This document shows positions 1 to 64,000 of a stretch of 64,000 bases of DNA, in pieces. The notes under the pieces were generated by a model. The model worked only from the letters and a program-made list of their open reading frames with translations. It made no database searches and was not told where the DNA came from. The stretch is taken from contig NZ_JAGHZS010000001.1 of assembly GCF_017745275.1 (NCBI RefSeq), positions 558,001 to 622,000 of the forward strand, in the 5' to 3' direction. How positions within the stretch are numbered: the stretch's first letter is position 1; every line of letters starts with the position of its first letter. A program made the translations under genes and the position numbers. This DNA is from Chitinophaga sp. GTDB taxonomy: Bacteria; Bacteroidota; Bacteroidia; Chitinophagales; Chitinophagaceae.

Positions 1-30
1 ATACTGCTGTATCTCACACTCCCTTCCCAA

Positions 31-84
31 ATCAACTGAACCCGTAGGTAAATTTTCATTTTAAAAAACAACCTATAAGTTGAT
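31..84 (+). promoter_or_regulatory. Inverted repeat in front of the toxin-antitoxin-like pair
   Basis: ATCAACT (31-37) and TAGGT (45-49) recur inverted as ACCTA (71-75) and AGTTGAT (78-84), ending three bases before the start codon at 88. Toxin-antitoxin operons are commonly repressed by their own antitoxin at inverted repeats in this position. The two-part repeat is seen directly; its role as operator is inference. Confidence 0.35.
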
Positions 85-87
85 TTT

Positions 88-636
88 ATGGAGGTAAAAC
101 TTATCTTTGTTTCTGGCAACAAATCGAACCAGGATGGATTATATTCTATGAAATATAGCCATACCAACATGACAGAGTACGCACGCATCCAGGATTACTG
201 GCACAATTATTCCGTACTGGAAACTTTTTTCAGCAACAATGTGGAGGACCTTAAAACTGATTATTGGGGAGCCATTAAAATTACGGAAGCTATTTCCAGC
301 ACTATGGAGGAAGCAGACAGGTTTGATTACACACTGCACACTTGCTGTAATGACAGCGGTTGTGATTTACAGTTTATCTTTCAACCCCTGTACAATAGCG
401 AGTATCAACTCACTCCCCTTCAAAAAAGCAAAGGAAAAATAAGACGAAGTTGGTTAAGGTTATATGCCTTGCGGCTGGACAATGATTGTTTTATCGTTAC
501 CGGTGGAAGCATTAAACTAACACCCGATATGCGACCAATACATTTACAGGAAGAATTACGAAAGCTTGAACGAGCTAAGGTCTTTCTTCAATCAAAGGAT
601 GTTTATGATACGGAAGATTTAAACTCAATATTATGA
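88..636 (+). CDS. Hypothetical protein, probable toxin partner of an adjacent HTH protein
   Basis: A soluble 182-residue protein without signal peptide or membrane segment. The C-terminal half carries RLYALRLDND followed by VTGGSIKLTP and a helix with HLQEELRKLER. This resembles the end of small RelE/HigB-like proteins that Bacteroidota encode next to helix-turn-helix antitoxins, but I cannot name a family with certainty. Its stop overlaps the next start in an ATGA arrangement, so the two genes are probably translationally coupled. The toxin-first order is that of HigBA-type modules. Catalytic residues are not identifiable, so the toxin function rests on gene order, size and coupling. Confidence 0.6.
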   Translation: MEVKLIFVSGNKSNQDGLYSMKYSHTNMTEYARIQDYWHNYSVLETFFSNNVEDLKTDYWGAIKITEAISSTMEEADRFDYTLHTCCNDSGCDLQFIFQPLYNSEYQLTPLQKSKGKIRRSWLRLYALRLDNDCFIVTGGSIKLTPDMRPIHLQEELRKLERAKVFLQSKDVYDTEDLNSIL

Positions 637-1028
637 AGACTATCAATGTAAAAGCCAGGAAAATACTGGCTGAAATGACAAAAGGGCAAACGCCGTTAAT
701 TGAAGAAATCAGTGCACGGGTAGCTTATCGTGCAGCAAACAAAGCGTGGTTAGATAAATCCGGCGCTATCATTTGCGCGATCCTCACTGTGCTGCGTACA
801 ACCGGGATGACCAAACCAGAACTGGCTGAAAAGGCAGGTTTAACGCTGGAAGAGCTTACTCAGATATTGAAGGGTGGCGTGTATGGTGTGAACTTCACCC
901 TGCAAACCATCACTAAATTTGAAGCGGCATTGGGTATTAATTTAATCTTCATACCAGATGAACCAGAGGTGATAAATGTTGTCCTGAAAAGCCAGGAACA
1001 ACCTGCACCGGAACCAGAAGTTGTTTAA
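633..1028 (+). CDS. XRE-type helix-turn-helix protein, probable antitoxin
   Basis: A 131-residue protein with an XRE-like helix-turn-helix at about residues 52-108 (TKPELAEKAGLTLEELTQIL, then a recognition-helix-like stretch and an ALGINLIF tail). The N-terminal 45 residues are charged and helical and may contact the partner. The last residues are rich in Pro and Glu. The start overlaps the stop of the upstream gene by four bases. By analogy with HigA-type antitoxins it would neutralise the upstream protein and repress the operon, possibly at the inverted repeat at 31-84. Antitoxin assignment is inference; the HTH is well supported. Confidence 0.65.
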   Translation: MKTINVKARKILAEMTKGQTPLIEEISARVAYRAANKAWLDKSGAIICAILTVLRTTGMTKPELAEKAGLTLEELTQILKGGVYGVNFTLQTITKFEAALGINLIFIPDEPEVINVVLKSQEQPAPEPEVV

Positions 1029-1234
1029 TAACACCTGTACTTTCTACTATCACCCCCTTTGTGTTTTCCTACTATTGTTACCCACTCTCCTCAAACTTAA
1101 TCTTGCTCCTACGCAGGAAAATTGATATATTAGCGATATTCAAAGATCCGGAAACTGGCATCTGACACATATGTGCGCTGATTTCTCATCGCCATAAATG
1201 TACAACACGCGAACCTTAAATCGATTTTTACTGT

Positions 1235-3478
1235 ATGCATCTACCATCATTGATCATTGACCTGGCATTAATTCTAGGAGCGGCAGGCGTTATTACTTTA
1301 TTATTCAGACGGCTGAAACAGCCAATGGTGCTAGGGTACATCATCGCGGGCTTTTTAGTAGGCCCGAACTTTCATTTATTTCCTACCATCGGAGATGCAG
1401 CGGGCATAAAAACATGGTCCGAAATCGGCGTAATATTTCTTTTGTTTTCGTTAGGACTGGAATTTAGTTTCAAAAAACTAATGCGTGTGGGAGGCACCGC
1501 TACCATCACCGCATTTGTGGAAATTGCCTGTATTACCGTAGCCGGTTATTTTACCGGTCAACTGATGGGCTGGAGCTTTATGGACAGCCTGTTCCTCGGC
1601 GGTTTGCTCGCCAGTTCCTCTACTACCATTATCATACGTGCCTTTGAAGAACTGGGCATCAAGAAAAAACCCTTTACCAAAATTGTATTCGGCGTACTGG
1701 TGATAGAAGACATTGTAGTCATCCTCATGATGGTGCTCTTGTCTACCATGGCGGTGAGCCGGCAGTTTGAAGGCACCGAAATGTTATTTACCATTGCCAA
1801 ACTGATGTTCTTCCTGGCGATCTGGTTTCTCGCAGGCATCTTCCTGCTTCCTACTTTTCTCCGCAAAATGGAAAAGCATATGAATGGAGAAACCCTGCTG
1901 ATATTAAGTATCGCCCTTTGTTTAGGTATGGTAATCCTGGCCACCAAAGTAGGTTTCTCTGCGGAACTGGGTGCGTTCATCATGGGCTCTATCATCGCAG
2001 AAACTACTTCTTCCGAAAAAGTAGAACACCTGATACAACCCGTAAAAGACCTGTTTGGCGCCATCTTCTTTGTGTCCGTTGGTATGCTCATTAACCCGGA
2101 AATGATTATAGAATACAGATGGCCGGTACTGTGGATCACCTTATTAACCTTAAGCGGTAAATTTCTCAGCACCACTATTGGCGCCCTGTTATCCGGTCAG
2201 CCGCTGAAACAGGCCGTACAAGTGGGTATGAGCATGGCGCAGGTGGGCGAGTTTGCTTTCATCATTGCCACATTGGGGGTTACCCTTGGTGTTACGAGTG
2301 AATTCCTGTTCCCTGTAGCGGTAGGTGTATCTGCCATTACCACGTTTACAACACCCTATATGATCAAATTTTCCGTGCCCTTATACAACTGGCTGGAAAA
2401 AATTATTCCCAACCGCTGGCTGAATACGCTGAACCGGTATAGTGCGAGTTCACAAACCCTGCAGGCGGAAAGCGACTGGCGTATTGTATTACGCAGCTAT
2501 GTAAAAGTAATTATACTCAACACGGTAATCATCCTGGCTATTATCCTGCTGAACACCTATTATATTGGTCCTTTTGTGGTCAAATATCTTGGCTATTCCT
2601 TTGGTGTGCGATTGCTCTGCGTGGCCATTGGCATTGCCATGATGTCGCCTTTTATCTGGGCGCTGATGATACAAAAAATATCCAGCAATTCTTACAAAGC
2701 GTTGTGGCTCGATTCCAAGTACAACCACGGTCCGCTGGTAGTGGTGGAAGTGGTACGTAACATTGTTGCCGTACTGCTGGTAGGATTCCTGGTAAATCAA
2801 TATTTCCCCTTCTGGCAGGCATTGGCAGGTACTGCCATCGTATTGGCTTGCGTATTAATCGTGCTTCGTTCACAATTACAGAAATACTACAACCGTATTG
2901 AACGCCGCTTCCTGGCCAACCTGAATGCCCGCGAAGCCGCAGATGCTGCTGCTCATAAAACAGCTGCGGCCGACCTGCTTCCATGGGATGCACAGGTTTC
3001 TGAAATAGAAATAGATCCGTGGTCAAGCCTGGTGGATACCCCCCTGGTGGATTTACAGCTACGCGAGAAATATGGTATTAACATCGGCGCTATCAAAAGA
3101 GGAAATGTTACCATTTACGCTCCTACCCGTGATGAAAAATTATTTCCACACGATATCCTGACCGCCATTGGTACAGAAGCTCAACTGGAGGAATTTAACC
3201 GGGTAATCAATACCCTGAATATTGAAAGGAGTGATGATGTGGCAGATGAAAACATTGGCTTAACCAGCCTGGTGGTGGATGAACACAATGGTCTCAAAGG
3301 TCAGTCCATACGCGATTCCGGCATCCGTGAAAAAACAAAAGCACTTGTAGTAGGTATTGCCCGTGGCGGGGAGAAAATCCTGAACCCCGCTTCAGAAACA
3401 GTGTTTGAATGGGAAGATGTAGTGTGGTTGGTAGGTAACCGGAAAAAAATCCTGGAATTTTCAAGAAGTAAATCATAG
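1235..3478 (+). CDS. CPA2-family cation:proton antiporter with two TrkA-C domains
   Basis: A 747-residue inner-membrane protein of the monovalent cation:proton antiporter-2 family (Kef/YbaL type). The first 390 residues hold about 12 transmembrane helices with family motifs: LGYIIAGFLVGP, ASSSTTIIIRAFEELG, LVIEDIVVILMM (acidic ion-site residues), GFSAELGAFIMGSIIAET and MAQVGEFAFII. A further hydrophobic block follows at about 425-550. Two TrkA-C ligand-binding domains lie at about 590-660 and 668-745; no Rossmann TrkA-N domain is visible, unlike E. coli KefC. Expected role: K+ or Na+ efflux coupled to H+ entry, gated by a ligand of the TrkA-C domains. The gene is convergent with aconitase across a long hairpin repeat. 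Confidence 0.88.
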   Translation: MHLPSLIIDLALILGAAGVITLLFRRLKQPMVLGYIIAGFLVGPNFHLFPTIGDAAGIKTWSEIGVIFLLFSLGLEFSFKKLMRVGGTATITAFVEIACITVAGYFTGQLMGWSFMDSLFLGGLLASSSTTIIIRAFEELGIKKKPFTKIVFGVLVIEDIVVILMMVLLSTMAVSRQFEGTEMLFTIAKLMFFLAIWFLAGIFLLPTFLRKMEKHMNGETLLILSIALCLGMVILATKVGFSAELGAFIMGSIIAETTSSEKVEHLIQPVKDLFGAIFFVSVGMLINPEMIIEYRWPVLWITLLTLSGKFLSTTIGALLSGQPLKQAVQVGMSMAQVGEFAFIIATLGVTLGVTSEFLFPVAVGVSAITTFTTPYMIKFSVPLYNWLEKIIPNRWLNTLNRYSASSQTLQAESDWRIVLRSYVKVIILNTVIILAIILLNTYYIGPFVVKYLGYSFGVRLLCVAIGIAMMSPFIWALMIQKISSNSYKALWLDSKYNHGPLVVVEVVRNIVAVLLVGFLVNQYFPFWQALAGTAIVLACVLIVLRSQLQKYYNRIERRFLANLNAREAADAAAHKTAAADLLPWDAQVSEIEIDPWSSLVDTPLVDLQLREKYGINIGAIKRGNVTIYAPTRDEKLFPHDILTAIGTEAQLEEFNRVINTLNIERSDDVADENIGLTSLVVDEHNGLKGQSIRDSGIREKTKALVVGIARGGEKILNPASETVFEWEDVVWLVGNRKKILEFSRSKS

Positions 3479-3483
3479 AAGCG

Positions 3484-3605
3484 GAAAGCATAAAGCAGAA
3501 AGCAAAAAGCCATTGAAGCGATTGATCAGAGCGGATATTATGGTATTCATTCACTCGCGTTTGTCAATCGCTTCAATGGCTTTTTGCTTTCTGCTTTATG
3601 CTTTC
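3484..3605. repeat. Long perfect hairpin repeat, copy 1 (42-bp arms)
   Basis: The left arm 3484-3525 and right arm 3564-3605 are perfect reverse complements of 42 bp around a 38-nt centre. Each arm starts with four degenerate 7-mers (GAAAGCA, TAAAGCA, GAAAGCA, AAAAGCC), then ATTGAAGCG and ATTGA. It fills the gap between convergent genes (antiporter stop 3478, aconitase stop 3618). The right arm gives a T-rich tract on the plus strand. A related copy lies at 50600-50709. It may act as a bidirectional terminator; it could also be a mobile REP-like palindrome. The repeat is seen directly, the function is inferred. Confidence 0.85.
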
Positions 3606-3617
3606 TGCTCCCAGGAT

Positions 3618-6344
3618 TTATGCTTTCTCCAAAAACGCTCTCAGCACATACTGCAGAATACCGCCATGCCGGTAATATTCAATTTCTATCGCTGAATTCA
3701 ATTTACATTTTACGCTGAACGTAACGGGATCACCGGAAGCCCGCACCGCTGTTACGCTTAATATTTTGCCCGGAACCAGCGCGGTAGACACGCCCGTAAT
3801 GGTAAATGACTCTGTACCGGACAACTGCAGTGTCTCCGCATTTTCACCATCCATGTACTGCAACGGCAGCACGCCCATACCTACCAGGTTGCTACGGTGT
3901 ATACGTTCATAACTCTCCGCAATTACCGCTTTCACGCCCAGCAAATTGGTCCCCTTGGCTGCCCAGTCGCGGGATGATCCACTGCCATACTCTTTGCCCG
4001 CCAATATGATTAACGGCACCTTATTGGTCGCATATTGCATGGCGGCATCATAAACAGGCATTACCATGCCGGAAGGGATGACGGTAGTAAATCCACCCTC
4101 TTTGGGCGATAATTCATTTTTAATGCGCACATTGGCGAATGTACCCCGTATCATCACTTCATGATTTCCCCGGCGGGAACCATAAGAATTAAATAAGCGG
4201 GGATCGATACCGTGATCCAGCAGGTATTTACCGGCAGGCGTATCCGCCTTGAAAGATCCCGCCGGCGAAATATGATCCGTGGTAACGGAGTCGCCCAGCT
4301 TCAGCAATACACGGGCATCTTTAATATCTTCCAGCGCCGCCGGCTGCTCCGGTAGTCCATTAAAAAACGGCGCTTCCCGGATATAGGTAGAGTCATTGCT
4401 CCAGTGATAATCTTTTCCCGAAGGTGCCAGCAGTCCACGCCATTGGTCATCGCCATCAAATATCACTTTATACACACGTTCAAAATCTTCCTGCTTCACT
4501 GCTGCCGCTACCGCTTCATTAATTTCTTCCTGGGAAGGCCAGATATCGCGCAGGTATACCGGTTCACCATTGGGATCGTATCCCAGCGGATCAGTGAGCA
4601 TATCCACATCAATACGACCGGCAATCGCATAAGCTACTACCAGGAGTGGAGAAGCCAGGAAGTTCATTTTTACCTGCGGATGCACCCGGGCTTCAAAGTT
4701 ACGGTTGCCCGACAGCACAGACGCCACCACCAGGTTGCCTTTATCTACTGCTTCTGCAATCGCCGGCGGCAACGGACCACTGTTACCAATACACGAAGTA
4801 CAGCCGTAACCTACGGTGTGAAAGCGGAGTGCCTCCAATTCTGTTAACAGGCCCGCCCGTTGCAGGTATTCTGTTACTACCCTGGACCCCGGCGCCAGGC
4901 TTGTTTTCACCCAGGGCTTTACATATAAACCCCGACTAATCGCTTTCTTCGCCACCAGCCCCGCACCTATCATGACGCTGGGATTAGAGGTATTGGTGCA
5001 ACTGGTGATTGCAGCAATGGTAATTGCACCATCACTCAACACATATTCTTCGTTTTTTAACTTAATACGCACCGATTTCAGGTAATCTACTTCTACGGCG
5101 ACTTCCTCCACCGGCTTTTGTATTTCATACGTAAATGCAGTGCCGGAACCGCCCTCGGAAAGCCACGCTGTATCACGACGCTTGCCTTCCGGCGTATACA
5201 TCCGCTTAAACTCCTTGCTCAGCAATGTTTCAAACTCATTATGCAAATCCCTGACGAGGATACGATCCTGTGGCCGCTTCGGACCCGCCACAGCTGATTG
5301 AATAGTGGTCAGATCCAATTCCAGTATATCCGTATACGTGATATCTTCATTTCCATTCCGCCACAACATGTTTTCCCGGCAATACGCCTCCACCCGCGCA
5401 ATGTCTTCCGCCGAACGGTTGGTGCGGTGCATGTACTGCAATGTTTGCTGATCAATCGGGAAATAGGTAACGGTACACCCAAATTCTGGCGACATATTGG
5501 AAATGGTAGCACGATCGGGCACTGATAAGTGATCCAGTCCGTCACCGAATACTTCTACAAATTTGTCGACCACGCCATATTTGCGCAGCAACTGTGTAAT
5601 GGCCAGCACCATATCCGTTGCGGTAACCCCTTCGGTAAGGCGACCGGTTAACTTCAACCCTATCACCTGCGGACAGCTAAAATAGATCGGCTGCCCGAGG
5701 ATAGCTGCTTCTGCTTCAATGCCACCTACGCCCCAGCCTAATACACCGATGCCATTTACCATGGGTGTGTGGGAGTCTGTTCCTACCAGCGTGTCCGGAA
5801 ACAGCCAGCCATCGCGGCTAATAACGCCTTTTGCGAGGTATTCCAGGTTCACCTGGTGACAGATTCCCATCCCGGGAGGAACTACCGTAAAATTATCAAA
5901 AGCCTGTTGCGCCCATTTGAGCAGCTGATACCGCTCTTTGTTACGCTCATATTCGTAGGCAACATTTTTTCTATAGGAGTAATCGGTGCCGAAAAAGTCG
6001 ACCTGCACGGAGTGATCCACCACCAGGTCTACCGGTATAGCCGGATTAATTTTGGCGCCATCGCGGCCTTTCCGGATAACTTCCGCGCGGATAGAAGCAA
6101 TATCTACCACGGCCGCTACGCCGGTAAAATCCTGCATCAGCACCCGTGCCGGCTTAAACGGTATTTCCTTGTCGGTGCCCGCCGGATCCCAATTCACCAA
6201 CGTTTCCAGGTGTTCATCGGTGATCGCGAAGTTATCGTGGTTCCGTAATACATTTTCTAATAAGATCCTGATGGAAAAAGGAAGACGGGAAATTCGGCGG
6301 CCTTCCTGTTCCAACTTGCTGAGTGATGCGATACGTGGCTCCAT
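3618..6344 (-). CDS. acnA: Aconitate hydratase (aconitase A)
   Basis: Interconverts citrate and isocitrate through cis-aconitate in the TCA cycle, in the cytoplasm. The 908-residue length is normal for the AcnA/IRP1 class. The [4Fe-4S] cysteines are present: C449 in ITSCTNTSNPS, and C515 and C518 in YGCTSCIGNSGPL, with the 66-residue and 3-residue spacing of bacterial AcnA. The swivel domain carries the substrate motif EYGSGSSRDWAAKG. The N-terminus is short: it enters directly at SLSKLEQ...SRLPFSIRILLENVLR, and a stop codon four codons upstream rules out a much longer start. The gene is monocistronic, divergent from a methyltransferase and convergent with the antiporter. Confidence 0.96.
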   Translation of the reverse strand: MEPRIASLSKLEQEGRRISRLPFSIRILLENVLRNHDNFAITDEHLETLVNWDPAGTDKEIPFKPARVLMQDFTGVAAVVDIASIRAEVIRKGRDGAKINPAIPVDLVVDHSVQVDFFGTDYSYRKNVAYEYERNKERYQLLKWAQQAFDNFTVVPPGMGICHQVNLEYLAKGVISRDGWLFPDTLVGTDSHTPMVNGIGVLGWGVGGIEAEAAILGQPIYFSCPQVIGLKLTGRLTEGVTATDMVLAITQLLRKYGVVDKFVEVFGDGLDHLSVPDRATISNMSPEFGCTVTYFPIDQQTLQYMHRTNRSAEDIARVEAYCRENMLWRNGNEDITYTDILELDLTTIQSAVAGPKRPQDRILVRDLHNEFETLLSKEFKRMYTPEGKRRDTAWLSEGGSGTAFTYEIQKPVEEVAVEVDYLKSVRIKLKNEEYVLSDGAITIAAITSCTNTSNPSVMIGAGLVAKKAISRGLYVKPWVKTSLAPGSRVVTEYLQRAGLLTELEALRFHTVGYGCTSCIGNSGPLPPAIAEAVDKGNLVVASVLSGNRNFEARVHPQVKMNFLASPLLVVAYAIAGRIDVDMLTDPLGYDPNGEPVYLRDIWPSQEEINEAVAAAVKQEDFERVYKVIFDGDDQWRGLLAPSGKDYHWSNDSTYIREAPFFNGLPEQPAALEDIKDARVLLKLGDSVTTDHISPAGSFKADTPAGKYLLDHGIDPRLFNSYGSRRGNHEVMIRGTFANVRIKNELSPKEGGFTTVIPSGMVMPVYDAAMQYATNKVPLIILAGKEYGSGSSRDWAAKGTNLLGVKAVIAESYERIHRSNLVGMGVLPLQYMDGENAETLQLSGTESFTITGVSTALVPGKILSVTAVRASGDPVTFSVKCKLNSAIEIEYYRHGGILQYVLRAFLEKA

Positions 6345-6503
6345 AATAAATGATTAGTTAACGACAATCAGGAAACAATGACCCTAAGGTTTTGTTGTAT
6401 AAATATACCTTATTATGAGCCTTTTACGTTGCTTTAATATTAAAATAACCCTGCAATGGCCATGCACCCCTGCTTCCTAGCTTTAACATAAATACCCCTC
6501 AAA

Positions 6504-7340
6504 ATGACCCAGCAATTAAAAGTCCCCTCGACTTCCCGCCTCGTGCTGGAAGCAGCCATGCAACTCTATACCTCGCCCCTGCAACAGCGTTACATTGAAG
6601 CCATCGACTTCAGCGAAACCAGTCGCCTTTTCTATGAACTGAAACGGCATTATCCACTCGTGATTGACCTGGTTTGCCTGCGCAAACAGTGCATCCGGAG
6701 CATGCTCCATGAAAGGATTACCCACTGGCCAGGGCAACAGGTGATCCTGCTGGGCGCCGGTTTGGACCCGCTTTCTTTATATCTCCTGGAAAAATATCCT
6801 AAAGAGATTACCACTATCATAGAAGTAGACAACGGCTACATTGCTGAAAAGCAACAGCTTTATGCCGGCATTATTCCCGGTGAACCGTTGATCCGTTTTT
6901 CAAAATGTGACGTCACGGATGCAGCACTGCTGTGGAGTAAGCTACAGGAAAATGGCTACCGGGAAGAATTACCGGCTACCATTGTTTTTGAAGGGCTGCT
7001 TCATTACATCAGCAACGAAGCCTTTATCAAGACCATGAAATTATTTAAAACGCCTACCCGGAGAAACCTGGCAATGCTGGATTATTCATTATCTGAAGAA
7101 GATGTACCCGCCGCATTTTTACCTACGCACCAGGGTGTTATCCGGATACTGGAATCCTATGTAAATACCCATTTAAATGTGAACAGTCACGCTGATATGG
7201 CCGGTATTATTTTCCAACTGGATGCAACCCTGGAAAACCTGGAGCCATTGTGTGAAACAGAAAGAAAAATTACCGGGCGCAATCGGATGTTTCATGCTCC
7301 CGGTGAAGGCGTAGTGGAGATGTTGAGTTTTAGTTTATAA
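6504..7340 (+). CDS. Class I SAM-dependent methyltransferase, LCM/O-methyltransferase type
   Basis: A 278-residue cytoplasmic protein of the leucine carboxyl methyltransferase-like fold. The SAM-binding motif I is VILLGAGLDPLSLYL (about residues 74-88), followed by an acidic EVDN at the end of strand 2 (about 107-110) and by VFEGLLHYIS (about 160-169), typical of LCM family proteins. Such enzymes in bacteria methylate small molecules or act in secondary metabolism; the substrate cannot be read from the sequence. The gene stands alone, divergent from aconitase and convergent with the next gene, 22 bases away. Confidence 0.75.
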   Translation: MTQQLKVPSTSRLVLEAAMQLYTSPLQQRYIEAIDFSETSRLFYELKRHYPLVIDLVCLRKQCIRSMLHERITHWPGQQVILLGAGLDPLSLYLLEKYPKEITTIIEVDNGYIAEKQQLYAGIIPGEPLIRFSKCDVTDAALLWSKLQENGYREELPATIVFEGLLHYISNEAFIKTMKLFKTPTRRNLAMLDYSLSEEDVPAAFLPTHQGVIRILESYVNTHLNVNSHADMAGIIFQLDATLENLEPLCETERKITGRNRMFHAPGEGVVEMLSFSL

Positions 7341-7362
7341 CAGTCAACATAATCCCCGACTG

Positions 7363-8379
7363 CTATACATTTTCCCACCAATGTTCCTGTGGTAAATGTT
7401 CGCCCAATACCACCGGCTCTCCTATTTTCGGTGTAGTAACAGGCAGACCGCACTGTGTGGCGCTGGCAGTAACCCTTTTGGCTGAATCATTCCAGGCATG
7501 GTTTGCCAGGGCAAACTTTGCCCAGTGTACCGGTAATAATAAGCTGGCTTGCAGATCAATGGCTGCCTGCACGGTTTCTTCCGGCTTCATGTGGATAAAT
7601 GGCCAGTTATCGTTGTACTGCCCACACTCCAGTATCGCCAGTTCAAAAGGACCGTATTTATCGCCGATAGCTTTGAAATGCGTATCATAACCGGAATCTC
7701 CCCCTATAAAAATCCGGTGCCCGAAAATATCGAGCACGAAAGAAGACCAGAGGCTTCCGCCTCTTTTCAATCCGCGACCGGAGAAATGTCGTGCAGGCGT
7801 AGCCGTTAGTTCCACTCCCGGAGCAACGGGTGTGGTTTCCCACCAGTCCAGTTCCGTGATATTATTGTCTGTAGCCAGGCAGGATTGCAGGTCCCGGCCT
7901 ACCCCTAAAGAGGTAAAAATCCTTTTGGTATGTGGCTTTAAGCGGGTGAGTGTTTTTTTATCGAGATGATCATAATGGTTATGGGTGATAATCATCGCAT
8001 CTATCTCGGGCATATCTGCCGGCGTATAGGCATCTGCTCCCGGGAAAGCCTTGATCATGAAAGACATCGGGGAAGCGCTACCACTAAACACAGGATCTAC
8101 GAGGATGTTGAAACCTTTTACATGAAGCAGGTAGGAAGAATGCCCAAACCATACCACCACCGGTTTTTCTGAATACAAATGCTTCAGGTCTGTTTTCTCA
8201 GATGGCAGTGGTGCCGGAGGTCTTACATCTGCCGGACGCTGAAAGGTTTCTTTCAACATCTGGTAGTAAGTAACATCATCCGGCTTCATGGGAGTGAAGG
8301 ATAAATTCTGGAATACGCCATCCCGGAAGTTCTGCGATTGCTGTATTCTTTCCTTTATAGAAGGTGATTTGCGCTGCAT
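7363..8379 (-). CDS. Metallo-beta-lactamase-fold hydrolase, UlaG/NAPE-PLD-like
   Basis: A 338-residue protein with the metal-binding motif HxHxDH (ITHNHYDHLD, about residues 132-141), a second site in TPARHFSGRGL and the aspartate of FIGGDSGYDTHF. The family is metal-dependent hydrolases related to L-ascorbate-6-phosphate lactonase UlaG and to N-acyl-phosphatidylethanolamine phospholipase D; the WFGHSSYLL and PVHWAKF segments fit the latter group. The N-terminus may be a short membrane-associated helix but no cleavable signal is clear. Substrate unknown. The ATG lies just downstream of TAACTTTA, a near match to the Bacteroidota -7 element, so the leader would be very short. Confidence 0.8.
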   Translation of the reverse strand: MQRKSPSIKERIQQSQNFRDGVFQNLSFTPMKPDDVTYYQMLKETFQRPADVRPPAPLPSEKTDLKHLYSEKPVVVWFGHSSYLLHVKGFNILVDPVFSGSASPMSFMIKAFPGADAYTPADMPEIDAMIITHNHYDHLDKKTLTRLKPHTKRIFTSLGVGRDLQSCLATDNNITELDWWETTPVAPGVELTATPARHFSGRGLKRGGSLWSSFVLDIFGHRIFIGGDSGYDTHFKAIGDKYGPFELAILECGQYNDNWPFIHMKPEETVQAAIDLQASLLLPVHWAKFALANHAWNDSAKRVTASATQCGLPVTTPKIGEPVVLGEHLPQEHWWENV

Positions 8380-8456
8380 GTACTAAAGTTAAGAAGTGTT
8401 TTATAAAAAACGTGCTGATAAGGTAGACGAATAGCAGGGTGATATATTGTATCATC

Positions 8457-8487
8457 AAAAAAGGGACCGCTTAGCAGCGGCCCCCTT
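8457..8487 (-). terminator. Intrinsic terminator of the ClC channel gene
   Basis: On the minus strand a GC-rich hairpin (AAGGG-A-CCGCT at 8461-8471 pairing with AGCGGCCCCCTT at 8476-8487) is followed directly by a run of T. It lies 30 bases after the stop of the ClC gene. Confidence 0.75.
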
Positions 8488-8516
8488 GCATTCAACCTAT
8501 CTAAAAAAGACATGTC

Positions 8517-10319
8517 CTAACGTACCAGGATCCTTTTGCCCCGGGCCATGAGCCGCAGCAAACGGGTATTTCCATAAAAAGCAGAATGGTACCTGGCGTC
8601 AGCTCTGCGACGTTCGCCGTAAGCCTTTAACACCGCATCAGCGGTAACGATGCCGGTTACTTTTTTATCTGCATCCAGCACTGCCAGTACATCTGGTGGG
8701 TAACTGTTCAATAACTCAGTGACCACGCTAATATCATCTGAGGTATAGAGATAGGGCGCTGCTGATTCCAGGGTGTCTGAAATAATAGCGGTGCCTTGCG
8801 GAGATAAATGTGCGCGGTGGATATAGCCTTTGAAATCGCCGTTATCATCTGTCACCAGCAGGTATTGATGATAATAGGTAGCAGCGTGTTGTTGCAGCAG
8901 ATGATGTGCCTGGGCAAGCGTCATGTTACTGCGGAGGGTCACCAAAGGCTTCAGCGTTACGGCGGCTACGTTGATCAGTTGCAGGATGTCCGGTGTATAT
9001 TCATCCGGCGCAGATACGCCTCTGCGGCGGATTTTCTCTGTCATAATACTACCCTTCATCAGGAAGAACGATACAAAATAGGCTGTAGTACAAGCACCAA
9101 TCAATGGCAGCAGTCCATGTGGCTGTCCGGTTGTTTCCAGTGAAAACACAATAGCCGTCAGCAATGCACGGGAGGCGCCGGCAAACATAGCCGCCATACC
9201 TATAAGTGCAGCAGTAGCAATATTAATATCGCTGCCTGGGAAAAACTGCAGCACCAGCATACCTATAAGCGCCCCAAAGGCGCCGCCGATAGTAAATAAC
9301 GGCGCCAGCGTACCACCGGAGGTACCACTGCCAAGGGAAATTACCCAGGAAATATACTTGAGTACACACAGCGATACTACCAATGCCAGCGGTGTGTTGC
9401 CGGTTAAGAGATTTTTGATATTATCATATCCAACTCCCATGGTATGCGGCGCGAAATAACCCACTACGCCGACCACTACCGCTCCTAACGCCGGCCACCA
9501 CATCCAGTGAATGGGCAGCTTTTCGAACATATCTTCCACAAAATAGACGGATTTTGATACGTAGGCAGCTACGACACCGATGGCGGCACCCATTAATACA
9601 TAAGTGACCAGTGCACGGTCTGATACAGCCGGAATATCTGGCATAGCAAAAACGGGTTGGCTGTTGAATAACGCGATGTGCATACCAGCACCTGCAATAC
9701 AACCAATGGCAACGGGAATCACAGAGCGGGGAGAAAACTCAAACAACAGCAATTCTATCGCCAGCAAAATGGCGGCCAGCGGACTACCGAAAATGGCGGC
9801 CATACCGGCACAGGCGCCGGCTGCAAGTAATACTTTTCTTTCGGCAGAAGAGATATGGATCACCTGCCCGGTAAAAGAGCCGATGGCGCCCCCCGTAGCG
9901 ATGATAGGACCTTCTGCACCAAACGGCCCCCCCGTACCAATAGAGATGGCTGCAGACAGGGGTTTGAGTAAGGTGATGACAGGTGGAATTTTACTTTCAT
10001 TTAAGATTATATTTTCCATGGCTTCCGGGATACCATGACCGCGAATGGCCTTGCTGCCGAAACGCGCCATGACGCCTACAATGAGGCTACCTATAATAGG
10101 TACTGATATGACCATCAGCCCCAGGTTGTTACCTGCCGGGCCGGTTTCTTCAAAAGAAAACTTACCGTGAAAGGAAATGTTGGTGATCAGGGCGATCAGC
10201 ATTACTAATCCTTTGGCGACAAAACCGATGGCGATAGCGTTGACAGCCGCCTGCATACTGAGGTAAAATACTCTCCGGGACATATTCCCGGCAAACTTCT
10301 GCACTTTTTTATGATTCAT
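8517..10319 (-). CDS. ClC-family chloride channel/transporter with CBS domains
   Basis: A 600-residue inner-membrane protein. The first 410 residues form the ClC fold: RGHGIPEAME corresponds to the GSGIP filter (His replaces the usual central Ser), GAEGPIIATGG to the GxEGP loop with the gating glutamate, and SGGTLAPLFTIGGAFG to the third anion-binding loop. The rest carries a CBS pair (about 445-570) that usually binds adenine nucleotides. I use the ATG at 10319; a longer frame starts only at a TTG seven codons upstream. Role: Cl-/H+ exchange or anion channel. It diverges from an FNR-like regulator, with a symmetric FNR-like box between them, so oxygen- or nitrate-linked regulation is possible. 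Other anions such as nitrate are transported by some relatives, which would fit the neighbourhood, but this is speculative. Confidence 0.88.
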   Translation of the reverse strand: MNHKKVQKFAGNMSRRVFYLSMQAAVNAIAIGFVAKGLVMLIALITNISFHGKFSFEETGPAGNNLGLMVISVPIIGSLIVGVMARFGSKAIRGHGIPEAMENIILNESKIPPVITLLKPLSAAISIGTGGPFGAEGPIIATGGAIGSFTGQVIHISSAERKVLLAAGACAGMAAIFGSPLAAILLAIELLLFEFSPRSVIPVAIGCIAGAGMHIALFNSQPVFAMPDIPAVSDRALVTYVLMGAAIGVVAAYVSKSVYFVEDMFEKLPIHWMWWPALGAVVVGVVGYFAPHTMGVGYDNIKNLLTGNTPLALVVSLCVLKYISWVISLGSGTSGGTLAPLFTIGGAFGALIGMLVLQFFPGSDINIATAALIGMAAMFAGASRALLTAIVFSLETTGQPHGLLPLIGACTTAYFVSFFLMKGSIMTEKIRRRGVSAPDEYTPDILQLINVAAVTLKPLVTLRSNMTLAQAHHLLQQHAATYYHQYLLVTDDNGDFKGYIHRAHLSPQGTAIISDTLESAAPYLYTSDDISVVTELLNSYPPDVLAVLDADKKVTGIVTADAVLKAYGERRRADARYHSAFYGNTRLLRLMARGKRILVR

Positions 10320-10362
10320 ACAATATTTACTAACAATCAAAAACTAAAAACAACACAAAAAT

Positions 10363-10376
10363 ATGATCTAAATCAT
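10363..10376. promoter_or_regulatory. FNR/DNR-like palindromic box
   Basis: ATGAT-CTAA-ATCAT is a perfect inverted repeat with the geometry of the FNR consensus TTGAT-N4-ATCAA. It lies between the divergent ClC gene and an FNR-like regulator gene. It is centred about 61 bases from the regulator start, next to TACTATTG (10417-10424), a near match to the -7 element. Binding by either neighbouring regulator is inference. Confidence 0.45.
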
Positions 10377-10429
10377 GTTAAAACCTATTTTTTCTTTCAA
10401 AAACACAAAAAAACATTACTATTGCAATC

Positions 10430-11098
10430 ATGAAAAAAGCCGGGGCCTGCGATTTAAAAACCTGTTTTCTTTGCCAGTTCAGCATTCCGGAGTGGATAGC
10501 GGCGGTATCAGATCATAAACAGCACCTTTCTTATAAAAAGAATGAAATCATTTTCCAGGAGGGACAGCCTGTAAAGGGTATTTTTTTCCTGTATGATGGC
10601 AAAGTAAAAGTGCATAAACAATGGGGAACTGATAAAGACCTGATCGTGCGCTTTGCGCAACAGGGAGATATACTCGGGCATCGTGGCCTGGGCAGCGGGG
10701 AACGCCTTTACACGGTATCTGCTACGGCCCTGGAAGACACCACTGTATGCTATACTGATCTCACCTTTTTTGAAGCCTCCCTGAAAGTAAATCCCTCGCT
10801 TGCATTAAAACTGATGCAGTTCTATGCAGATGAGTTACAGGAAGCAGAGAGAAAGATGCGCAACCTCGTGCACATGGATGTAAAAAGCCGGCTGGCAGAT
10901 GCTTTGCTGGAAATAGGCCGCCTGCATAACGATACACAGTTCACCATCAGCCGCCAGGACTTGGCATCTTTTGCCGGCACTACTTATGAAACCATTTACC
11001 GAAACCTGCAGGAGTTTATACAAGAGAAATTAATTGCGGTAGACGGCAAAACCATTCATATTTTAAATGAGAAAAAGTTGAAGAAATATTCCGGGTGA
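10430..11098 (+). CDS. Crp/Fnr-family regulator with candidate Fe-S cysteines (paralogue 1)
   Basis: A 222-residue transcription factor: cyclic-nucleotide-binding beta-roll (about residues 30-125), dimer helix (about 125-150) and C-terminal winged HTH (about 150-215, with ISRQDLASFAGTTYETIYRNL). The N-terminus has C7, C12 and C15 (CDLKTCFLC) and the beta-roll a further C107 (TTVCYTD). This mirrors the three N-terminal plus one central cysteines that bind the oxygen-labile [4Fe-4S] cluster in E. coli FNR, although the spacing differs. The convergent neighbour is a full-length paralogue with all four cysteines. Location beside nitrite and nitrate reductase genes suggests control of nitrate use or low oxygen response. 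The cluster is inference. Confidence 0.85.
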   Translation: MKKAGACDLKTCFLCQFSIPEWIAAVSDHKQHLSYKKNEIIFQEGQPVKGIFFLYDGKVKVHKQWGTDKDLIVRFAQQGDILGHRGLGSGERLYTVSATALEDTTVCYTDLTFFEASLKVNPSLALKLMQFYADELQEAERKMRNLVHMDVKSRLADALLEIGRLHNDTQFTISRQDLASFAGTTYETIYRNLQEFIQEKLIAVDGKTIHILNEKKLKKYSG

Positions 11099-11110
11099 GA
11101 TAACGGATAC

Positions 11111-11803
11111 TCAGTTAATTTCTATCAGGTCCAATAGTTTTTCTTCATTCAGTATAAGATAATTCTTCCCCGAAACTGCTACCAGCCGAGCTTCTATCAG
11201 TTCATTCAACACCCGGAAAGTAGTTTCATACGTGGCGCCAATGTAAGAAGCCAGGTCTTGTTTGCTAAGGGAAAGATCAATAAATCCATCTTTATTAAAT
11301 CCGAATTTCTGTTGCAGTAACAGGAACGCATTTGCCATCCGGCCTTTCACACTCATATGAGCGAGGTTGCGCATTTGCTTTTCGGAGGATTGTAATTCCT
11401 GTGCATAAAACAGCATCAACTCATACAACAGGGTATGATTAATTTTGAGAGATGATTGAAAAAAATCCATCTCTATAAAACACACTTTTACCGGCTCCAG
11501 CGCTGTGGCCGACACCGGGTATACCTCTTCAGGCCCGCCCATGCCGCGATGCCCCACGATATCGCCTTTTTGTGCAAAACGAACGATCAGTTCTTTTTCC
11601 GGTCCCCAGTGTTTATGTACTTTCATACGGCCTTCATAAATAAAGTAGATACCGTTTACTTTATCACCTTCCCGGAAAAGTGTTGCTCCTTTATCCAGTA
11701 TAAAGTTTTTCCGGTGCAAGGCTACTGCCGGCGCCCATTCTTTCATAGACAACCTGCAAAGCAAACACGTATTGCCGTCACATCCTGTTTTATCTTTTTT
11801 CAT
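11111..11803 (-). CDS. Crp/Fnr-family regulator with candidate Fe-S cysteines (paralogue 2)
   Basis: A 230-residue paralogue of the convergent regulator, similar along its length: beta-roll, dimer helix and winged HTH (LSKQDLASYIGATYETTFRVL). From the chosen start the candidate Fe-S cysteines are C8, C13, C16 and C108 (CDGNTCLLC and VKVCFIE). I chose the ATG at 11803 because MKKDKTGCD then aligns with the paralogue's MKKAGACD; an upstream start at 11842 is possible. The start overlaps the end of cobA by 14 bases in another frame, so the two are probably cotranscribed and coupled. The pairing with a siroheme gene supports a role in nitrite/nitrate assimilation. Confidence 0.85.
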   Translation of the reverse strand: MKKDKTGCDGNTCLLCRLSMKEWAPAVALHRKNFILDKGATLFREGDKVNGIYFIYEGRMKVHKHWGPEKELIVRFAQKGDIVGHRGMGGPEEVYPVSATALEPVKVCFIEMDFFQSSLKINHTLLYELMLFYAQELQSSEKQMRNLAHMSVKGRMANAFLLLQQKFGFNKDGFIDLSLSKQDLASYIGATYETTFRVLNELIEARLVAVSGKNYLILNEEKLLDLIEIN

Positions 11804-12572
11804 GTATGGTATCGTTGATCTGTAATTGTTCCATAGAAGCATTTAATACAGCAGATAATGCCACTACTTCTCCCACCACAATAATGGCGGGATTTCCGAT
11901 CCCTGCCGCCTGCGCTCTCCATACAATATCTTTTACGGTCCCGGTAACCATTTGTTGCTGCGGAGTAGTGCCATTTTGTATAATGGCTACCGGCGTGTCA
12001 CTTTTCCCACATTGTACAAATTGCTGCATGATACCTTCCAGCTGGCTCATAGCCATCAGAATGACTACCGTAGCGGTAGAACGTGCAGCCAGTGCAATAT
12101 CTCCCGAAATATTACCAGCAGCAGTAGTGCCGGTAATTACCCAGAAGCTTTCGGCGGTACCGCGACAGGTAAGTGGCATCATTTGCGACGCGGGTACAGC
12201 AATGGCACTGGAGATGCCCGGCACCACGTTCACCCGGATCCCATGTTGCTTCGCGATTTGTATTTCTTCCACCGCTCTGCCAAATACAAAAGGATCCCCT
12301 CCTTTCAATCGCACTACATGCCCATGTGTCAATGCCATTTCAACAATAAGCTGGTTGATCTCCTGTTGGGAAAGCGTGTGACAACCATAGCGCTTTCCAA
12401 CAAACCGGATAATGGCATTGGGTGCTGCATAGGTGAGCAGTGACTCATTTACCAAAGCATCATATAATATGACGTTGGCCTGCCGGATGGTATTGATCGC
12501 TTTCAGCGTAATCATTTCAGGATCTCCGGGTCCTGCGCCAACTAAAGATAGGGAGGGAACTGACACATGCAT
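11790..12572 (-). CDS. cobA: Uroporphyrinogen-III C-methyltransferase (SUMT)
   Basis: Transfers two methyl groups from SAM to uroporphyrinogen III to give precorrin-2, the branch point to siroheme. The 260-residue protein has the SUMT signatures LVGAGPGDPEMITLKA (residues 10-25), VRLKGGDPFVFGR (about 88-100) and PGISSAIAVPA. It is a stand-alone methyltransferase without the CysG dehydrogenase/chelatase half, so those steps must be encoded elsewhere. It is divergent from nirB, whose product needs siroheme, across a 185-bp AT-rich gap, and it shares a transcript with the FNR-like gene downstream. Confidence 0.93.
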   Translation of the reverse strand: MHVSVPSLSLVGAGPGDPEMITLKAINTIRQANVILYDALVNESLLTYAAPNAIIRFVGKRYGCHTLSQQEINQLIVEMALTHGHVVRLKGGDPFVFGRAVEEIQIAKQHGIRVNVVPGISSAIAVPASQMMPLTCRGTAESFWVITGTTAAGNISGDIALAARSTATVVILMAMSQLEGIMQQFVQCGKSDTPVAIIQNGTTPQQQMVTGTVKDIVWRAQAAGIGNPAIIVVGEVVALSAVLNASMEQLQINDTIHEKR

Positions 12573-12757
12573 ACATATTACAATTAAATTTATATAATAC
12601 TTTTAGGTCTATTTGTGCATAAATTTAAAACAAAAACACTTAATTTTATAATCAACATCATACACCTACCCAATAAATCATCTCCAAAACCCGAAATAAT
12701 ATTATATTAATTTATTTATAATATAATTAGCTTTTTCTGATCCATAAATATAATTCA

Positions 12758-15256
12758 ATGAGAATAGTAGTTATTGGAAACGGTATGGTGGGCTATAAAT
12801 TTTGCGAAAAAATGATCACCAAATCAGCCGGCACCGTTACGGAACTGATTGTATTTGGAGAAGAACCGCGCCCCGCCTACGATCGCGTACACCTCACTTC
12901 CTGGTTTGATGGTAAAACAGCAGACGACCTCTTACTTGCATCCGCTGAATGGTACGCCCAGAAAGGCATACAACTGCACCTGGGTGATCCCGTAGTACAA
13001 ATAGACCGGGAAAACAAAACGGTATTGTCGCACAAAGGCATCACCACCACCTACGATTTCCTCGTGATAGCCACCGGGTCTGCTGCCTTTGTACCTCCCG
13101 TTCCAGGCATTGATAAAAAAGGGGTATTCATTTACCGCACCATCGAAGACCTGGAAATGATGAAAGCCTATGCCCCCAAAGCTACCCGCGGCGCGGTAAT
13201 AGGTGGAGGACTCTTAGGATTGGAAGCTGCCAAAGCCCTGCTGGACCTCGGCATCCGCCATACGCATGTGATTGAATTCTCCTCCCGCCTCATGCCCCGC
13301 CAGATTGACGAACAGGGATCTGCCATCCTGCAAACCAAACTCGCCAACCTGGGCCTGAAGGTGCTTACAGGCAAAAACACCCGTGAAATATTGGGCGATG
13401 ACGCCATCACCGGCTTACAGTTTGCTGATGATACTATTTTAGAGACAGACATCCTGATAGTATCTGCCGGCATCAAACCACGCGACGAGATCGCTAAAAC
13501 TGCCGGTCTCCTTACCGGTCCACGCGGCGGCATCCTCGTCAACGAACAAATGCAAACCAACGATCCCGCTATCTACGCCATCGGCGAATGTGCGCTCTAT
13601 AATAACATGATCTATGGCCTGGTAGCTCCCGGCTATGAAATGGCCGAAGTGGCCGCCTCGCATATCAGCGGCGACATCAAAGCCTTTACAGGGTTTGATA
13701 TGAGCACCAAACTCAAACTCATCGGCGTAGATGTGGCCAGCTTCGGCGACCCGTTTACCGACCCGGAAAGCTGCCACAGTATTGTTTTTGAAGACAAATA
13801 CAAAGGCACGTATAAACGCATCAATATTACTACAGATGGCCAGTTCCTCTTAGGTGGTATCCTTATTGGCGATGCAAGCGCCTATAACCTGCTGCTCCAG
13901 ACAACTAAAAACAAACTGGTATTACCCGCTAACCCGGAAGACCTGCTGCTGGGCAGCTCCCGTGGAAATACTGATACCGGCGCCGGCGTTACCGCCCTCC
14001 CCGATGAAGCCATCATCTGCAGTTGTGAAAGCGTGAGTAAAGGGAGCATCTGCCAGGCGGTTAGCGATGGCTACGAAACATTGGAGACGGTTAAAAAATG
14101 TACCAAAGCAGGCACCTGCTGCGGCGGCTGTACCCCCATGGTAAAGGATCTCATCACCGCTACCATGAAGGCACAAGGCAAATATATCCGCAACGTGGTA
14201 TGCGAACACTTCGCCTACTCCCGCCAGGAAATGCTGGATCTCATCCGCGTAAAATCACTCCGCACCTTCGATGAAGTACTAGACCATTATGGCGAAGGAG
14301 AAGGCTGCGAAATATGCAAACCCGTAATAGCCTCTATACTGGCCAGTCTATGGAATGATATGATCCTCGACAAAGGCAACGATACCGCGCAAGACTCCAA
14401 CGATCGTTACCTCGCCAACATACAGAAAGGAGGTACTTACTCCGTGGTACCCCGCATTCCCGGCGGAGAAATTACCCCGGAAAAACTGGTGGTGATTGGA
14501 GAGATAGGTGCTAAATATAACCTATATACGAAAATCACCGGCGGACAGCGGATCGACTTATTCGGCGCCCATCTGAGCGACCTCCCCGATATCTGGGCTG
14601 AATTGATTGCCGCCGGATTCGAAAGCGGACATGCCTACGGAAAAGCATTACGTACCGTTAAAAGCTGCGTAGGCTCTACCTGGTGCCGATTCGGGTTGCA
14701 CGACAGTGTTAGCTTTGCTATTCGCATAGAAGAACGTTACCGCGGACTACGCGCGCCGCATAAAATTAAATCCGCCGTATCCGGTTGTATCCGCGAATGC
14801 GCCGAAGCACAATCGAAAGACTTTGGCATTATTGCCACCGAAAAAGGCTGGAACCTGTATGTATGCGGCAATGGCGGTTCCAAACCACAACATGCACAAC
14901 TCCTGGCAGCCGATATAGATAGCGATACCTGCATCCGCTACATCGACCGCTTCCTGATGTTCTATATCAAAACAGCCGATCCACTCACCCGCACCGCCAC
15001 CTGGCTCAATAAACTCGACGGTGGCATGGACTACCTCCGCAACGTGGTATTAAACGATAGCCTGGGAATTGCTGATCAACTGGAAACAGAAATGCAATTG
15101 CTGGTAGACAACTACAAATGCGAATGGAAGGAAGTGGTAGAAAATCCGGAATTACGCAAGCGCTTCTCCCACTTCGTGAATGCACCGGCAGATAAAGATC
15201 CTACAATAAAATTTGAAACTATGCGTGCACAAAAGAAAGCCGCTGAATGGAAATAA
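12758..15256 (+). CDS. nirB: Nitrite reductase [NAD(P)H] large subunit
   Basis: Reduces nitrite to ammonium with six electrons from NAD(P)H, in the cytoplasm. The 832 residues contain an FAD/NAD(P) oxidoreductase (GNGMVGYKFCEK at 7-18, second dinucleotide fold VIGGGLLGLEAAKAL about 147-161), a BFD-like [2Fe-2S] domain (CSCESVSKG...CCGGC, about 425-465) and a siroheme/[4Fe-4S] reductase module (about 555-775). The cluster and siroheme ligands are C637 and C643 (C-x5-C) and C677 and C681 (C-x3-C). It heads a same-strand run of six genes for nitrate assimilation, 24 bases before nirD. The upstream gap of 185 bp is very AT-rich with no convincing regulator box. Confidence 0.96.
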   Translation: MRIVVIGNGMVGYKFCEKMITKSAGTVTELIVFGEEPRPAYDRVHLTSWFDGKTADDLLLASAEWYAQKGIQLHLGDPVVQIDRENKTVLSHKGITTTYDFLVIATGSAAFVPPVPGIDKKGVFIYRTIEDLEMMKAYAPKATRGAVIGGGLLGLEAAKALLDLGIRHTHVIEFSSRLMPRQIDEQGSAILQTKLANLGLKVLTGKNTREILGDDAITGLQFADDTILETDILIVSAGIKPRDEIAKTAGLLTGPRGGILVNEQMQTNDPAIYAIGECALYNNMIYGLVAPGYEMAEVAASHISGDIKAFTGFDMSTKLKLIGVDVASFGDPFTDPESCHSIVFEDKYKGTYKRINITTDGQFLLGGILIGDASAYNLLLQTTKNKLVLPANPEDLLLGSSRGNTDTGAGVTALPDEAIICSCESVSKGSICQAVSDGYETLETVKKCTKAGTCCGGCTPMVKDLITATMKAQGKYIRNVVCEHFAYSRQEMLDLIRVKSLRTFDEVLDHYGEGEGCEICKPVIASILASLWNDMILDKGNDTAQDSNDRYLANIQKGGTYSVVPRIPGGEITPEKLVVIGEIGAKYNLYTKITGGQRIDLFGAHLSDLPDIWAELIAAGFESGHAYGKALRTVKSCVGSTWCRFGLHDSVSFAIRIEERYRGLRAPHKIKSAVSGCIRECAEAQSKDFGIIATEKGWNLYVCGNGGSKPQHAQLLAADIDSDTCIRYIDRFLMFYIKTADPLTRTATWLNKLDGGMDYLRNVVLNDSLGIADQLETEMQLLVDNYKCEWKEVVENPELRKRFSHFVNAPADKDPTIKFETMRAQKKAAEWK

Positions 15257-15280
15257 TATTTCACACAAAAATATACTGCT

Positions 15281-15652
15281 ATGTCTACGATTCACACCAC
15301 CGCTACAAGCTGGTTCTTTGCCTGTAAAACATCGGATGTACCCACCAATGGCGGCGTATGCGTAAAGTACAAGGATGAACAAATTGCCCTCTTCTATTTT
15401 GCGCGCAGAAATGAATGGTATGCTACACAGAACCTGTGCCCGCACCGCCGGCAAATGGCGCTGAGTCGCGGTATGACCGGCACCGTTAAAGATGAGCCCA
15501 AAGTAGCCTGTCCCTTTCACAAAAAAACATTCTCTCTGAAAGACGGCCGTTGCCTGTCTGATGAAACAGAATGTGCCATCACCACCTACCCTGTAAAAAT
15601 CGTAGAAGACCGGGTGTACATTGGCGTGGACATGGAAACAGCAGCAGTATAA
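15281..15652 (+). CDS. nirD: Nitrite reductase small subunit, Rieske type
   Basis: A 123-residue partner of NirB with a Rieske-like fold. The Rieske ligands appear intact: C53-x-H55 (LCPH) and C77-x2-H80 (ACPFH), 21 residues apart. E. coli NirD has lost these residues, so this subunit probably binds a [2Fe-2S] cluster as in the NasE type. Gene order nirB-nirD with a 24-base gap supports the assignment. Confidence 0.92.
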   Translation: MSTIHTTATSWFFACKTSDVPTNGGVCVKYKDEQIALFYFARRNEWYATQNLCPHRRQMALSRGMTGTVKDEPKVACPFHKKTFSLKDGRCLSDETECAITTYPVKIVEDRVYIGVDMETAAV

Positions 15653-15725
15653 AGCGAAACCCGGCAGCTGGCAGGCTGACCGGGCTTCTGATTCTTACAT
15701 GATTGGCTCACTAAAAATCAACCAA

Positions 15726-17054
15726 ATGTACACGAAAAAATGGTTCTACACCAGGGTATCTGTGATACTCCCGGGCCTGCTGCTTTCGCAGTACGGTAAT
15801 GCGCAGTTCAATATCGGTGCACAACTCAGAACCCGCACCGAACTACGCGACGGACAAGGCGCGCCGCAAACAAAGGGTGCCAACCCAGCCTTCTTTACGT
15901 CGCAACGTACCCGCCTGATCGCCGGCTTCAATGCCTATCGCATTAAACTGGGACTAACAGTACAGGATGTACGCGTTTGGGGACAGGATGCCTCTACCCT
16001 TAACCGTACCACGACGCCTGATAATAACGGTTTTATGCTGCATGAAGCGTGGGCAGAAATATTACTTACAGACACCATCGTTAAAAACAATCGCCTGTCG
16101 CTTAAAATAGGCCGGCAGGAACTGGTATATGACGACAGCCGCCTGCTCGGCAACCTCGACTGGCTGCAACAAGGCCGCCGGCACGATGCTGCCGTATTGA
16201 AATACGACAACAATCATTGGATGCTACATGCCGGCGCAGCTTTTAACCAGAATAAAGAAAACGCCAGCGGCAGTATTTATAACCCTGCCCCACCCGGTAA
16301 TTATCCTGCTAACACCAACGGCGGCAACATGTATAAAAGCCTGGAGTATGCATATCTGTCACGAAAGCTCACCAAAGGAAATCTATCTTTTCTTTTCCTG
16401 GCTGACCAGTTTTCAAAATATCATATCGACAGTATTGAACACGTGGCCACCAAAATATGGGAAGCCGGCACCTACAGCCGAATGACAACCGGCCTGTTTT
16501 ATACACAGTCGCTCCGGCACGTTAGTTTTACTGCTGCCGCCTACCAGCAATTTGGTACTAACGCTAATGGACAAACGGTAGACGGTACATTATTATCCGG
16601 CGCCTTTCAATATAGCCTGAGTAAATCTTTCAGTGCCGGCGCCGGTGTTGATTATACCAGTCCTGACTTTGACCCGCTGTATGGCACACCGCATAAGTTC
16701 TGGGGAAACATGGACTACTTCTATGTGGCCAGCGGATTTGGCAATAAAGGGTTACAGGATTACTACGTCAAAACAAAGTTACAGCCAGGCCCTCGTTGGG
16801 TATTCACCGGCGATGTCCATGAATTTTACACCGCTGCCGGGATAACAGGAATGACGAAACAGTTGGGAACAGAAGCAGACATCACCGTCAATTATACGTT
16901 GACAAAAATGATTGGCCTGGAAGCTGGTTACAGTCATTTCTGGAATACCACCACACTGACCTCCTCCAGTGTAAAAAACATTAAGAACCCTGCCAGTAAC
17001 AGTAACTGGGCGTACCTGTCTGTCAACATCCGCCCTGAATGGTCCATTAAATAA
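15726..17054 (+). CDS. Outer-membrane porin, alginate-export-like
   Basis: A 442-residue beta-barrel protein. I start at the ATG at 15726 because MYTKKWFYTRVSVILPGLLL...NAQ is a good signal peptide; a longer frame reaches back into nirD and is unlikely. The mature part begins FNIGAQLRTRTELRDG and has alternating amphipathic strands, SFSAGAGVDYTSPDFDPLYG and an aromatic C-terminal strand ending NIRPEWSIK. It resembles the alginate-export (AlgE-like) porin family that Bacteroidota place in nitrate operons. Here, between nirD and the transporter gene, nitrate/nitrite passage through the outer membrane is the likely job. Substrate is inferred from context only. Confidence 0.75.
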   Translation: MYTKKWFYTRVSVILPGLLLSQYGNAQFNIGAQLRTRTELRDGQGAPQTKGANPAFFTSQRTRLIAGFNAYRIKLGLTVQDVRVWGQDASTLNRTTTPDNNGFMLHEAWAEILLTDTIVKNNRLSLKIGRQELVYDDSRLLGNLDWLQQGRRHDAAVLKYDNNHWMLHAGAAFNQNKENASGSIYNPAPPGNYPANTNGGNMYKSLEYAYLSRKLTKGNLSFLFLADQFSKYHIDSIEHVATKIWEAGTYSRMTTGLFYTQSLRHVSFTAAAYQQFGTNANGQTVDGTLLSGAFQYSLSKSFSAGAGVDYTSPDFDPLYGTPHKFWGNMDYFYVASGFGNKGLQDYYVKTKLQPGPRWVFTGDVHEFYTAAGITGMTKQLGTEADITVNYTLTKMIGLEAGYSHFWNTTTLTSSSVKNIKNPASNSNWAYLSVNIRPEWSIK

Positions 17055-17071
17055 CCTATAAACGCTTTACT

Positions 17072-18364
17072 ATGCTTGCTCCGCTCAACAAAATAAAACT
17101 CTTTAGTCTTGATACCATACAGATGCGCACGTTCCATATCACGTGGCTCATGTTCTTCGTCTGTTTCTTTGGCTGGTTCGGACTGGCGCCGCTGATGCCT
17201 ACCATCCGTACTGATCTGGGTCTCAGCAAAGCGCAGATCGGCAATATCATTATTGCCTCTGTATCAGGTACCATCATTGCCCGGTTGGTGATTGGGCGTC
17301 TCTGCGATACCTGGGGGCCCCGCAAAACTGCGGTGCGGCTGTTGTTAGCGGGCTCACTGCCCGTTTTCCTTGTGGGACTTTCGAAAGACTACACTTCGTT
17401 TTTACTGTTTCGTTTAGCCATCAGCGTAATTGGCGGTTCTTTTGTGATCACACAGTTTCACACCTCGCTGATGTTTGCACCTGCCATCAAAGGCACTGCC
17501 AACGCCATTACCGGCGGATGGGGCAACCTGGGCGGCGGTGTTACCAACATGGTGATGCCTGTTATTTTCGCGGCGATTGTAGGTTTTGGTTACACCAAAG
17601 CAGAAGCCTGGCGTTACGCCATGATTGTGCCGGGAATGATGATGTTGATAGTTGCCTGGCTTTATTACCGGTATACCAAAGACACACCCAACGGCAATTT
17701 TGATGAGTTGGGACGTCATAAAAACAACGCCAAAACGGATTGGTCTGTGCTGGGCGACTGGCGCATCTGGGCGCTGACACTGGCTTACGGCATGTGTTTC
17801 GGCATGGAAATAACGTTCGACAATGTGGCGTCCTTACATTTCGTAGATACGTTTCATTTATCGCAGGGAAGTGCCGGATTCTGGGCAGGTATATTTGGAT
17901 TTATGAATCTCTTTGCCCGTGCATTGGGCGGCTATATTTCCGACCGGGTAGGTGCCAGGTCGGGGATGAAAGGCAAGGGCCGTTTGCTGGCGCTGATGCT
18001 GCTGGCAGAGGGCGTAGGACTGTTGTTATTTGCGCAGGCAGGATCATTGGTGGTGGCCATCATCGCGATGCTGAGCTTTGCCTTGTTCCTGAAAATGGCT
18101 AATGGCGCCACCTACGGCATTGTTCCGTTCCTGAATGAAAAAAATGCGGGGCTGGTGAGCGGCATTGTGGGCGCAGGCGGCAACATGGGAGGTATGTTGT
18201 TCGGCTTCCTGTTTAAATCCGACAGCATTACTTACGTACAGGCGTTCACGTATATCGGGCTTATTGTGATCGGTGTTTCGGCTATTATAGTATTTACGAG
18301 GTTCACCCGGTCGTCTGCCACCACTGCCCCTACGGCAGCAGGAACACCCATTGCTGTTTCGTAA
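17072..18364 (+). CDS. MFS nitrate/nitrite transporter, NarK/NasA type
   Basis: A 430-residue inner-membrane carrier with 12 predicted helices. The nitrate/nitrite porter signature is visible as AITGGWGNLGGGVTNMVMP (about residues 145-163), with a second glycine-rich copy GIVGAGGNMGGMLFG in the C-terminal half; the inter-helix motif GRLCDTWGPRK is also present. It would import nitrate (or export nitrite) for the reductase encoded 24 bases downstream. Length and motifs fit the NarK1/NasA class rather than the fused NarK1-NarK2 form. Confidence 0.9.
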   Translation: MLAPLNKIKLFSLDTIQMRTFHITWLMFFVCFFGWFGLAPLMPTIRTDLGLSKAQIGNIIIASVSGTIIARLVIGRLCDTWGPRKTAVRLLLAGSLPVFLVGLSKDYTSFLLFRLAISVIGGSFVITQFHTSLMFAPAIKGTANAITGGWGNLGGGVTNMVMPVIFAAIVGFGYTKAEAWRYAMIVPGMMMLIVAWLYYRYTKDTPNGNFDELGRHKNNAKTDWSVLGDWRIWALTLAYGMCFGMEITFDNVASLHFVDTFHLSQGSAGFWAGIFGFMNLFARALGGYISDRVGARSGMKGKGRLLALMLLAEGVGLLLFAQAGSLVVAIIAMLSFALFLKMANGATYGIVPFLNEKNAGLVSGIVGAGGNMGGMLFGFLFKSDSITYVQAFTYIGLIVIGVSAIIVFTRFTRSSATTAPTAAGTPIAVS

Positions 18365-18388
18365 TATTCAACGACTAAAACTTCCGGC

Positions 18389-21300
18389 ATGCAAGCATCA
18401 TTTAAAACCACCTGCTGTTACTGTGGCGTAGGCTGCGGGATAGTAGTACACAAAGACCGGCAGGGAAAGCTGCATGTAGAAGGCGACAAAACACACCCTG
18501 TAAATAAAGGCATGCTTTGCTCCAAAGGCATGAACCTGCATTATACGGTGATGGATACCTCCGACCGGCTACTGTACCCCGAAATGCGTTACCATCGTAA
18601 CCTGCCACGGCAGCGGGTTACCTGGGACCAGGCGCTGGAAAGAACCGCCGCCGTTTTTGCTGCCATCATCAAAAAACACGGTCCCGATGCCGTAGCCTTT
18701 TATGCATCCGGGCAATGCCTGACGGAAGAATATTATGTCGTCAATAAACTCATCAAAGGATTTATTGGCAGCAATAACATCGATACCAATTCACGCCTGT
18801 GTATGAGCAGCGCCGTGGCTGCTTATAAGATGGCCCTCGGGGAAGATGCCGTGCCAGGCACTTATGACGACATAGAACACGCCGACTGCATCTTTGTAGC
18901 CGGCGCCAATCCCGCCTGGTGCCATCCTATTTTATGGCGACGGGTGGAAGCTGCCAAAGCCGCCAATCCAGCCCTGAAGATTATTGTAAGCGACCCGCGT
19001 GTCACACAAAGCTGTGCCATGGCTGATCTTCATCTGCAGATACATCCGGGCACGGATATCGTTTTGCACCATGCCATAGGACGCGCGCTCATCATGGCTG
19101 GGCATACAGATAGCCATTTTATACAGGCACATACCAACGGCTTTGCCACATATAAAGACACCGTGATGCGACGAAGCGTGGAGGAAGCCGCAGGTATTTG
19201 CGGTATCCGGGCGGAAGAGATCTATACGGCCGCCGCTTACATCGGCAACGCTACCGGCTTTATGACGCTATGGACCATGGGCCTCAATCAAAGCGTGGTA
19301 GGTGTTCATAAAAACCTTAGCCTGATCAACCTGCATCTCATTACCGGGCATATAGGAAAACCTGGCAGCGGTCCTTTCTCCCTGACCGGGCAACCCAATG
19401 CCATGGGAGGCCGCGAGGTAGGTGGTCTTTCTAACCTCCTGCCTGCACACCGCGTACTCAGCAATCCACAACACCGCAAAGAGGTACAGGAATTCTGGGG
19501 CGGCACCACATTATCTGATAAACCGGGATTGACTGCCACAGAGATGTTCAATGCCATGCATGATGGCCGCCTGAAGGCCATCTGGATTATGTGCACCAAT
19601 CCACTTGTGAGCCTGCCCGACGTTCGTTTTGCAGAAGCAGGATTATTGAAAGCCAAATTTGTAGTAGTACAGGAAATTTCCAATAAGCCGGAAACATTGC
19701 GCTACGCCGATGTAGTACTGCCTGCTGCCGCCTGGACAGAAAAAGAAGGTACTATGACCAACGCCGAACGCCGCATCAGCTATCTGACAAAATTAACAGA
19801 CGCTCCCGGAGAAGCGTTGCCAGATGCTGAAATTATTTGCCGCTTTGCACAAAAAATGGGATATCACGGTTTCGACTATACGAGTATGGCTGATATTTAT
19901 GCTGAACATGTTCGCCTGACAGCGGGTACTAACATAGATATCAGCGGACTGGATTATCAGCAGCTACAGGCACATCGCAGCGTACAGTGGCCTTACCGGG
20001 GAGGACAAAGCACCGCGCGGCTTTTCGATGATCACCAGTTTTACACCCCGGATTCAAAAGCGGTGATACATAGTTTTGAGGATCACAACCAATCCGTAAA
20101 GCCCACCAAAGCCTTGCCGCTCATACTTACCACCGGTCGTATCCGCGATCAGTGGCATACCATGAGTAAAACCGGCAAGGTCAGCAAACTAAAACAGCAT
20201 ATCGCCTCCTCCTTCCTGGAAATACATCCTGACGATGCGCGGCAGCGGGGAATACAGGCAGATGATATTGTTGTTGTTCACAATGGAAATGGTGAAGTAC
20301 GTGTAAAAGCACAACTCAGTAGCCATATCAAAAAAGGGGTGGTGTTTTTGCCGATGCATTGGGGCAAAATTTTACAAAATGATTTACATCGCGCCAATAA
20401 TCTCACCCATCAATTACTGGATCCTATCTCCAAACAACCTGATTTTAAATACTCCGCTGTGCAGGTACAACGTTACCGGAAGCCTGCACAAAAAATTGTG
20501 ATAATAGGCGCGGGTGCAGGCGCCTGCGGCTTCGTAAAGTCGTACCGCGAGCTGAATACCACAGATGAAATCACGGTATTCAGCAAAGAAGATCTGCCGT
20601 TTTATAACCGCGTAATGTTACCGGATTACATCAGCGGTACCCAGCAATGGAAGCAACTGATTAAAATGACCCGGGCAGAAGAAACGGCTTATAACATTAC
20701 GCTGCACAGGGGTGTCAGCATCCAGCATATTGACCGTAACCGCAAATGCGTGACGGATAGTAACGGCAACCTACATACGTACGACATACTCCTGATGGCA
20801 ACCGGCAGCAGGGCTGCCACGCTGCGGGATATTCCCCCTATCCCCGGTATATTCACGATGCGCACCCGCATGGACGCAGACGCCTTCAAACAACATATTG
20901 CACCTGGTAAAGGGAAAGTAATGATCGTAGGGGGTGGACTATTGGGGATAGAGCTGGCAGCATCTCTCAAAGAAATTAATATAGACGTGGGCGTTATACA
21001 GCGTACTTCCCGGCTCATGGACCGGCAACTGGATACGCTTGGCGGGCAGTTGCTCTATGAAGAACTGACAGATCGCGGCATCGATATCTATTACAATGAT
21101 GAAATTGATCGCTTCCTGGGGCAGGACCAACTAGAAGGGATACGCATGAAAAGCGGGGCTTATATTCCCTGCCAGGCCGTAGTAATGTCTATCGGCACGG
21201 TTCCAAATATAGAACTGGCACAGGCCGCGCAGTTGCACTGCAATCGTGGTGTAGTGGTAAATGAATACCTGCAAACCAGCGATCCTGATATTTATGCGAT

Positions 21301-21886
21301 CGGAGAAATTGCCGCCTTCAATGGCACGCTGTATGGTATTACTGCTGCCGCAGAACAACAGGCCGCAGTAGTGGCCCGCTATCTAAACGGTGATATCAGC
21401 AGTTATTACCAGGGCTCTCTCTTCATGAATATCCTAAAAATGCATGGTACCGATCTTTGCTCACTGGGCATGGTGGAAACGCCGAAAGATCCGGCATACG
21501 AAGAAGTGGTATTCATTGATAAAGCAAAACGTTATTACAAAAAATGTATCATTCACCAGGACAAATTAGTAGGCGCCATCCTGATCGGCGACAAATCTGA
21601 ATTTGCAGAATTCAGGGACCTTATCCAGCAAAAAATTGAGCTGTCGGACAAGCGGCTGGAACTATTGCGTTCCGGGAAAAAAGGTACCCCTGTTATTGGC
21701 AAACTTGTTTGTTCCTGCGGGAATGTAGGAGAAGGGAATATCCTGGAAAAAATTGCTGCCGGTTGCGACAACCTCCAACAGTTATGCGCCGCATCCGGTG
21801 CCGGTATGGGCTGCGGCAGCTGTAAGCCGGAAGTAAAAGCGCTGCTGGAAAAAGCAATACCTAAAAACGTGGCGGCATTGGTATAA
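18389..21886 (+). CDS. Assimilatory nitrate reductase fused to an NAD(P)H/FAD/BFD module
   Basis: A 1165-residue fusion. Residues 1-690 are a molybdopterin nitrate reductase (NasC/NapA type): C9, C12, C16 and C44 bind the N-terminal [4Fe-4S] cluster, C138 in NSRLCMSS is the expected Mo ligand, and TTGRIRDQWHTMSKTGK begins the cofactor-binding C-terminal domain. Residues about 700-1090 are a NirB-like flavoprotein (VIIGAGAGACGF for FAD, MIVGGGLLGIELA about 843 for NAD(P)H). Residues 1103-1155 are a BFD-like [2Fe-2S] domain (CSCGNVGEG...GCGSC). In Bacillus the last two parts form a separate subunit, NasB. The fused chain should take electrons from NAD(P)H directly to Mo and reduce nitrate to nitrite in the cytoplasm. 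No signal peptide. Confidence 0.9.
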   Translation: MQASFKTTCCYCGVGCGIVVHKDRQGKLHVEGDKTHPVNKGMLCSKGMNLHYTVMDTSDRLLYPEMRYHRNLPRQRVTWDQALERTAAVFAAIIKKHGPDAVAFYASGQCLTEEYYVVNKLIKGFIGSNNIDTNSRLCMSSAVAAYKMALGEDAVPGTYDDIEHADCIFVAGANPAWCHPILWRRVEAAKAANPALKIIVSDPRVTQSCAMADLHLQIHPGTDIVLHHAIGRALIMAGHTDSHFIQAHTNGFATYKDTVMRRSVEEAAGICGIRAEEIYTAAAYIGNATGFMTLWTMGLNQSVVGVHKNLSLINLHLITGHIGKPGSGPFSLTGQPNAMGGREVGGLSNLLPAHRVLSNPQHRKEVQEFWGGTTLSDKPGLTATEMFNAMHDGRLKAIWIMCTNPLVSLPDVRFAEAGLLKAKFVVVQEISNKPETLRYADVVLPAAAWTEKEGTMTNAERRISYLTKLTDAPGEALPDAEIICRFAQKMGYHGFDYTSMADIYAEHVRLTAGTNIDISGLDYQQLQAHRSVQWPYRGGQSTARLFDDHQFYTPDSKAVIHSFEDHNQSVKPTKALPLILTTGRIRDQWHTMSKTGKVSKLKQHIASSFLEIHPDDARQRGIQADDIVVVHNGNGEVRVKAQLSSHIKKGVVFLPMHWGKILQNDLHRANNLTHQLLDPISKQPDFKYSAVQVQRYRKPAQKIVIIGAGAGACGFVKSYRELNTTDEITVFSKEDLPFYNRVMLPDYISGTQQWKQLIKMTRAEETAYNITLHRGVSIQHIDRNRKCVTDSNGNLHTYDILLMATGSRAATLRDIPPIPGIFTMRTRMDADAFKQHIAPGKGKVMIVGGGLLGIELAASLKEINIDVGVIQRTSRLMDRQLDTLGGQLLYEELTDRGIDIYYNDEIDRFLGQDQLEGIRMKSGAYIPCQAVVMSIGTVPNIELAQAAQLHCNRGVVVNEYLQTSDPDIYAIGEIAAFNGTLYGITAAAEQQAAVVARYLNGDISSYYQGSLFMNILKMHGTDLCSLGMVETPKDPAYEEVVFIDKAKRYYKKCIIHQDKLVGAILIGDKSEFAEFRDLIQQKIELSDKRLELLRSGKKGTPVIGKLVCSCGNVGEGNILEKIAAGCDNLQQLCAASGAGMGCGSCKPEVKALLEKAIPKNVAALV

Positions 21887-21889
21887 TCT

Positions 21890-23344
21890 ATGGGAAAACA
21901 AGCACATACTTTTGCGATCAACTTCACAGGCGGCATTATTTCGCCGGGCTGGTTACTGGAAATACTGGACATTGCCGAAGCTGCTCAGGCCATGCATATC
22001 CGCTTTGGCCTGCGCCAACAATTGCTGATTGACATTCCCGACAAATGCCTGGTGTCCTTTAAAGCACAGTGCGCCGAAAAGCAGCTCACATTTGCAGTTA
22101 CGCCGAATATCATGAGCGCTTATCCCGCTGCAGATATTTTTATACAAAATAGCTGGCTGAGCGAAGGAATTTATAAAGATGTGTTTAATCTCTTTGACTA
22201 TGCGCCCACGCTTAAGGTGAATATCTGCGACAGCCAGCAAACTTTTGTGCCGTTATTCACCGGGCATATCAACTGGATTACTTCTTCCCATACCCATTAC
22301 TGGTATCTATACCTTCGGATGCCGGGTAGCCAGCAGTTGTTCGCCTGGCCGGAACTGATTTACACCAATAACATTGCAGCAGTCAGCAAACAGGCGGAAA
22401 TGGCACTCAGTAAAGGATATACACCAGAGCAATTATATGGGGAGATAAAGCAAACGTTAAACTATATCTCACGCCCGAAAGAGCAGGAGCCCGATCTGCC
22501 GCCGTTTCATTTGCCCTATTACGAAGGATTCAATAAATACAATAACAGCTACTGGCTGGGCATTTATCGCCGTAATGAAGACTTTCCCATTCCCTTTCTG
22601 AAAGAAATTTGTACTATTTGCCTTGAAACCCGCATCGGTCAACTGTATGCCACGCCATGGAAATCGCTCATCATCAAAAATATAGATGCCGCTCATCGCA
22701 GCCTGTGGGATTATGTATTGGGGAAGCACGGCATCAATGTGCGACATGCCGCCAATGAACTAAACTGGCAGGTGGAAGATAATTGTGAAGACGGCCTGGT
22801 GTTGAAGCGGCATATCATCCGGTATTTCGATACCGCTGACGTGCGTACCTATGGCCTGTGTTTCAGCGTAAGAGTGAACCGCCCTGCCAGCCTGTTTGGT
22901 ACGGTGGTGATCCGCAAAAAAGAAAATAAACACCAGAGCAAATTAAAATACCTGCAGCGGTATGATATCCTCTATACGGCGGATTATAATGCCAACTCTG
23001 CACAACTGCTGCTATATCGCGAAGGCGTCACAAAAGAACAGTTGGGAGCTTATATCGTTTCCCTGTGCAAAGCGTTCTATGAACAAAAAAGTGCCGCCAA
23101 CATACTGCAGCATTATGTGAAGGAACAACAAGCCACCATTGCGTTGCCGGTGGCGGCAAAAATGGTGTATCAATGTCCGCATTGTTTTACCGTATACGAC
23201 GAAGCGGCCGGTGATGCAGCACAACAGGTACCAGCCGGTACCCTGTGGCAGGATATACCCAGAGATTATGAATGTTTCGTATGTGCGGCTCCTTTAACCG
23301 ATTTCCGGCAAGTGAATGCGGTAACTTTACAGGCGGAGGAATAG
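21890..23344 (+). CDS. Rubredoxin-tailed protein with a nitrite/sulfite reductase-like body
   Basis: A 484-residue protein whose C-terminus (about 427-475) is a rubredoxin domain: YQCPHCFTVYDE and YECFVCAAPL give the four Fe ligands. The body has two regions that look like the ferredoxin-like half domains of siroheme reductases: IRFGLRQQLLIDIP near residue 40, and WLGIYRRNEDFPIPFLKEIC with TRIGQLYATPWKSLIIKNI near 215-265. The C-x5-C and C-x3-C ligands of siroheme/[4Fe-4S] enzymes are not visible, so it is probably not a catalytic nitrite reductase. It starts three bases after the nitrate reductase stop. A role in electron transfer to, or assembly of, the fused reductase is my inference. Confidence 0.6.
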   Translation: MGKQAHTFAINFTGGIISPGWLLEILDIAEAAQAMHIRFGLRQQLLIDIPDKCLVSFKAQCAEKQLTFAVTPNIMSAYPAADIFIQNSWLSEGIYKDVFNLFDYAPTLKVNICDSQQTFVPLFTGHINWITSSHTHYWYLYLRMPGSQQLFAWPELIYTNNIAAVSKQAEMALSKGYTPEQLYGEIKQTLNYISRPKEQEPDLPPFHLPYYEGFNKYNNSYWLGIYRRNEDFPIPFLKEICTICLETRIGQLYATPWKSLIIKNIDAAHRSLWDYVLGKHGINVRHAANELNWQVEDNCEDGLVLKRHIIRYFDTADVRTYGLCFSVRVNRPASLFGTVVIRKKENKHQSKLKYLQRYDILYTADYNANSAQLLLYREGVTKEQLGAYIVSLCKAFYEQKSAANILQHYVKEQQATIALPVAAKMVYQCPHCFTVYDEAAGDAAQQVPAGTLWQDIPRDYECFVCAAPLTDFRQVNAVTLQAEE

Positions 23345-23404
23345 GACTACGGTGGGTTTCGTGTCATCCGGACAATCTACGCCGGCTTTTTCCCTGAAAT
23401 TGTC

Positions 23405-23412
23405 TAATTTTG
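23405..23412 (+). promoter_or_regulatory. Promoter -7 element for the MFS gene
   Basis: TAATTTTG matches the Bacteroidota -7 consensus TAnnTTTG exactly and lies 38 bases before the start codon. The -33 TTTG element is not clear. Confidence 0.4.
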
Positions 23413-23449
23413 CGGACTTCAACGCCGCAACAGGTGTGATCCTCAGATC

Positions 23450-24607
23450 ATGTTAGCAGATATTCACAACGAAACCGATGCACGGCAATACCGAATCGCC
23501 ACTTCTGTATTCTTTTTTATTTCGGGACTGGGTTATTCTTCCTGGGCATCCAGGATTCCGTCTATTCAGCAACAGTTGCACTTAAACGAAGCGCAACTGG
23601 GTGCCGTATTATTTGCGCTGCCCATAGGGCTCATGCTAACTATGCCTATTACCGGCAAGCTGCTGGGCAGCTTCAGCAGCCGGAAGATTATGATGTTTGG
23701 CGCAATGGCGTTTAACGTAGTACTGAGTTTACCTGGTTTCACCACCCACATCTGGCAACTGGCGCTGTTATTATTCTGCTTTGGCTCTGCCCGTAATTTG
23801 CTGAATTTATCTATGAATGCGCAGGCGGTAGCAGTGCAACACCTGTATCCCCGGTCTATTATGACCACCTTTCATGGTATCTGGAGTGTGGCAGGTTCTG
23901 TAGGTGCGCTGACAGGCTTACTCATGGTGTCTATGAATATTGCACCGTCTTATCACTTGTTATTGGTGAGTGTATTGTTGTTGGGGTTCTGTGTATACTA
24001 TTATCCTAAAACCTTTCCCGATCAACCGGTGAAAGATCCCGTGAAACGTGCCGCCTTTTCCTTACCGGATAAATCATTGCTGCGGTATTCCCTGATCTGC
24101 TTTGCCTGTATGGCAACAGAGAATACGATGTACGACTGGAGCGGGTTATATTTTCAAAAAGTAGTTGGCACCGGTAAATCTACAGCGGTAGCGGCTTTCG
24201 TAATCTATATGGTAGCGATGACCACCGGCCGTTTTGCCGGCGATAAGCTGGTGAAAAAATGGGGCATCAAAACTATCCTGTTGTATAGTGGCTGGTTGAT
24301 TCTCAGCGGCCTGCTGCTGGCTATCCTGTTGCCTTACCCGGTAACGGCAGGTATCGGGTTCATTTCTGCAGGATTAGGTGTGGCTTGTGTGGTTCCGTTG
24401 GTGTTTAGCCTCGCGGGGAAATCAAAAAATACCAACAGCGGACAAACATTGGCTTCTATTTCCACTATCGGCTACCTGGGATTCCTGGTAGTGCCGCCAC
24501 TGATTGGGTTTGTAGCACAGGCAACCAGCTTACGGTTGTCGTTTGGTATTATGGCCATCTGTGGACTGCTTATTATACTGATGGTACGCGGACTGAAAGA
24601 AGCATAA
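23450..24607 (+). CDS. MFS transporter, YbjJ-like
   Basis: A 385-residue protein with 12 hydrophobic helices. The start SGLGYSSWASRIPSIQQQL and the segment MNAQAVAVQHLYPRSIMTTFHGIWSVAG are typical of the YbjJ-type major facilitator group, whose substrates are poorly known. It has its own promoter-like element and ends in a hairpin, so it is probably separate from the nitrate genes. Substrate not predictable. Confidence 0.8.
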   Translation: MLADIHNETDARQYRIATSVFFFISGLGYSSWASRIPSIQQQLHLNEAQLGAVLFALPIGLMLTMPITGKLLGSFSSRKIMMFGAMAFNVVLSLPGFTTHIWQLALLLFCFGSARNLLNLSMNAQAVAVQHLYPRSIMTTFHGIWSVAGSVGALTGLLMVSMNIAPSYHLLLVSVLLLGFCVYYYPKTFPDQPVKDPVKRAAFSLPDKSLLRYSLICFACMATENTMYDWSGLYFQKVVGTGKSTAVAAFVIYMVAMTTGRFAGDKLVKKWGIKTILLYSGWLILSGLLLAILLPYPVTAGIGFISAGLGVACVVPLVFSLAGKSKNTNSGQTLASISTIGYLGFLVVPPLIGFVAQATSLRLSFGIMAICGLLIILMVRGLKEA

Positions 24608-24614
24608 TATAAGA

Positions 24615-24639
24615 GCCCCCAAGCTTTCGGCGAGGGGGC
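24615..24639. terminator. Hairpin between convergent MFS and RiPP precursor genes
   Basis: GCCCCC (24615-24620) pairs with GGGGGC (24634-24639), with an inner GC pair in the loop. It begins eight bases after the MFS stop and 43 bases beyond the stop of the minus-strand small gene. No strong T-run on the plus strand; TCTTATATTA follows on the minus strand. Confidence 0.5.
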
Positions 24640-24681
24640 CTGATGACTAAAACAAAACCTGAGCCTTTGGGCAACCGGCTA

Positions 24682-24825
24682 TTAGCATACCCAAAACGTT
24701 TCTCCGCAGCTGATGAACTGGGTAGTCGGCAATGACTGGTTTTTAACCGCCTGGGGCGACACTTTACTCAAAGTAGCCACGGTAATTTTGGTAAGCTTCA
24801 GTTTTGAGGTGATTTTCTTTTTCAT
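24682..24825 (-). CDS. Class I lanthipeptide-like RiPP precursor, 47 residues
   Basis: A small peptide starting MKKKITSKLKLTKITVATLS. The L-x-L-x-K-x-x-(V)-x-x-L pattern is the leader signature of Bacteroidota class I lanthipeptide and related natural-product precursors. The putative core has three Ser and three Thr after residue 30 and two cysteines (C40 and the terminal C47, in CGETFWVC), enough for thioether rings. No LanB dehydratase, LanC cyclase, protease or ABC exporter gene lies within this window, so the precursor is orphan here; Bacteroidota often scatter such precursors. It is flanked by an MFS gene and a SusCD locus. Evidence is the leader, the basic N-terminus, the Cys-rich tail and its position in a true gene gap. 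Confidence 0.6.
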   Translation of the reverse strand: MKKKITSKLKLTKITVATLSKVSPQAVKNQSLPTTQFISCGETFWVC

Positions 24826-24899
24826 CGTAGTACAGATTTAAGGTTTATTGAATCTACTGAAAGCAACCTTGTCTGTCAATCACGGAAAAAGGGGATTTA

Positions 24900-26441
24900 T
24901 TATTGTTGCGCTCCCTTGCTGATGCTGTTATTCACGATCCGCGGCTGACCATCAATATCCAACGTTCCATTCACATCAGCAGCAATCACCACACCACTAT
25001 TTTTAGCCGGTGAATTAGCTGTGATATGCAAATCAGGAATAGTGGTACTCACCAGCAATGGATCCACCCCATATGTGGCACTCGCATCTACGCCGGCAGT
25101 AGTTTTCCAGGTGGCAAAGTCTGTGATGATATGATCGTTGGTGCTGCCCCAGATCCACTGCGGAGTGCCGGTAGTGTAATACAAATTATTATCGATGATA
25201 TTTCCGGAACCAGAGTTGGTGTACTTATGAATGATTACATCTACCGGTCTGGCATATACGATATTATTTTTAATGACGTTATCGAAGCATTGTTCTGTCA
25301 ATCGTATTTCTCCTTCTATTTCACCATAGGCGCCCACCACCTTGTTATTAAACAGCAGCGTATTATTCACCACATAACAATTACGCGTACCTCCGGAAGT
25401 ATAGCCCAGGTAGCCACCAAGATAAATACCGGTGAGCCAGCCGTTATACACAAAATTATTTCTTACAATACAATTGCTGGTTGGGTAATCATTGTTTTCG
25501 CTCACAATGCCAATACCACGATCGGCTTCATGTATTTTATTTCTTTCTACAATAATATTCCGGGCTCCGTCTACGTAAATCGCAATGGCGCCGTGCCCGT
25601 GTATTCCGCCTATGGGGCCCCGTGTTATGTCGATGTTATATAATTCATTTTCGCTGATCACACCATTGCGTGCATAATTAAAAGCGGGATTAGTATTGGC
25701 GGCATAACCACCTGCTGCGTCTATGCCGATATTTTCTGTGTTATAAATGGTATTTCTGCGAATGGTAAATCCATCTACATAACCATTGATGGTCAGGTTT
25801 TCACTATATCCTGTTTTGGTATCATGAATGATATTATCTTCCACCAGGATATTTTTCATCACATCAGCAGTGTTGCCAATAATTTCAATACCATGACCAC
25901 TTCTTCCCTGTGAAGGAGCTGCATTATTCTCGATGTTATAAATTTTATTTTTCCGGATGATGATATTGCCAGACCCTGCGTTGGCTGTCACACCGTTCAC
26001 GTTGGTGCCGGCAGCACTGGTCTTTAGATTGCAGATATCAAATCCTTCCAGCACTACATAGCTGGCATTACTGATCATGACCAATGATTCATTACCCGAC
26101 ACCGTAAGACCCGTACCATCAATCACCGCTTTTTCTCCCGCATAGGCTTTCAGGGTAATTAATTTCTCAAGGCGGCCTGATTTAGGAAATACTACTTTTT
26201 CTCCGTAGTTGCCGGCTCTTACAATCACGCTATCGCCCGGAATTGCTTTTGCCAGGGCCGCGTTAATGGTGCGCATAGGGCTACCGATGGCCCCATTGGC
26301 AGCATCACTACCAGTAACGGATACGTAATAAGTATGCGGTTTTACAACGGCAACAGGCGCCGTTTTATCACTTTTGTTACACGCACCAGTGAGGCTGCCG
26401 ATAGCTGCCAATAAAAAGATATACATGTGTTTGCTTAACAT
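24900..26441 (-). CDS. Right-handed beta-helix lipoprotein (pectate-lyase-like fold)
   Basis: A 513-residue secreted lipoprotein. I use the ATG at 26441 (MLSKHMYIFLLAAIGSLTGAC), which places a lipobox LTGAC about 21 residues in; a start eight codons further upstream is open. The mature protein begins with TYYVSVTGSDAANGAIGSPMRTINAAL, the DUF1565 entry to parallel beta-helix proteins. It then has many coils of the form NIIIRKNKIYNIEN / GFTIRRNTIYNTENIGID / CIVRNNFVYNGWLTGIYLGG. This fold is used by polysaccharide lyases and epimerases; no catalytic triad can be assigned by eye. It is the last gene of the first SusCD locus, so surface glycan binding or cleavage is likely. Confidence 0.8.
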   Translation of the reverse strand: MLSKHMYIFLLAAIGSLTGACNKSDKTAPVAVVKPHTYYVSVTGSDAANGAIGSPMRTINAALAKAIPGDSVIVRAGNYGEKVVFPKSGRLEKLITLKAYAGEKAVIDGTGLTVSGNESLVMISNASYVVLEGFDICNLKTSAAGTNVNGVTANAGSGNIIIRKNKIYNIENNAAPSQGRSGHGIEIIGNTADVMKNILVEDNIIHDTKTGYSENLTINGYVDGFTIRRNTIYNTENIGIDAAGGYAANTNPAFNYARNGVISENELYNIDITRGPIGGIHGHGAIAIYVDGARNIIVERNKIHEADRGIGIVSENNDYPTSNCIVRNNFVYNGWLTGIYLGGYLGYTSGGTRNCYVVNNTLLFNNKVVGAYGEIEGEIRLTEQCFDNVIKNNIVYARPVDVIIHKYTNSGSGNIIDNNLYYTTGTPQWIWGSTNDHIITDFATWKTTAGVDASATYGVDPLLVSTTIPDLHITANSPAKNSGVVIAADVNGTLDIDGQPRIVNNSISKGAQQ

Positions 26442-26506
26442 TGTTTTAAAATATAAGGCCGCCATACACGGTAGTGTATAGCGGCCGGGGTTCGCATATT
26501 AGAGGA

Positions 26507-27808
26507 CTACTCTGATACTATCTTTCTTACCCTGTTGTTATTCTTATCCAACACATACACCACATCGTTCTTATCTACGGTTACGCCCATAGGTGCATTG
26601 AAGGCTGCCAGTCCGCCGATGCCGTCAGAGAAACCAGGCGTACCGCCTCCGGCATAGGTAATCACTTCCCAGGTATTAGGGTAAACAGCACGGATGCTCT
26701 CATCTACATTAGCACCATAGCTACCGTTACCGGCTACGTATATCATACCATTATCACCTACTGCCAATCCCCAGGGATTGGCAAACCTTGCAGCGGCGCC
26801 AATACCATTCACAAAACCGGCTGCCCCGGTTGTACCGGCAATTACGCTGCGTTCCCAGGTACCTGCTTTAAACTTCAAAATGGTTTGATCGCCATAACTG
26901 GATACATACAAATTACCATCCTTATCGAAACTCATTCCCCCGGGATTGTTAATACCACTGAGGAATGTTTCGCTGCTGCCGTCGGATTTTAATTCCATGA
27001 TGACACCATTGCCGGGATTGGAATAAAATATCCTTCCGGATTTTTTATCTACAGCAATATTCCATGGTTCCTGCGCCGCATCTCCCAGGGAAGAAGTAGT
27101 GCCATCCGGCGTAATTTTACGGATATGCCATACACCCGGATCCGCCACATATACGTTGCCCGCAGCATCCGTAGCCACTCCATAAGGAATGGAGAAGCGG
27201 GCCGTTGAGCCCTGTCCTTCATCACCACCACCGTGGCCGGGACTACCCGCCAATACGGTTGCATTACCTGCAGCATCAATTTTACGGATACAGTTATTTC
27301 CGGGATCTGTTACAAATACATTCCCCTTGTCGTCTGTAGCTATTCCCATCATTCTAAACCAGCTCTGTCCATTAAAGTTGAACATCGCATCTGCGCCTTT
27401 CCCATCTGCATATCCTGCTGTACCATTACCCGCCAATGTAGTCACAGTTCTCGTGAATATATAGTTGAATGGCGCGCTGCTCACTACACTATCTTTTCCG
27501 ATAGACACCACCAGGTTGCCTGACCCGCATCTTTTTGGTACAATCACCATAATTTGTTTGGTATTGGCTCCTACTATTTTGCAGGGCTTACCATTGATAG
27601 TAACCTTCAAAGCCGAAGTATCAGATGAAAAGTTATCACCGGTGATGAGTACTTCTGTGGTAGCGCCACCACTGGCGGGAATAAAGTCTGTCAGCACAAC
27701 AGGTTGCCCCGCGGCATGTTTCAAATCACTATCTTTTTTACAACTGGTAAAGACAGCTGCAACCAAAAAACAACCTGTAAGTATATATGAATTCAGTGGC
27801 CTGATCAT
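26507..27808 (-). CDS. IPT/TIG plus NHL-repeat lipoprotein
   Basis: A 433-residue lipoprotein (lipobox near FTSC, about residue 23). Residues about 38-115 form an IPT/TIG immunoglobulin-like domain (VVLTDFIPASGGATTEVLITGDNFSSD). The rest is a propeller of NHL repeats, with at least five copies of the type GIATDDKGNVFVTDPGNNCIRKID, GVATDAAGNVYVADPGVWHIRKI and GVTVDKNDVVYVLDKNNNRVRKI. This architecture is common directly after susD in Bacteroidota and takes the place of SusE/F surface glycan-binding proteins. It is 33 bases after susD in the same direction. Ligand unknown. Confidence 0.85.
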   Translation of the reverse strand: MIRPLNSYILTGCFLVAAVFTSCKKDSDLKHAAGQPVVLTDFIPASGGATTEVLITGDNFSSDTSALKVTINGKPCKIVGANTKQIMVIVPKRCGSGNLVVSIGKDSVVSSAPFNYIFTRTVTTLAGNGTAGYADGKGADAMFNFNGQSWFRMMGIATDDKGNVFVTDPGNNCIRKIDAAGNATVLAGSPGHGGGDEGQGSTARFSIPYGVATDAAGNVYVADPGVWHIRKITPDGTTSSLGDAAQEPWNIAVDKKSGRIFYSNPGNGVIMELKSDGSSETFLSGINNPGGMSFDKDGNLYVSSYGDQTILKFKAGTWERSVIAGTTGAAGFVNGIGAAARFANPWGLAVGDNGMIYVAGNGSYGANVDESIRAVYPNTWEVITYAGGGTPGFSDGIGGLAAFNAPMGVTVDKNDVVYVLDKNNNRVRKIVSE

Positions 27809-27841
27809 AACCGTTAATTGAGAATTAAATAAAGAAAATTA

Positions 27842-29674
27842 TTACCACCCTGGATTCTGTACCAGTCCCCTCGCTCTTTCCATATCCTTCTGCTGTATTG
27901 GGAACAGGTACATCCTGTCATCCCAGAATCTCTTCTGGAAAAGCGTTCTGTTATAAAAGTCAGTGAAAGCAAATCCCTGTTTGTTATCGTTCGCATTTAC
28001 GTTCATCCCGTAAATAGCCTGGTTTTCCGGTTTACTCATCCGCAGGCGGCGAATCAGTGTTAAGTACCGGTCACCTTCAAAGCAAAGTTCTACCTGTCTT
28101 TCTCTCAGGATATATTCTCTCATTTTGGTCTGATTGCCTACTGCATCCGGATAAGCTACTTCTATCCCCGGAATACCTGCTCTTTGTCTGATCATATCCA
28201 GGTACTTCACGATATCCGTATTGGCAGGATCATATTCGTTGAGTGCCTCCACATAGTCCAATAATATTTCAGCATAACGGATAAGGATCCACGGAGAACG
28301 ATAAGCGCCACTCACCATGGTGCGGATATTATCATTAGGACTCAGGAGCTTACTGGGCAGATAACCTGTAATAACATTACTTCCCTGGGATATCATCCCT
28401 GATTTACCACTGTAATAAAATTCTATTCTGCCGGTACCATCTTTATTATTATCGGAAGAAAAATAATTACGTTCATCCGGCGAAGTGGCTGCCGTAACAG
28501 GGCGGCCATTGTAGGCAATGTAAGCATAGAAACGGGGCTCACGGTTAGCATACATATTCCAGTCGCCTTTATGATGTTCCCATCCATTATCACCTGCTTT
28601 GGAGGCAAAACCAGTTTCCTGGTAACCGGAAGCAGGATCATCAATGGTTTTACCATTATTCATGTAAAATGCATCAACTACATTTTGTGTAGCATTGTAT
28701 AAATCCAGTCCTGATGGGCCGGGCGAAGAACAAGCAGTATACCCCCAACGATCCCAGTTCATAGAAGCCAGGATGATTTCATTATTCCAGGAAGTCAGAA
28801 ACAAATCACGCACAGATTCGTAGGGATTAAACTGGCTTCCACCGTTGTCCAGGTTGGTGAACAACTTATAAATGTTTGAATCAATAATGGCTTTGGCAGC
28901 GTTGGCAGCTGTACGCCATTTATTAACATCATAGGCAGCAGGCGCCAAAGGCGTACCATCCTGATTTTTGAAATTAGCAAAACGCGGATTACCATTCCAC
29001 AACGGACTGGCAGCCCATAGCGCTACCTTCTCTTTAATCGCCATACAGGCGCCTTTGGATACACGGCCGTTATTACCCGCATTCCAGGTAAAAGGTAATC
29101 CTTTCGCTGCTGCATCCATCAGGCCATTGATATGGGCTACACAGTCCGCAAATGGCGCCCTGGTTAATTTATTATAATCATCATTCTGACTCATGGTACC
29201 AGTTACGATAACGAACGGACCATACTGTCTTAACAGCATCCAATAAAAATATCCACGGAGGAACAGGTTCTCTGCTTTATACTGTGCCTTCAGCTCATCG
29301 CTCAACTGGATAGCAGGTACTTTATCGATATTCTGCTCAAAAATAAATGACTGGCGAATAGCAGTATAATAGCCACCCCAGTTATAATAGTACCAATCTG
29401 ACGGGCTCCAGTTGCCACTCACCATATATCTGGCATTGGTACTCGGAATACAAACAGACATTTCATCTGAAACACCAATATTGGCATAATCACTATACCC
29501 CGATCTGTAGCTGTAAATATTGCTCAGGTACGCTTCCGCATTGGCCCTGGTTTGCCAGATCTGGTCATCCGTTAAAAGATTATCCGGCTTTTTATCAAGG
29601 TATTTACTACAGGCACCCAGCATCATAACGCTCATACCACTGAAAAAAAGTAACAGGTATTTATATCTCTTCAT
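27842..29674 (-). CDS. SusD/RagB-family nutrient-binding outer-membrane lipoprotein (locus 1)
   Basis: A 610-residue surface lipoprotein with signal peptide and lipobox (MLGACSKYLDKKPDNLLTDDQIW). The N-terminal helical SusD-like domain includes AYLSNIYSYRSGY and FLRGYFYWMLLRQYGP; the C-terminal RagB/SusD part has YAEILLDYVEALNEYDPANTD and LRERQVELCFEGDRYLTLIRRL, typical of the family. It caps the SusC channel encoded 22 bases upstream and binds the substrate at the cell surface. The length is at the long end for SusD proteins. Confidence 0.93.
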   Translation of the reverse strand: MKRYKYLLLFFSGMSVMMLGACSKYLDKKPDNLLTDDQIWQTRANAEAYLSNIYSYRSGYSDYANIGVSDEMSVCIPSTNARYMVSGNWSPSDWYYYNWGGYYTAIRQSFIFEQNIDKVPAIQLSDELKAQYKAENLFLRGYFYWMLLRQYGPFVIVTGTMSQNDDYNKLTRAPFADCVAHINGLMDAAAKGLPFTWNAGNNGRVSKGACMAIKEKVALWAASPLWNGNPRFANFKNQDGTPLAPAAYDVNKWRTAANAAKAIIDSNIYKLFTNLDNGGSQFNPYESVRDLFLTSWNNEIILASMNWDRWGYTACSSPGPSGLDLYNATQNVVDAFYMNNGKTIDDPASGYQETGFASKAGDNGWEHHKGDWNMYANREPRFYAYIAYNGRPVTAATSPDERNYFSSDNNKDGTGRIEFYYSGKSGMISQGSNVITGYLPSKLLSPNDNIRTMVSGAYRSPWILIRYAEILLDYVEALNEYDPANTDIVKYLDMIRQRAGIPGIEVAYPDAVGNQTKMREYILRERQVELCFEGDRYLTLIRRLRMSKPENQAIYGMNVNANDNKQGFAFTDFYNRTLFQKRFWDDRMYLFPIQQKDMERARGLVQNPGW

Positions 29675-29696
29675 AACAATGATCTTTTTTGCTTCA

Positions 29697-32600
29697 TTAA
29701 AACTGTGCTCTTACACCCAGTGTAACTGTTTTAGAATAGGGATACTTCGCTGCATTATTACCCAGTTCAGGGTCCCATAACTTAAATTTAGAGAAGGTAA
29801 GCATGTTGGTGCAGGACGTATATACCTGTAAGCTGCTGATACCTCTTCTCTTCATTTCAGGTGTGATAAAAGAATAACTGAGCGAAGCCTGTTTAAGGCG
29901 CATAAAGCTGCCATCTCTTATCCACCAGCTACTGTTTACATAGTTATTATCATTGGTATTCGCTACAGTGAGTCTTGGGTAGTGTACGTTCTGGCTTGGA
30001 TTGTCCGGTGTCCAGCGGTTCATCATATCTTCCATTACTGCGGCAGTATATTGTCCCATACCGGCAAATGGCACAATACCTACGCCCGGAGCGCCGGCGC
30101 CATCCATTTTAACATCGGTACCATTCGCCATAATACCTACATCAGCTACACCTGCGAAGACGGCAGAGAGTTCAAACTTTTTATATCCGATGTTGAAACC
30201 ATAACCATATGACCAGGTTGGAAAAAATGATTTGCCGAGATAGGTTTGATCATCTCCATTAATTTTACCATCCCCACTCAGGTCTTTGTACTTTATATCA
30301 CCAGGATAAACTACCCTGCTTTGTGTAGGGCTTTTTGCTACATCATCATTACCGGTAAACAGTCCCAGGCTCTCGTAACCGTAAAACTCACCAAACTTAT
30401 GTCCTTCCATTTGTTGATACGGGAATATCGCTTTAGGCGCATCTGCATAAACGATACGGTTCTTAGCATAAGTAACGTTACCGAATAAACGAATAGAAAC
30501 ATCCTTTCCTATATGATCAGTATATTCCAGGCTGGCATCCATACCTTTGTTCACCATCTCGCCTATATTGCCAAATATGGAAACACCGGAATAACCACCG
30601 ATGGGAGAAATACTACTTCTTGCAACAAGTATAGCAGTTCTTTTATCCTGGAATAAATCTACCACCAGGTTCAGCTTATTCAGGAAACCAGCTTCCAGGC
30701 CGATATCTGCTTTTGCAGATTTCTCCCAGGTCAGTCCTTCGGTACCAATCACACTGGCCGCAATACCATTGTGATAGGTAGGCGTTCCGGCACTGCCAAA
30801 TGATACGCCACCTGCGCCGGTGTTATAGGTTGTTAAATAACCAAAACGGTTACCCTGACCTATTTGGTCGTTACCCGTCATACCATAGGAACCTCTTATT
30901 TTCAGCAGGGTTACTGCTTTTACTACAGGCTGGAAGAAATTTTCTTTTGAAATCACCCAACCAATAGATCCTGCAGGAAAATATCCCCATCTTTTACCTT
31001 TCTCAAAATTCTCGGAGCCTGTAGCACCCATATTTATTTCTGCCAGGTATTTATCCATATAAGAATAAGTAACCCTGGCGGCTACATTCTGGTTGCGGTA
31101 GGGAATAGCGGTTATTGCATCACCGGCAGATCCTCTCAAACGATTGCGGATACTACCCACCAGTAAGCCACCGAAATTATGTTTACCAAAACTACGGTCG
31201 TAGGTCAGGTTACCTTCCAGGTACATCATACGTTCACCCGAAGAAGAAGCACCGTAGCCCAGGTAAGTATCCCCTGTTCTTACAGGCTGTCCAAAAATAA
31301 AGCTGCCATCTTCGTTTCTGCCGGAGGCGTACCAAAGGTCATTTAGTCCTTTCCTGGAATTATCAAATTCACTATAGGTATCAAATGAAAAGCGTGCGTT
31401 GGCACTCAGTCCTTCTGTGATAGCATCCAGTTTCTGGTTCAGTGATAACACAGACTGGATAGAAGGTTTGAACTCTGTACTGTAACCTGAATTTTGCACC
31501 AGGTTAAACGGGTTGGCGCCACCATTATTAATAGGCCCCGCCCACTTATTACCGGGATACGAAACCGGGAAAGAAATAGGATTAGTACCATAAGTATTAT
31601 ACCAGATGCTTCCGGCGGAGTTGCCCGGAAAACGGCTATTTACCAGCATTGAAGCCAGGTTGAGGGAAAGCAGTGTTGTTTTGGTGACATTCAGGTCTAC
31701 ATTACTTCTGAAATCGTATCTCTTGAAATTAAGGTTGGGGTTATAATCATTTATCTTTTTCACCTTGTATTGTCCGTCCTGGTTATAAAACGACATCGAT
31801 ACATAATAACGCATGGACTCTCCACCACCACTTACATTTACGTTGGCATTGGCCATTGCTGCCCAGTCCTTATAAATCGTATTGATCCAGTTTACATTTG
31901 GATACAGGTATGGATCCAGTCCACTGGCCGTTTTCCGGATCACCTCATCTGTATAAACAGGTTGATCTCCGGCATTCGTCCGCGCCTCATTATATAGTTT
32001 CATATAATTTACGCCATCCAGCATTTTAGGCAGCTTAGTTAAACCACTATAACCTGTTTCTGCTTTGGCAGATACTTTAGGCTTACCGGCAATACCTCTG
32101 CGGGTAGTAATAATCAATACGCCATTGGCACCTTTCGCACCGTACACGGCGGTAGCAGAAGCATCTTTCAGCAAGGAAATGCTCTGGATATCTTCCGGAT
32201 CTATATTATTAAATGCACCTCCATAGGTACTATTCACATCTTCGCGTTGCACCCCATCCACAATAATTAATGGAGACGTGCTACCCACAAAAGTGCCAAT
32301 ACCACGGATAGTGAAATTGGGATTATCATAACCGGGCTCACCACCTGCACTCGCCATAGAAATCACACCGGCCACTTTACCTACCAACGCATTGGTTAAT
32401 GTGCGTACAGGCGTTTTCATGTCCGCCATATTCACCGTGGAAACAGCACCTGTTACGGTTACTTTTTTCTGTGCACCGAAACCCACTACCACCACTTCAT
32501 TCAGCTTATCCACTTTAGCGGTTAAACTGATTTTCATGGATTTCTGGCTAACCACGCGCACTTCTTCGGAATTCATTCCCATCATACCTACTTTCAGGAT

Positions 32601-33146
32601 ATCATCCTTGGCAGCGTTGATGGAAAATACGCCCATTACATCGGTCACCGTACCTTTATTGGTTTCCTTTACAGTAACTGTAGCACCGGGTAATGGATTA
32701 CCATCGGCGTCCATCACCTGACCACGTACCAGCCACTCATTCTGCTTTTCAGCCGGAGCAGCAGGCGCCGCAACTGATTCCTGCGGCACTGCTTTCTTGT
32801 CCAGTACAATACGGTTACGCTGTACCACATAGCTGATATTCCGGCTCTTAAAAATAAAAGCCAATACATCATCCAGTTTCGCCTGCTGGAAATTCAGCGA
32901 GATCTTCTCACCATCATTCAGCAATTGATTGCTGTACACCAGCGTGAGACCAGTTTGCTTTTTAATGGCACGAAAGATCTGCGCCAGCGATACATCATTT
33001 CCTGTAACGGTTACAATTGACTGTAGTGAAGGAGTTGGCGTTTGCGCCCGGGCGCTAAAAAACGGCATACCTAAAAGGCTGCATAGCACCAGTAAGTGTA
33101 CTACTCTTCGCATAGCCATTTGAAAGTGGCGTATACTTTTTCTCAT
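29697..33146 (-). CDS. SusC/RagA-family TonB-linked outer-membrane transporter with STN domain (locus 1)
   Basis: A 1149-residue outer-membrane protein. After a signal peptide it has an STN (secretin/TonB N-terminal) domain at about residues 45-110 (NDVSLAQIFRAIKKQTGLTL), a carboxypeptidase-regulatory-like domain (about 142-215, VMDADGNPLPGATVTVKETN), a plug (about 220-340, with LVGKVAGVISMASAGGEP and SPLIIVDGV) and a 22-strand barrel ending TLGVRAQF. The STN domain is the part that contacts FecR anti-sigma factors, matching the fecR and sigma genes just upstream. Energised by TonB/ExbBD it imports the substrate captured by SusD. A duplicated promoter-like block lies 83-225 bases before the start. 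Confidence 0.95.
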   Translation of the reverse strand: MRKSIRHFQMAMRRVVHLLVLCSLLGMPFFSARAQTPTPSLQSIVTVTGNDVSLAQIFRAIKKQTGLTLVYSNQLLNDGEKISLNFQQAKLDDVLAFIFKSRNISYVVQRNRIVLDKKAVPQESVAAPAAPAEKQNEWLVRGQVMDADGNPLPGATVTVKETNKGTVTDVMGVFSINAAKDDILKVGMMGMNSEEVRVVSQKSMKISLTAKVDKLNEVVVVGFGAQKKVTVTGAVSTVNMADMKTPVRTLTNALVGKVAGVISMASAGGEPGYDNPNFTIRGIGTFVGSTSPLIIVDGVQREDVNSTYGGAFNNIDPEDIQSISLLKDASATAVYGAKGANGVLIITTRRGIAGKPKVSAKAETGYSGLTKLPKMLDGVNYMKLYNEARTNAGDQPVYTDEVIRKTASGLDPYLYPNVNWINTIYKDWAAMANANVNVSGGGESMRYYVSMSFYNQDGQYKVKKINDYNPNLNFKRYDFRSNVDLNVTKTTLLSLNLASMLVNSRFPGNSAGSIWYNTYGTNPISFPVSYPGNKWAGPINNGGANPFNLVQNSGYSTEFKPSIQSVLSLNQKLDAITEGLSANARFSFDTYSEFDNSRKGLNDLWYASGRNEDGSFIFGQPVRTGDTYLGYGASSSGERMMYLEGNLTYDRSFGKHNFGGLLVGSIRNRLRGSAGDAITAIPYRNQNVAARVTYSYMDKYLAEINMGATGSENFEKGKRWGYFPAGSIGWVISKENFFQPVVKAVTLLKIRGSYGMTGNDQIGQGNRFGYLTTYNTGAGGVSFGSAGTPTYHNGIAASVIGTEGLTWEKSAKADIGLEAGFLNKLNLVVDLFQDKRTAILVARSSISPIGGYSGVSIFGNIGEMVNKGMDASLEYTDHIGKDVSIRLFGNVTYAKNRIVYADAPKAIFPYQQMEGHKFGEFYGYESLGLFTGNDDVAKSPTQSRVVYPGDIKYKDLSGDGKINGDDQTYLGKSFFPTWSYGYGFNIGYKKFELSAVFAGVADVGIMANGTDVKMDGAGAPGVGIVPFAGMGQYTAAVMEDMMNRWTPDNPSQNVHYPRLTVANTNDNNYVNSSWWIRDGSFMRLKQASLSYSFITPEMKRRGISSLQVYTSCTNMLTFSKFKLWDPELGNNAAKYPYSKTVTLGVRAQF

Positions 33147-33228
33147 TCGGGAATTGTTTACAAGTTAAAATGATTATACAGCAAATAGCATCTACCACTG
33201 CTTTTCAGAACAACTACATCGATTTTGG

Positions 33229-33371
33229 TAAAACGGGTGACAAGCCGCACGCACTTTTTTTAAAATTATTTTTGGCTGCTGTACTTTAATAATAAACAGA
33301 TAAATAGTTGACTGGCCAGCATGAATGCTTTCCATATAGCTACTCCGTTTTCGATAAAACGGGTGACAAGC
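33229..33371 (-). repeat. Direct repeat upstream of susC, possible ECF promoter pair
   Basis: On the minus strand GCTTGTCACCCGTTTTA occurs twice, at 33371-33355 and 33245-33229. Each copy is followed by a partly conserved stretch that keeps C, AAA, CG and GTAG at the same offsets and then GAAAAGC or GAAAGC, so about 45 nt are duplicated. The pair lies in the 238-bp gap between fecR and susC. A GTCACC block with a second conserved block about 20 nt later would suit an ECF-type promoter; sigma recognition is inference. Confidence 0.5.
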
Positions 33372-33384
33372 GATGGCTCAAAAT

Positions 33385-34527
33385 TTATTTCAGGATAATT
33401 TCGCTACCGGAGAGTTGGTAGTCGAGATGAGCGGTAGTTTTAAGGTCAGATAAAAAATCATCCAGCCTTTTACGGTCCATTAACCCCGTAACGGACTTAC
33501 CGGCCAGTTTATCTTTATCAATGACAAAGCGCATCCCATAAAAGCGGGTGGCTTCCTGTATTAACGCAGCAAGTGGCATACTGTGATAATAATATACACC
33601 TGTACGCCAGGAGGTGACTTCTTCCTCATCAAAGCGACTGGTAGTAAATCCTTTGCCGGCGCCATAATCCGCCTGTTGCCCGGGTTGTAAGGCCTGCCTT
33701 TCATTACCTTTCCCATGGGCAATCACACTCCCTGATACCAGCGATGTTTTGATGATACCTGCCTGGTAAGTGTTAATGTTAAAAGCTGTTCCCAGCACCT
33801 GCACATTATTTAAAGCCGTATGTACGATAAAAGGACGCTGCGCATCTTTGGCTACATTGAAGTACGCTTCTCCGGCTACATATACTTCCCGGCTGGATTT
33901 CCCAAAATGAAAGGGAAAACGCAACCTGGTGGCAGCGTTCAGCCATACCTCCGTGCCGTCAGATAATGTCAGCTTATAACTTTCTCCTGCCGGTATTTCC
34001 AGTGTATTTTGTACTGTATCTAAAGAAGTGTATTGTAATGCGCCATTGTTGGTATTTAGCGTCGCATTATGTAAGGCGATGGTTTGGCTACCGCTGTCTT
34101 TATTCAATGTGATGGCTTCGCCATGATCCATTACCAGGCGGATCTCCCTTTTCTGTTGCTGCTGGATAGCGTTGGCAGAAGTATATACCGGCGCAGGTTT
34201 ATGCCAGAAGAAAAATACGAGGATACCACTACCTAACAACAAGGTCATGACGGCGGCAATCATTATTTTTTTCAGTGGAAACACCCGTGCAGGTGGTGCC
34301 TCTCCTCTTTCTTCGTGAATGGACTGCAAAGCAGCGGTGGAATCAAGACGTTGCAGGTAACCGCTGGCATTCATGGCTTCATCTTCCTTTACCAGCAGTT
34401 CCCATTGTGCTTTGAACGCAGGATTATGCAGCAACTGTTCCTGCACATAACGCTCCTCTTCTGCAGAGAGCGTACCCGACAGGCGTTGTATATATAGTTC
34501 AAATATTTTTTCTGCTGCTGCTTCCAT
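33385..34527 (-). CDS. FecR-family anti-sigma factor (locus 1)
   Basis: A 380-residue inner-membrane regulator. The cytoplasmic N-terminus (EKIFELYIQRLSGTLSAEEERYVQEQL) binds the ECF factor; a single membrane helix follows (MIAAVMTLLLGSGILVFFF, about residues 91-110). The periplasmic FecR domain contains YTSLDTVQNTLEIPAGESYKL, LSDGTEVWLNAATRLRFPF, EVYVAGEAYFNVAKDAQRPF and VQVLGTAFNINTY. The C-terminal STN-like region (LDDFLSDLKTTAHLDYQLSG) meets the STN domain of SusC. I prefer the ATG at 34527, which leaves 19 bases after the sigma gene; an ATG 15 codons upstream would overlap it. Confidence 0.92.
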   Translation of the reverse strand: MEAAAEKIFELYIQRLSGTLSAEEERYVQEQLLHNPAFKAQWELLVKEDEAMNASGYLQRLDSTAALQSIHEERGEAPPARVFPLKKIMIAAVMTLLLGSGILVFFFWHKPAPVYTSANAIQQQQKREIRLVMDHGEAITLNKDSGSQTIALHNATLNTNNGALQYTSLDTVQNTLEIPAGESYKLTLSDGTEVWLNAATRLRFPFHFGKSSREVYVAGEAYFNVAKDAQRPFIVHTALNNVQVLGTAFNINTYQAGIIKTSLVSGSVIAHGKGNERQALQPGQQADYGAGKGFTTSRFDEEEVTSWRTGVYYYHSMPLAALIQEATRFYGMRFVIDKDKLAGKSVTGLMDRKRLDDFLSDLKTTAHLDYQLSGSEIILK

Positions 34528-34546
34528 GATTGTTAACAAAACACGG

Positions 34547-35089
34547 CTAATGCCCTTTATTAATGACTGCATGCCGCAATACTTTCAAGCCTCTTTTCAA
34601 GTGAGTTTTGAAAGAATTGATGCTGATTCCCATTTCATCTGCTGCCTCCTGGTAACGCTTCCCCTCCATATATACCATTTGTATGGCCGAACGTTTTTGT
34701 ATAGCCATCCCATTAATAGTAGATAATACCTGTTTATAATAATCCGGAGAAATATCCGGCACACTCATACACGTTTCATCCTGCAATTGTGTGAAAGCCA
34801 TCTGCTGTTCCCGTTCGTTCTTCTGCTTTTTCAACAAAGTCAGGCAACGGTTTTTAATAGCCTGGTGCAGGTATCCTTTGATATCACCATTGAACTGAAG
34901 ATATAACTTTTTGTCCCATATGTCCAGGAAAAAAGTCTGTACCAGGTCGTTTGCTTCCGCTTCATTACGTAAAAACCAATACGCATTTACGCACAGCAGC
35001 TTATGATACTTCATAAACAAAGTATCATACGCGGCGGTATCCCCGTCTTTTAACCGTTCAACCAGTTCTATGTCTGAAGAATAATCCAT
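34547..35089 (-). CDS. ECF RNA polymerase sigma factor (locus 1)
   Basis: A 180-residue sigma-70-like factor of the Bacteroidota FecI/SusC-linked type. Region 2 is LVERLKDGDTAAYDTLFMKYHKLL with AEANDLVQTFFLDIWDKK (about residues 9-65). Region 4 is IQMVYMEGKRYQEAADEMGISINSFKTHLKRGLKVLR (about 137-173). It is the first gene of the sigma-fecR-susC-susD locus and is expected to direct transcription of susC when FecR is signalled by substrate-loaded SusC. Confidence 0.93.
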   Translation of the reverse strand: MDYSSDIELVERLKDGDTAAYDTLFMKYHKLLCVNAYWFLRNEAEANDLVQTFFLDIWDKKLYLQFNGDIKGYLHQAIKNRCLTLLKKQKNEREQQMAFTQLQDETCMSVPDISPDYYKQVLSTINGMAIQKRSAIQMVYMEGKRYQEAADEMGISINSFKTHLKRGLKVLRHAVINKGH

Positions 35090-35317
35090 TTAATAAGACT
35101 GCCGTGTTATTACAGGTGACATTTACACATAACTCCATTGATGGCTATATCGCAAATAGCTGCTATTTGATTGGTTCGACTTAAAATAGTTGCGGAAGAA
35201 GCGTATTTCTTCTATTGTTCAACTGTTGTGACTAAAGACTTTGGCTTGATGATTTTAATTTGAAATCAAGGTAAATAAATAATTCGTAAAAATGCATAGC
35301 GCCGGGAAAAAAAGTAA

Positions 35318-35346
35318 AAAGCCCCGGCAAACGGTGCCGGAGCTTT
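35318..35346 (-). terminator. Intrinsic terminator downstream of the acyltransferase-like gene
   Basis: On the minus strand an 11-bp GC-rich stem (35336-35346 with 35318-35328, one mismatch, 7-nt loop) is followed by T-rich sequence. It lies 27 bases after the stop of the gene that closes the second SusCD locus and insulates the sigma gene beyond. Confidence 0.8.
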
Positions 35347-35373
35347 CTTTTCACAGGGGTTTCAGTAGACAGC

Positions 35374-36486
35374 TTATAATTTAAAGAAGATTTTTTTCTT
35401 ATATAACCAATAGCACAATCCCCATTCCAGTGCCAATACTACAAAAGCTGAAATTACTTCCTGGATGCCTTCCGGCACTCCCACCATACCGGTAAAGCCT
35501 TTTACAAAAATACCGGTGGTTGGATTTACCCACTCTCCTCCTACTGTTTCAAAAAAGAGGTAGATAAAAATTGCGTTCATCCCTACCACAGTGGCTATCC
35601 ACGCGTAACGCGTATTTTGTTTTACATCTACCACCCAATACAGCAAGGCCAGTAACAACATCACCCAGCCGCCGGAAGCCAGTGTAAAGGAACTGGTGGC
35701 AATACGCTTGATAATAGGTGTAATACCTGCCCAATCCAGCCCGAAGCCAGCAACCAAACCCAGGGCGCCTGCCGCCAGCAGTATATTTATTTTTTGGGAA
35801 GATGACCGGCTGCTGATCAGTAACTTCCCCGCCAGTACTCCCCAGATAGTATGAGCAGCAGTAGGCAAAAAATTAATGGTCACCCATCCTCCACCATTAT
35901 TTAGTTTCCCCATTAACACCATATCCATGAATGATCCGAAGTTATGGTCCATTACAAACGGCTCATTATAACCAGGCATCAATACAAAACGATAAAGCAG
36001 GTCAGTAGCCAACAATAATAAGAGGCTTACTCCCAACTGGAAAACATAGGAACGGCGTATAATCAGGTAGGCGATAAGGGTGGTGAGGGAGAGTTGTGTC
36101 AGCACATTCCATAACTCCCACACTAACCTTCCTGCATATACGCAATGGAGGGCGGTGCCAAATATAAACAACTTTATACAACGAAACGCAATATGCCGGA
36201 AGTTTTGTGACCAGGTGATCCCTTTCTGCGTCTTATAATAGTAGGATATATACATGGCAGATCCAGCCATGGTCATGAACGCTGGCTGCACCAGGTCCCA
36301 GGCCCGCAGGCCATTCCAGGGATGATGAAAAAACTGTTGAATGATACCGCCGGCAATTCCCGGAGGATCCAAATGCGCAATTGACGAGTATATGCGGGCG
36401 CTCTCCCCTGCCAGGAGAATCATGATAAGGCCGCGCATCACATCCAGGGAAATCAGTCTTTGGTTGACATTGGTTGTACTGTTCAT
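35374..36486 (-). CDS. DUF5009/HGSNAT-like membrane acyltransferase
   Basis: A 370-residue integral membrane protein with about ten helices. The opening RLISLDVMRGLIMILLAGESARIYSSIAH is the signature of the heparan-alpha-glucosaminide N-acetyltransferase-like/DUF5009 family, in which the Asp and Arg of LDxxRG are conserved. Later segments (WNGLRAWDLVQPAFMTMAGSAMYIS, TAAHTIWGVLAGKLL, GMNAIFIYLFFETVGGEWVNP) also fit. Family members are thought to acylate sugars across the inner membrane. It is the last gene of the second SusCD locus, so modification of the imported glycan is a reasonable but unproven role. Confidence 0.8.
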   Translation of the reverse strand: MNSTTNVNQRLISLDVMRGLIMILLAGESARIYSSIAHLDPPGIAGGIIQQFFHHPWNGLRAWDLVQPAFMTMAGSAMYISYYYKTQKGITWSQNFRHIAFRCIKLFIFGTALHCVYAGRLVWELWNVLTQLSLTTLIAYLIIRRSYVFQLGVSLLLLLATDLLYRFVLMPGYNEPFVMDHNFGSFMDMVLMGKLNNGGGWVTINFLPTAAHTIWGVLAGKLLISSRSSSQKINILLAAGALGLVAGFGLDWAGITPIIKRIATSSFTLASGGWVMLLLALLYWVVDVKQNTRYAWIATVVGMNAIFIYLFFETVGGEWVNPTTGIFVKGFTGMVGVPEGIQEVISAFVVLALEWGLCYWLYKKKIFFKL

Positions 36487-36514
36487 TATCCTGATTGTAG
36501 CGTTAATTTAATAA

Positions 36515-37378
36515 TTATTCCGGCATATTTAATAAAAAAGATGCCGCCCCTTCATCAGGAATAGTTCCCAACTGAGTCCCCCAATCGCTGGTAGTAGCCA
36601 CCATACCAAGTCGTATAGCCATCCCCGTAAATCCTTTGATCTTTGAACGATCCAGTTTTCCTTCAAACCGAAGCAGCCCATTATTTTCCTGCAACGTACC
36701 TATGGCGTAAAAATCAGTACCCGACTGCGGATCAAAGTTGAACCCTGTTTGGGGACCACTGTGATAATACATGGCCATCGGAATAGGAGCAGATCCCAAC
36801 AACCATTGCCCTTCCAGCAATACATCATAGCCGCCACTGGTGAAGAGCGCCGTCAGTAACCCTGTACCGGCATTGTTGTCGCTATCTATGTACACATCGA
36901 AAATCACCCCATCCGACTGCTTACCACTCATCTCCACATAGAAATACACATACTGCCCATCGTAGTCAAATTTGGCCTTCTTAAACACTCCTCCTTTAGG
37001 GCCGGCAGTCATTACGTTCTGCGTCAGCGTATCCCAGTCCGCCAAACTGTTATCATTCAGCTTAACAGGCGACGTCTTTGAAATCCGTATTACCGTTGAG
37101 CCTTCCGCCGTTACCCCATCTCCCGAAGTAGCATACAAGGTAGGTACATACTTACCCTTACCTTTATACGTATGCACCGGGCTTTGCTCTGTGGACGTAG
37201 TACCATCGCCAAAATCCCATTTCCAGGATACCGCCCCGGTGGTAGTATTGTTAAACTTCACCTGGTTGCCATCAACAGCAATGGTGTATACCACTACCGG
37301 CGCCGGTTTAGCATCATCTTTTTTACAGGAAACCGCTACACATAGTAGCAATAATATATAAAGCAATGACTTTTGCAT
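36515..37378 (-). CDS. PKD-domain lipoprotein, SusE-position surface protein
   Basis: A 287-residue lipoprotein (lipobox in CVAVSCKKDD). Residues about 30-102 are a PKD domain (VSWKWDFGDGTTSTEQSPVHTYKGKGKY). The C-terminal 170 residues are a beta-rich domain, AKFDYDGQYVYFYVEMSG followed by DVYIDSDNNAGTG and ending IRLGMVATTSDWGTQLGTIPDEGAAS, which recalls CBM9-like or SusE-like sugar-binding modules. It lies between susD and the acyltransferase on one transcript. It probably binds substrate at the cell surface; ligand unknown. Confidence 0.78.
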   Translation of the reverse strand: MQKSLLYILLLLCVAVSCKKDDAKPAPVVVYTIAVDGNQVKFNNTTTGAVSWKWDFGDGTTSTEQSPVHTYKGKGKYVPTLYATSGDGVTAEGSTVIRISKTSPVKLNDNSLADWDTLTQNVMTAGPKGGVFKKAKFDYDGQYVYFYVEMSGKQSDGVIFDVYIDSDNNAGTGLLTALFTSGGYDVLLEGQWLLGSAPIPMAMYYHSGPQTGFNFDPQSGTDFYAIGTLQENNGLLRFEGKLDRSKIKGFTGMAIRLGMVATTSDWGTQLGTIPDEGAASFLLNMPE

Positions 37379-37388
37379 GTTCAGTGTT

Positions 37389-38906
37389 TTAAGGATTCTG
37401 GGTACACAGTTTATTCGTTTCTACTTCATCAATCGGGATATAGTAGATGATCTTCGGATTATCCGGCTGTATGATCATATTGGCATAGCCTGATGGGTGC
37501 CTGGATAAATCAATATCTGATTGCTTCAGGCCGGGTAAATGATAGCCCCAATAGGTTCTGTTCATTGGCCTTTTATTCCGGTACAAATCATAACTACGAT
37601 GCCCCTCAAAAGCTAACTCCAGGCGCCTTTCCTTTAATACAACGTCCAGCGCCGATTTACCCGCCGGCAATTGCTGATGATACAAGGCATTTGCTAAACC
37701 ACGGTTGCTGCGGATCATGTCCACATCATCCAGCGCCGCGGCTACATTTCCAGCCTTTGCATTGGCCTCCGCCCGGTTGAGATACATCTCTGCCAACCGA
37801 AACAAAATCGGTGAACTCAACGTAGGCCGCTTATCCTGGCCGGAGAACTTGGAAATATAATAAATGTCGATTCCATTCTTTTGCTGCAATACCCCGTTAC
37901 CATCTTTCAGGGGCACAATATACTTCCAGCGTACATCTTCCGGATTGGCTGCCATGGTATCTCTCAGCGAAGCAGACGCAAACTCCTCTCCCCAACCGGA
38001 GTTGCCATCGGAATAAATCATGGACGCAATAGAACCGAATTTGCCGTAATCATCCAACTGCGTAAAGGCCACACAAAAAATAGTTTCACTGCCACCAATT
38101 GCATTCGCAAATAAATCAGGATAAGTGGCACTGGTAGTCAGCGAAAAGCGGCCGCCATCTATTACTTTGTTAGCGAAATAAATGGTGCTGTCGTTCACTC
38201 CTTCATAGAGATAAGCCCTGGAAAGCAATGCCCATGCGGCGTCTTGTGAGGCATATTGTTTTCCCCTGGCTTGTGTCATCAGGTCGGCGCCGCGTCGTGC
38301 ATCAGCAATTACCTGCTTATATACCTCCGCTACTGATGCCCGCGCCTTCTGTGCCGGATCACTGGTAGACGTTCGCAGGATCACCCCCTGCGCTGCCGGG
38401 TTCAGCGTATATGGCATGGCGAATATTTTCACCAGGTTGAAATGCACTAACGCCCGGAGGAAATAACATTCTCCCAACAACTGTTGCGTAGTAGCATCTG
38501 CGTTAGGCAGCTTCTCCACCGCTTCTATCACCGTGTTGGCATCATTGATAATTTTATAGGAGATATACCAGAAGTAACGGGTATTCGTTTGCGTTGGAGA
38601 ATGATCCAGCGAAAAGCTGTAGAACAGCGGATCTTCGGTGGTTTGTCCACATACAATATCATCGCTGGCAAAATCAGACAGTTGAAAATATTGACGCAGG
38701 TACATGTTGTTATCATCTGTAGTACCATTAAAAGGCACATGATCTTTCAGGAGCGAATAGGCACCATTCACTGCATTCTTCAGCCCATCCGGTGAACCGG
38801 TAATTGTTCCAGTGGTGAGCGCATCACTGGGATTTACATCTTTCATACAACCGGTTTGCCATAGCAACAACGGTAGTAACAATACTATTATAATAACTGA
38901 TCTCAT
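37389..38906 (-). CDS. SusD/RagB-family outer-membrane lipoprotein (locus 2)
   Basis: A 505-residue lipoprotein with signal peptide and lipobox (LLLWQTGCMKDVNPSDALTTG). SusD-type segments: LKNAVNGAYSLLKDHVPFNG, LGECYFLRALVHFNLVKIFAMPY, LFRLAEMYLNRAEANAKAGN and LKERRLELAFEGHRSYDLYRNKRPMNR. It starts ten bases after susC of the same locus and is of normal length for the family. Expected to bind the substrate on top of the SusC channel. Confidence 0.93.
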   Translation of the reverse strand: MRSVIIIVLLLPLLLWQTGCMKDVNPSDALTTGTITGSPDGLKNAVNGAYSLLKDHVPFNGTTDDNNMYLRQYFQLSDFASDDIVCGQTTEDPLFYSFSLDHSPTQTNTRYFWYISYKIINDANTVIEAVEKLPNADATTQQLLGECYFLRALVHFNLVKIFAMPYTLNPAAQGVILRTSTSDPAQKARASVAEVYKQVIADARRGADLMTQARGKQYASQDAAWALLSRAYLYEGVNDSTIYFANKVIDGGRFSLTTSATYPDLFANAIGGSETIFCVAFTQLDDYGKFGSIASMIYSDGNSGWGEEFASASLRDTMAANPEDVRWKYIVPLKDGNGVLQQKNGIDIYYISKFSGQDKRPTLSSPILFRLAEMYLNRAEANAKAGNVAAALDDVDMIRSNRGLANALYHQQLPAGKSALDVVLKERRLELAFEGHRSYDLYRNKRPMNRTYWGYHLPGLKQSDIDLSRHPSGYANMIIQPDNPKIIYYIPIDEVETNKLCTQNP

Positions 38907-38916
38907 GACAGGCAGT

Positions 38917-41900
38917 TTAAAATCTGAAATTAATATTGAACAGGTATTGGCGGTTATTCGGATACTTGAAATCCGATACGCCGGGCATCACCTGTGAGCC
39001 GGGCGTGATGGTGGTTTGCGGATCCTGGCCCAGGAAATTAGTGAAGGTGTGCACGTTGTCGGCGGTGAAACCCACGGTAATCCCTTCCATGTTCAAACGG
39101 CTGACCAACTGCCGCGGCAGTTCATAACTCAACCGGATATTACGCAACGCCAGGAAGCTGCCATCTTTCAAAAAGCGTGTAGACGTTTGCGTGGAATTGG
39201 CGGAATTCTGCGGGCTGGGTTCTGTGGCGTCATCACCCGGTTTACTCCAGGTACTGCTGCCTTTAGGCAAATTCACCTGGTTGTAATAAGGCTCATTGCC
39301 ATCATTTTCTACAAAGCGCAGGTTGTTGCTGTATACTTTGTTGCCCGACAAAAAATAGATATTCACGCCCAGCGAAATACCGTTATAACTAAAGGTATTA
39401 GTCATGCCGCCCTGGAATTCAGGCAGCGCAGATCCTACCTCCTGGTAGGTAGCACTGGCATAATTGGAAGTAGATTTCCGGGTACCATCTTTTTCCACCA
39501 CTTCCCATAAGGGTGCACCCGTTTGTTTATCTACGCCCAGCCACTTCGGCATATAAAATTCATACAGGTTGCCACCGTTGCGATAAATCTGTGAAATGCT
39601 CCAGGTAGATTGGGTATTGATAATATTTGCGGGAAACTGCTGTAAGCGGTTCGTATTGAAATTGATATTGAAGTCGGTGTTCCATTGGAATTTTCCTGCA
39701 CGCACATTTAAACTGCTGATACCTACTTCTATCCCGTTGTTCACCAGCTGTCCAACGTTCTCCCAGCGGGTTTCAAAGCCTACAGACAGTGGCTGCGATA
39801 CCTGCAGCAACAGGTTTTTAGTGATGTTGTTGTACACATCCACACTAAGGTCTATACGCTTAAACAAGCCGATATCTATCCCGCCATTCCACTGGTATTT
39901 GCTTTCCCAGGTAAGATCAGGGCTGGGGAGCTGGGAGGGCGTGGCAGCGGTTTGCTGGTTATACTGCCCCGATAGTGAAAACAGCGCCAGGTAACGCGAC
40001 GACCCGATATCCTGTGTACCGGTAACCCCATAGCTGGCCCGGAGCTTTACATTATTGAACACTTCATTATCTTTCAAAAAATCTTCATTGCTCACCAACC
40101 ATGCAGCAGATATTGCCGGGAAAGGTGCATAGCGGTTGCTGGATGGGAAATTGGAAGAACCATCTACGCGGAAAGATCCGGTGAGGAAGTATTTATCCAG
40201 GTAGCTATAATTCACCTGCGAAATAAACGACTGGATAATGGCTTCATTCACACTCCCAAACACTTGCTGATTACGGGATACTACGTTCAATACTTTCAAC
40301 CCCACAGGAATCCCTTTTCCGGAAGCTCCTAAAATTTCCGCATTACTTCCTTCAAAAGCCACGCCGGCAAGGCCGCTGATCCGATGGTTGCCCATATGAA
40401 AATCCACTTTCAACAGGTTGTTGGAGATATAACCGTAGTTGAGCGTACTCTGCTCATTCAGATAGCCGTCGCCGTGATACTGACCGGCCACCTGTGGAGA
40501 ATACCACGTTTTATTTTTGTTATAACCCAGCGATAAACGATTGGTGCTGGAAAACGTGAGCCAGTTGGTGATGCCGACATTCAATCCCATATCATAATTC
40601 ACATCAAAATTTTTATACGGGTGCTCAGAATTCTGAATGGTATGTATCGGGTTCACTTTATCCCTCGACCACCATTTAAATGGTGCATTGCCGTCTACAT
40701 ACAGCGCTTTGCCGCTGCTATCATAAGGATTATCCCAGGGCATGTTCAGGAACGCGTAATACATATCGTTGTAGTCGTATGTTTTACCGAAAGCGCCGCT
40801 GAGGTTGATGTTGTTGGTAAGACTGATATTTTTCGTGAAGTGATAGGTCGAATTAGCTCTCAGGTTCACCCGTTGATAATTGGTATTCATGAAAGTACCT
40901 TTCTCATTGTAGTACGAGAGTCCCAGGTAATAATCTGCTTTATCTGTTTTACCGCTGGCAGATACATATACATTTTGCATAGGTGCGCGGCGGAACATAT
41001 CTGTTAGCCAGTTGTAGTCCTGATTTTTCAGGGACAGCGGGCGTTCGTTGTAGAACTTCACCAGGTCTATTTTGTAGGAGTTATCGGTGGCACCTGGGAT
41101 ATAATCGCGGTAGAATTCCTTTTGGCGTTCGTACAATTCACTGCCATTCATCATATCCATAGTACCAAAATCAGGCGTACGAAAGCCGGTAGTAATCTTT
41201 GCCTCGAAGCGTGTTTTACCGGAGGCGGCTCTTTTGGTGGTGATGATAATGACGCCGGCATTGGCCTGTGAGCCATACATCGCGGTGGCGCCGGCATCTT
41301 TGAGCACTGTTACCGTAGCAATATCATTGGGATCATAGTTACCGCCGATGATACCATCTACTACTACCAGTGGGCTTTGAGAAGCATTCACCGAAGAAAT
41401 GCCGCGCATGCGTATTTCAGCAGCGGCGCCGGGTACACCAGAGCTGCTCACTACCTGCAGACCGGCTACTTTTCCCTGTAGCATAGTTCCTACGTCGTTG
41501 GTGGTGACATCTTTTAACTTGGTGGCATCTACTACGGCCACGGCGCTGGTGAGTTCACTTTTTCTCTTGTCGGAGTAACCTACTACAATCACCTGGTCCA
41601 GCTGGCTGTTGCCGGATTTCATGGTCACCTGCATTCCCTGCCGGGCGGGGAGCTCCTGCTTGTCATAGCCGGTAAAGGTGAATACCAGTATTTCTCCGGC
41701 GTTGGCGGTTACAGTAAACTGACCGCTGCCGTTGGTGGCATTTCCCCTGCCCGTTCCTTTTACTATCACGGTGGCGCCGGGCAATGGCGTACCATCGGCG
41801 GTTTTCACGATACCGGATATCTTACCCAACGTATCGGCAGCGGTTGGCGGGGGCAAAGGTTTCGGACGAATGACGAATACGCCGTCGTTCAGCGTAAAGG

Positions 41901-42219
41901 TAACCGGTTGATGTTGCAGGCATTGCTCCAATACTGTTTGCACAGATACGCCATTCACCTCTAATGTAACCGGCAGGGTATTTTTCAGTGCCGATTCATT
42001 GTACACGATGGTAGCGCCGGATTGCAGGATTATTTCCGCAAATACTTTTTGTAAGGGCATATTTTTCACAGAGAGGGTTACCTGTTGTGAAAAACTCCTG
42101 GCGCTTACATGCAAGCAGGCTACCAGGATGAGCCAGGTGGTTATTTTCATCACCCGCAAAATTTTGGTTAATAAAAGTCCCTTGGGGAGAAATGGCTTCT
42201 CCTTAAATTTTAAATCCAT
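38917..42219 (-). CDS. SusC/RagA-family TonB-linked outer-membrane transporter with STN domain (locus 2)
   Basis: A 1100-residue transporter. Signal peptide (a shorter start at the ATG at 42150, MKITTWLILVACLHVSA, is possible), STN domain (about 48-118, NMPLQKVFAEIILQSGATIVY), carboxypeptidase-regulatory-like domain (about 132-205, KTADGTPLPGATVIVKGTG), plug (about 215-340, LQGKVAGLQVVSSSGVPGAA, SPLVVVDGIIGG) and barrel ending YLFNINFRF. The STN domain indicates signalling to the FecR protein encoded upstream. The predicted partner SusD follows after ten bases. No glycoside hydrolase or peptidase is in the locus, so the substrate cannot be inferred. Confidence 0.95.
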   Translation of the reverse strand: MDLKFKEKPFLPKGLLLTKILRVMKITTWLILVACLHVSARSFSQQVTLSVKNMPLQKVFAEIILQSGATIVYNESALKNTLPVTLEVNGVSVQTVLEQCLQHQPVTFTLNDGVFVIRPKPLPPPTAADTLGKISGIVKTADGTPLPGATVIVKGTGRGNATNGSGQFTVTANAGEILVFTFTGYDKQELPARQGMQVTMKSGNSQLDQVIVVGYSDKRKSELTSAVAVVDATKLKDVTTNDVGTMLQGKVAGLQVVSSSGVPGAAAEIRMRGISSVNASQSPLVVVDGIIGGNYDPNDIATVTVLKDAGATAMYGSQANAGVIIITTKRAASGKTRFEAKITTGFRTPDFGTMDMMNGSELYERQKEFYRDYIPGATDNSYKIDLVKFYNERPLSLKNQDYNWLTDMFRRAPMQNVYVSASGKTDKADYYLGLSYYNEKGTFMNTNYQRVNLRANSTYHFTKNISLTNNINLSGAFGKTYDYNDMYYAFLNMPWDNPYDSSGKALYVDGNAPFKWWSRDKVNPIHTIQNSEHPYKNFDVNYDMGLNVGITNWLTFSSTNRLSLGYNKNKTWYSPQVAGQYHGDGYLNEQSTLNYGYISNNLLKVDFHMGNHRISGLAGVAFEGSNAEILGASGKGIPVGLKVLNVVSRNQQVFGSVNEAIIQSFISQVNYSYLDKYFLTGSFRVDGSSNFPSSNRYAPFPAISAAWLVSNEDFLKDNEVFNNVKLRASYGVTGTQDIGSSRYLALFSLSGQYNQQTAATPSQLPSPDLTWESKYQWNGGIDIGLFKRIDLSVDVYNNITKNLLLQVSQPLSVGFETRWENVGQLVNNGIEVGISSLNVRAGKFQWNTDFNINFNTNRLQQFPANIINTQSTWSISQIYRNGGNLYEFYMPKWLGVDKQTGAPLWEVVEKDGTRKSTSNYASATYQEVGSALPEFQGGMTNTFSYNGISLGVNIYFLSGNKVYSNNLRFVENDGNEPYYNQVNLPKGSSTWSKPGDDATEPSPQNSANSTQTSTRFLKDGSFLALRNIRLSYELPRQLVSRLNMEGITVGFTADNVHTFTNFLGQDPQTTITPGSQVMPGVSDFKYPNNRQYLFNINFRF

Positions 42220-42283
42220 ACTTTTAATAAGGTTTAGAATTCTTAAATGATCATTCGACGGATCTTACAGGATGCTGGACTTT

Positions 42284-42307
42284 GCCGGGGGTGTGTCCGC
42301 ACCTCCG
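42284..42307. other. Hairpin in the fecR-susC gap of locus 2
   Basis: CCGGGGGTG (42284-42292) and CACCTCCGG (42299-42307) form a 9-bp stem with one mismatch and a 6-nt loop, in the 138-bp gap between fecR and susC. It could lower read-through or pause polymerase between regulator and transporter genes; no T-run follows it on the minus strand. Confidence 0.4.
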
Positions 42308-42357
42308 GTTTTCCATTGTTCAAAAATTTCGTTCTTCATTTTTTATTTACAGGCGTT

Positions 42358-43515
42358 TTACGGTAATACAATAACTTTATTTCCGTTCGTTTTAAAGTGA
42401 TTTGTTCCGTTTTCCTCTAATACGTGCAATACAGCAGACAAATTAAGATTCCGGCTGATACCGCCACCATACAGCTCTTTACCGGGTGCGGCTTCATAAA
42501 CTATTTCCACATCATACCAGCGGGCTACCTCCCGTAGGATGGTGGATAAATCCATATTATTAAATACAAACAGCCCGTTTTTCCAGGCCATGATTTTGTT
42601 GATATCTGCTTCCTTCACCGTTAACTGATGACCGGAAAGCGCCAGTACTGCCTGTTGACCGGGACGCAAAATTTTATCCTGCACTTTTATTTTTCCATCC
42701 AGCAGCGTGGCGTTAATACTCGGTTCGTCGGTATAGGCCATCACATCAAAGCGGGTACCCAGCACCTGTACATCCATTTCATTAGCCTGTACTTTAAATG
42801 GCTGCCCTGCTTTGGCGGCTACTTCAAAATAGGCCTGTCCCTGTAGCAGCACTTTTCTTTCAGTGCCCGTGAAAGCAGTAGGATAGCGCAGCGAAGAAGC
42901 GGAATTCAACCATACCTTGGTACCATCCGGGAACACCACCTGGAACTGGCCACCACGGGGCACGGAGAGGGTATTATATACCACGGCCGCATGGGCGTCG
43001 CCGGCCTGGTAAGAAAGTTGCCCGGCGGTATTTTTGATAACGCTGGCGCCACCTTGTTTTCCAATAGCGCCATTAGCCGCATCATCAAGCGCAATGGTAC
43101 TGCCATCACCTAATGTGAGGGTGGCCTTTTTATTAGCGGGAGGCACCTCTTTCGGAGAGGTATTTACGGCTATTGTATTTTTTGGGGGAGATGGATACCG
43201 GAGCTTTAAGCCGATAACACCGGCTACGCCCACTACGGCGGCTACAGATGCCGCCACGAGATAACGACGATAACGCGGATTTTTATTTACGACAATAATT
43301 CTTTGCTTTTCGTTTGCTGCCTGCTGCTCTTCCATAACAGGCTGCAGCCGGCTTAGCAGCCGCTGCTCCAGCAGTTGCCGGTCTTCCCCCGGCTCCAGTG
43401 GCAGGGATACTTCACTATCGTCAAAGCTGTCATACCAGTCATGAAGCGCACTGCCCTCTTCGGGTGTAGCCTTGCCTTTCAGGTAACGTTGAATCAGGTC
43501 TTTTAAATGCTGCAT
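42358..43515 (-). CDS. FecR-family anti-sigma factor (locus 2)
   Basis: A 385-residue inner-membrane anti-sigma factor. The N-terminal cytoplasmic part is LKDLIQRYLKGKATPEEGSALHDWYDSFD; a membrane helix lies at about residues 84-105 (YLVAASVAAVVGVAGVIGL). The periplasmic FecR domain contains YNTLSVPRGGQFQVVFPDG, VWLNSASSLRYPTAF, RKVLLQGQAYFEVAAKAGQPF and MDVQVLGTRFDVMAY. The end (NMDLSTILREVARWYDVEIVYE) is the STN-contacting region. It follows the ECF gene by 54 bases and precedes susC. Confidence 0.93.
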   Translation of the reverse strand: MQHLKDLIQRYLKGKATPEEGSALHDWYDSFDDSEVSLPLEPGEDRQLLEQRLLSRLQPVMEEQQAANEKQRIIVVNKNPRYRRYLVAASVAAVVGVAGVIGLKLRYPSPPKNTIAVNTSPKEVPPANKKATLTLGDGSTIALDDAANGAIGKQGGASVIKNTAGQLSYQAGDAHAAVVYNTLSVPRGGQFQVVFPDGTKVWLNSASSLRYPTAFTGTERKVLLQGQAYFEVAAKAGQPFKVQANEMDVQVLGTRFDVMAYTDEPSINATLLDGKIKVQDKILRPGQQAVLALSGHQLTVKEADINKIMAWKNGLFVFNNMDLSTILREVARWYDVEIVYEAAPGKELYGGGISRNLNLSAVLHVLEENGTNHFKTNGNKVIVLP

Positions 43516-43569
43516 AATAATAGAGTACAGAAATGCCTGCTCTACCCTTAGTCCGGATTAAATTTTTTT

Positions 43570-44160
43570 TTAGAAGAAGAAAGAAAGATAGGGATATACA
43601 TCTTTCAAGCGTACGCGAAGTTGTTTCAATGCCTTAGTCAGGTGGGCTTCTACCGTTTTCTCCGACAGTTGCATGGCGGCGGCAATTTCTTTATTGCTGT
43701 ATTGTTCTTTCCGGCTATATAAAAATACGAGGCGACATTTTTCCGGAAGCCGGGCTATTTCCGCTCCCAATCGTTCCTGTAGCCGGTAATAGTCGAGGTG
43801 GTCCATATCCGGCGCCGCTACCTGTTGCATCACCTCCGGGTTATCCAGTGGCTGATCCGGCAGCAGGCGGCTGATCTGGCGGAATACAGCATAGCGGGTA
43901 GCGGTAGCCAGGTAACCGGAAAGATGACGTATTTCAAGCACCTCCCTGCGTGCCCACAAACTGGCCAATACTTCCTGCACTACATCTTCTGCGGCGGTAC
44001 GTACGCGTAGGCGATTATAAGCGATGGCATATAGTTTTTCCCAGTAGCGGTGAAATATTTCGGTGTAGGCCGATGCGTCGGCCTGTTGTAGTCTTTCTAA
44101 TAACGCTATGTCACTCAGTTCATCCACGTGTGGTAGTTGGTTGATATCCGACGGATGCAC
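43570..44160 (-). CDS. ECF RNA polymerase sigma factor (locus 2)
   Basis: A 196-residue sigma factor. Region 2: LLERLQQADASAYTEIFHRYWEKLYAIAYNRL with AAEDVVQEVLASLWARR (about residues 23-75). Region 4: CRLVFLYSRKEQYSNKEIAAAMQLSEKTVEAHLTKALKQLR (about 142-183). It heads the second sigma-fecR-susC-susD locus on the minus strand. It is clearly divergent from the locus 1 factor, which fits the different sequences in front of the two susC genes. Confidence 0.93.
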   Translation of the reverse strand: MHPSDINQLPHVDELSDIALLERLQQADASAYTEIFHRYWEKLYAIAYNRLRVRTAAEDVVQEVLASLWARREVLEIRHLSGYLATATRYAVFRQISRLLPDQPLDNPEVMQQVAAPDMDHLDYYRLQERLGAEIARLPEKCRLVFLYSRKEQYSNKEIAAAMQLSEKTVEAHLTKALKQLRVRLKDVYPYLSFFF

Positions 44161-44514
44161 TAAAAATAGCGAAAAAGACTTAGAAATTATAACGGCCTTT
44201 CAGTATACAGGAAAGCGGACCAACTTTAAAAATATCAAGTAGATGATTTATTTTTATGGTCCCGCCGTAATGATTAATTTGCATTTGTATCTGTGCTGTT
44301 TAACCCGCCTGCCGCCAGGCAGCGACTCGTTTGTAACCATTTTCAATACCCGAAATCTGTTTATCCATTATTATTCACATAAATAAATGCTTATGATTTT
44401 ACGTACTACTATTTTCCATTAATCCTTTCCGGCCTTACACAACAAATACTATCATTCTGCGATCCAGACGATCATTTCCCTATTAATTTATCATCTAAAA
44501 ACCCTTTAGGAAAC
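44161..44514. other. Divergent intergenic region, 354 bp
   Basis: Gap between the divergent locus 2 sigma gene and the T9SS cargo gene. It is AT-rich apart from a small GC-rich hairpin around 44309-44321 (CTGCC, GCCA loop, GGCAG). I see no convincing promoter pair, small gene or RNA. Confidence 0.4.
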
Positions 44515-45945
44515 ATGAAATTTCTATTCATTCTGTGCTACAGTTTCGTTTTTGCTTTTACCTCACAAGGTCAGGTAGTCGGCTTGTTCCGGGTATGTCC
44601 TGATCAGGATTATTCTTACGAATACCTTACCAGCAGGCCCTATTTCACCATCAATTACACAGTGGTGGATGGGTTTGGAGTTGTTTCACCCTATAACTCC
44701 GTAGCTAATATTAAGTTCCCAAGCTCAATGAACGTCGGTAAAAAACCGCGCGTTGTTGCCACTATACGGTGGACCTCTGGTGAAATTGGAACGGATACCT
44801 CCCAGGCGATAACGGTGCTGGCTATTGGAGATCCAGCGGAAAGCGTTTCCATGACCCGATCTTTCCCCTGTTCATTTCGCGGTACCACCACCGTTACCAT
44901 TGGCAGTGTTGTGAACGCAAATTCGTTTGACGTGACCAACGATGCTGGCTGGCCAGTCACGCGGACCTCCAACAATCAATTTGTCATCGATATTAATAAT
45001 GGGGCTGAAGGTAAGGTGTCACTCATCGCCAGACAAGACAGCTGTAACAAAACGCGGGTTAGTACAATCCAGATATCCAGACCCAAGCCTCAACTAGGAG
45101 CGCTCACCAGCACCGGCTCTATCTGCGAGGGGGGTACCTCAACATTCAACGTGCCGGCCTATCCTAACGCAACCTCTTATACATGGACCGCCAACAATGC
45201 CAATATACGGATCAACGGGCAGGCAGCCCCGGTTACCATTAGCGGCACCAGTGGTAATAGCGTACAAATTACCTCCGTTGGCGGAAGTTATAGTGATATC
45301 ATCCGCGTAGTAGCCACCAGCGAATGTGGCAATAGCGATACAGTACGCCGGCCGCTCACTGTAGGTATTCCGCCCATTATCGGCGTTCAGGGATTTGAGA
45401 TCAACGGAATGCATTTCGCAGCAGGACAAGTTTATCCGTTTTCCATAATACTGGCTGCGGGAACCGGTGACGTTCTTGAAACCAAATGGACTATTGGCGG
45501 TGGTGCGATCATCAATTCAAATGCCAACAAAACTGACATCGATGTACGCATGAACAAACCCCGATTCCAACCCCTGCCGGGAGCAGTAAATATGGTCATA
45601 GAATATCGGAATCAGTGCGGATGGAGTAATTATTTCAAGCGGTCAGGAGACCTGGATATCAATGGCCTCCCATTCACCGTTAGCCCCAACCCTGCAAGCA
45701 ATTATCTTAATATACAACTTACAGACGCAGGGGCTACTGCCAGCAAAACCGCCACAGTAAATACAGATGGCGTAGCAATCCTTTATGATATGAATTACAG
45801 GGAAGTCAAAAGAATGAAACTACTAGCTGGCACACAACAAATCAGAATGGATTTGCAGAACGTCTGGGAAGGTACTTACATCCTGCAAATAATAATCGGC
45901 AAGGAAAAATCTACTAAGACAGTGGTGATCTCTCATCCGATGTAA
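44515..45945 (+). CDS. Secreted protein with type IX secretion C-terminal sorting domain
   Basis: A 476-residue extracellular protein. Signal peptide MKFLFILCYSFVFAFTSQGQ. The middle has beta-rich, Ig/PKD-like segments, for example SICEGGTSTFNVPAYPNATS followed by YTWTANNANIRING, a pattern frequent in Bacteroidota adhesin-like proteins. The C-terminus (about residues 388-476, FTVSPNPASNYLNIQL, ILYDMNYREVKRMKLLAG, WEGTYILQIIIGKEKSTKTVV) is a type A T9SS sorting domain, so the protein is exported by the Por system and probably anchored at or released from the surface. No enzymatic domain is visible. Confidence 0.85.
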   Translation: MKFLFILCYSFVFAFTSQGQVVGLFRVCPDQDYSYEYLTSRPYFTINYTVVDGFGVVSPYNSVANIKFPSSMNVGKKPRVVATIRWTSGEIGTDTSQAITVLAIGDPAESVSMTRSFPCSFRGTTTVTIGSVVNANSFDVTNDAGWPVTRTSNNQFVIDINNGAEGKVSLIARQDSCNKTRVSTIQISRPKPQLGALTSTGSICEGGTSTFNVPAYPNATSYTWTANNANIRINGQAAPVTISGTSGNSVQITSVGGSYSDIIRVVATSECGNSDTVRRPLTVGIPPIIGVQGFEINGMHFAAGQVYPFSIILAAGTGDVLETKWTIGGGAIINSNANKTDIDVRMNKPRFQPLPGAVNMVIEYRNQCGWSNYFKRSGDLDINGLPFTVSPNPASNYLNIQLTDAGATASKTATVNTDGVAILYDMNYREVKRMKLLAGTQQIRMDLQNVWEGTYILQIIIGKEKSTKTVVISHPM

Positions 45946-45973
45946 GAAATAACAACCACTCTTCCACATAAAT

Positions 45974-46004
45974 AAGGCTATCTCAAAACAATTGAGATAG
46001 CCTT
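45974..46004. terminator. Bidirectional intrinsic terminator
   Basis: A perfect 13-bp stem (45974-45986 with 45992-46004, 5-nt loop) followed by a T-rich stretch on the plus strand, 28 bases after the T9SS cargo gene and eight bases before the stop of the convergent prfH. Confidence 0.85.
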
Positions 46005-46011
46005 TCTACTT

Positions 46012-46626
46012 TTACAACGCTTCTTTAATCACTTTCACCGCCTGCCCTCTCTCCAGTTCATTATGCTCCTGCCACTGGCTTTGCTGCTGGCTCACCAGCA
46101 ACGACGTTTGCCAGGCCAGGAACTTAGCTTCCAGCCGCTCCAGGCAAAGTTGCTTATTCTGCAACTGCGAGCGACTATCCATCGCTAACACCTGTAATCC
46201 GCTGGGACGATGTATACCACGTACGGCCGTTTCTACCTTGTTCACATGTTGTCCACCAGGACCTGCAGCACGACAGGTTTCCAGTGTTACATCTTTCAGG
46301 TTCCACTGCAATTGTTTCTTCACATCGAATACCGATACACCCACAAACCAGTTTTTACGTTTATGAAATTTACGATAAGGACTTTGTGCAATCCACTGTA
46401 TAGTACCTTCCCATTCTTTGAGGAAAGCTCCCATCTGATGACCTTTTGCCAACAACGTGGCAGACAACAATGTGCCGTTGATATCTCCCTTAATACTATC
46501 CAGTACCGTGATATCGATGCCTGCGGCGCGGCCCTGTTTTATGATGCGTTCCTGCACCCTGGCCACTACCCGGCAACATTCTGCCGGGCCGCGACCTGAG
46601 GTGATTTGTATAATCATTTGTTCCAT
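46012..46626 (-). CDS. prfH: Peptide chain release factor H
   Basis: A 204-residue RF-H homologue of class I release factors without the codon-recognition domain. The catalytic GGQ loop is present (AAGPGGQHVNKVETAVRGIHRPSGL, about residues 131-155; the motif itself is GPGGQHVNK). It starts four bases after rtcB, the standard partner. RF-H is understood to hydrolyse peptidyl-tRNA on ribosomes whose 16S rRNA has been cut in the decoding centre, so that RtcB can re-ligate the rRNA. The C-terminus SQWQEHNELERGQAVKVIKEAL is basic as in other ribosome-rescue factors. Confidence 0.93.
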   Translation of the reverse strand: MEQMIIQITSGRGPAECCRVVARVQERIIKQGRAAGIDITVLDSIKGDINGTLLSATLLAKGHQMGAFLKEWEGTIQWIAQSPYRKFHKRKNWFVGVSVFDVKKQLQWNLKDVTLETCRAAGPGGQHVNKVETAVRGIHRPSGLQVLAMDSRSQLQNKQLCLERLEAKFLAWQTSLLVSQQQSQWQEHNELERGQAVKVIKEAL

Positions 46627-46630
46627 ATCA

Positions 46631-48031
46631 TTAATCTTTATTCATTCTTACAATGGCAGGCATAAACCGGCCCTGTATCTCAATTAATTCCGTTTGCGCA
46701 GCTATCACCTGGTCGATGTTTTTGTATGCCAGCGGATTTTCTTCTACGCTGCCGCCAATGAGGGTTACGCCTGCATTGGCCAGCATTTTTTTCATGCCGG
46801 ACACCGTCATGTTTTCTTTGGCTCTTTTACGGCTCATCGCTCTGCCTGCCCCATGAGAGGCAGAGTATAAAGCGTTATCCACGCCTTTACCCATCACGAG
46901 ATAAGCAGGCGTACACATACTGCCGGGGATGATACCCATTTCACCGGCATGTGCAGGCGTAGCGCCTTTGCGGTGAATGATCACCGAACGGCCATCTGCC
47001 AATGTATCCTGCCAGGCGAAGTTGTGGTGGTTTTCCACTTTGGCGAGCGACTGTAATCCTAACGCTTTAATCAGGTTGATGTGGATACGGTCGTGACAAG
47101 CCCTGGCATAATCGCCAGCCAGGTTCATCGACAGCCAGTATTCCTGTCCCGCTTCGGTGTTCATATCCAACCATGCCAGCTGTTGCGCGGAACGTGGCAA
47201 TTTGCAGGTATCCATCGCGATGCCAGTGTAGTGCTGTGCAATATTGGCACCAAGGCCACGGCTGCCGGAGTGCGACAATAACGCCAGGTATTTTTTCGGC
47301 GGCAATTGCAACGCATTATCTTCCTGTAATTCGATGAGTCCGAACTCTACGAAGTGGTTGCCACTGCCGGAAGATCCCAGCTGTCGCGCTGCTTTGGCCT
47401 GCAGCTTTCGCAGCAGCTCAGTGTATTGAAACACCGGGCTGTCTAATACTTCATGTTCCTGCGAAAATTCCAGTCCACCTTCCATGCCGAAGTGCGTATA
47501 TTCTTTCAACGCTACTTTCACCTGGTGAGAGAAACGTTTTAAAAAGCTTTCTCCTTCGTCGAGGATGGTGAGCGCCATGCGGCAACCAATATCCACGCCT
47601 ACAGCGAAAGGAAGCACGGCATTTTGCGTAGCTAATACGCCGCCGATAGGTAAGCCGTAGCCCGTATGGGCATCGGGCATTAATGCGCCCTGTACGGTGA
47701 CCGGCAACGACATGGCCAGTTCCATCTGTTGTTTCGCAGAACGCTCTATTTCTTTGGCGCCATATACTTTTAACTGCCCGGTTTTTTCCAGCAGTTCATG
47801 CGACTGAAAATGGCATTCCACCGGCTCATCCATGAATTTGTCTGCAATTTTTCCCAGGATGTCATGCGACCGGTATTTCGCCGGATCTGCTTTGATATCC
47901 GCTAATAGCTCCATTATTTCCGGCTTGCTGTGATGCTTGAAATGCCTGGACATAATGTTGATGACAAGGCTTCTGGCCCTGTCGTTGGTATAACCTATTT
48001 TACTAAGTTCTTTTGTTTTTATACTGCCCAT
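46631..48031 (-). CDS. rtcB: RtcB-family RNA ligase (RtcB2 type, paired with prfH)
   Basis: A 466-residue GTP- and Mn-dependent RNA ligase that joins 2',3'-cyclic phosphate (or 3'-phosphate) and 5'-OH ends. Motifs: PDAHTGYGLPIGGVLAT, VGVDIGCRMALTILD (metal-binding Cys), GSSGSGNHFVEFG, LLSHSGSRGLGANIAQHY and HRKGATPAHAGEMG, which holds the histidine guanylylated during catalysis. I use the ATG at 48031 (MGSIKTKELSKIGY); an in-frame ATG 13 codons upstream is less likely. The tight coupling with prfH identifies the repair-type RtcB rather than the tRNA-splicing form. A 580-bp upstream gap carries promoter-like boxes and a palindrome. Confidence 0.93.
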   Translation of the reverse strand: MGSIKTKELSKIGYTNDRARSLVINIMSRHFKHHSKPEIMELLADIKADPAKYRSHDILGKIADKFMDEPVECHFQSHELLEKTGQLKVYGAKEIERSAKQQMELAMSLPVTVQGALMPDAHTGYGLPIGGVLATQNAVLPFAVGVDIGCRMALTILDEGESFLKRFSHQVKVALKEYTHFGMEGGLEFSQEHEVLDSPVFQYTELLRKLQAKAARQLGSSGSGNHFVEFGLIELQEDNALQLPPKKYLALLSHSGSRGLGANIAQHYTGIAMDTCKLPRSAQQLAWLDMNTEAGQEYWLSMNLAGDYARACHDRIHINLIKALGLQSLAKVENHHNFAWQDTLADGRSVIIHRKGATPAHAGEMGIIPGSMCTPAYLVMGKGVDNALYSASHGAGRAMSRKRAKENMTVSGMKKMLANAGVTLIGGSVEENPLAYKNIDQVIAAQTELIEIQGRFMPAIVRMNKD

Positions 48032-48329
48032 AAAATGGTCGTTTTTTGTGTGCGTTATATTTGTGCGCACACGGGGGTTGCATCAGTATTTACTGATGTC
48101 ATCAATAAAATAAAAAAGATAATTTTTCCCGCAGAGGGAGATCAACTTTCGCAGAGGCAGGTGAGCAGCAAACGACAGGTATAACGTATATGCATATATG
48201 ATTCCGTCCGGGCAAATGTACGCACCGCAAAAGCAATGTAGCGATGACATCTGCCTATAAAAAAGATATAAAAGCAGGCTTACACAATTACAGTGTATAA
48301 CCTTCACAACTTTATAACTCCGGCTTATG

Positions 48330-48337
48330 CAAAAGTA
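48330..48337 (-). promoter_or_regulatory. Candidate proximal rtcB promoter (-7 element)
   Basis: On the minus strand TACTTTTG matches TAnnTTTG exactly. The perfect palindrome at 48349-48364 occupies the place of the -33 region, the usual location of a repressor site. Confidence 0.35.
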
Positions 48338-48348
48338 ATATAAGGCGT

Positions 48349-48364
48349 TTGCCTGATCAGGCAA
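48349..48364. promoter_or_regulatory. 16-bp perfect palindrome, candidate repressor operator
   Basis: TTGCCTGATCAGGCAA is perfectly self-complementary. It lies 11 bases upstream of a minus-strand -7 element for rtcB-prfH, and 287 bases from a divergent TetR-family gene. Palindromes of 15-20 bp are typical TetR-family operators. Which protein binds is unknown. Confidence 0.45.
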
Positions 48365-48443
48365 GAAGCGAAAGGGGCGATATGTGGGTATGTTCTGTCA
48401 TGATTCCTTGTAATTTTAAAAATGAAAAAAAGGAATTCGGGTG

Positions 48444-48473
48444 CAAAGATATATTTATTTCTGAAATACCAAA
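48444..48473 (-). promoter_or_regulatory. Candidate distal promoter toward rtcB-prfH
   Basis: On the minus strand TATCTTTG (48451-48444) is preceded, 18 bases upstream, by TTTG (48473-48470). This closely fits the Bacteroidota promoter TTTG-N19-21-TAnnTTTG. Confidence 0.5.
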
Positions 48474-48569
48474 TTTTCATTTCCTTTTTCTTCTTTTCCA
48501 GTCCTTTTTTCACCGCAGATTTTAACATTTCCAGCTGAGATAAAAAAGGGTTTATAACCCTGCATGACG

Positions 48570-48577
48570 TAAATTTG
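48570..48577 (+). promoter_or_regulatory. Candidate promoter -7 element for the TetR-ABC1 operon
   Basis: TAAATTTG is an exact TAnnTTTG match 73 bases before the TetR start codon. No clear TTTG at the -33 distance. Confidence 0.4.
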
Positions 48578-48650
48578 TATACCCGTAATTATTAACCTCC
48601 GGCTACCCGCTCCGGGCGGGATCATTTCAACAATAGTAAAACTTTTTCTC

Positions 48651-49277
48651 ATGGACAAACAGCTCATCCGCAACGCTTACAAAGTGTACTGGCTGGAAAA
48701 CGGCAAAGCGCCCGTATCTGTTTATGCACTCTGCAAAATTGTAGACATCACCGAAGCTTCCTTTTATGAGCAATACAGCTCCCTGGAAGCAGTAGAAAAA
48801 GATATCTGGCTGGCTATCTTCCAACAAACACTGGAACAACTGCAGGCAGACGACATTTACCAGCAATACAATGCACAGGAAAAATTACTGGCCTTCTATT
48901 TCCTTTGGGTACAAAAACTGAAAGAAGACCGCAGCTACCTTCTCCTGCAACGCAAACACTTCCGCTTACCGGACTTCTATCGTAATAAACTGGAAACCTT
49001 CCGTCATGCGTTCAACAATTATGTCAGCGACCTGGTAAAAGAAGGTTACCAATCCAGCGAAATCAAAGAGCGGAAATACATCTCCGATCAATATGTACAC
49101 GGCTTCTGGCTACAGGCGCTGTTTGTACTGAAATACTGGCTGGATGATACCAGCAACCAATTTGAAATGACCGATGCTGCTATTGAAAAAGCAGTAAACC
49201 TGAGCTTCCAGTTAATCAAATCCAATACACTTGATAGCTTGCTGGACTTCGGGAAATTTATTTTTACGCGGAAATAA
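48651..49277 (+). CDS. TetR/AcrR-family transcriptional regulator
   Basis: A 208-residue all-helical protein. The N-terminal 50 residues form a TetR HTH (IRNAYKVYWLENGKAPVSVYALCKIVDITEASFYEQYSSLEAVEKDIW), here with somewhat unusual sequence. The remaining helices (from about 60) look like the C-terminal ligand/dimer domain found in Bacteroidota TetR proteins encoded next to ABC1 kinases. The next gene begins five bases after its stop, so the two form an operon. Likely controls that operon and perhaps the divergent rtcB promoter region; the signal is unknown. Confidence 0.75.
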   Translation: MDKQLIRNAYKVYWLENGKAPVSVYALCKIVDITEASFYEQYSSLEAVEKDIWLAIFQQTLEQLQADDIYQQYNAQEKLLAFYFLWVQKLKEDRSYLLLQRKHFRLPDFYRNKLETFRHAFNNYVSDLVKEGYQSSEIKERKYISDQYVHGFWLQALFVLKYWLDDTSNQFEMTDAAIEKAVNLSFQLIKSNTLDSLLDFGKFIFTRK

Positions 49278-49282
49278 GCACC

Positions 49283-50602
49283 ATGAAAGAGCAATCCAAT
49301 ATCCCCACTACCAAAGTGGAAAGGGCTGGCAAATTCGTTACGACCGGACTTAAAGTAGGTACCAATTATATCAAACATTACACCCGCAAACTGATGGACC
49401 CTTCTACCACCAAAGAAGCGTTACACCAGGACAATGCCGCTGATATTTATGATACCCTGAGCAACCTGAAAGGCAGTGCGCTGAAAGTAGCGCAAATGCT
49501 GAGTATGGACAAAGGAATGCTTCCAAAAGCCTATACTGAGAAATTTGCTATGTCGCAATACAGCGCGCCTCCATTGAGTGGACCGCTGGTAGTCAATACT
49601 TTTGTAAAAACACTGGGTAAATCACCCACACAACTATACGATACCTTCGACCTACAGGCGTCTAACGCTGCCTCTATTGGCCAGGTACACAAAGCCACCA
49701 AAAATGGTCAGCCGCTGGCTGTAAAAATTCAATACCCCGGCGTAGCCAACAGCGTAAAATCTGATCTGCGTATCGTGAAACCCTTTGCCATCCGCATTGT
49801 GGGTATGAACGAAGTAGATATGGATAAATACTTCGACGAAATAGAAAGTAAGCTGCTGGAAGAAACCGATTATAAACTGGAACTACGCCGCTCCATGGAC
49901 CTTTCCCAGGCCTGCGCACATATTCCTAACCTGCGGTTTCCCGGCTACTACCCGGAAATGTCGTCCGACCGCATTATTACCATGGACTGGCTCGATGGGC
50001 AGCACCTGAAAGAATTTTTGCTCACCAACCCCAGCCAGGAAGCCAGGGATAAAATCGGGCAAGCCCTGTGGGATTTCTACCAATTCCAGGTGCATAGCCT
50101 TAAACAGGTACATGCCGATCCACATCCCGGCAACTTCCTCATGCGCCCCGATGGCACCGTAGGCATCTTCGACTTTGGCTGTGTGAAAGAAATTCCGGAA
50201 GATTTTTATATCAACTATTTCCTGTTGGTAGATAAAGAAGTACTGAAAGATGAAAAACGGCGACATGAGATTTATACCAACCTGGAAATGATCCACCCCA
50301 CAGATACGCCTAAAGAAGTGGAATTCTTTTCCGGCCTCTTTCAACATATGATTGATTTACTCACCTTACCATTTACGCTGGAACACTTCGACTTTGGTAA
50401 TGAAGCATATTTCAATGAAATATATGCCTACATGGATGAGTTATACAACATGAAAGAAATCCGCGACTCCAAAGTAGCCCGCGGTTCCAGGCATAGCCTC
50501 TACATTAACCGTACTTATTTCGGCTTATACTCCATTCTCAGTGACCTGAAAGCCAATGTGATTACAGGCCCCGGCAGAATACAGGAGTTGCAGAAAGCGT
50601 AA
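49283..50602 (+). CDS. ABC1/AarF/UbiB-family atypical protein kinase-like protein
   Basis: A 439-residue member of the UbiB/ADCK family. Family motifs: LKVAQMLSMDKGMLPKAY (KxGQ-helix equivalent), NAASIGQVHKATKNGQPLAVKI (alanine-rich nucleotide loop and VAIK-like Lys), ESKLLEETDYKLEL, QVHADPHPGNFLM (catalytic loop) and GIFDFGCVKE (DFG). Unlike many UbiB proteins it has no C-terminal membrane helices. Family members support quinone or lipid metabolism through ATPase/kinase activity; the substrate is unknown. The last codons and the stop (50600-50602) lie in the flank and left arm of a long hairpin repeat. Confidence 0.9.
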   Translation: MKEQSNIPTTKVERAGKFVTTGLKVGTNYIKHYTRKLMDPSTTKEALHQDNAADIYDTLSNLKGSALKVAQMLSMDKGMLPKAYTEKFAMSQYSAPPLSGPLVVNTFVKTLGKSPTQLYDTFDLQASNAASIGQVHKATKNGQPLAVKIQYPGVANSVKSDLRIVKPFAIRIVGMNEVDMDKYFDEIESKLLEETDYKLELRRSMDLSQACAHIPNLRFPGYYPEMSSDRIITMDWLDGQHLKEFLLTNPSQEARDKIGQALWDFYQFQVHSLKQVHADPHPGNFLMRPDGTVGIFDFGCVKEIPEDFYINYFLLVDKEVLKDEKRRHEIYTNLEMIHPTDTPKEVEFFSGLFQHMIDLLTLPFTLEHFDFGNEAYFNEIYAYMDELYNMKEIRDSKVARGSRHSLYINRTYFGLYSILSDLKANVITGPGRIQELQKA

Positions 50603-50709
50603 AGCAGAAAGCCTAAAGCAAAAAGCTATTGAGGCGAGTGATCAAAGCGTATAAATATCCGCAATAATCACTCGCCTCAATAGCTTTTTGCTTTAGGCTT
50701 TCTGCTTTA
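50600..50709. repeat. Long perfect hairpin repeat, copy 2 (43-bp arms)
   Basis: Left arm 50600-50642 and right arm 50667-50709 are perfect reverse complements around a 24-nt centre. The arm is TAAAGCA, GAAAGCC, TAAAGCA, AAAAGCT, ATTGAGGCG, AGTGAT: the same architecture as copy 1 (3484-3605). Seven bases differ from copy 1, each matched by a change in the other arm. The centres also share TGATCARAGCG. It sits between convergent genes; the ABC1 stop codon is its first three bases and the desaturase stop follows eight bases after its end. Confidence 0.85.
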
Positions 50710-50716
50710 TGCTTTA

Positions 50717-51496
50717 TTAAAATGTCTTTTTCTTCTCCAGCTCTGGCAACGCTTCATCTATGCGTTTACATAACTCTGGTAATTTGATAGTAGGCACCGC
50801 AGGAAACAAGTGATGCTCCAGGTGATAAAACATACTGAAAGTAATCGTGTTCTTCCATCCTGTACGCTGCGTTCTGGCAATAGTGTCATGGTCACAGTCG
50901 TGGTGCACACTCCATACAGCGAAAAAAGCCATCATCAACTCCCCGATCAGCATCACTATGATGTGGTACACCAGGAAATGTACCTGGAAATAAAACACCA
51001 GTCCTGTAAATACCACAATAGCAGCTAACTCCAGCAACATATTACGGCGGTAGTTCTTATTGCCCAGTTGCCAGGTGACCCGGTGAATCAGCCACATATG
51101 CTTAGGTCCGTAGCAAATGGCACCCAGCGCGCTCATACCGGCCGACTTACCTTCGTAATCTTCTTCAGACAAACAATATTTGTGATGACGGATGTGGTTA
51201 AATTTCACCGCATGAATAGAAGCCATCATCAGGATGCTGTTGAGAAACAGGGTAACCCAGGTCAGTTGCTTGTTAGTACCGAGTGATTGGTGAAAACCGT
51301 TATGTACTTGTCGCAATGCCGTCAGGAAAAAAATGGCCGATAAAGGCATCGCCAACATGTAGTATCCATAATACGCTAGTACCCAGGAACCAAGCGCCCA
51401 GGGAATAGAAATATTATTTTCGATGAGCATTTCCCGGACAGACAAGCGGGTTAAGTCTTTCCAGGCAATTTGACGGGTAATATCAGCAGCTGCCAT
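50717..51496 (-). CDS. Membrane fatty acid desaturase
   Basis: A 259-residue integral membrane di-iron enzyme that introduces a double bond into acyl chains. The three histidine boxes are HNGFH (about residues 67-71), HIRHH (about 101-105) and HLEHH (about 225-229), with hydrophobic helices between them. Regiospecificity is not predictable. It is divergent from a membrane LytS-type kinase and LytTR regulator, with a tandem 9-bp repeat between them, a layout reminiscent of DesK-DesR control of desaturase in Bacillus. Convergent with the ABC1 kinase gene across a hairpin repeat. Confidence 0.88.
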   Translation of the reverse strand: MAAADITRQIAWKDLTRLSVREMLIENNISIPWALGSWVLAYYGYYMLAMPLSAIFFLTALRQVHNGFHQSLGTNKQLTWVTLFLNSILMMASIHAVKFNHIRHHKYCLSEEDYEGKSAGMSALGAICYGPKHMWLIHRVTWQLGNKNYRRNMLLELAAIVVFTGLVFYFQVHFLVYHIIVMLIGELMMAFFAVWSVHHDCDHDTIARTQRTGWKNTITFSMFYHLEHHLFPAVPTIKLPELCKRIDEALPELEKKKTF

Positions 51497-51570
51497 ATAC
51501 CAGAATTTAGGAAGGATGAGGTGATAAGGAATTCGGGTGTAAAATTAAATCATTATTGAATATGATAATC

Positions 51571-51600
51571 GGTTGGTCGTATATTTATTCGGGTTGGTCG
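51571..51600. promoter_or_regulatory. Tandem 9-bp direct repeat, candidate LytTR binding site
   Basis: GGTTGGTCG occurs at 51571-51579 and 51592-51600, a 12-bp spacer and 21-bp period. LytTR-domain regulators bind 9-bp direct repeats with 12-13 bp spacers. It lies 43 bases before the kinase gene and 74 bases from the divergent desaturase start. Binding by the LytTR regulator encoded here is inference. Confidence 0.5.
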
Positions 51601-51643
51601 CAACCCATGAGCAGATAATCGTCGAAATTTCTAAATTGCCACG

Positions 51644-52681
51644 ATGAAAGAAGAGTGGTACCATCAAAAATGGGCGGTCGTGGCCAGGCATATATTAGCG
51701 TGGCTGCTGTTTTTTTCGTTGCCTTACCTGTTGCACCCTACAACTGATGCCTGGGAGCGGGATCATATCAAGGATAAAATGGCCTGGACCATCTACCAGT
51801 ATTATACTGACATAATACTCATCGGCTTCTTTTACGTGAATGCCTGGGTGTTTATTCCCAGGATGGTTTATAAAAAGAAATTCGCCAAATATGCATTGCT
51901 GATGCTGGTGGTATTTTCACTGATGATAGCCAGCCGGCTTTTTTTCAATCGTTTTCTGGTGGATCCTCCCAGCGATATCAGGCCTACCATTCTCATTACC
52001 TTTTTTATCTTTTTCCTGGTACTCTGCGCCAGCACAGCTTTCCAGATGATTGAAGACAAGATGCGAATGGAACGGCAAGCCAGCGCCAAAGAAAACGAAA
52101 ATTTGAAAACGGAATTATCACTGTTGCGGTCACAGGTGAGTCCGCATTTCATGTTCAATGTGCTCAACAACATGGTGGCGCTGGCCCGCAAAAAATCAGA
52201 TGTGCTGGAACCTTCCCTGATAAAGCTTTCTTCGTTGATGCGCTATATGCTATATGAGACAGATGAAGACAAAGTACCGCTGCAAAAGGAAATAGAGTAC
52301 CTGCAAAGCTATATCGACCTGCAGCAGCAGCGTTTTGGAAAAAATGTAGCGATCGGGGTATCGTTGCAAGCTACGGACAGTACCCATGAAATAGAGCCGA
52401 TGCTGCTCATTCCTTTCGTGGAAAATGCTTTTAAACATGGTACCGGCCTGATTGCCGATGCCTGTATAGATATCCGCCTGTATACACGCCCCGGCAGATT
52501 ATTTTTTGAGGTACGTAACAAGTTCAACCCAATTTCCTGCGAAATAAAAGATAAAACCAGCGGCATTGGCCTCACCAATGTAAAAAGGCGACTGAATTTA
52601 TTATATGGAGATGACTATGTATTGAATATCTCCCGGAAAGATGACTGGTTTATAGTATCCTTGCAATTAAATCTCCATTGA
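51644..52681 (+). CDS. LytS/YehU-type sensor histidine kinase
   Basis: A 345-residue membrane kinase. Four helices lie in the first 125 residues with short loops and no large sensor domain, so the signal is probably sensed within the membrane. A short coiled coil (about 130-155) leads to the His_kinase domain, with the phosphorylatable H168 in SQVSPHFMFNVLNNM. The ATP-binding part has FVENAFKHG (N box) and SGIGLTNVKRRL (G box). Its stop codon overlaps the regulator's ATG by one base. Partner of the LytTR response regulator that follows. Confidence 0.92.
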   Translation: MKEEWYHQKWAVVARHILAWLLFFSLPYLLHPTTDAWERDHIKDKMAWTIYQYYTDIILIGFFYVNAWVFIPRMVYKKKFAKYALLMLVVFSLMIASRLFFNRFLVDPPSDIRPTILITFFIFFLVLCASTAFQMIEDKMRMERQASAKENENLKTELSLLRSQVSPHFMFNVLNNMVALARKKSDVLEPSLIKLSSLMRYMLYETDEDKVPLQKEIEYLQSYIDLQQQRFGKNVAIGVSLQATDSTHEIEPMLLIPFVENAFKHGTGLIADACIDIRLYTRPGRLFFEVRNKFNPISCEIKDKTSGIGLTNVKRRLNLLYGDDYVLNISRKDDWFIVSLQLNLH

Positions 52682-53385
52682 TGATAAAGTGTATTGCCAT
52701 AGATGATGAACCCCTGGCGCTGGACCTGCTGGAAGATAATATCGGCATGGTGCCTTACCTGCAGCTCATAGGAAAATGCAACAATGCCTTTGAAGCCATG
52801 GAAATACTGCGGCAACAACCCGTAGACCTTATTTTCCTGGACATCCAGATGCCAGGGCTTACCGGCCTGCAGTTCCTGGAGTCTCTGCCGCATAAGCCCA
52901 TCGTGATCCTCATTACGGCCTACGAAAAATATGCATTGGAAGGCTTTAATCTTGCCGTTACCGACTACCTGGTAAAACCGGTGTCACTGGAGCGTTTCAT
53001 CAAAGCATGCAATAAAGCACAGGAACTTTTCCTGTTGAGAACAGCCGGTAAAACTACCAAAGAACCCGCGGATTTCTTCTTCGTGAATGTAGATTACAGC
53101 TTGCATAAAGTAGTATTTGCAGATATCATATGGATTGAAGGACTGAAAGATTATGTCAAAATACATCTCCGGAGCACCTCAAAACCTGTTATAACACGTA
53201 TGAGTATTAAGGGCATGGAAGAGCAGTTGCCCGGCACGAAATTCATTCGTATCCACAAATCCTATATTGTGGCTGTTGCCGCTATTTCTTCTATCCGGAA
53301 AAACAGTATTTCCCTGGACAGCCTGGAACTTCCGGTGGGCGACACTTACCGGGATTCGGTATATGCCATTGCCGGTAAGATGTAA
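52681..53385 (+). CDS. LytTR-family response regulator
   Basis: A 234-residue regulator. Receiver domain about 1-120 with acidic pocket D8, D9 and phosphoacceptor D54 (IFLDIQMPG), and the conserved Lys in DYLVKPVS. LytTR DNA-binding domain about 135-232 (DIIWIEGLKDYVKIHL, FIRIHKSYIVAV, SISLDSLELPVGDTYRDSVY). I use the ATG at 52681, which overlaps the kinase stop; a TTG one codon earlier is less likely. LytTR domains bind direct repeats like the one at 51571-51600. Confidence 0.93.
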   Translation: MIKCIAIDDEPLALDLLEDNIGMVPYLQLIGKCNNAFEAMEILRQQPVDLIFLDIQMPGLTGLQFLESLPHKPIVILITAYEKYALEGFNLAVTDYLVKPVSLERFIKACNKAQELFLLRTAGKTTKEPADFFFVNVDYSLHKVVFADIIWIEGLKDYVKIHLRSTSKPVITRMSIKGMEEQLPGTKFIRIHKSYIVAVAAISSIRKNSISLDSLELPVGDTYRDSVYAIAGKM

Positions 53386-53458
53386 CACATTAACTGCTGT
53401 TTGTAGCGTTTTTTCTCCCACTCATCTCATTTATTTTATAATATCCGATACGACGATA

Positions 53459-53466
53459 TACTTTTG
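53459..53466 (+). promoter_or_regulatory. Promoter -7 element for the TonB-dependent receptor
   Basis: TACTTTTG matches TAnnTTTG exactly, 21 bases before the start codon. A T-rich stretch (around 53431-53437) sits at about the -33 distance without a perfect TTTG. Confidence 0.5.
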
Positions 53467-53487
53467 CACGATTAGAATTATACCAAA

Positions 53488-56043
53488 ATGCAGAAGATTT
53501 ATTTGTTTATCACCCTGTTTTTGCTTTCAATGAGTGCCTGGGCACAGGCTCCAGGAGGTCCCGGTGGCAGAATGCCGATGGGAATGACTGGGCACGTGTA
53601 CGGGAAAGTAATCGACCCCGATGGGAAACCCGTCAATTATGCTTCCGTGATTGTACTCCAGAATCGTATGGATACGCTCACCAAAAAAATGAAAGAAAAA
53701 CTGCTGAAAGGCGCGCTCACCAAAGGGAATGGTGAATTCAGCCTGGACGATCTGCCAGCCAGAGGTCCCCTGAAACTGCGCATTACCGCTACCGGCTACA
53801 AAACTGTAGAACAAGCTGTTAGCTTTCCCCCATTTGATAAAGATCTGGGCAACATCAAACTGGCTGTCAGCACCACCCAGCTGCAAGGCGTTACCGTGGC
53901 AGGCACCAAACCGCTGATGTCCATGGATGTTGACAAGAAGGTATTTAACGTGGAAAAAAACATCGTCAGCGCAGGCGGGACTGCCCTGGATGTCATGAAA
54001 AATGTTCCTTCCGTAAATGTGGACATCGATGGAAATGTGACGCTGCGCAATGCTGCACCACAGCTCTACATTGATGGACGCCCCACTACCCTCACCCTGG
54101 AGCAGATTCCAGCGGATGCTATCGAAAACGTGGAAGTGATCACCAACCCTTCCGCTAAATACGATGCTTCCGGTGGTAGCGCCGGTATCCTGAACATTGT
54201 ACTGAAAAAGAACCGTAAAACAGGCTACAATGGTAACCTCCGGGCCGGTGTGGATAAACGCGGTGCACTCAATGGCGGCGCCGACTTCAACCTGCGCCAG
54301 AACAAAGTAAACATCAGCGCCAGCGCTATGGGCAACCAGATGAAAGGCCGTACCAATGGTACCACCGATCGCAGCAATTTCGGAGACGTACCTGCTACCG
54401 CCATTACCCAGGACAACGCCAACAAAACCAATGGCGGCTTCCTTTTCGGTAAACTGGGACTGGACTGGTTCATGACCAACCGCACTACGCTCTCTATCGC
54501 AGGTATCAAAGTACATGGTTCCATGAACCCTGATGAACACATTGATATCATCAGCGATACGCTTGTAAAAGGAGGACCCAGCATCAGAAGCCTCAGCCAG
54601 CGTAACTCCGACGGCCACAACAAGTTCAATGCAAATGGAATTGTGTTGGGTATGAAACACCTCTTCCCTAAAGAAGGCGAAGAATTAACTGCCGACTTCA
54701 ACTATTTCGGTGGCCAGGGTGATAACAACACCAATTACAGAACGGACCGCTTCGGCAACAATAACAGCATCATCGGCAGCGATATCCAAAGAATTGCTGG
54801 TACCGGGAAAGTGAGCTTCATGACCATCCAAACGGATTACGTGAAACCATTTAAAGGTAAAATGAAGCTGGAAACCGGTTTAAGGGCAGCTGTACGTACT
54901 ACAAAAAGCAACTTTGTGAACTCGATGTATGACGACCAATCCGGTAAATACATCCCGATTCCAGCCGCTTCCAACAATTACAAAAACAACGATAACGTAT
55001 ACGCAGCTTACGCCAGCTTATCCGACAACATCGGTAATTTTGGATATAAGGCAGGTTTGCGCGCGGAAAGCTCCGATTACTCCGGCGATCTGCTGAACAA
55101 CGGGCAGCACTTTAAAAACAGCTACCCTATCAGCCTGTTCCCATCTATCTTTTTAAGCCAAAAACTGAAAAAGAACCAGGAACTGCAGGTGAGCTATACC
55201 CGCCGTATTAACCGTCCAAACTTCTTCCAGCTGATACCATTCACCGATTCTACCGATAAGTTGAATATCACCAAAGGTAATCCGGGCCTGGTACCAGAGT
55301 TCACCACTTCACTGGAAATGTCGTACCTGAAAACGTTTAAGGGTAACAATACCTTTTTGGCATCTCTCTATTACAGACATACCAACAACCTCATCACCCG
55401 TTACCTGACCAAGGAAACCAACCCGGTGGATGAAACACAGATATTGGTAAACACGTATATCAATGCCAATTCCAGCTATTCCGGTGGTTTGGAACTCACA
55501 TCTATGAACACCCTTGCAAAATGGTGGACGATGTCGACCAACGTGAATATCTACAATTCAAAAATCAATACCGATAACGTTACACAGTCGCAGGATGCCC
55601 TGTGGAGCTGGTTCGGAAAACTGAACAACCAGTTTAAGCTACCGGCCAATTTTGAATTACAGTTGACTGGTACTTATCAATCTAAAACCAACCTGCCGGT
55701 AAATGACAACAAAAACGTGCAGGCGGGTCCGCCGATGCAGCAGTCGCAGAACGCATCACAGGGATATATTGCTTCTTTCTGGGGCGTAGACGCTGCCATC
55801 AAAAAGAGCTTCCTGAAAAACAATGCTGCTTCTGTAACCTTAAGCATCAACGACATTTTCAGATCCCGCTGGTCTGACCAGTACTCTGAAAGTGCTTATT
55901 TCACACAGTATTACAGCCGCATAAAAGATCCTCAAATGATCCGCCTGAACTTTGCTTACAGATTTGGTAAAATAGATGCCAGCCTGTTTAAGAGAAAGAA
56001 TATGGGCGCGGGCATGCAGGGAATGCAGGAAGTAATTCAGTAA
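53488..56043 (+). CDS. TonB-dependent receptor, CarboxypepD-reg plus outer-membrane beta-barrel
   Basis: An 851-residue outer-membrane protein. Signal peptide MQKIYLFITLFLLSMSAWAQ, then a Gly/Pro/Met-rich linker. A carboxypeptidase-regulatory-like domain follows (about 32-125, GKVIDPDGKPVNYASVIVLQ). The plug-like segment is about 135-235 (VEKNIVSAGGTALDVMKNVPSV, PQLYIDGRPTTLTLEQIPADAIENVEVITNPSAKYDASG in pieces), and the rest is an OMP_b-brl_3-type barrel of about 600 residues (YTRRINRPNFFQLIPFTDSTD). It is not a SusC protein and no SusD follows. Substrate unknown; peptide, metal chelate or signalling roles are all possible. Own promoter and terminator. Confidence 0.9.
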   Translation: MQKIYLFITLFLLSMSAWAQAPGGPGGRMPMGMTGHVYGKVIDPDGKPVNYASVIVLQNRMDTLTKKMKEKLLKGALTKGNGEFSLDDLPARGPLKLRITATGYKTVEQAVSFPPFDKDLGNIKLAVSTTQLQGVTVAGTKPLMSMDVDKKVFNVEKNIVSAGGTALDVMKNVPSVNVDIDGNVTLRNAAPQLYIDGRPTTLTLEQIPADAIENVEVITNPSAKYDASGGSAGILNIVLKKNRKTGYNGNLRAGVDKRGALNGGADFNLRQNKVNISASAMGNQMKGRTNGTTDRSNFGDVPATAITQDNANKTNGGFLFGKLGLDWFMTNRTTLSIAGIKVHGSMNPDEHIDIISDTLVKGGPSIRSLSQRNSDGHNKFNANGIVLGMKHLFPKEGEELTADFNYFGGQGDNNTNYRTDRFGNNNSIIGSDIQRIAGTGKVSFMTIQTDYVKPFKGKMKLETGLRAAVRTTKSNFVNSMYDDQSGKYIPIPAASNNYKNNDNVYAAYASLSDNIGNFGYKAGLRAESSDYSGDLLNNGQHFKNSYPISLFPSIFLSQKLKKNQELQVSYTRRINRPNFFQLIPFTDSTDKLNITKGNPGLVPEFTTSLEMSYLKTFKGNNTFLASLYYRHTNNLITRYLTKETNPVDETQILVNTYINANSSYSGGLELTSMNTLAKWWTMSTNVNIYNSKINTDNVTQSQDALWSWFGKLNNQFKLPANFELQLTGTYQSKTNLPVNDNKNVQAGPPMQQSQNASQGYIASFWGVDAAIKKSFLKNNAASVTLSINDIFRSRWSDQYSESAYFTQYYSRIKDPQMIRLNFAYRFGKIDASLFKRKNMGAGMQGMQEVIQ

Positions 56044-56061
56044 GTAATTGCTTAAATTAAC

Positions 56062-56095
56062 AGGCCGCCACGCGTTATGCGTTGCGGCCTTTTTC
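56062..56095 (+). terminator. Intrinsic terminator of the TonB receptor gene
   Basis: AGGCCGC and an inner ACGC pair with GCGT and GCGGCCT, followed by TTTTT on the plus strand. The right half overlaps the last codons of the convergent metallophosphatase gene (stop at 56075). Confidence 0.75.
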
Positions 56096-56800
56096 GTTCG
56101 GGTATAATTCCATCACCAGGTCACTCTGCCACACTTCACCCGTGTCTGGATTCATAGCTGAAACCCGCCCCAGGTAAGCGGCTCCCGTATCGAGGTTGTA
56201 TACGTTGCATGCTTTCATGGGCATCGTTTCCCCATAAATCAGCGTAGGGGTGTGCCCGATATAAATTTCATGAAACTGCTGTAATATTTTCGGATATAGC
56301 TCCGGATGAGTGATCACTCTTTTATCCATAGTAAGAGCCATTTCCCAGAGGGTTCTGTCTTTATACATCGCGTGATCAAAAGGCACTGTACCGGGTGTTA
56401 CCGTGTAACCTGCATGGATAAAGAGGCGGTTTTTATCGTCCACGTAGTAGTCCTTCATCGCGGCAAAAAAAGCGGCATGCTGCGCCCGTTCTTCAGCCGA
56501 CAATTCGTTGTAACTGGCCATGGTAGCTATTCGGCCATTTTTCAATGTACTATTGGGCGGCAATGTTCCTTTCAGCCAGGATTCACACCAGTCGTCATGA
56601 TTACCTTTGATGAAAATACAGGAATACTGCTGCGATAACGCCATGAGGTGGGTGATCACTGCCACGGAATCGGACCAGCCATTTACATAATCTCCCAAAA
56701 AAATCAATTGATCATCGTTTTTCAATTCCAAACGGGTAAGCAACTGTTGTAATGCTTTCAGTGCGCCGTGAATATCACCGATGACGTAGGTTGCCGGCAT
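56075..56800 (-). CDS. Metallophosphoesterase, PPP/ApaH-like (copy 2)
   Basis: A 241-residue calcineurin-like phosphatase of the bacterial PPP/ApaH-like type. Metal motifs: GDIHG (residues 8-12), GDYVNG (about 36-41) and GNHDDW (about 66-71), with H residues downstream (FIHAGY, IGHTPT). It is a full-length paralogue of the gene 33 bases upstream. The second Asp of the GDxVD motif is Asn here, and neither copy has the Arg that usually follows (GDxVDRG). Substrates may be protein phosphoesters or dinucleotide polyphosphates. Confidence 0.88.
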   Translation of the reverse strand: MPATYVIGDIHGALKALQQLLTRLELKNDDQLIFLGDYVNGWSDSVAVITHLMALSQQYSCIFIKGNHDDWCESWLKGTLPPNSTLKNGRIATMASYNELSAEERAQHAAFFAAMKDYYVDDKNRLFIHAGYTVTPGTVPFDHAMYKDRTLWEMALTMDKRVITHPELYPKILQQFHEIYIGHTPTLIYGETMPMKACNVYNLDTGAAYLGRVSAMNPDTGEVWQSDLVMELYPNEKGRNA

Positions 56801-56833
56801 GTTTACAGGTAATTTAAGAGGTGGGTAAATACA

Positions 56834-57565
56834 TCAGGGATTCCGGCCTTTTTCATCCGGGTACATCCCCTGCACCCTGTCGCTTTGCCACACCTGTTTG
56901 GTATCAATATTCATGGCAGAAATTTTCCCCATAAAGGCAGCGCCGGTATCGATGTTATGTACATTGGCGGCAATCATCGGCTTGTCTTCCCCGTAATTCA
57001 CACTGGGCGTATGCCCGATGTATACTTCGTGGAAGAGCGCCAGGCGTTTCGGATAGCGCAACGAATCTTTCGGGATGCGCGGATCCACTGCCAGCGCCAG
57101 TTCCCAGAAACTTCTGTCCCAGTACAACGAAGGTTCAAACCGCTCATAAGCCGGGCCATGCGTGGAAGTGAAGCCGGCATGAATAAATAACCGGTTCTGT
57201 GCATCAATATGATACAGCTTCATTTGCTCCAGGAAAATGGTATGCCCCAGGCGCTCCGCAGGATTGAGCTTATTGAAACTGGCAACAGTAGCTTGTCCGC
57301 CGTTGCGAAGCCACGACGCTTCAGGCATGATGCCGTGCAGCCAGGATTCGCACCAGGCGTCATGATTTCCTTTTATAAAAATGCAGTGATGCTGTTGCTC
57401 CAATGCCATCAGGTAGGTAATCACTTCTGCTGATTCTGACCAACCATCCACATAATCTCCTAAAAAAATCAGGGTATCTTCCTTTTTCGGCGCTATTCGT
57501 GTTATCAGCTGCTGCAGTGCTTTCAACGCACCATGTATATCACCTATTACGTAGGTTGCGGGCAT
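56834..57565 (-). CDS. Metallophosphoesterase, PPP/ApaH-like (copy 1)
   Basis: A 243-residue paralogue of the following gene, with GDIHG (8-12), GDYVDG (about 36-41), GNHDAW (about 66-71), FIHAGF and IGHTPS. The first and last segments of the two copies are almost the same (MPATYVIGDIHGALKALQQL at the start, YPDEKGRN at the end), indicating a tandem duplication. This copy keeps the second motif Asp. It starts two bases after the oxygenase stop, so it is in the same operon. Confidence 0.88.
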   Translation of the reverse strand: MPATYVIGDIHGALKALQQLITRIAPKKEDTLIFLGDYVDGWSESAEVITYLMALEQQHHCIFIKGNHDAWCESWLHGIMPEASWLRNGGQATVASFNKLNPAERLGHTIFLEQMKLYHIDAQNRLFIHAGFTSTHGPAYERFEPSLYWDRSFWELALAVDPRIPKDSLRYPKRLALFHEVYIGHTPSVNYGEDKPMIAANVHNIDTGAAFMGKISAMNIDTKQVWQSDRVQGMYPDEKGRNP

Positions 57566-57567
57566 GT

Positions 57568-58119
57568 TTAAATCTGTTTGTACATTATATCCGTTCTCAG
57601 CACATATTTCACTCCTTCTGTCAGCAAGGCTCCTTCATGCCGTAGTGGATGGTGAAAGATCAGGGCGGTGCCGGTTTCCGGGCGAATCACTTCTCCGGAG
57701 GCAAAAATAGTTTCCCCGCTGGTATAGGCTTCGTTCAGATAAATCATAAAAGTATATTGACTGGCTTCAAAACGATTCCGCTCAAAACTACCATCCTTGT
57801 GCATTTTAAAGCGTTGTCCCGGGCTGTATTTATAGAACCGGAACAATTCGTTGAGGCCAATGGCAGCGCGTTGATTCGCGCCTTCCGGCGCAAAATCCTT
57901 TAGCCTTTCCCAGATAAAGGTAGCATAAGCAGGGTCTTTATACAATACCCGCTCATTATTTCGTACACCTTTTACCATTCGTTGTACACCATTTCCTACG
58001 TCTACCGTGGCTTCTTCGTATCCGATAGCTTCACTTTTTTCAATAAGGCTGGCGCATTCTTCCCGGGAAAGAAAGTTTTTTAATGTAAAGATGCCGGGCG
58101 CATATACTTGCTTTTCCAT
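57568..58119 (-). CDS. 2OG-Fe(II) oxygenase, prolyl-4-hydroxylase-like
   Basis: A 183-residue cytoplasmic dioxygenase using 2-oxoglutarate, O2 and Fe(II). The iron facial triad is H107-x-D109 (FKMHKDGSF) with distal H161 (LRHEG), and R175 (VLRTDIMY) should bind 2-oxoglutarate. The upstream part (FTLKNFLSREECASLIEKSE) fits P4H-like proteins. Eleven bases after the Nudix-type gene and two bases before the phosphatase pair, so it is part of one operon. The hydroxylated target is unknown. Confidence 0.85.
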   Translation of the reverse strand: MEKQVYAPGIFTLKNFLSREECASLIEKSEAIGYEEATVDVGNGVQRMVKGVRNNERVLYKDPAYATFIWERLKDFAPEGANQRAAIGLNELFRFYKYSPGQRFKMHKDGSFERNRFEASQYTFMIYLNEAYTSGETIFASGEVIRPETGTALIFHHPLRHEGALLTEGVKYVLRTDIMYKQI

Positions 58120-58130
58120 ACAAAAGTGGG

Positions 58131-58820
58131 TTAAGGTTCCGTTGGAATATGTATCTGAAAACTATTTTTCTTCAGTTGTTTATTGAATTTATAAAGTTCC
58201 GGGTGCCTGTTTTTCAGGCCTTCCCGCTTCATGCCGGTGTTAATTACATAGGCAGCATCTAATATTTTCCGGCGGAAATTGCGCCGGTCGAGGGTAGTTT
58301 GCAGCACGCACTCATAGAGTTCATGCAGTTCTGTAATGGTGAATAATTCATCCAACAACTCAAAGCCGACAGGATCGTACAGTATCTTGGATTTCAGGCG
58401 TTGCAGGGCCTGGCGGAAAATGTGTTTATGATCAAATCCCAGGGTGGGTAATTTTCTGACGTTGAACCATTTTACATCATTCGCCATACTACCGGCTACT
58501 ACCTGGAATTTAGCGGGGTTGATGAGGGCATAATATCCCACGGCAATTACGCGGCCCCTGGGATCCCTGTCTGGCGCATCAAAGGAGTAGAGCTGTTCCA
58601 GGAATACTTCCTTCATACCCAGTTTGGTTTGCAGGATACGGGAGCAGGTATCCAGGAAAGTTTCCTGCATCTGTACGAAACCGCCCGGCAAGGTCCAGCA
58701 GTCTTTAAACGGTTCTTCCTTACGATTCAGCAGTAATACAGAAAGGGTATTGTCGTGGTAACCAAATACCACCAGGTCTACCGCGAGGGAGGGGTTCTGA
58801 TACTCGTGAAAAGCCTTCAT
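58131..58820 (-). CDS. Nudix-domain transcriptional regulator, NrtR/AraR-like
   Basis: A 229-residue protein: Nudix fold (about residues 8-140) followed by a winged-helix domain (about 150-220, with LHELYECVLQTTLDRRNFRRKILDAAYV), the architecture of NrtR-type regulators. The Nudix box starts normally (GGFVQMQET, G-x5-E), but the REUxEE core reads RILQTK, so the catalytic glutamates are gone and hydrolysis is unlikely. In Bacteroides such Nudix-like regulators control arabinose use. The gene immediately upstream on the same strand is an arabinose-isomerase-like gene. It probably senses a sugar or nucleotide-sugar compound. Confidence 0.85.
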   Translation of the reverse strand: MKAFHEYQNPSLAVDLVVFGYHDNTLSVLLLNRKEEPFKDCWTLPGGFVQMQETFLDTCSRILQTKLGMKEVFLEQLYSFDAPDRDPRGRVIAVGYYALINPAKFQVVAGSMANDVKWFNVRKLPTLGFDHKHIFRQALQRLKSKILYDPVGFELLDELFTITELHELYECVLQTTLDRRNFRRKILDAAYVINTGMKREGLKNRHPELYKFNKQLKKNSFQIHIPTEP

Positions 58821-58901
58821 ACTTTTGTTTGCGTCAGTTTAACGCGAAGTAACGGTTTTTTAGCGAGATAACCTTAAAATGTTTTTGGGGCATAAGTTTG
58901 C

Positions 58902-60335
58902 CTAACATACCTGCCGTACGGTCACATCCAGCAACGCTCCCAGCTTATGAAGCTTATCCGCAATATGCCCCACTCCCACTGCACAATGATGCGCAGGCCC
59001 ATAGCTATTCCAGCTGTTTACAAACTGCCTGGCGCCGATGGAAAATTTGTACCGGCTGTTGGTATTGCCGATCTCGAGGATAGGTCCCGGCACAGAAGCC
59101 CCTTCTGCTACCAGTAATTCAATTTTCCCATCCAGGGTTTCAATAACGGAGAGCAGCGTTACCGGGCCATGCTTCACGGCCATTTCAACGGAGAGGCCCT
59201 GCCCTACTTTGCCGTGATACACCTGCAGCGGCTTTACTTTTGTTTTGCCCTGCGCAATGGCAATGTGGCCGGGGCCATCATGCCCCATGAGCACAATGTC
59301 TTCCTTAAAATCAATTGCATAATATTCCGTAAATGAACCGCCGGCATTGAAAGTATCCATGATCTTCATGGCCTGTACATTTTTGATTTCGTACTCTCCT
59401 GCCACGGGAATATGGCGGGCGGTAAGTAAGGAGTTCCCCAGGATCACAGAACTCATGGTATCTTCATTTTCATTGTCGCTACCTTTGTAGTAGTAAGCCA
59501 AAGAACCAAGTCCATGGCGGATCACCAACTGATCCAGCGCTACGGACGCGCGGGCGGCCCTGCGTAATTCAGCAACAGCACAATCCTGTGTAACCTCAAA
59601 TGATTCATAGAACAAGGCTACACGTTCATCGATTTGTTTTTCCGTGATGATTTTTCGTAAAGCCGTCAATTCATCTACCTCTATTATTTCCATATGTCCC
59701 CCGAAAGTGGCGATCTGCTTGGTTTTATCTGTGTAGATATCGAGCATGCCGGAATAGTAATGCCCCATTAATCCCATGCGGTTATGGGCCATGGTGTGCG
59801 CCACCTTTGCTGCTTCCACCCATTGTTGGATGGTATGCCAGCATTCATCCCTGCTATCCAGCACACCAGTTACCTGGTGAAAACGGATATTAGCGCGGTT
59901 GAATACATTGGCGATTTCCGGCACAGGGCAGGCAGCGCAGTATTTCAGCCACTCGCCCGTCATGGCAGTACGGTTGGGCATCGCGTTAAACGAGGTGTAA
60001 TCGATGGCCGCCGATGGTGATAAATTGAGGAGGATTACCGGTACCTTGGCCCGCTGCACTACCGGCAATACAGTAGCGGAGAGTGCATAGGTGGTAACGT
60101 AGAGAAAGATCAGGTCCACATCTTTTTCCCGGAAGGTATGGCCCGCCTCCATGGCTTTCTCCGGTGAATCCACGAGGCCCAGGTTCACCACTTCCGTACC
60201 GGCATTTTCAATGCGTGTACGGACAAGCTCAATATTCGCTTCCAGTGAGGCTTTCAAGCCTTCAAACTGTTCCCAGTAGGCTTCCAGGCCAATACCGAAT
60301 AACCCTGCTTTCAGGGTATAGTGTTTTCGCTCCAT
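58902..60335 (-). CDS. L-arabinose-isomerase-like sugar isomerase
   Basis: A 477-residue protein of the arabinose/fucose isomerase fold. Signs: the N-terminal Rossmann-like part (AGLFGIGLEAYWEQFEGL, DLIFLYVTTYALSATVLPVVQ), NRMGLMGHYYSGMLDIYTD, and the likely metal-site segments GGSFTEYYAIDFKEDIVLMGHD and YGPAHHCAVGVGH, which match the Glu/His positions of AraA. It is somewhat shorter than AraA (about 500 residues) and may act on another aldose. Flanked by an AraC-type regulator upstream and a Nudix-type regulator downstream, which supports a sugar-use role. Exact substrate uncertain. Confidence 0.75.
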   Translation of the reverse strand: MERKHYTLKAGLFGIGLEAYWEQFEGLKASLEANIELVRTRIENAGTEVVNLGLVDSPEKAMEAGHTFREKDVDLIFLYVTTYALSATVLPVVQRAKVPVILLNLSPSAAIDYTSFNAMPNRTAMTGEWLKYCAACPVPEIANVFNRANIRFHQVTGVLDSRDECWHTIQQWVEAAKVAHTMAHNRMGLMGHYYSGMLDIYTDKTKQIATFGGHMEIIEVDELTALRKIITEKQIDERVALFYESFEVTQDCAVAELRRAARASVALDQLVIRHGLGSLAYYYKGSDNENEDTMSSVILGNSLLTARHIPVAGEYEIKNVQAMKIMDTFNAGGSFTEYYAIDFKEDIVLMGHDGPGHIAIAQGKTKVKPLQVYHGKVGQGLSVEMAVKHGPVTLLSVIETLDGKIELLVAEGASVPGPILEIGNTNSRYKFSIGARQFVNSWNSYGPAHHCAVGVGHIADKLHKLGALLDVTVRQVC

Positions 60336-60362
60336 GGCTTAAAGCTAGGCAGCCAGGCCGTG

Positions 60363-60392
60363 GAAGTATTTCGTAAAATGACCGAAGTATTT
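60363..60392. promoter_or_regulatory. Tandem 9-bp direct repeat, candidate AraC-type operator
   Basis: GAAGTATTT occurs at 60363-60371 and 60384-60392, exactly 21 bp apart, in the 55-bp gap between the AraC-type gene and the isomerase gene (the second copy runs into the AraC stop codon). AraC family dimers bind direct half-sites about 21 bp apart. On the minus strand the motif reads AAATACTTC. Confidence 0.45.
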
Positions 60393-61263
60393 AGTTTCCT
60401 GACATGCGGGTATTGTTACGGTACTCCACCGGCGTGAGGCCTACCCTGGATTTGAAAAAAGTGGTGAAGTAGCTGGTGGACTCGAAATCCAGAACAAAAC
60501 AGATTTCCTTCACAGGCATTGTTGTGCTGGTCAGTAACTCCTTCGCTTTTTTAATGCGCATTTCGTTGTGGTACTGCGCTGGAGAGAAACCGGTGTATTG
60601 CTTGAACACCCGTCTGAACCAGGAATAGCTGATATGAAGATCAGCGGCAATCGTTTCTACGTTGGCTTTGCCGTCGCGCATCAGCAGTTTTGCCTGGTTT
60701 ACTTTTGCGATGATGGTGGTATCGTTGCATGCATTATTCCGGCTTGCGTAATAAATGATGCCGGACATCAGGTGCGTTAATCCTGCCAGCATAGGCTGAA
60801 AGGCCGTTTGCTGCGATTGCGCTATGGCGAGCGCCTGCTGGAAGGTATCCACCAACTGTTCATTAAATCCCACCTCTAACACCGGATGTTGTTTTGTAAA
60901 GAATTGATGCCGCTCCAGCCCTGCAATTCCTTCGCCGTTGAAACCAATCCAGTAAACTTCCCACCCGGTTTGCGGATCCGGTTGGTATGTATGCCATTCC
61001 CCCGGAAAGATCATTACAATATTCCCCGCGCTGATACGGCAGGACGAGCAGCTGGCAGAACTGAATTTCCCTGCGCCCTGTATGATATAAAGGAGCTGGT
61101 ATTCTGTTAGTATCCTGCCATAGATCGGATTGAACCAGTAACCGGCAGGATGGCCCTGAGGCGGATACACCGTATTGGCGGCTACCGGCTGGTGGCCAAT
61201 AGTAGTAACATACAAGCCCCAACGCTTATCCTGTTGGTTTGCTACAAGGTATTTATGACGCAA
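60391..61263 (-). CDS. AraC-family transcriptional regulator
   Basis: A 290-residue regulator with an N-terminal cupin sugar-binding domain (about 30-130, LLYIIQGAGKFSSASC, GNIVMIFPGEWHTYQPD) and a C-terminal double HTH (about 190-287, VETIAADLHISYSWFRRVFKQYTGFSPAQYHNEMRIKKAKELL and ICFVLDFESTSYFTTFFKSRVGLTPVEYR in pieces). It reads toward the isomerase gene, 55 bases away, with a 21-bp-period direct repeat between. Likely activates the isomerase gene in response to a sugar. Confidence 0.88.
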   Translation of the reverse strand: MRHKYLVANQQDKRWGLYVTTIGHQPVAANTVYPPQGHPAGYWFNPIYGRILTEYQLLYIIQGAGKFSSASCSSCRISAGNIVMIFPGEWHTYQPDPQTGWEVYWIGFNGEGIAGLERHQFFTKQHPVLEVGFNEQLVDTFQQALAIAQSQQTAFQPMLAGLTHLMSGIIYYASRNNACNDTTIIAKVNQAKLLMRDGKANVETIAADLHISYSWFRRVFKQYTGFSPAQYHNEMRIKKAKELLTSTTMPVKEICFVLDFESTSYFTTFFKSRVGLTPVEYRNNTRMSGN

Positions 61264-61322
61264 ATGAAGCAGTTATTTGTACTGCCTAAAAATAAACAAT
61301 TTAGTTATTGGCTTAAAATAGA

Positions 61323-61355
61323 AGAGGGAGTCTCATTTATTTTGAGACTCCCTCT
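61323..61355. terminator. Strong hairpin terminator
   Basis: A perfect 13-bp stem (61323-61335 with 61343-61355, 7-nt loop). The plus strand continues with a T-run; the minus strand reads TTCTATTTT. It separates the Rossmann-fold gene from the AraC gene, both on the minus strand. Confidence 0.75.
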
Positions 61356-61491
61356 TTTTTATTTGGACCCGGGATAGGAATATTCCAGTCATCTCATAAC
61401 CTACAACTGTTACACTGTTAAAGTAACAAGATGCAAAGTTACATGCATAAAGGGATATAACATAGCCCTGGTATCCCGAAGGTTACCAATA

Positions 61492-62145
61492 TTATCTGGT
61501 ATGCGCCAATACCACAATATCCTTTATTTCAATTACTTTCTTTGGATAACCGTGCAGGGTAACGTTGATCATGGCTTGCCCCACCTCCGCCAGCGTAGTG
61601 ACCATCTGCGGGAGAAAACGCCTGAAAAAGGGGTACATCCAGCTGATGTATTTAATAGCCTTTGGCGCACGTTGCAACCCGGGAGTAGGATGCATATAAC
61701 CGGGACGAAACATATACGCAGCTTTAAAAGGCAGGCGCAGCAAGTCCTGCTCCGTACGCTTCTTCACCTTCGCCCACATACTACGTCCGTCCGTTCCCGC
61801 ACCTGATACATAGCAGAACGTCATATCCGGGTTCATGGTAGCCAGCGTTTTAGCCACTTCCATGGTCAGGTCGTAGGTAACACGGCGATAAGCAGCTTCT
61901 TTCATCCCTATTGACGACACACCCAAACAGAAGTAACACGCATTGTAATCGTGCAACTGCGCTGCTATGGGTAACATGTCATAAAAGTTCGTATGAATAA
62001 TTTCCTTCAGCTTCGGATGACTCACCCCGCAAGGCCGGCGGTTAATCACCAACACCTCCTTTACATCCGGATGCTGTAAACATTCATGCAATACCCCTTC
62101 CCCTACCATACCTGTACTGCCTGTAATAATGGCTTTGATGTCCAT
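61492..62145 (-). CDS. NAD(P)-binding Rossmann-fold protein, atypical SDR/epimerase-like
   Basis: A 217-residue cytoplasmic protein. The N-terminus has the dinucleotide motif ITGSTGMVGEGVLHE (residues 7-21), and the middle has YFCLGVSS and FCYVSGAGTDG. The SDR catalytic Tyr-x3-Lys is not clear, which places it with the HTATIP2/YbjT-like atypical group. Substrate unknown. A stand-alone gene followed by a terminator-like hairpin about 135 bases downstream. Confidence 0.75.
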   Translation of the reverse strand: MDIKAIITGSTGMVGEGVLHECLQHPDVKEVLVINRRPCGVSHPKLKEIIHTNFYDMLPIAAQLHDYNACYFCLGVSSIGMKEAAYRRVTYDLTMEVAKTLATMNPDMTFCYVSGAGTDGRSMWAKVKKRTEQDLLRLPFKAAYMFRPGYMHPTPGLQRAPKAIKYISWMYPFFRRFLPQMVTTLAEVGQAMINVTLHGYPKKVIEIKDIVVLAHTR

Positions 62146-62237
62146 AGGATTCTTTTTACGTACTATTGAAATTAAATATTTAGTTCCAATAATTTGCAGG
62201 AAGCCCTGTTGACGTTGTTGGTACGCCTTACATTTCT

Positions 62238-62268
62238 TTTGTTTTTCTTAGCTGAAAAAATATCTTTG
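62238..62268 (+). promoter_or_regulatory. Promoter of the DUF3829 lipoprotein gene
   Basis: TTTG (62238-62241), 19 bases, then TATCTTTG (62261-62268): a perfect match to the Bacteroidota promoter, 65 bases before the start codon. Confidence 0.7.
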
Positions 62269-62333
62269 CCCCCGAAATGCCCCTGCACGCTATTGTGCAA
62301 TTGATTAATCCGACTTAAACCAATACCATTTTT

Positions 62334-63278
62334 ATGATGAAAAGACCCATTCTGTACATTCCACTCAGCCTGGCGCTGTTCACTACTGTGCTGTCATGTA
62401 ACAATACCGGGAAACCAGCCACCACCGCCTATGAAGAGAAATCAGCTTCCTCGGCGAATGATGTTATTGAATACACTAATCTCATCGTAGACCTCTCTAA
62501 CAAAAACACGGGTTATGTAGTGCGCCTGGTAAAAAATGCAGACCGTGCCGCGGACGCGTTCAAAACAAAACCTACGTTTGCTTCCCTGGCCGGCATCATT
62601 AAACCTATCATGATACCGATGATTCGTCATGGTAAAATTACCGCGGATAAACCCGTAGATGCCCTGAACAAAGAAGATCAAACCTTCTTCAAAGAAAAAG
62701 TAGCCGCTTTCAACGGTTCTTTTGAAAAGCTGAAAACCACCTACGACAAACTGGACGACTACCTGAAAGCCCAGGACTACAAAGACGATAAAGGTGCAAA
62801 AGGTATTGCCCTGGCTGATTCTATCCGTAACGATGCACAAGCCTTTTTTGAGATAAAAGAAGTGCTGATGAAAAGGGTAAGAGAAGTGGCAGATGCTAGC
62901 GAAATCATCGTTCTCAAAGATAGCCCGCTGAAAGATTATATCGTGGCCATGAAAGCAGATATGCAATCTGTCCGCAACTTTATTGATCAACTGGAAAAAG
63001 GCGGGGAGGATTTTAACAAAATCAGCGCTGCTGCACAAACTGCCTACGAAACACTGGAAAAAGACCAGGCCGCACATGCAGCGATAGATCCAGCCAAAGC
63101 AGAAGGTAAAGCACCGTACTATAAATCGTTCTACGATAGCTTCCACGACTTCCTGCTGTTGTCGAAGAAAACATTGCGTGATGCCAAAGAAAAAGGCAGG
63201 CTTGGTGACAGTGACCTGGAAAGCCTCGATGGCGCCCTCGATACCATGATAGGAAGATATAACACCTTCACTAACTAA
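62334..63278 (+). CDS. DUF3829 (YiiG-like) lipoprotein
   Basis: A 314-residue lipoprotein: signal peptide MMKRPILYIPLSLALFTTVLSC with the lipobox cysteine at about residue 22. The mature part is helical and rich in Lys, Asp and Ala (YEEKSASSANDVIEYTNLIVD, VAAFNGSFEKLKTTYDKLDDY, LESLDGALDTMIGRYNTF), as in DUF3829 proteins. Function unknown. It has the best promoter in the window and ends in a clear terminator, so it is probably transcribed alone. Confidence 0.8.
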   Translation: MMKRPILYIPLSLALFTTVLSCNNTGKPATTAYEEKSASSANDVIEYTNLIVDLSNKNTGYVVRLVKNADRAADAFKTKPTFASLAGIIKPIMIPMIRHGKITADKPVDALNKEDQTFFKEKVAAFNGSFEKLKTTYDKLDDYLKAQDYKDDKGAKGIALADSIRNDAQAFFEIKEVLMKRVREVADASEIIVLKDSPLKDYIVAMKADMQSVRNFIDQLEKGGEDFNKISAAAQTAYETLEKDQAAHAAIDPAKAEGKAPYYKSFYDSFHDFLLLSKKTLRDAKEKGRLGDSDLESLDGALDTMIGRYNTFTN

Positions 63279-63289
63279 TGATATAAAAA

Positions 63290-63313
63290 ACCGCAGCCAG
63301 GATTGGCTGCGGT
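63290..63313. terminator. Bidirectional intrinsic terminator
   Basis: A perfect 10-bp stem (ACCGCAGCCA / TGGCTGCGGT, 63290-63299 and 63304-63313) with a GGAT loop, between convergent genes. A T-run follows it on the minus strand and a T-rich stretch on the plus strand. Confidence 0.85.
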
Positions 63314-63332
63314 ACTTTTCTTATCCACTCGT

Positions 63333-64000
63333 TTATCGTTGTAAACTCAACTCCGTTTTTGTAGCGAACTGTTGTAACGTTACACTAATCTCTTTCTCCA
63401 ACGCTTCGCCTGTTAATTCCTTCCGGAAAGCTTTCTGTTCCAGCGTCATCATCACTTTATACAGCGGCTCATTATTCACTTTGTGCTGCAGGTTAATCAC
63501 GCTGTTAGCGCCATACACCTTATCCCAGCTTTTACGTACCACTGCCCAGAATGCCTTGTTTTGTTCCCACCATGCTTTCGCTTGTGTACATTTTTTTTCA
63601 TCGGTGCGGTTATACGTATTCAATCCTTTTTCACCTACCAATACCTGGTCTTTTCCATTGGTGCGAATGATCTTGGCATTGTCCTGTTCATGTACAGATC
63701 CTGTAGCCGTGATTTCATGATGATTGGTACGGCGTAGCACGTTATAATCTTTGCGGGTAGTATACTCCCGGCGCGGCAACGGTGCATCGCTGGTAGATTC
63801 CCAGTAGTGGCGGCCATCTGCATGTACCCAGGAAGCAGCACCTTCATAGCGGGGTTCATCATCTACTCCATATACTTTTTGTGTCCACTGCCCTTTTACC
63901 TGTGCAGCAGGCAGCGTCACTTTCTTCCATTCGTTATCCTGGTTATAGGCCAGTAACTGCTGATTTTCATATTGCCAGTCTTCTGTCCAGTGTTTAATCA
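63333..64000 (-). CDS. DUF6607-like protein, 5' end outside the window
   Basis: The frame is open to the end of the window without a start, reading IKHWTEDWQYENQQLL...NEWKKVTLPAAQVKGQWTQKVYG, so the gene is truncated by the window. The visible 222 residues contain VDDEPRYEGAASWVHADGRHYWES, RREYTTRKDYNVLRRTNHHEI and a helical end. This resembles the DUF6607 family of Bacteroidota, which is probably periplasmic; function unknown. An internal GTG at 63920 is not the likely start. Confidence 0.7.
   Translation of the reverse strand, partial: IKHWTEDWQYENQQLLAYNQDNEWKKVTLPAAQVKGQWTQKVYGVDDEPRYEGAASWVHADGRHYWESTSDAPLPRREYTTRKDYNVLRRTNHHEITATGSVHEQDNAKIIRTNGKDQVLVGEKGLNTYNRTDEKKCTQAKAWWEQNKAFWAVVRKSWDKVYGANSVINLQHKVNNEPLYKVMMTLEQKAFRKELTGEALEKEISVTLQQFATKTELSLQR

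Follow-up and report, generated by a model that had tools for sequence, protein, structure and literature searches.

Long AAAGC-heptad hairpins at the gene ends of a Chitinophaga genome as candidate bidirectional intrinsic terminators

Bidirectional intrinsic terminators are described in the available portions of PMC1852404 and PMC1590033 with stems of 6-8 bp, or of 30-50 nt in low-GC firmicutes. In Neisseria and the Pasteurellaceae, a repeated uptake word occurs in inverted pairs that form terminator hairpins, mostly between convergent genes (PMC1852404, same portion). In the text available from PMC3733652, REP sequences, the partners of RAYTs, are palindromes scattered in hundreds of copies over intergenic regions, mostly in convergent and same-strand gaps, and the Ype (Yersinia) and Efa (Enterococcus) repeats are presented in the same part of PMC1590033 as hairpins larger than REPs that favor the 3' ends of coding sequences. 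The Chitinophaga hairpins reported here share with bidirectional terminators an A-rich stretch before the stem, a U-rich stretch after it, enrichment in convergent gaps and proximity to stop codons; with the paired uptake signals, a repeated word in inverted pairs and a preference for convergent gaps; with REPs, dispersion between genes in hundreds of copies; and with Ype and Efa, a large hairpin and a preference for the 3' ends of coding sequences.

The window analysed is the whole stretch of 64,000 nucleotides taken from a Chitinophaga sp. genome (assembly GCF_017745275.1, contig NZ_JAGHZS010000001.1, positions 558,001 to 622,000), in which two such hairpins are located (Table 1). Copy 1 has arms of 42 bp without any mismatch around a 38-nt centre. 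In the same register, copy 2 also displays 42-bp arms free of mismatches, around a 26-nt centre, and its arms extend further, with one mismatch, when the outer pairing is added. The copies differ at seven positions, five of them by transversion, and each is altered in both arms, while the motif TGATCARAGCG is common to the two centres. Folding z-scores of -12.9 (copy 1) and -15.4 (copy 2) were obtained, none of 200 shuffles being equally stable in either case. Both copies are flanked by convergent genes belonging to unrelated families. The long perfect arms, the seven paired differences, the common centre and the siting between unrelated convergent genes had all been reported in the first-pass annotation and are confirmed exactly. 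ABC1 ends inside the left arm of copy 2: its stop codon (TAA, 50600-50602) belongs to that arm, and the heptads supply the last residues and the stop (Q, K, A and stop). No match to Rfam 15 was found across the window at the gathering score. A terminator scan returned no site at either copy, the loops accepted by the scan being limited to 3-8 and those present here measuring 24-38 nt. Elsewhere in the window, a 21-bp inverted repeat with a T-run (TGAGACTCCCTC, 61315-61363) looks like an ordinary short terminator.

Table 1. Hairpin parts and flanking genes in the window, contig ends bearing a heptad arm, and genome codes.
Feature	Position	Strand	Remark
Copy 1, left arm	3484..3525	+	four AAAGC heptad units, then CATTGAAGCGATTGA
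Copy 1, centre (38 nt)	3526..3563	no strand	starts with TCAGAGCG
Copy 1, right arm	3564..3605	+	exact complement of the left arm; GCTTTTTGCTTT after the core
Copy 2, left arm, extended	50594..50642	+	perfect part 50600-50641
Copy 2, centre (24 nt between extended arms)	50643..50666	no strand	
Copy 2, right arm, extended	50667..50715	+	perfect part 50668-50709
Na_H_Exchanger with TrkA_C	1235..3478	+	left of copy 1; start at 1250 by a second gene caller
Aconitase	3618..6344	-	right of copy 1, convergent
ABC1 kinase-like	49283..50602	+	left of copy 2; final codons within heptads
Fatty acid desaturase	50717..51496	-	right of copy 2, convergent
Contig ends with heptad arm	starts of C2, C3, C4, C5, C16, C17, C18, C19, C21, C22, C23; end of C2		
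Genome codes			G002 = C. polysaccharea CSUR P9684; G004 = C. ginsengisegetis; G018 = C. eiseniae Ak56
Genome codes			G019 = C. polysaccharea 1209; G024 = C. rupis; G027 = C. niastensis; G034 = C. hostae

These two copies belong to a large family. Over the 7.94 Mb of the genome (23 contigs), the pattern AAAGCNNAAAGCNNAAAGC is found 614 times in the forward and 618 times in the reverse direction, and the same pattern read backwards gives no match in either direction. The genome-wide number of hairpins built from AAAGCNN heptads is estimated at about 300-360, from a pattern ratio yielding 293-298 and a density yielding 362; the latter rests on 44 copies in 964 kb, which remain from a 1.264-Mb sample once the roughly 300 kb (C1, C2) picked for listed hits are set aside. 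The first-pass annotation had proposed a family and would have given it up had no further copies existed; they are present in the hundreds. The sample contains 66 AAAGC hairpins with arms of 26-82 bp and loops of 9-147 nt, the number of units being equal in both arms in 35 of them. When runs of three or more units are counted as heptad arms, 116 of 132 have a partner and the 16 lone ones are degenerate or truncated copies, runs within another palindrome, or arms cut at the starts of contigs C2, C16 and C21. Because the left arms comprise 54 distinct unit strings among the 66 copies, the sample shows no fresh burst of identical copies. Some copies in this genome are nested, with AAAGC repeats outside, GATT repeats inside and a similar junction.

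The hairpins are placed at gene 3' ends. With genes called over the 1.264 Mb by a home-made hexamer caller, the orientation of the flanking genes, whose plotting had been advised at first pass, is convergent for 36 of the 66 copies, same-strand for 22 and divergent for eight, and no copy is centred within a gene. Convergent junctions represent 168 of all 957 junctions yet host 36 of the 66 copies, and 58 copies lie in a convergent gap or just past a stop codon. All 22 same-strand copies are found at most 21 nt from the upstream stop and farther from the next start. The eight divergent copies, situated 21-74 nt from the nearer start, argue against a pure terminator role. Among 94 flanking stop codons, 72 end in or next to an arm, 39 of them inside it and 33 outside at a distance of 0-7 nt. 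Copies scattered at random inside genes would have spoken against a terminator family; of the 132 heptad arms, 111 are outside called genes, 20 extend across a gene end and a single one is wholly inside, at the 3' end of the gene. An earlier pass relying on plain open reading frames (33 copies in 464 kb) gave 18 convergent, eight same-strand and six divergent copies and one inside, this last becoming divergent under the hexamer calls. Palindromes of any family, of which 106 were found in the sample and all placed, occupy 58 of the 168 convergent gaps and 52 of the 84 gaps of at least 90 bp. A further family, made of AATTACG heptads, is present between convergent genes (C1a 76271-76370, C1b 26506-26629).

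The distribution of the family was assessed in 36 Chitinophaga genomes. Forward counts of the AAAGC pattern amount to 614 in this genome, 257 in C. rupis, 131 in both C. eiseniae Ak56 and C. hostae, 93 in C. polysaccharea 1209 and 0-9 in the other 31; in 23 genomes of the same order, one reverse match was obtained in each of two. A covariance model of the hairpin, a search suggested by the first-pass annotation, disclosed further copies, with matches in 10 of the 36 genus genomes and at least 117 candidates scored in each of this genome, C. eiseniae Ak56, C. polysaccharea 1209 and C. hostae. The arms are of several types, namely AAAGCNN, TTAGCNN and GATTTNN with a period of 7, GCAAAGNN with a period of 8 and GATTNNNNN with a period of 9. 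TTAGCNN is counted 238 times in C. hostae, 229 in genome G020, 177 in C. niastensis, 159 here and 56 in C. rupis; GATTNNNNN 181 times in C. niastensis, 161 in C. hostae, 77 in C. polysaccharea CSUR P9684, 25 in C. ginsengisegetis and once here; the GATTTNN count is high in C. rupis (99). Two other patterns are of limited use: GATTTNNGATTTNNGATTT performs poorly where the TTAGC family is common and is unreliable since its backward control matches too (11 matches and 11 backward here), and the core pattern AGCGGAGATN{10,40}ATCTCCGCT, found 13 times per strand here and once in each of four others among 395 genomes of the class, is uninformative on the genus as no other Chitinophaga was part of that draw. 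A similar core can be recognized across the palindrome families (TATTGTAGCGAATGATC, AAATGCAGCGGAGATCAT, AATTGAAGCGGAGATG, GGAGCGGAGATCA, GATGAGCGGAGATTTTAGCGG), a resemblance judged by eye, without a statistical test. An ABC1 tree built from 30 loci places most palindrome-rich species in one clade, with genome G020 and C. rupis apart, and makes this genome and C. hostae sisters with a support of 0.78. The two C. polysaccharea records (CSUR P9684 and 1209) are not sisters on that tree and the two C. eiseniae records are 94 and 90% identical to the query; some of the species names appear to be incorrect. Around the relatives of ABC1, 66 loci contain 31 palindromes, of which 17 are same-strand, eight convergent, three divergent, two at an edge and one inside a gene.

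Orthologous gaps reveal a turnover of hairpins between species. In the 14 species possessing a close ortholog of aconitase, the 3' side of the gene carries the AAAGC hairpin here, GATT palindromes in C. hostae and C. niastensis, short ordinary G+C-rich hairpins in C. ginsengisegetis, C. eiseniae Ak56 and C. polysaccharea 1209, and no gap at all in genomes G016 and G022. At the 30 ABC1 loci, the AAAGC hairpin follows the gene here and in C. hostae, C. eiseniae Ak56 and C. polysaccharea 1209, and a GCAAAG palindrome does so in genome G029. In four relatives devoid of the hairpin (C. arvensicola, C. ginsengisegetis, C. polysaccharea P9684 and C. niastensis), ABC1 is four codons longer and followed by a short G+C-rich hairpin, so that relatives display a short hairpin at both of the gaps examined in the window; C. 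hostae combines the longer gene end with the AAAGC hairpin. Eight of the 13 palindrome sites of our contig C11 could be found with both flanks in a relative, six of them being AAAGC sites, and the AAAGC hairpin is present in the relative at one of these six, where C. eiseniae Ak56 and C. polysaccharea 1209 also have it. In relatives, the corresponding gap often holds either a short ordinary hairpin or a long palindrome whose repeats are of another type. In C. hostae, the region of contig C13 orthologous to positions 75753-75990 of C11 contains several direct TTAGC half-unit repeats ending with AATGCAGCGAACC, and no palindrome.

The anatomy of the element was deduced from an alignment of 24 of the 32 copies listed for this genome, namely those with a short loop and at least three units in each arm. 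The AAAGC words are invariant and the dinucleotides between them free, the innermost unit being mostly AAAAAGC, followed by YATTGNAGCGRNTGA. Four A residues in the left arm and four T residues in the right one are present in 52 of the 66 copies, the T-run lying just past the core stem and within the full stem; in 21 of the 24 aligned copies the innermost pair is A-U with a run of five T. Across 34 aligned pairs, 97.3% of the cells are paired, 10 pairs exhibit two-sided changes (5.2 in shuffles) and 45 cells are two-sided (12.3 in shuffles), and none of 500 shuffles reached any of the five pairing measures used. As many as 21 of the 34 pairs never vary, which indicates that the words themselves are kept, beyond pairing alone. 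Transversion switches account for 31 of the 45 two-sided changes, and the one-sided states consist of 8 G-U, 9 A-C and 13 others. Mismatches over the 66 copies are 17 G-T, 18 A-C and 26 others, and the sense strand of same-strand copies shows 7 G-U and 8 A-C, hence no preference for G-U. Within one element, the dinucleotides of the units are the same in both arms in 183 of 240 cases, whereas the arms of different elements agree in 37% on average.

The predominance of transversion switches and the lack of a G-U excess point to arm-to-arm copying in DNA over stepwise RNA compensation, and such copying is the best-supported reason for the perfect arms, as far as sequence comparison can tell. The compensatory changes announced at first pass are matched in both arms, but a stepwise origin is the less supported one. 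That ordinary compensatory selection on the RNA stem would have kept the arms matched without any copying appears unlikely: selection does act, as the 21 invariant pairs indicate, and two-sided changes exceed those of all 500 shuffles, but the switches and one-sided states just listed differ from those of Bacillus cereus terminators, in which AU-GC exchanges form 79% of switches and 89.5% of the resolved ones passed through a G-U intermediate (PMC5381666, available part), a comparison that is indirect as paralogs are compared here and cells, not events, are counted. The likeliest function, judged from sequence, is bidirectional intrinsic termination, and we regard the hairpins as probable dispersed terminators of this kind, whose arms would be matched mainly by template-switch DNA copying while selection keeps the hairpin. 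A polymerase arriving from either gene would first transcribe YATTGNAGCGRNTGA and its complement, forming the core stem-loop, before reaching the U-rich 3' arm, whose first letters are GCUUUUUGCUUU in most aligned copies; the element being a palindrome, this order also holds on the opposite strand, and the paired heptad arrays would act as mirrored A-rich and U-rich tails. One arm copied from the other by template switching at replication would give near-perfect arms, and selection for a hairpin at the end of genes would retain the element. The bidirectional terminator family suggested at first pass agrees with the existence of a family and with its placement at gene 3' ends, and is at odds with the empty terminator scan. 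It counts against termination that the T-run takes part in the pairing of the full stem, and termination leaves the conservation of the words unexplained since an ordinary terminator can do without arms of 40 bp and without constant AAAGC words. Perfect stems of 26-82 bp directly past stop codons would equally suit RNA-processing or mRNA-protecting 3' hairpins, such as RNase III substrates or barriers to 3' exonucleases, and small palindromic families near the 3' ends of coding sequences are discussed as mRNA-stability elements in the available part of PMC1590033; this explanation is nevertheless improbable in view of the strong bias for convergent gaps (36 of 66 copies against 168 of 957 junctions), of the A-run and T-run beside the core in 52 of 66 copies, as expected of a two-way terminator, and of the absence of a sense-strand G-U preference. 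Invariant words separated by variable dinucleotides suggest that something reads the words, and paired uptake signals are enriched in the tail-to-tail gaps of N. meningitidis (PMC1852404, portion available); a DNA-uptake or protein-binding signal paired incidentally, as in Neisseria and Pasteurellaceae terminators, is very improbable all the same, and the uptake signal was rejected because arms of at least three units avoid genes (one of 132 wholly within a called gene) and 116 of the 132 are paired.

That the hairpins have spread among gene ends is clear from the outcome. The first-pass annotation had advised looking for a RAYT-type transposase, and a REP mobilised by RAYT was rejected: the Y1_Tnp profile (PF01797) has no match in this draft assembly, six small contigs of which read N at their start, and matches in five of 14 control genomes, and GTAG, which 13 of the 66 copies have no farther than 14 nt beyond an arm, often as part of a stop codon, is no constant tag. 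The MITE-like mobile palindrome also evoked at that stage finds agreement in the dispersion of the copies and their patchy occurrence among related species, and none in target-site duplication, which is absent at the outer ends (longest shared flank word of 3.20 on average, against 3.22 in shuffles). That the elements are primarily selfish, non-autonomous MITE-like palindromes surviving outside genes, their siting at gene ends resulting from target choice and purging and termination being a side effect or later co-option, is a serious possibility that we nevertheless hold to be somewhat doubtful. It would account for the 614 forward matches here against 0-9 in 31 of 36 genus genomes, for dominant families that differ among related species (GATTNNNNN, 161 in C. 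hostae and one here), for nested copies with AAAGC arms outside, GATT arms inside and a common junction, and for the AAAGC hairpin being found in a relative at only one of the six C11 AAAGC sites with both flanks. It is weakened by the missing target duplication and Y1_Tnp gene, by the variety of left-arm strings (54 in 66 copies) and by the position of all 22 same-strand copies at stop codons, which random intergenic survival would not produce. Nor was an autonomous element framed by lone arms recognized among the 16 unpaired arms of the 1.264-Mb sample, in which contigs often break at hairpins. Among the contigs of at least 30 kb, 16 ends were sampled and 12 have a heptad arm within 200 bases, several starting at a hairpin centre; the same arm at a hairpin centre begins C3 and C22, the start of C2 and C19, and the end of C2 and C23, like two sides of one hairpin. 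Such breaks imply that the assembly may lack copies carrying a longer insert. Some arm-bearing contig ends adjoin ends resembling insertion sequences (TGAAATGCCCCCTAAAAGTTGGACACTTTTAGG; CCTTTAGGGTGCACTTCA), located past the core and inside the hairpin at the starts of C21, C16 and C18 and in the aconitase hairpin of C. hostae; insertion sequences may therefore target the loops. The sequence GACGACTCA, found at the starts of contigs C4-C6, was considered as a companion of the hairpins and discarded, none of the 66 copies having it nearby.

Returning to dispersed bidirectional terminators as the preferred reading, a broader proposal, tentative and in our opinion rather unlikely to hold as a whole, would be a Chitinophaga superfamily of self-spreading terminators with one core (around TGNAGCGRANGATCA) and interchangeable arms, amplified in a lineage-specific manner, displacing host terminators and older palindromes, moved by a non-RAYT agent and rewritten in both arms by template switching. 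Should the termination reading be true, a large share of convergent gene ends would be served by one repeated, fast-replaced hairpin, and the birth and spread of terminators could be tested between sister species. The two-sided transversions of many copies would preserve a natural trace of one arm of an inverted repeat being copied from the other. The hairpins also supply candidate two-way terminators for Bacteroidota, and many breaks between contigs in the draft assembly fall at them (12 of the 16 ends sampled).

In one open-access library, no paper describing Chitinophaga palindromes was found by title or abstract, and the literal string AAAGCATAAAGC matched only in papers unrelated by title; Chitinophaga is absent from the main text, as available, of a REP survey (PMC12306157) and of a study of hairpins in 118,019 genomes (PMC13155455). 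As described in the portions of the sources cited at the outset, bidirectional terminators are short single structures, whereas the Chitinophaga hairpins have arms of 26-82 bp made of a repeated word, with one family present about 300 times. The uptake word of Neisseria and the Pasteurellaceae also occurs singly; the Chitinophaga arms are tandem and nearly always paired, and their word varies by species. REPs measure 20-40 bp and bear a GTAG or CGTC tag, in contrast to the longer stems found here without a constant tag or a Y1_Tnp gene. For Ype and Efa, the available text of PMC1590033 describes neither short-period arms nor an exchange of arms from species to species. Quasipalindrome correction by template switching, in which the arms of inverted repeats are made identical by copying (PMC7202029 and PMC8604942, in their available parts), is named as the likely process for the Chitinophaga hairpins. 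The hairpins are nearest in kind to bidirectional intrinsic terminators and small palindromic repeats and are not a RAYT-dependent REP; judging from the genomes compared, their new feature is a set of arms with a short period, which surround a similar core and vary by exchange among the species of a single genus.
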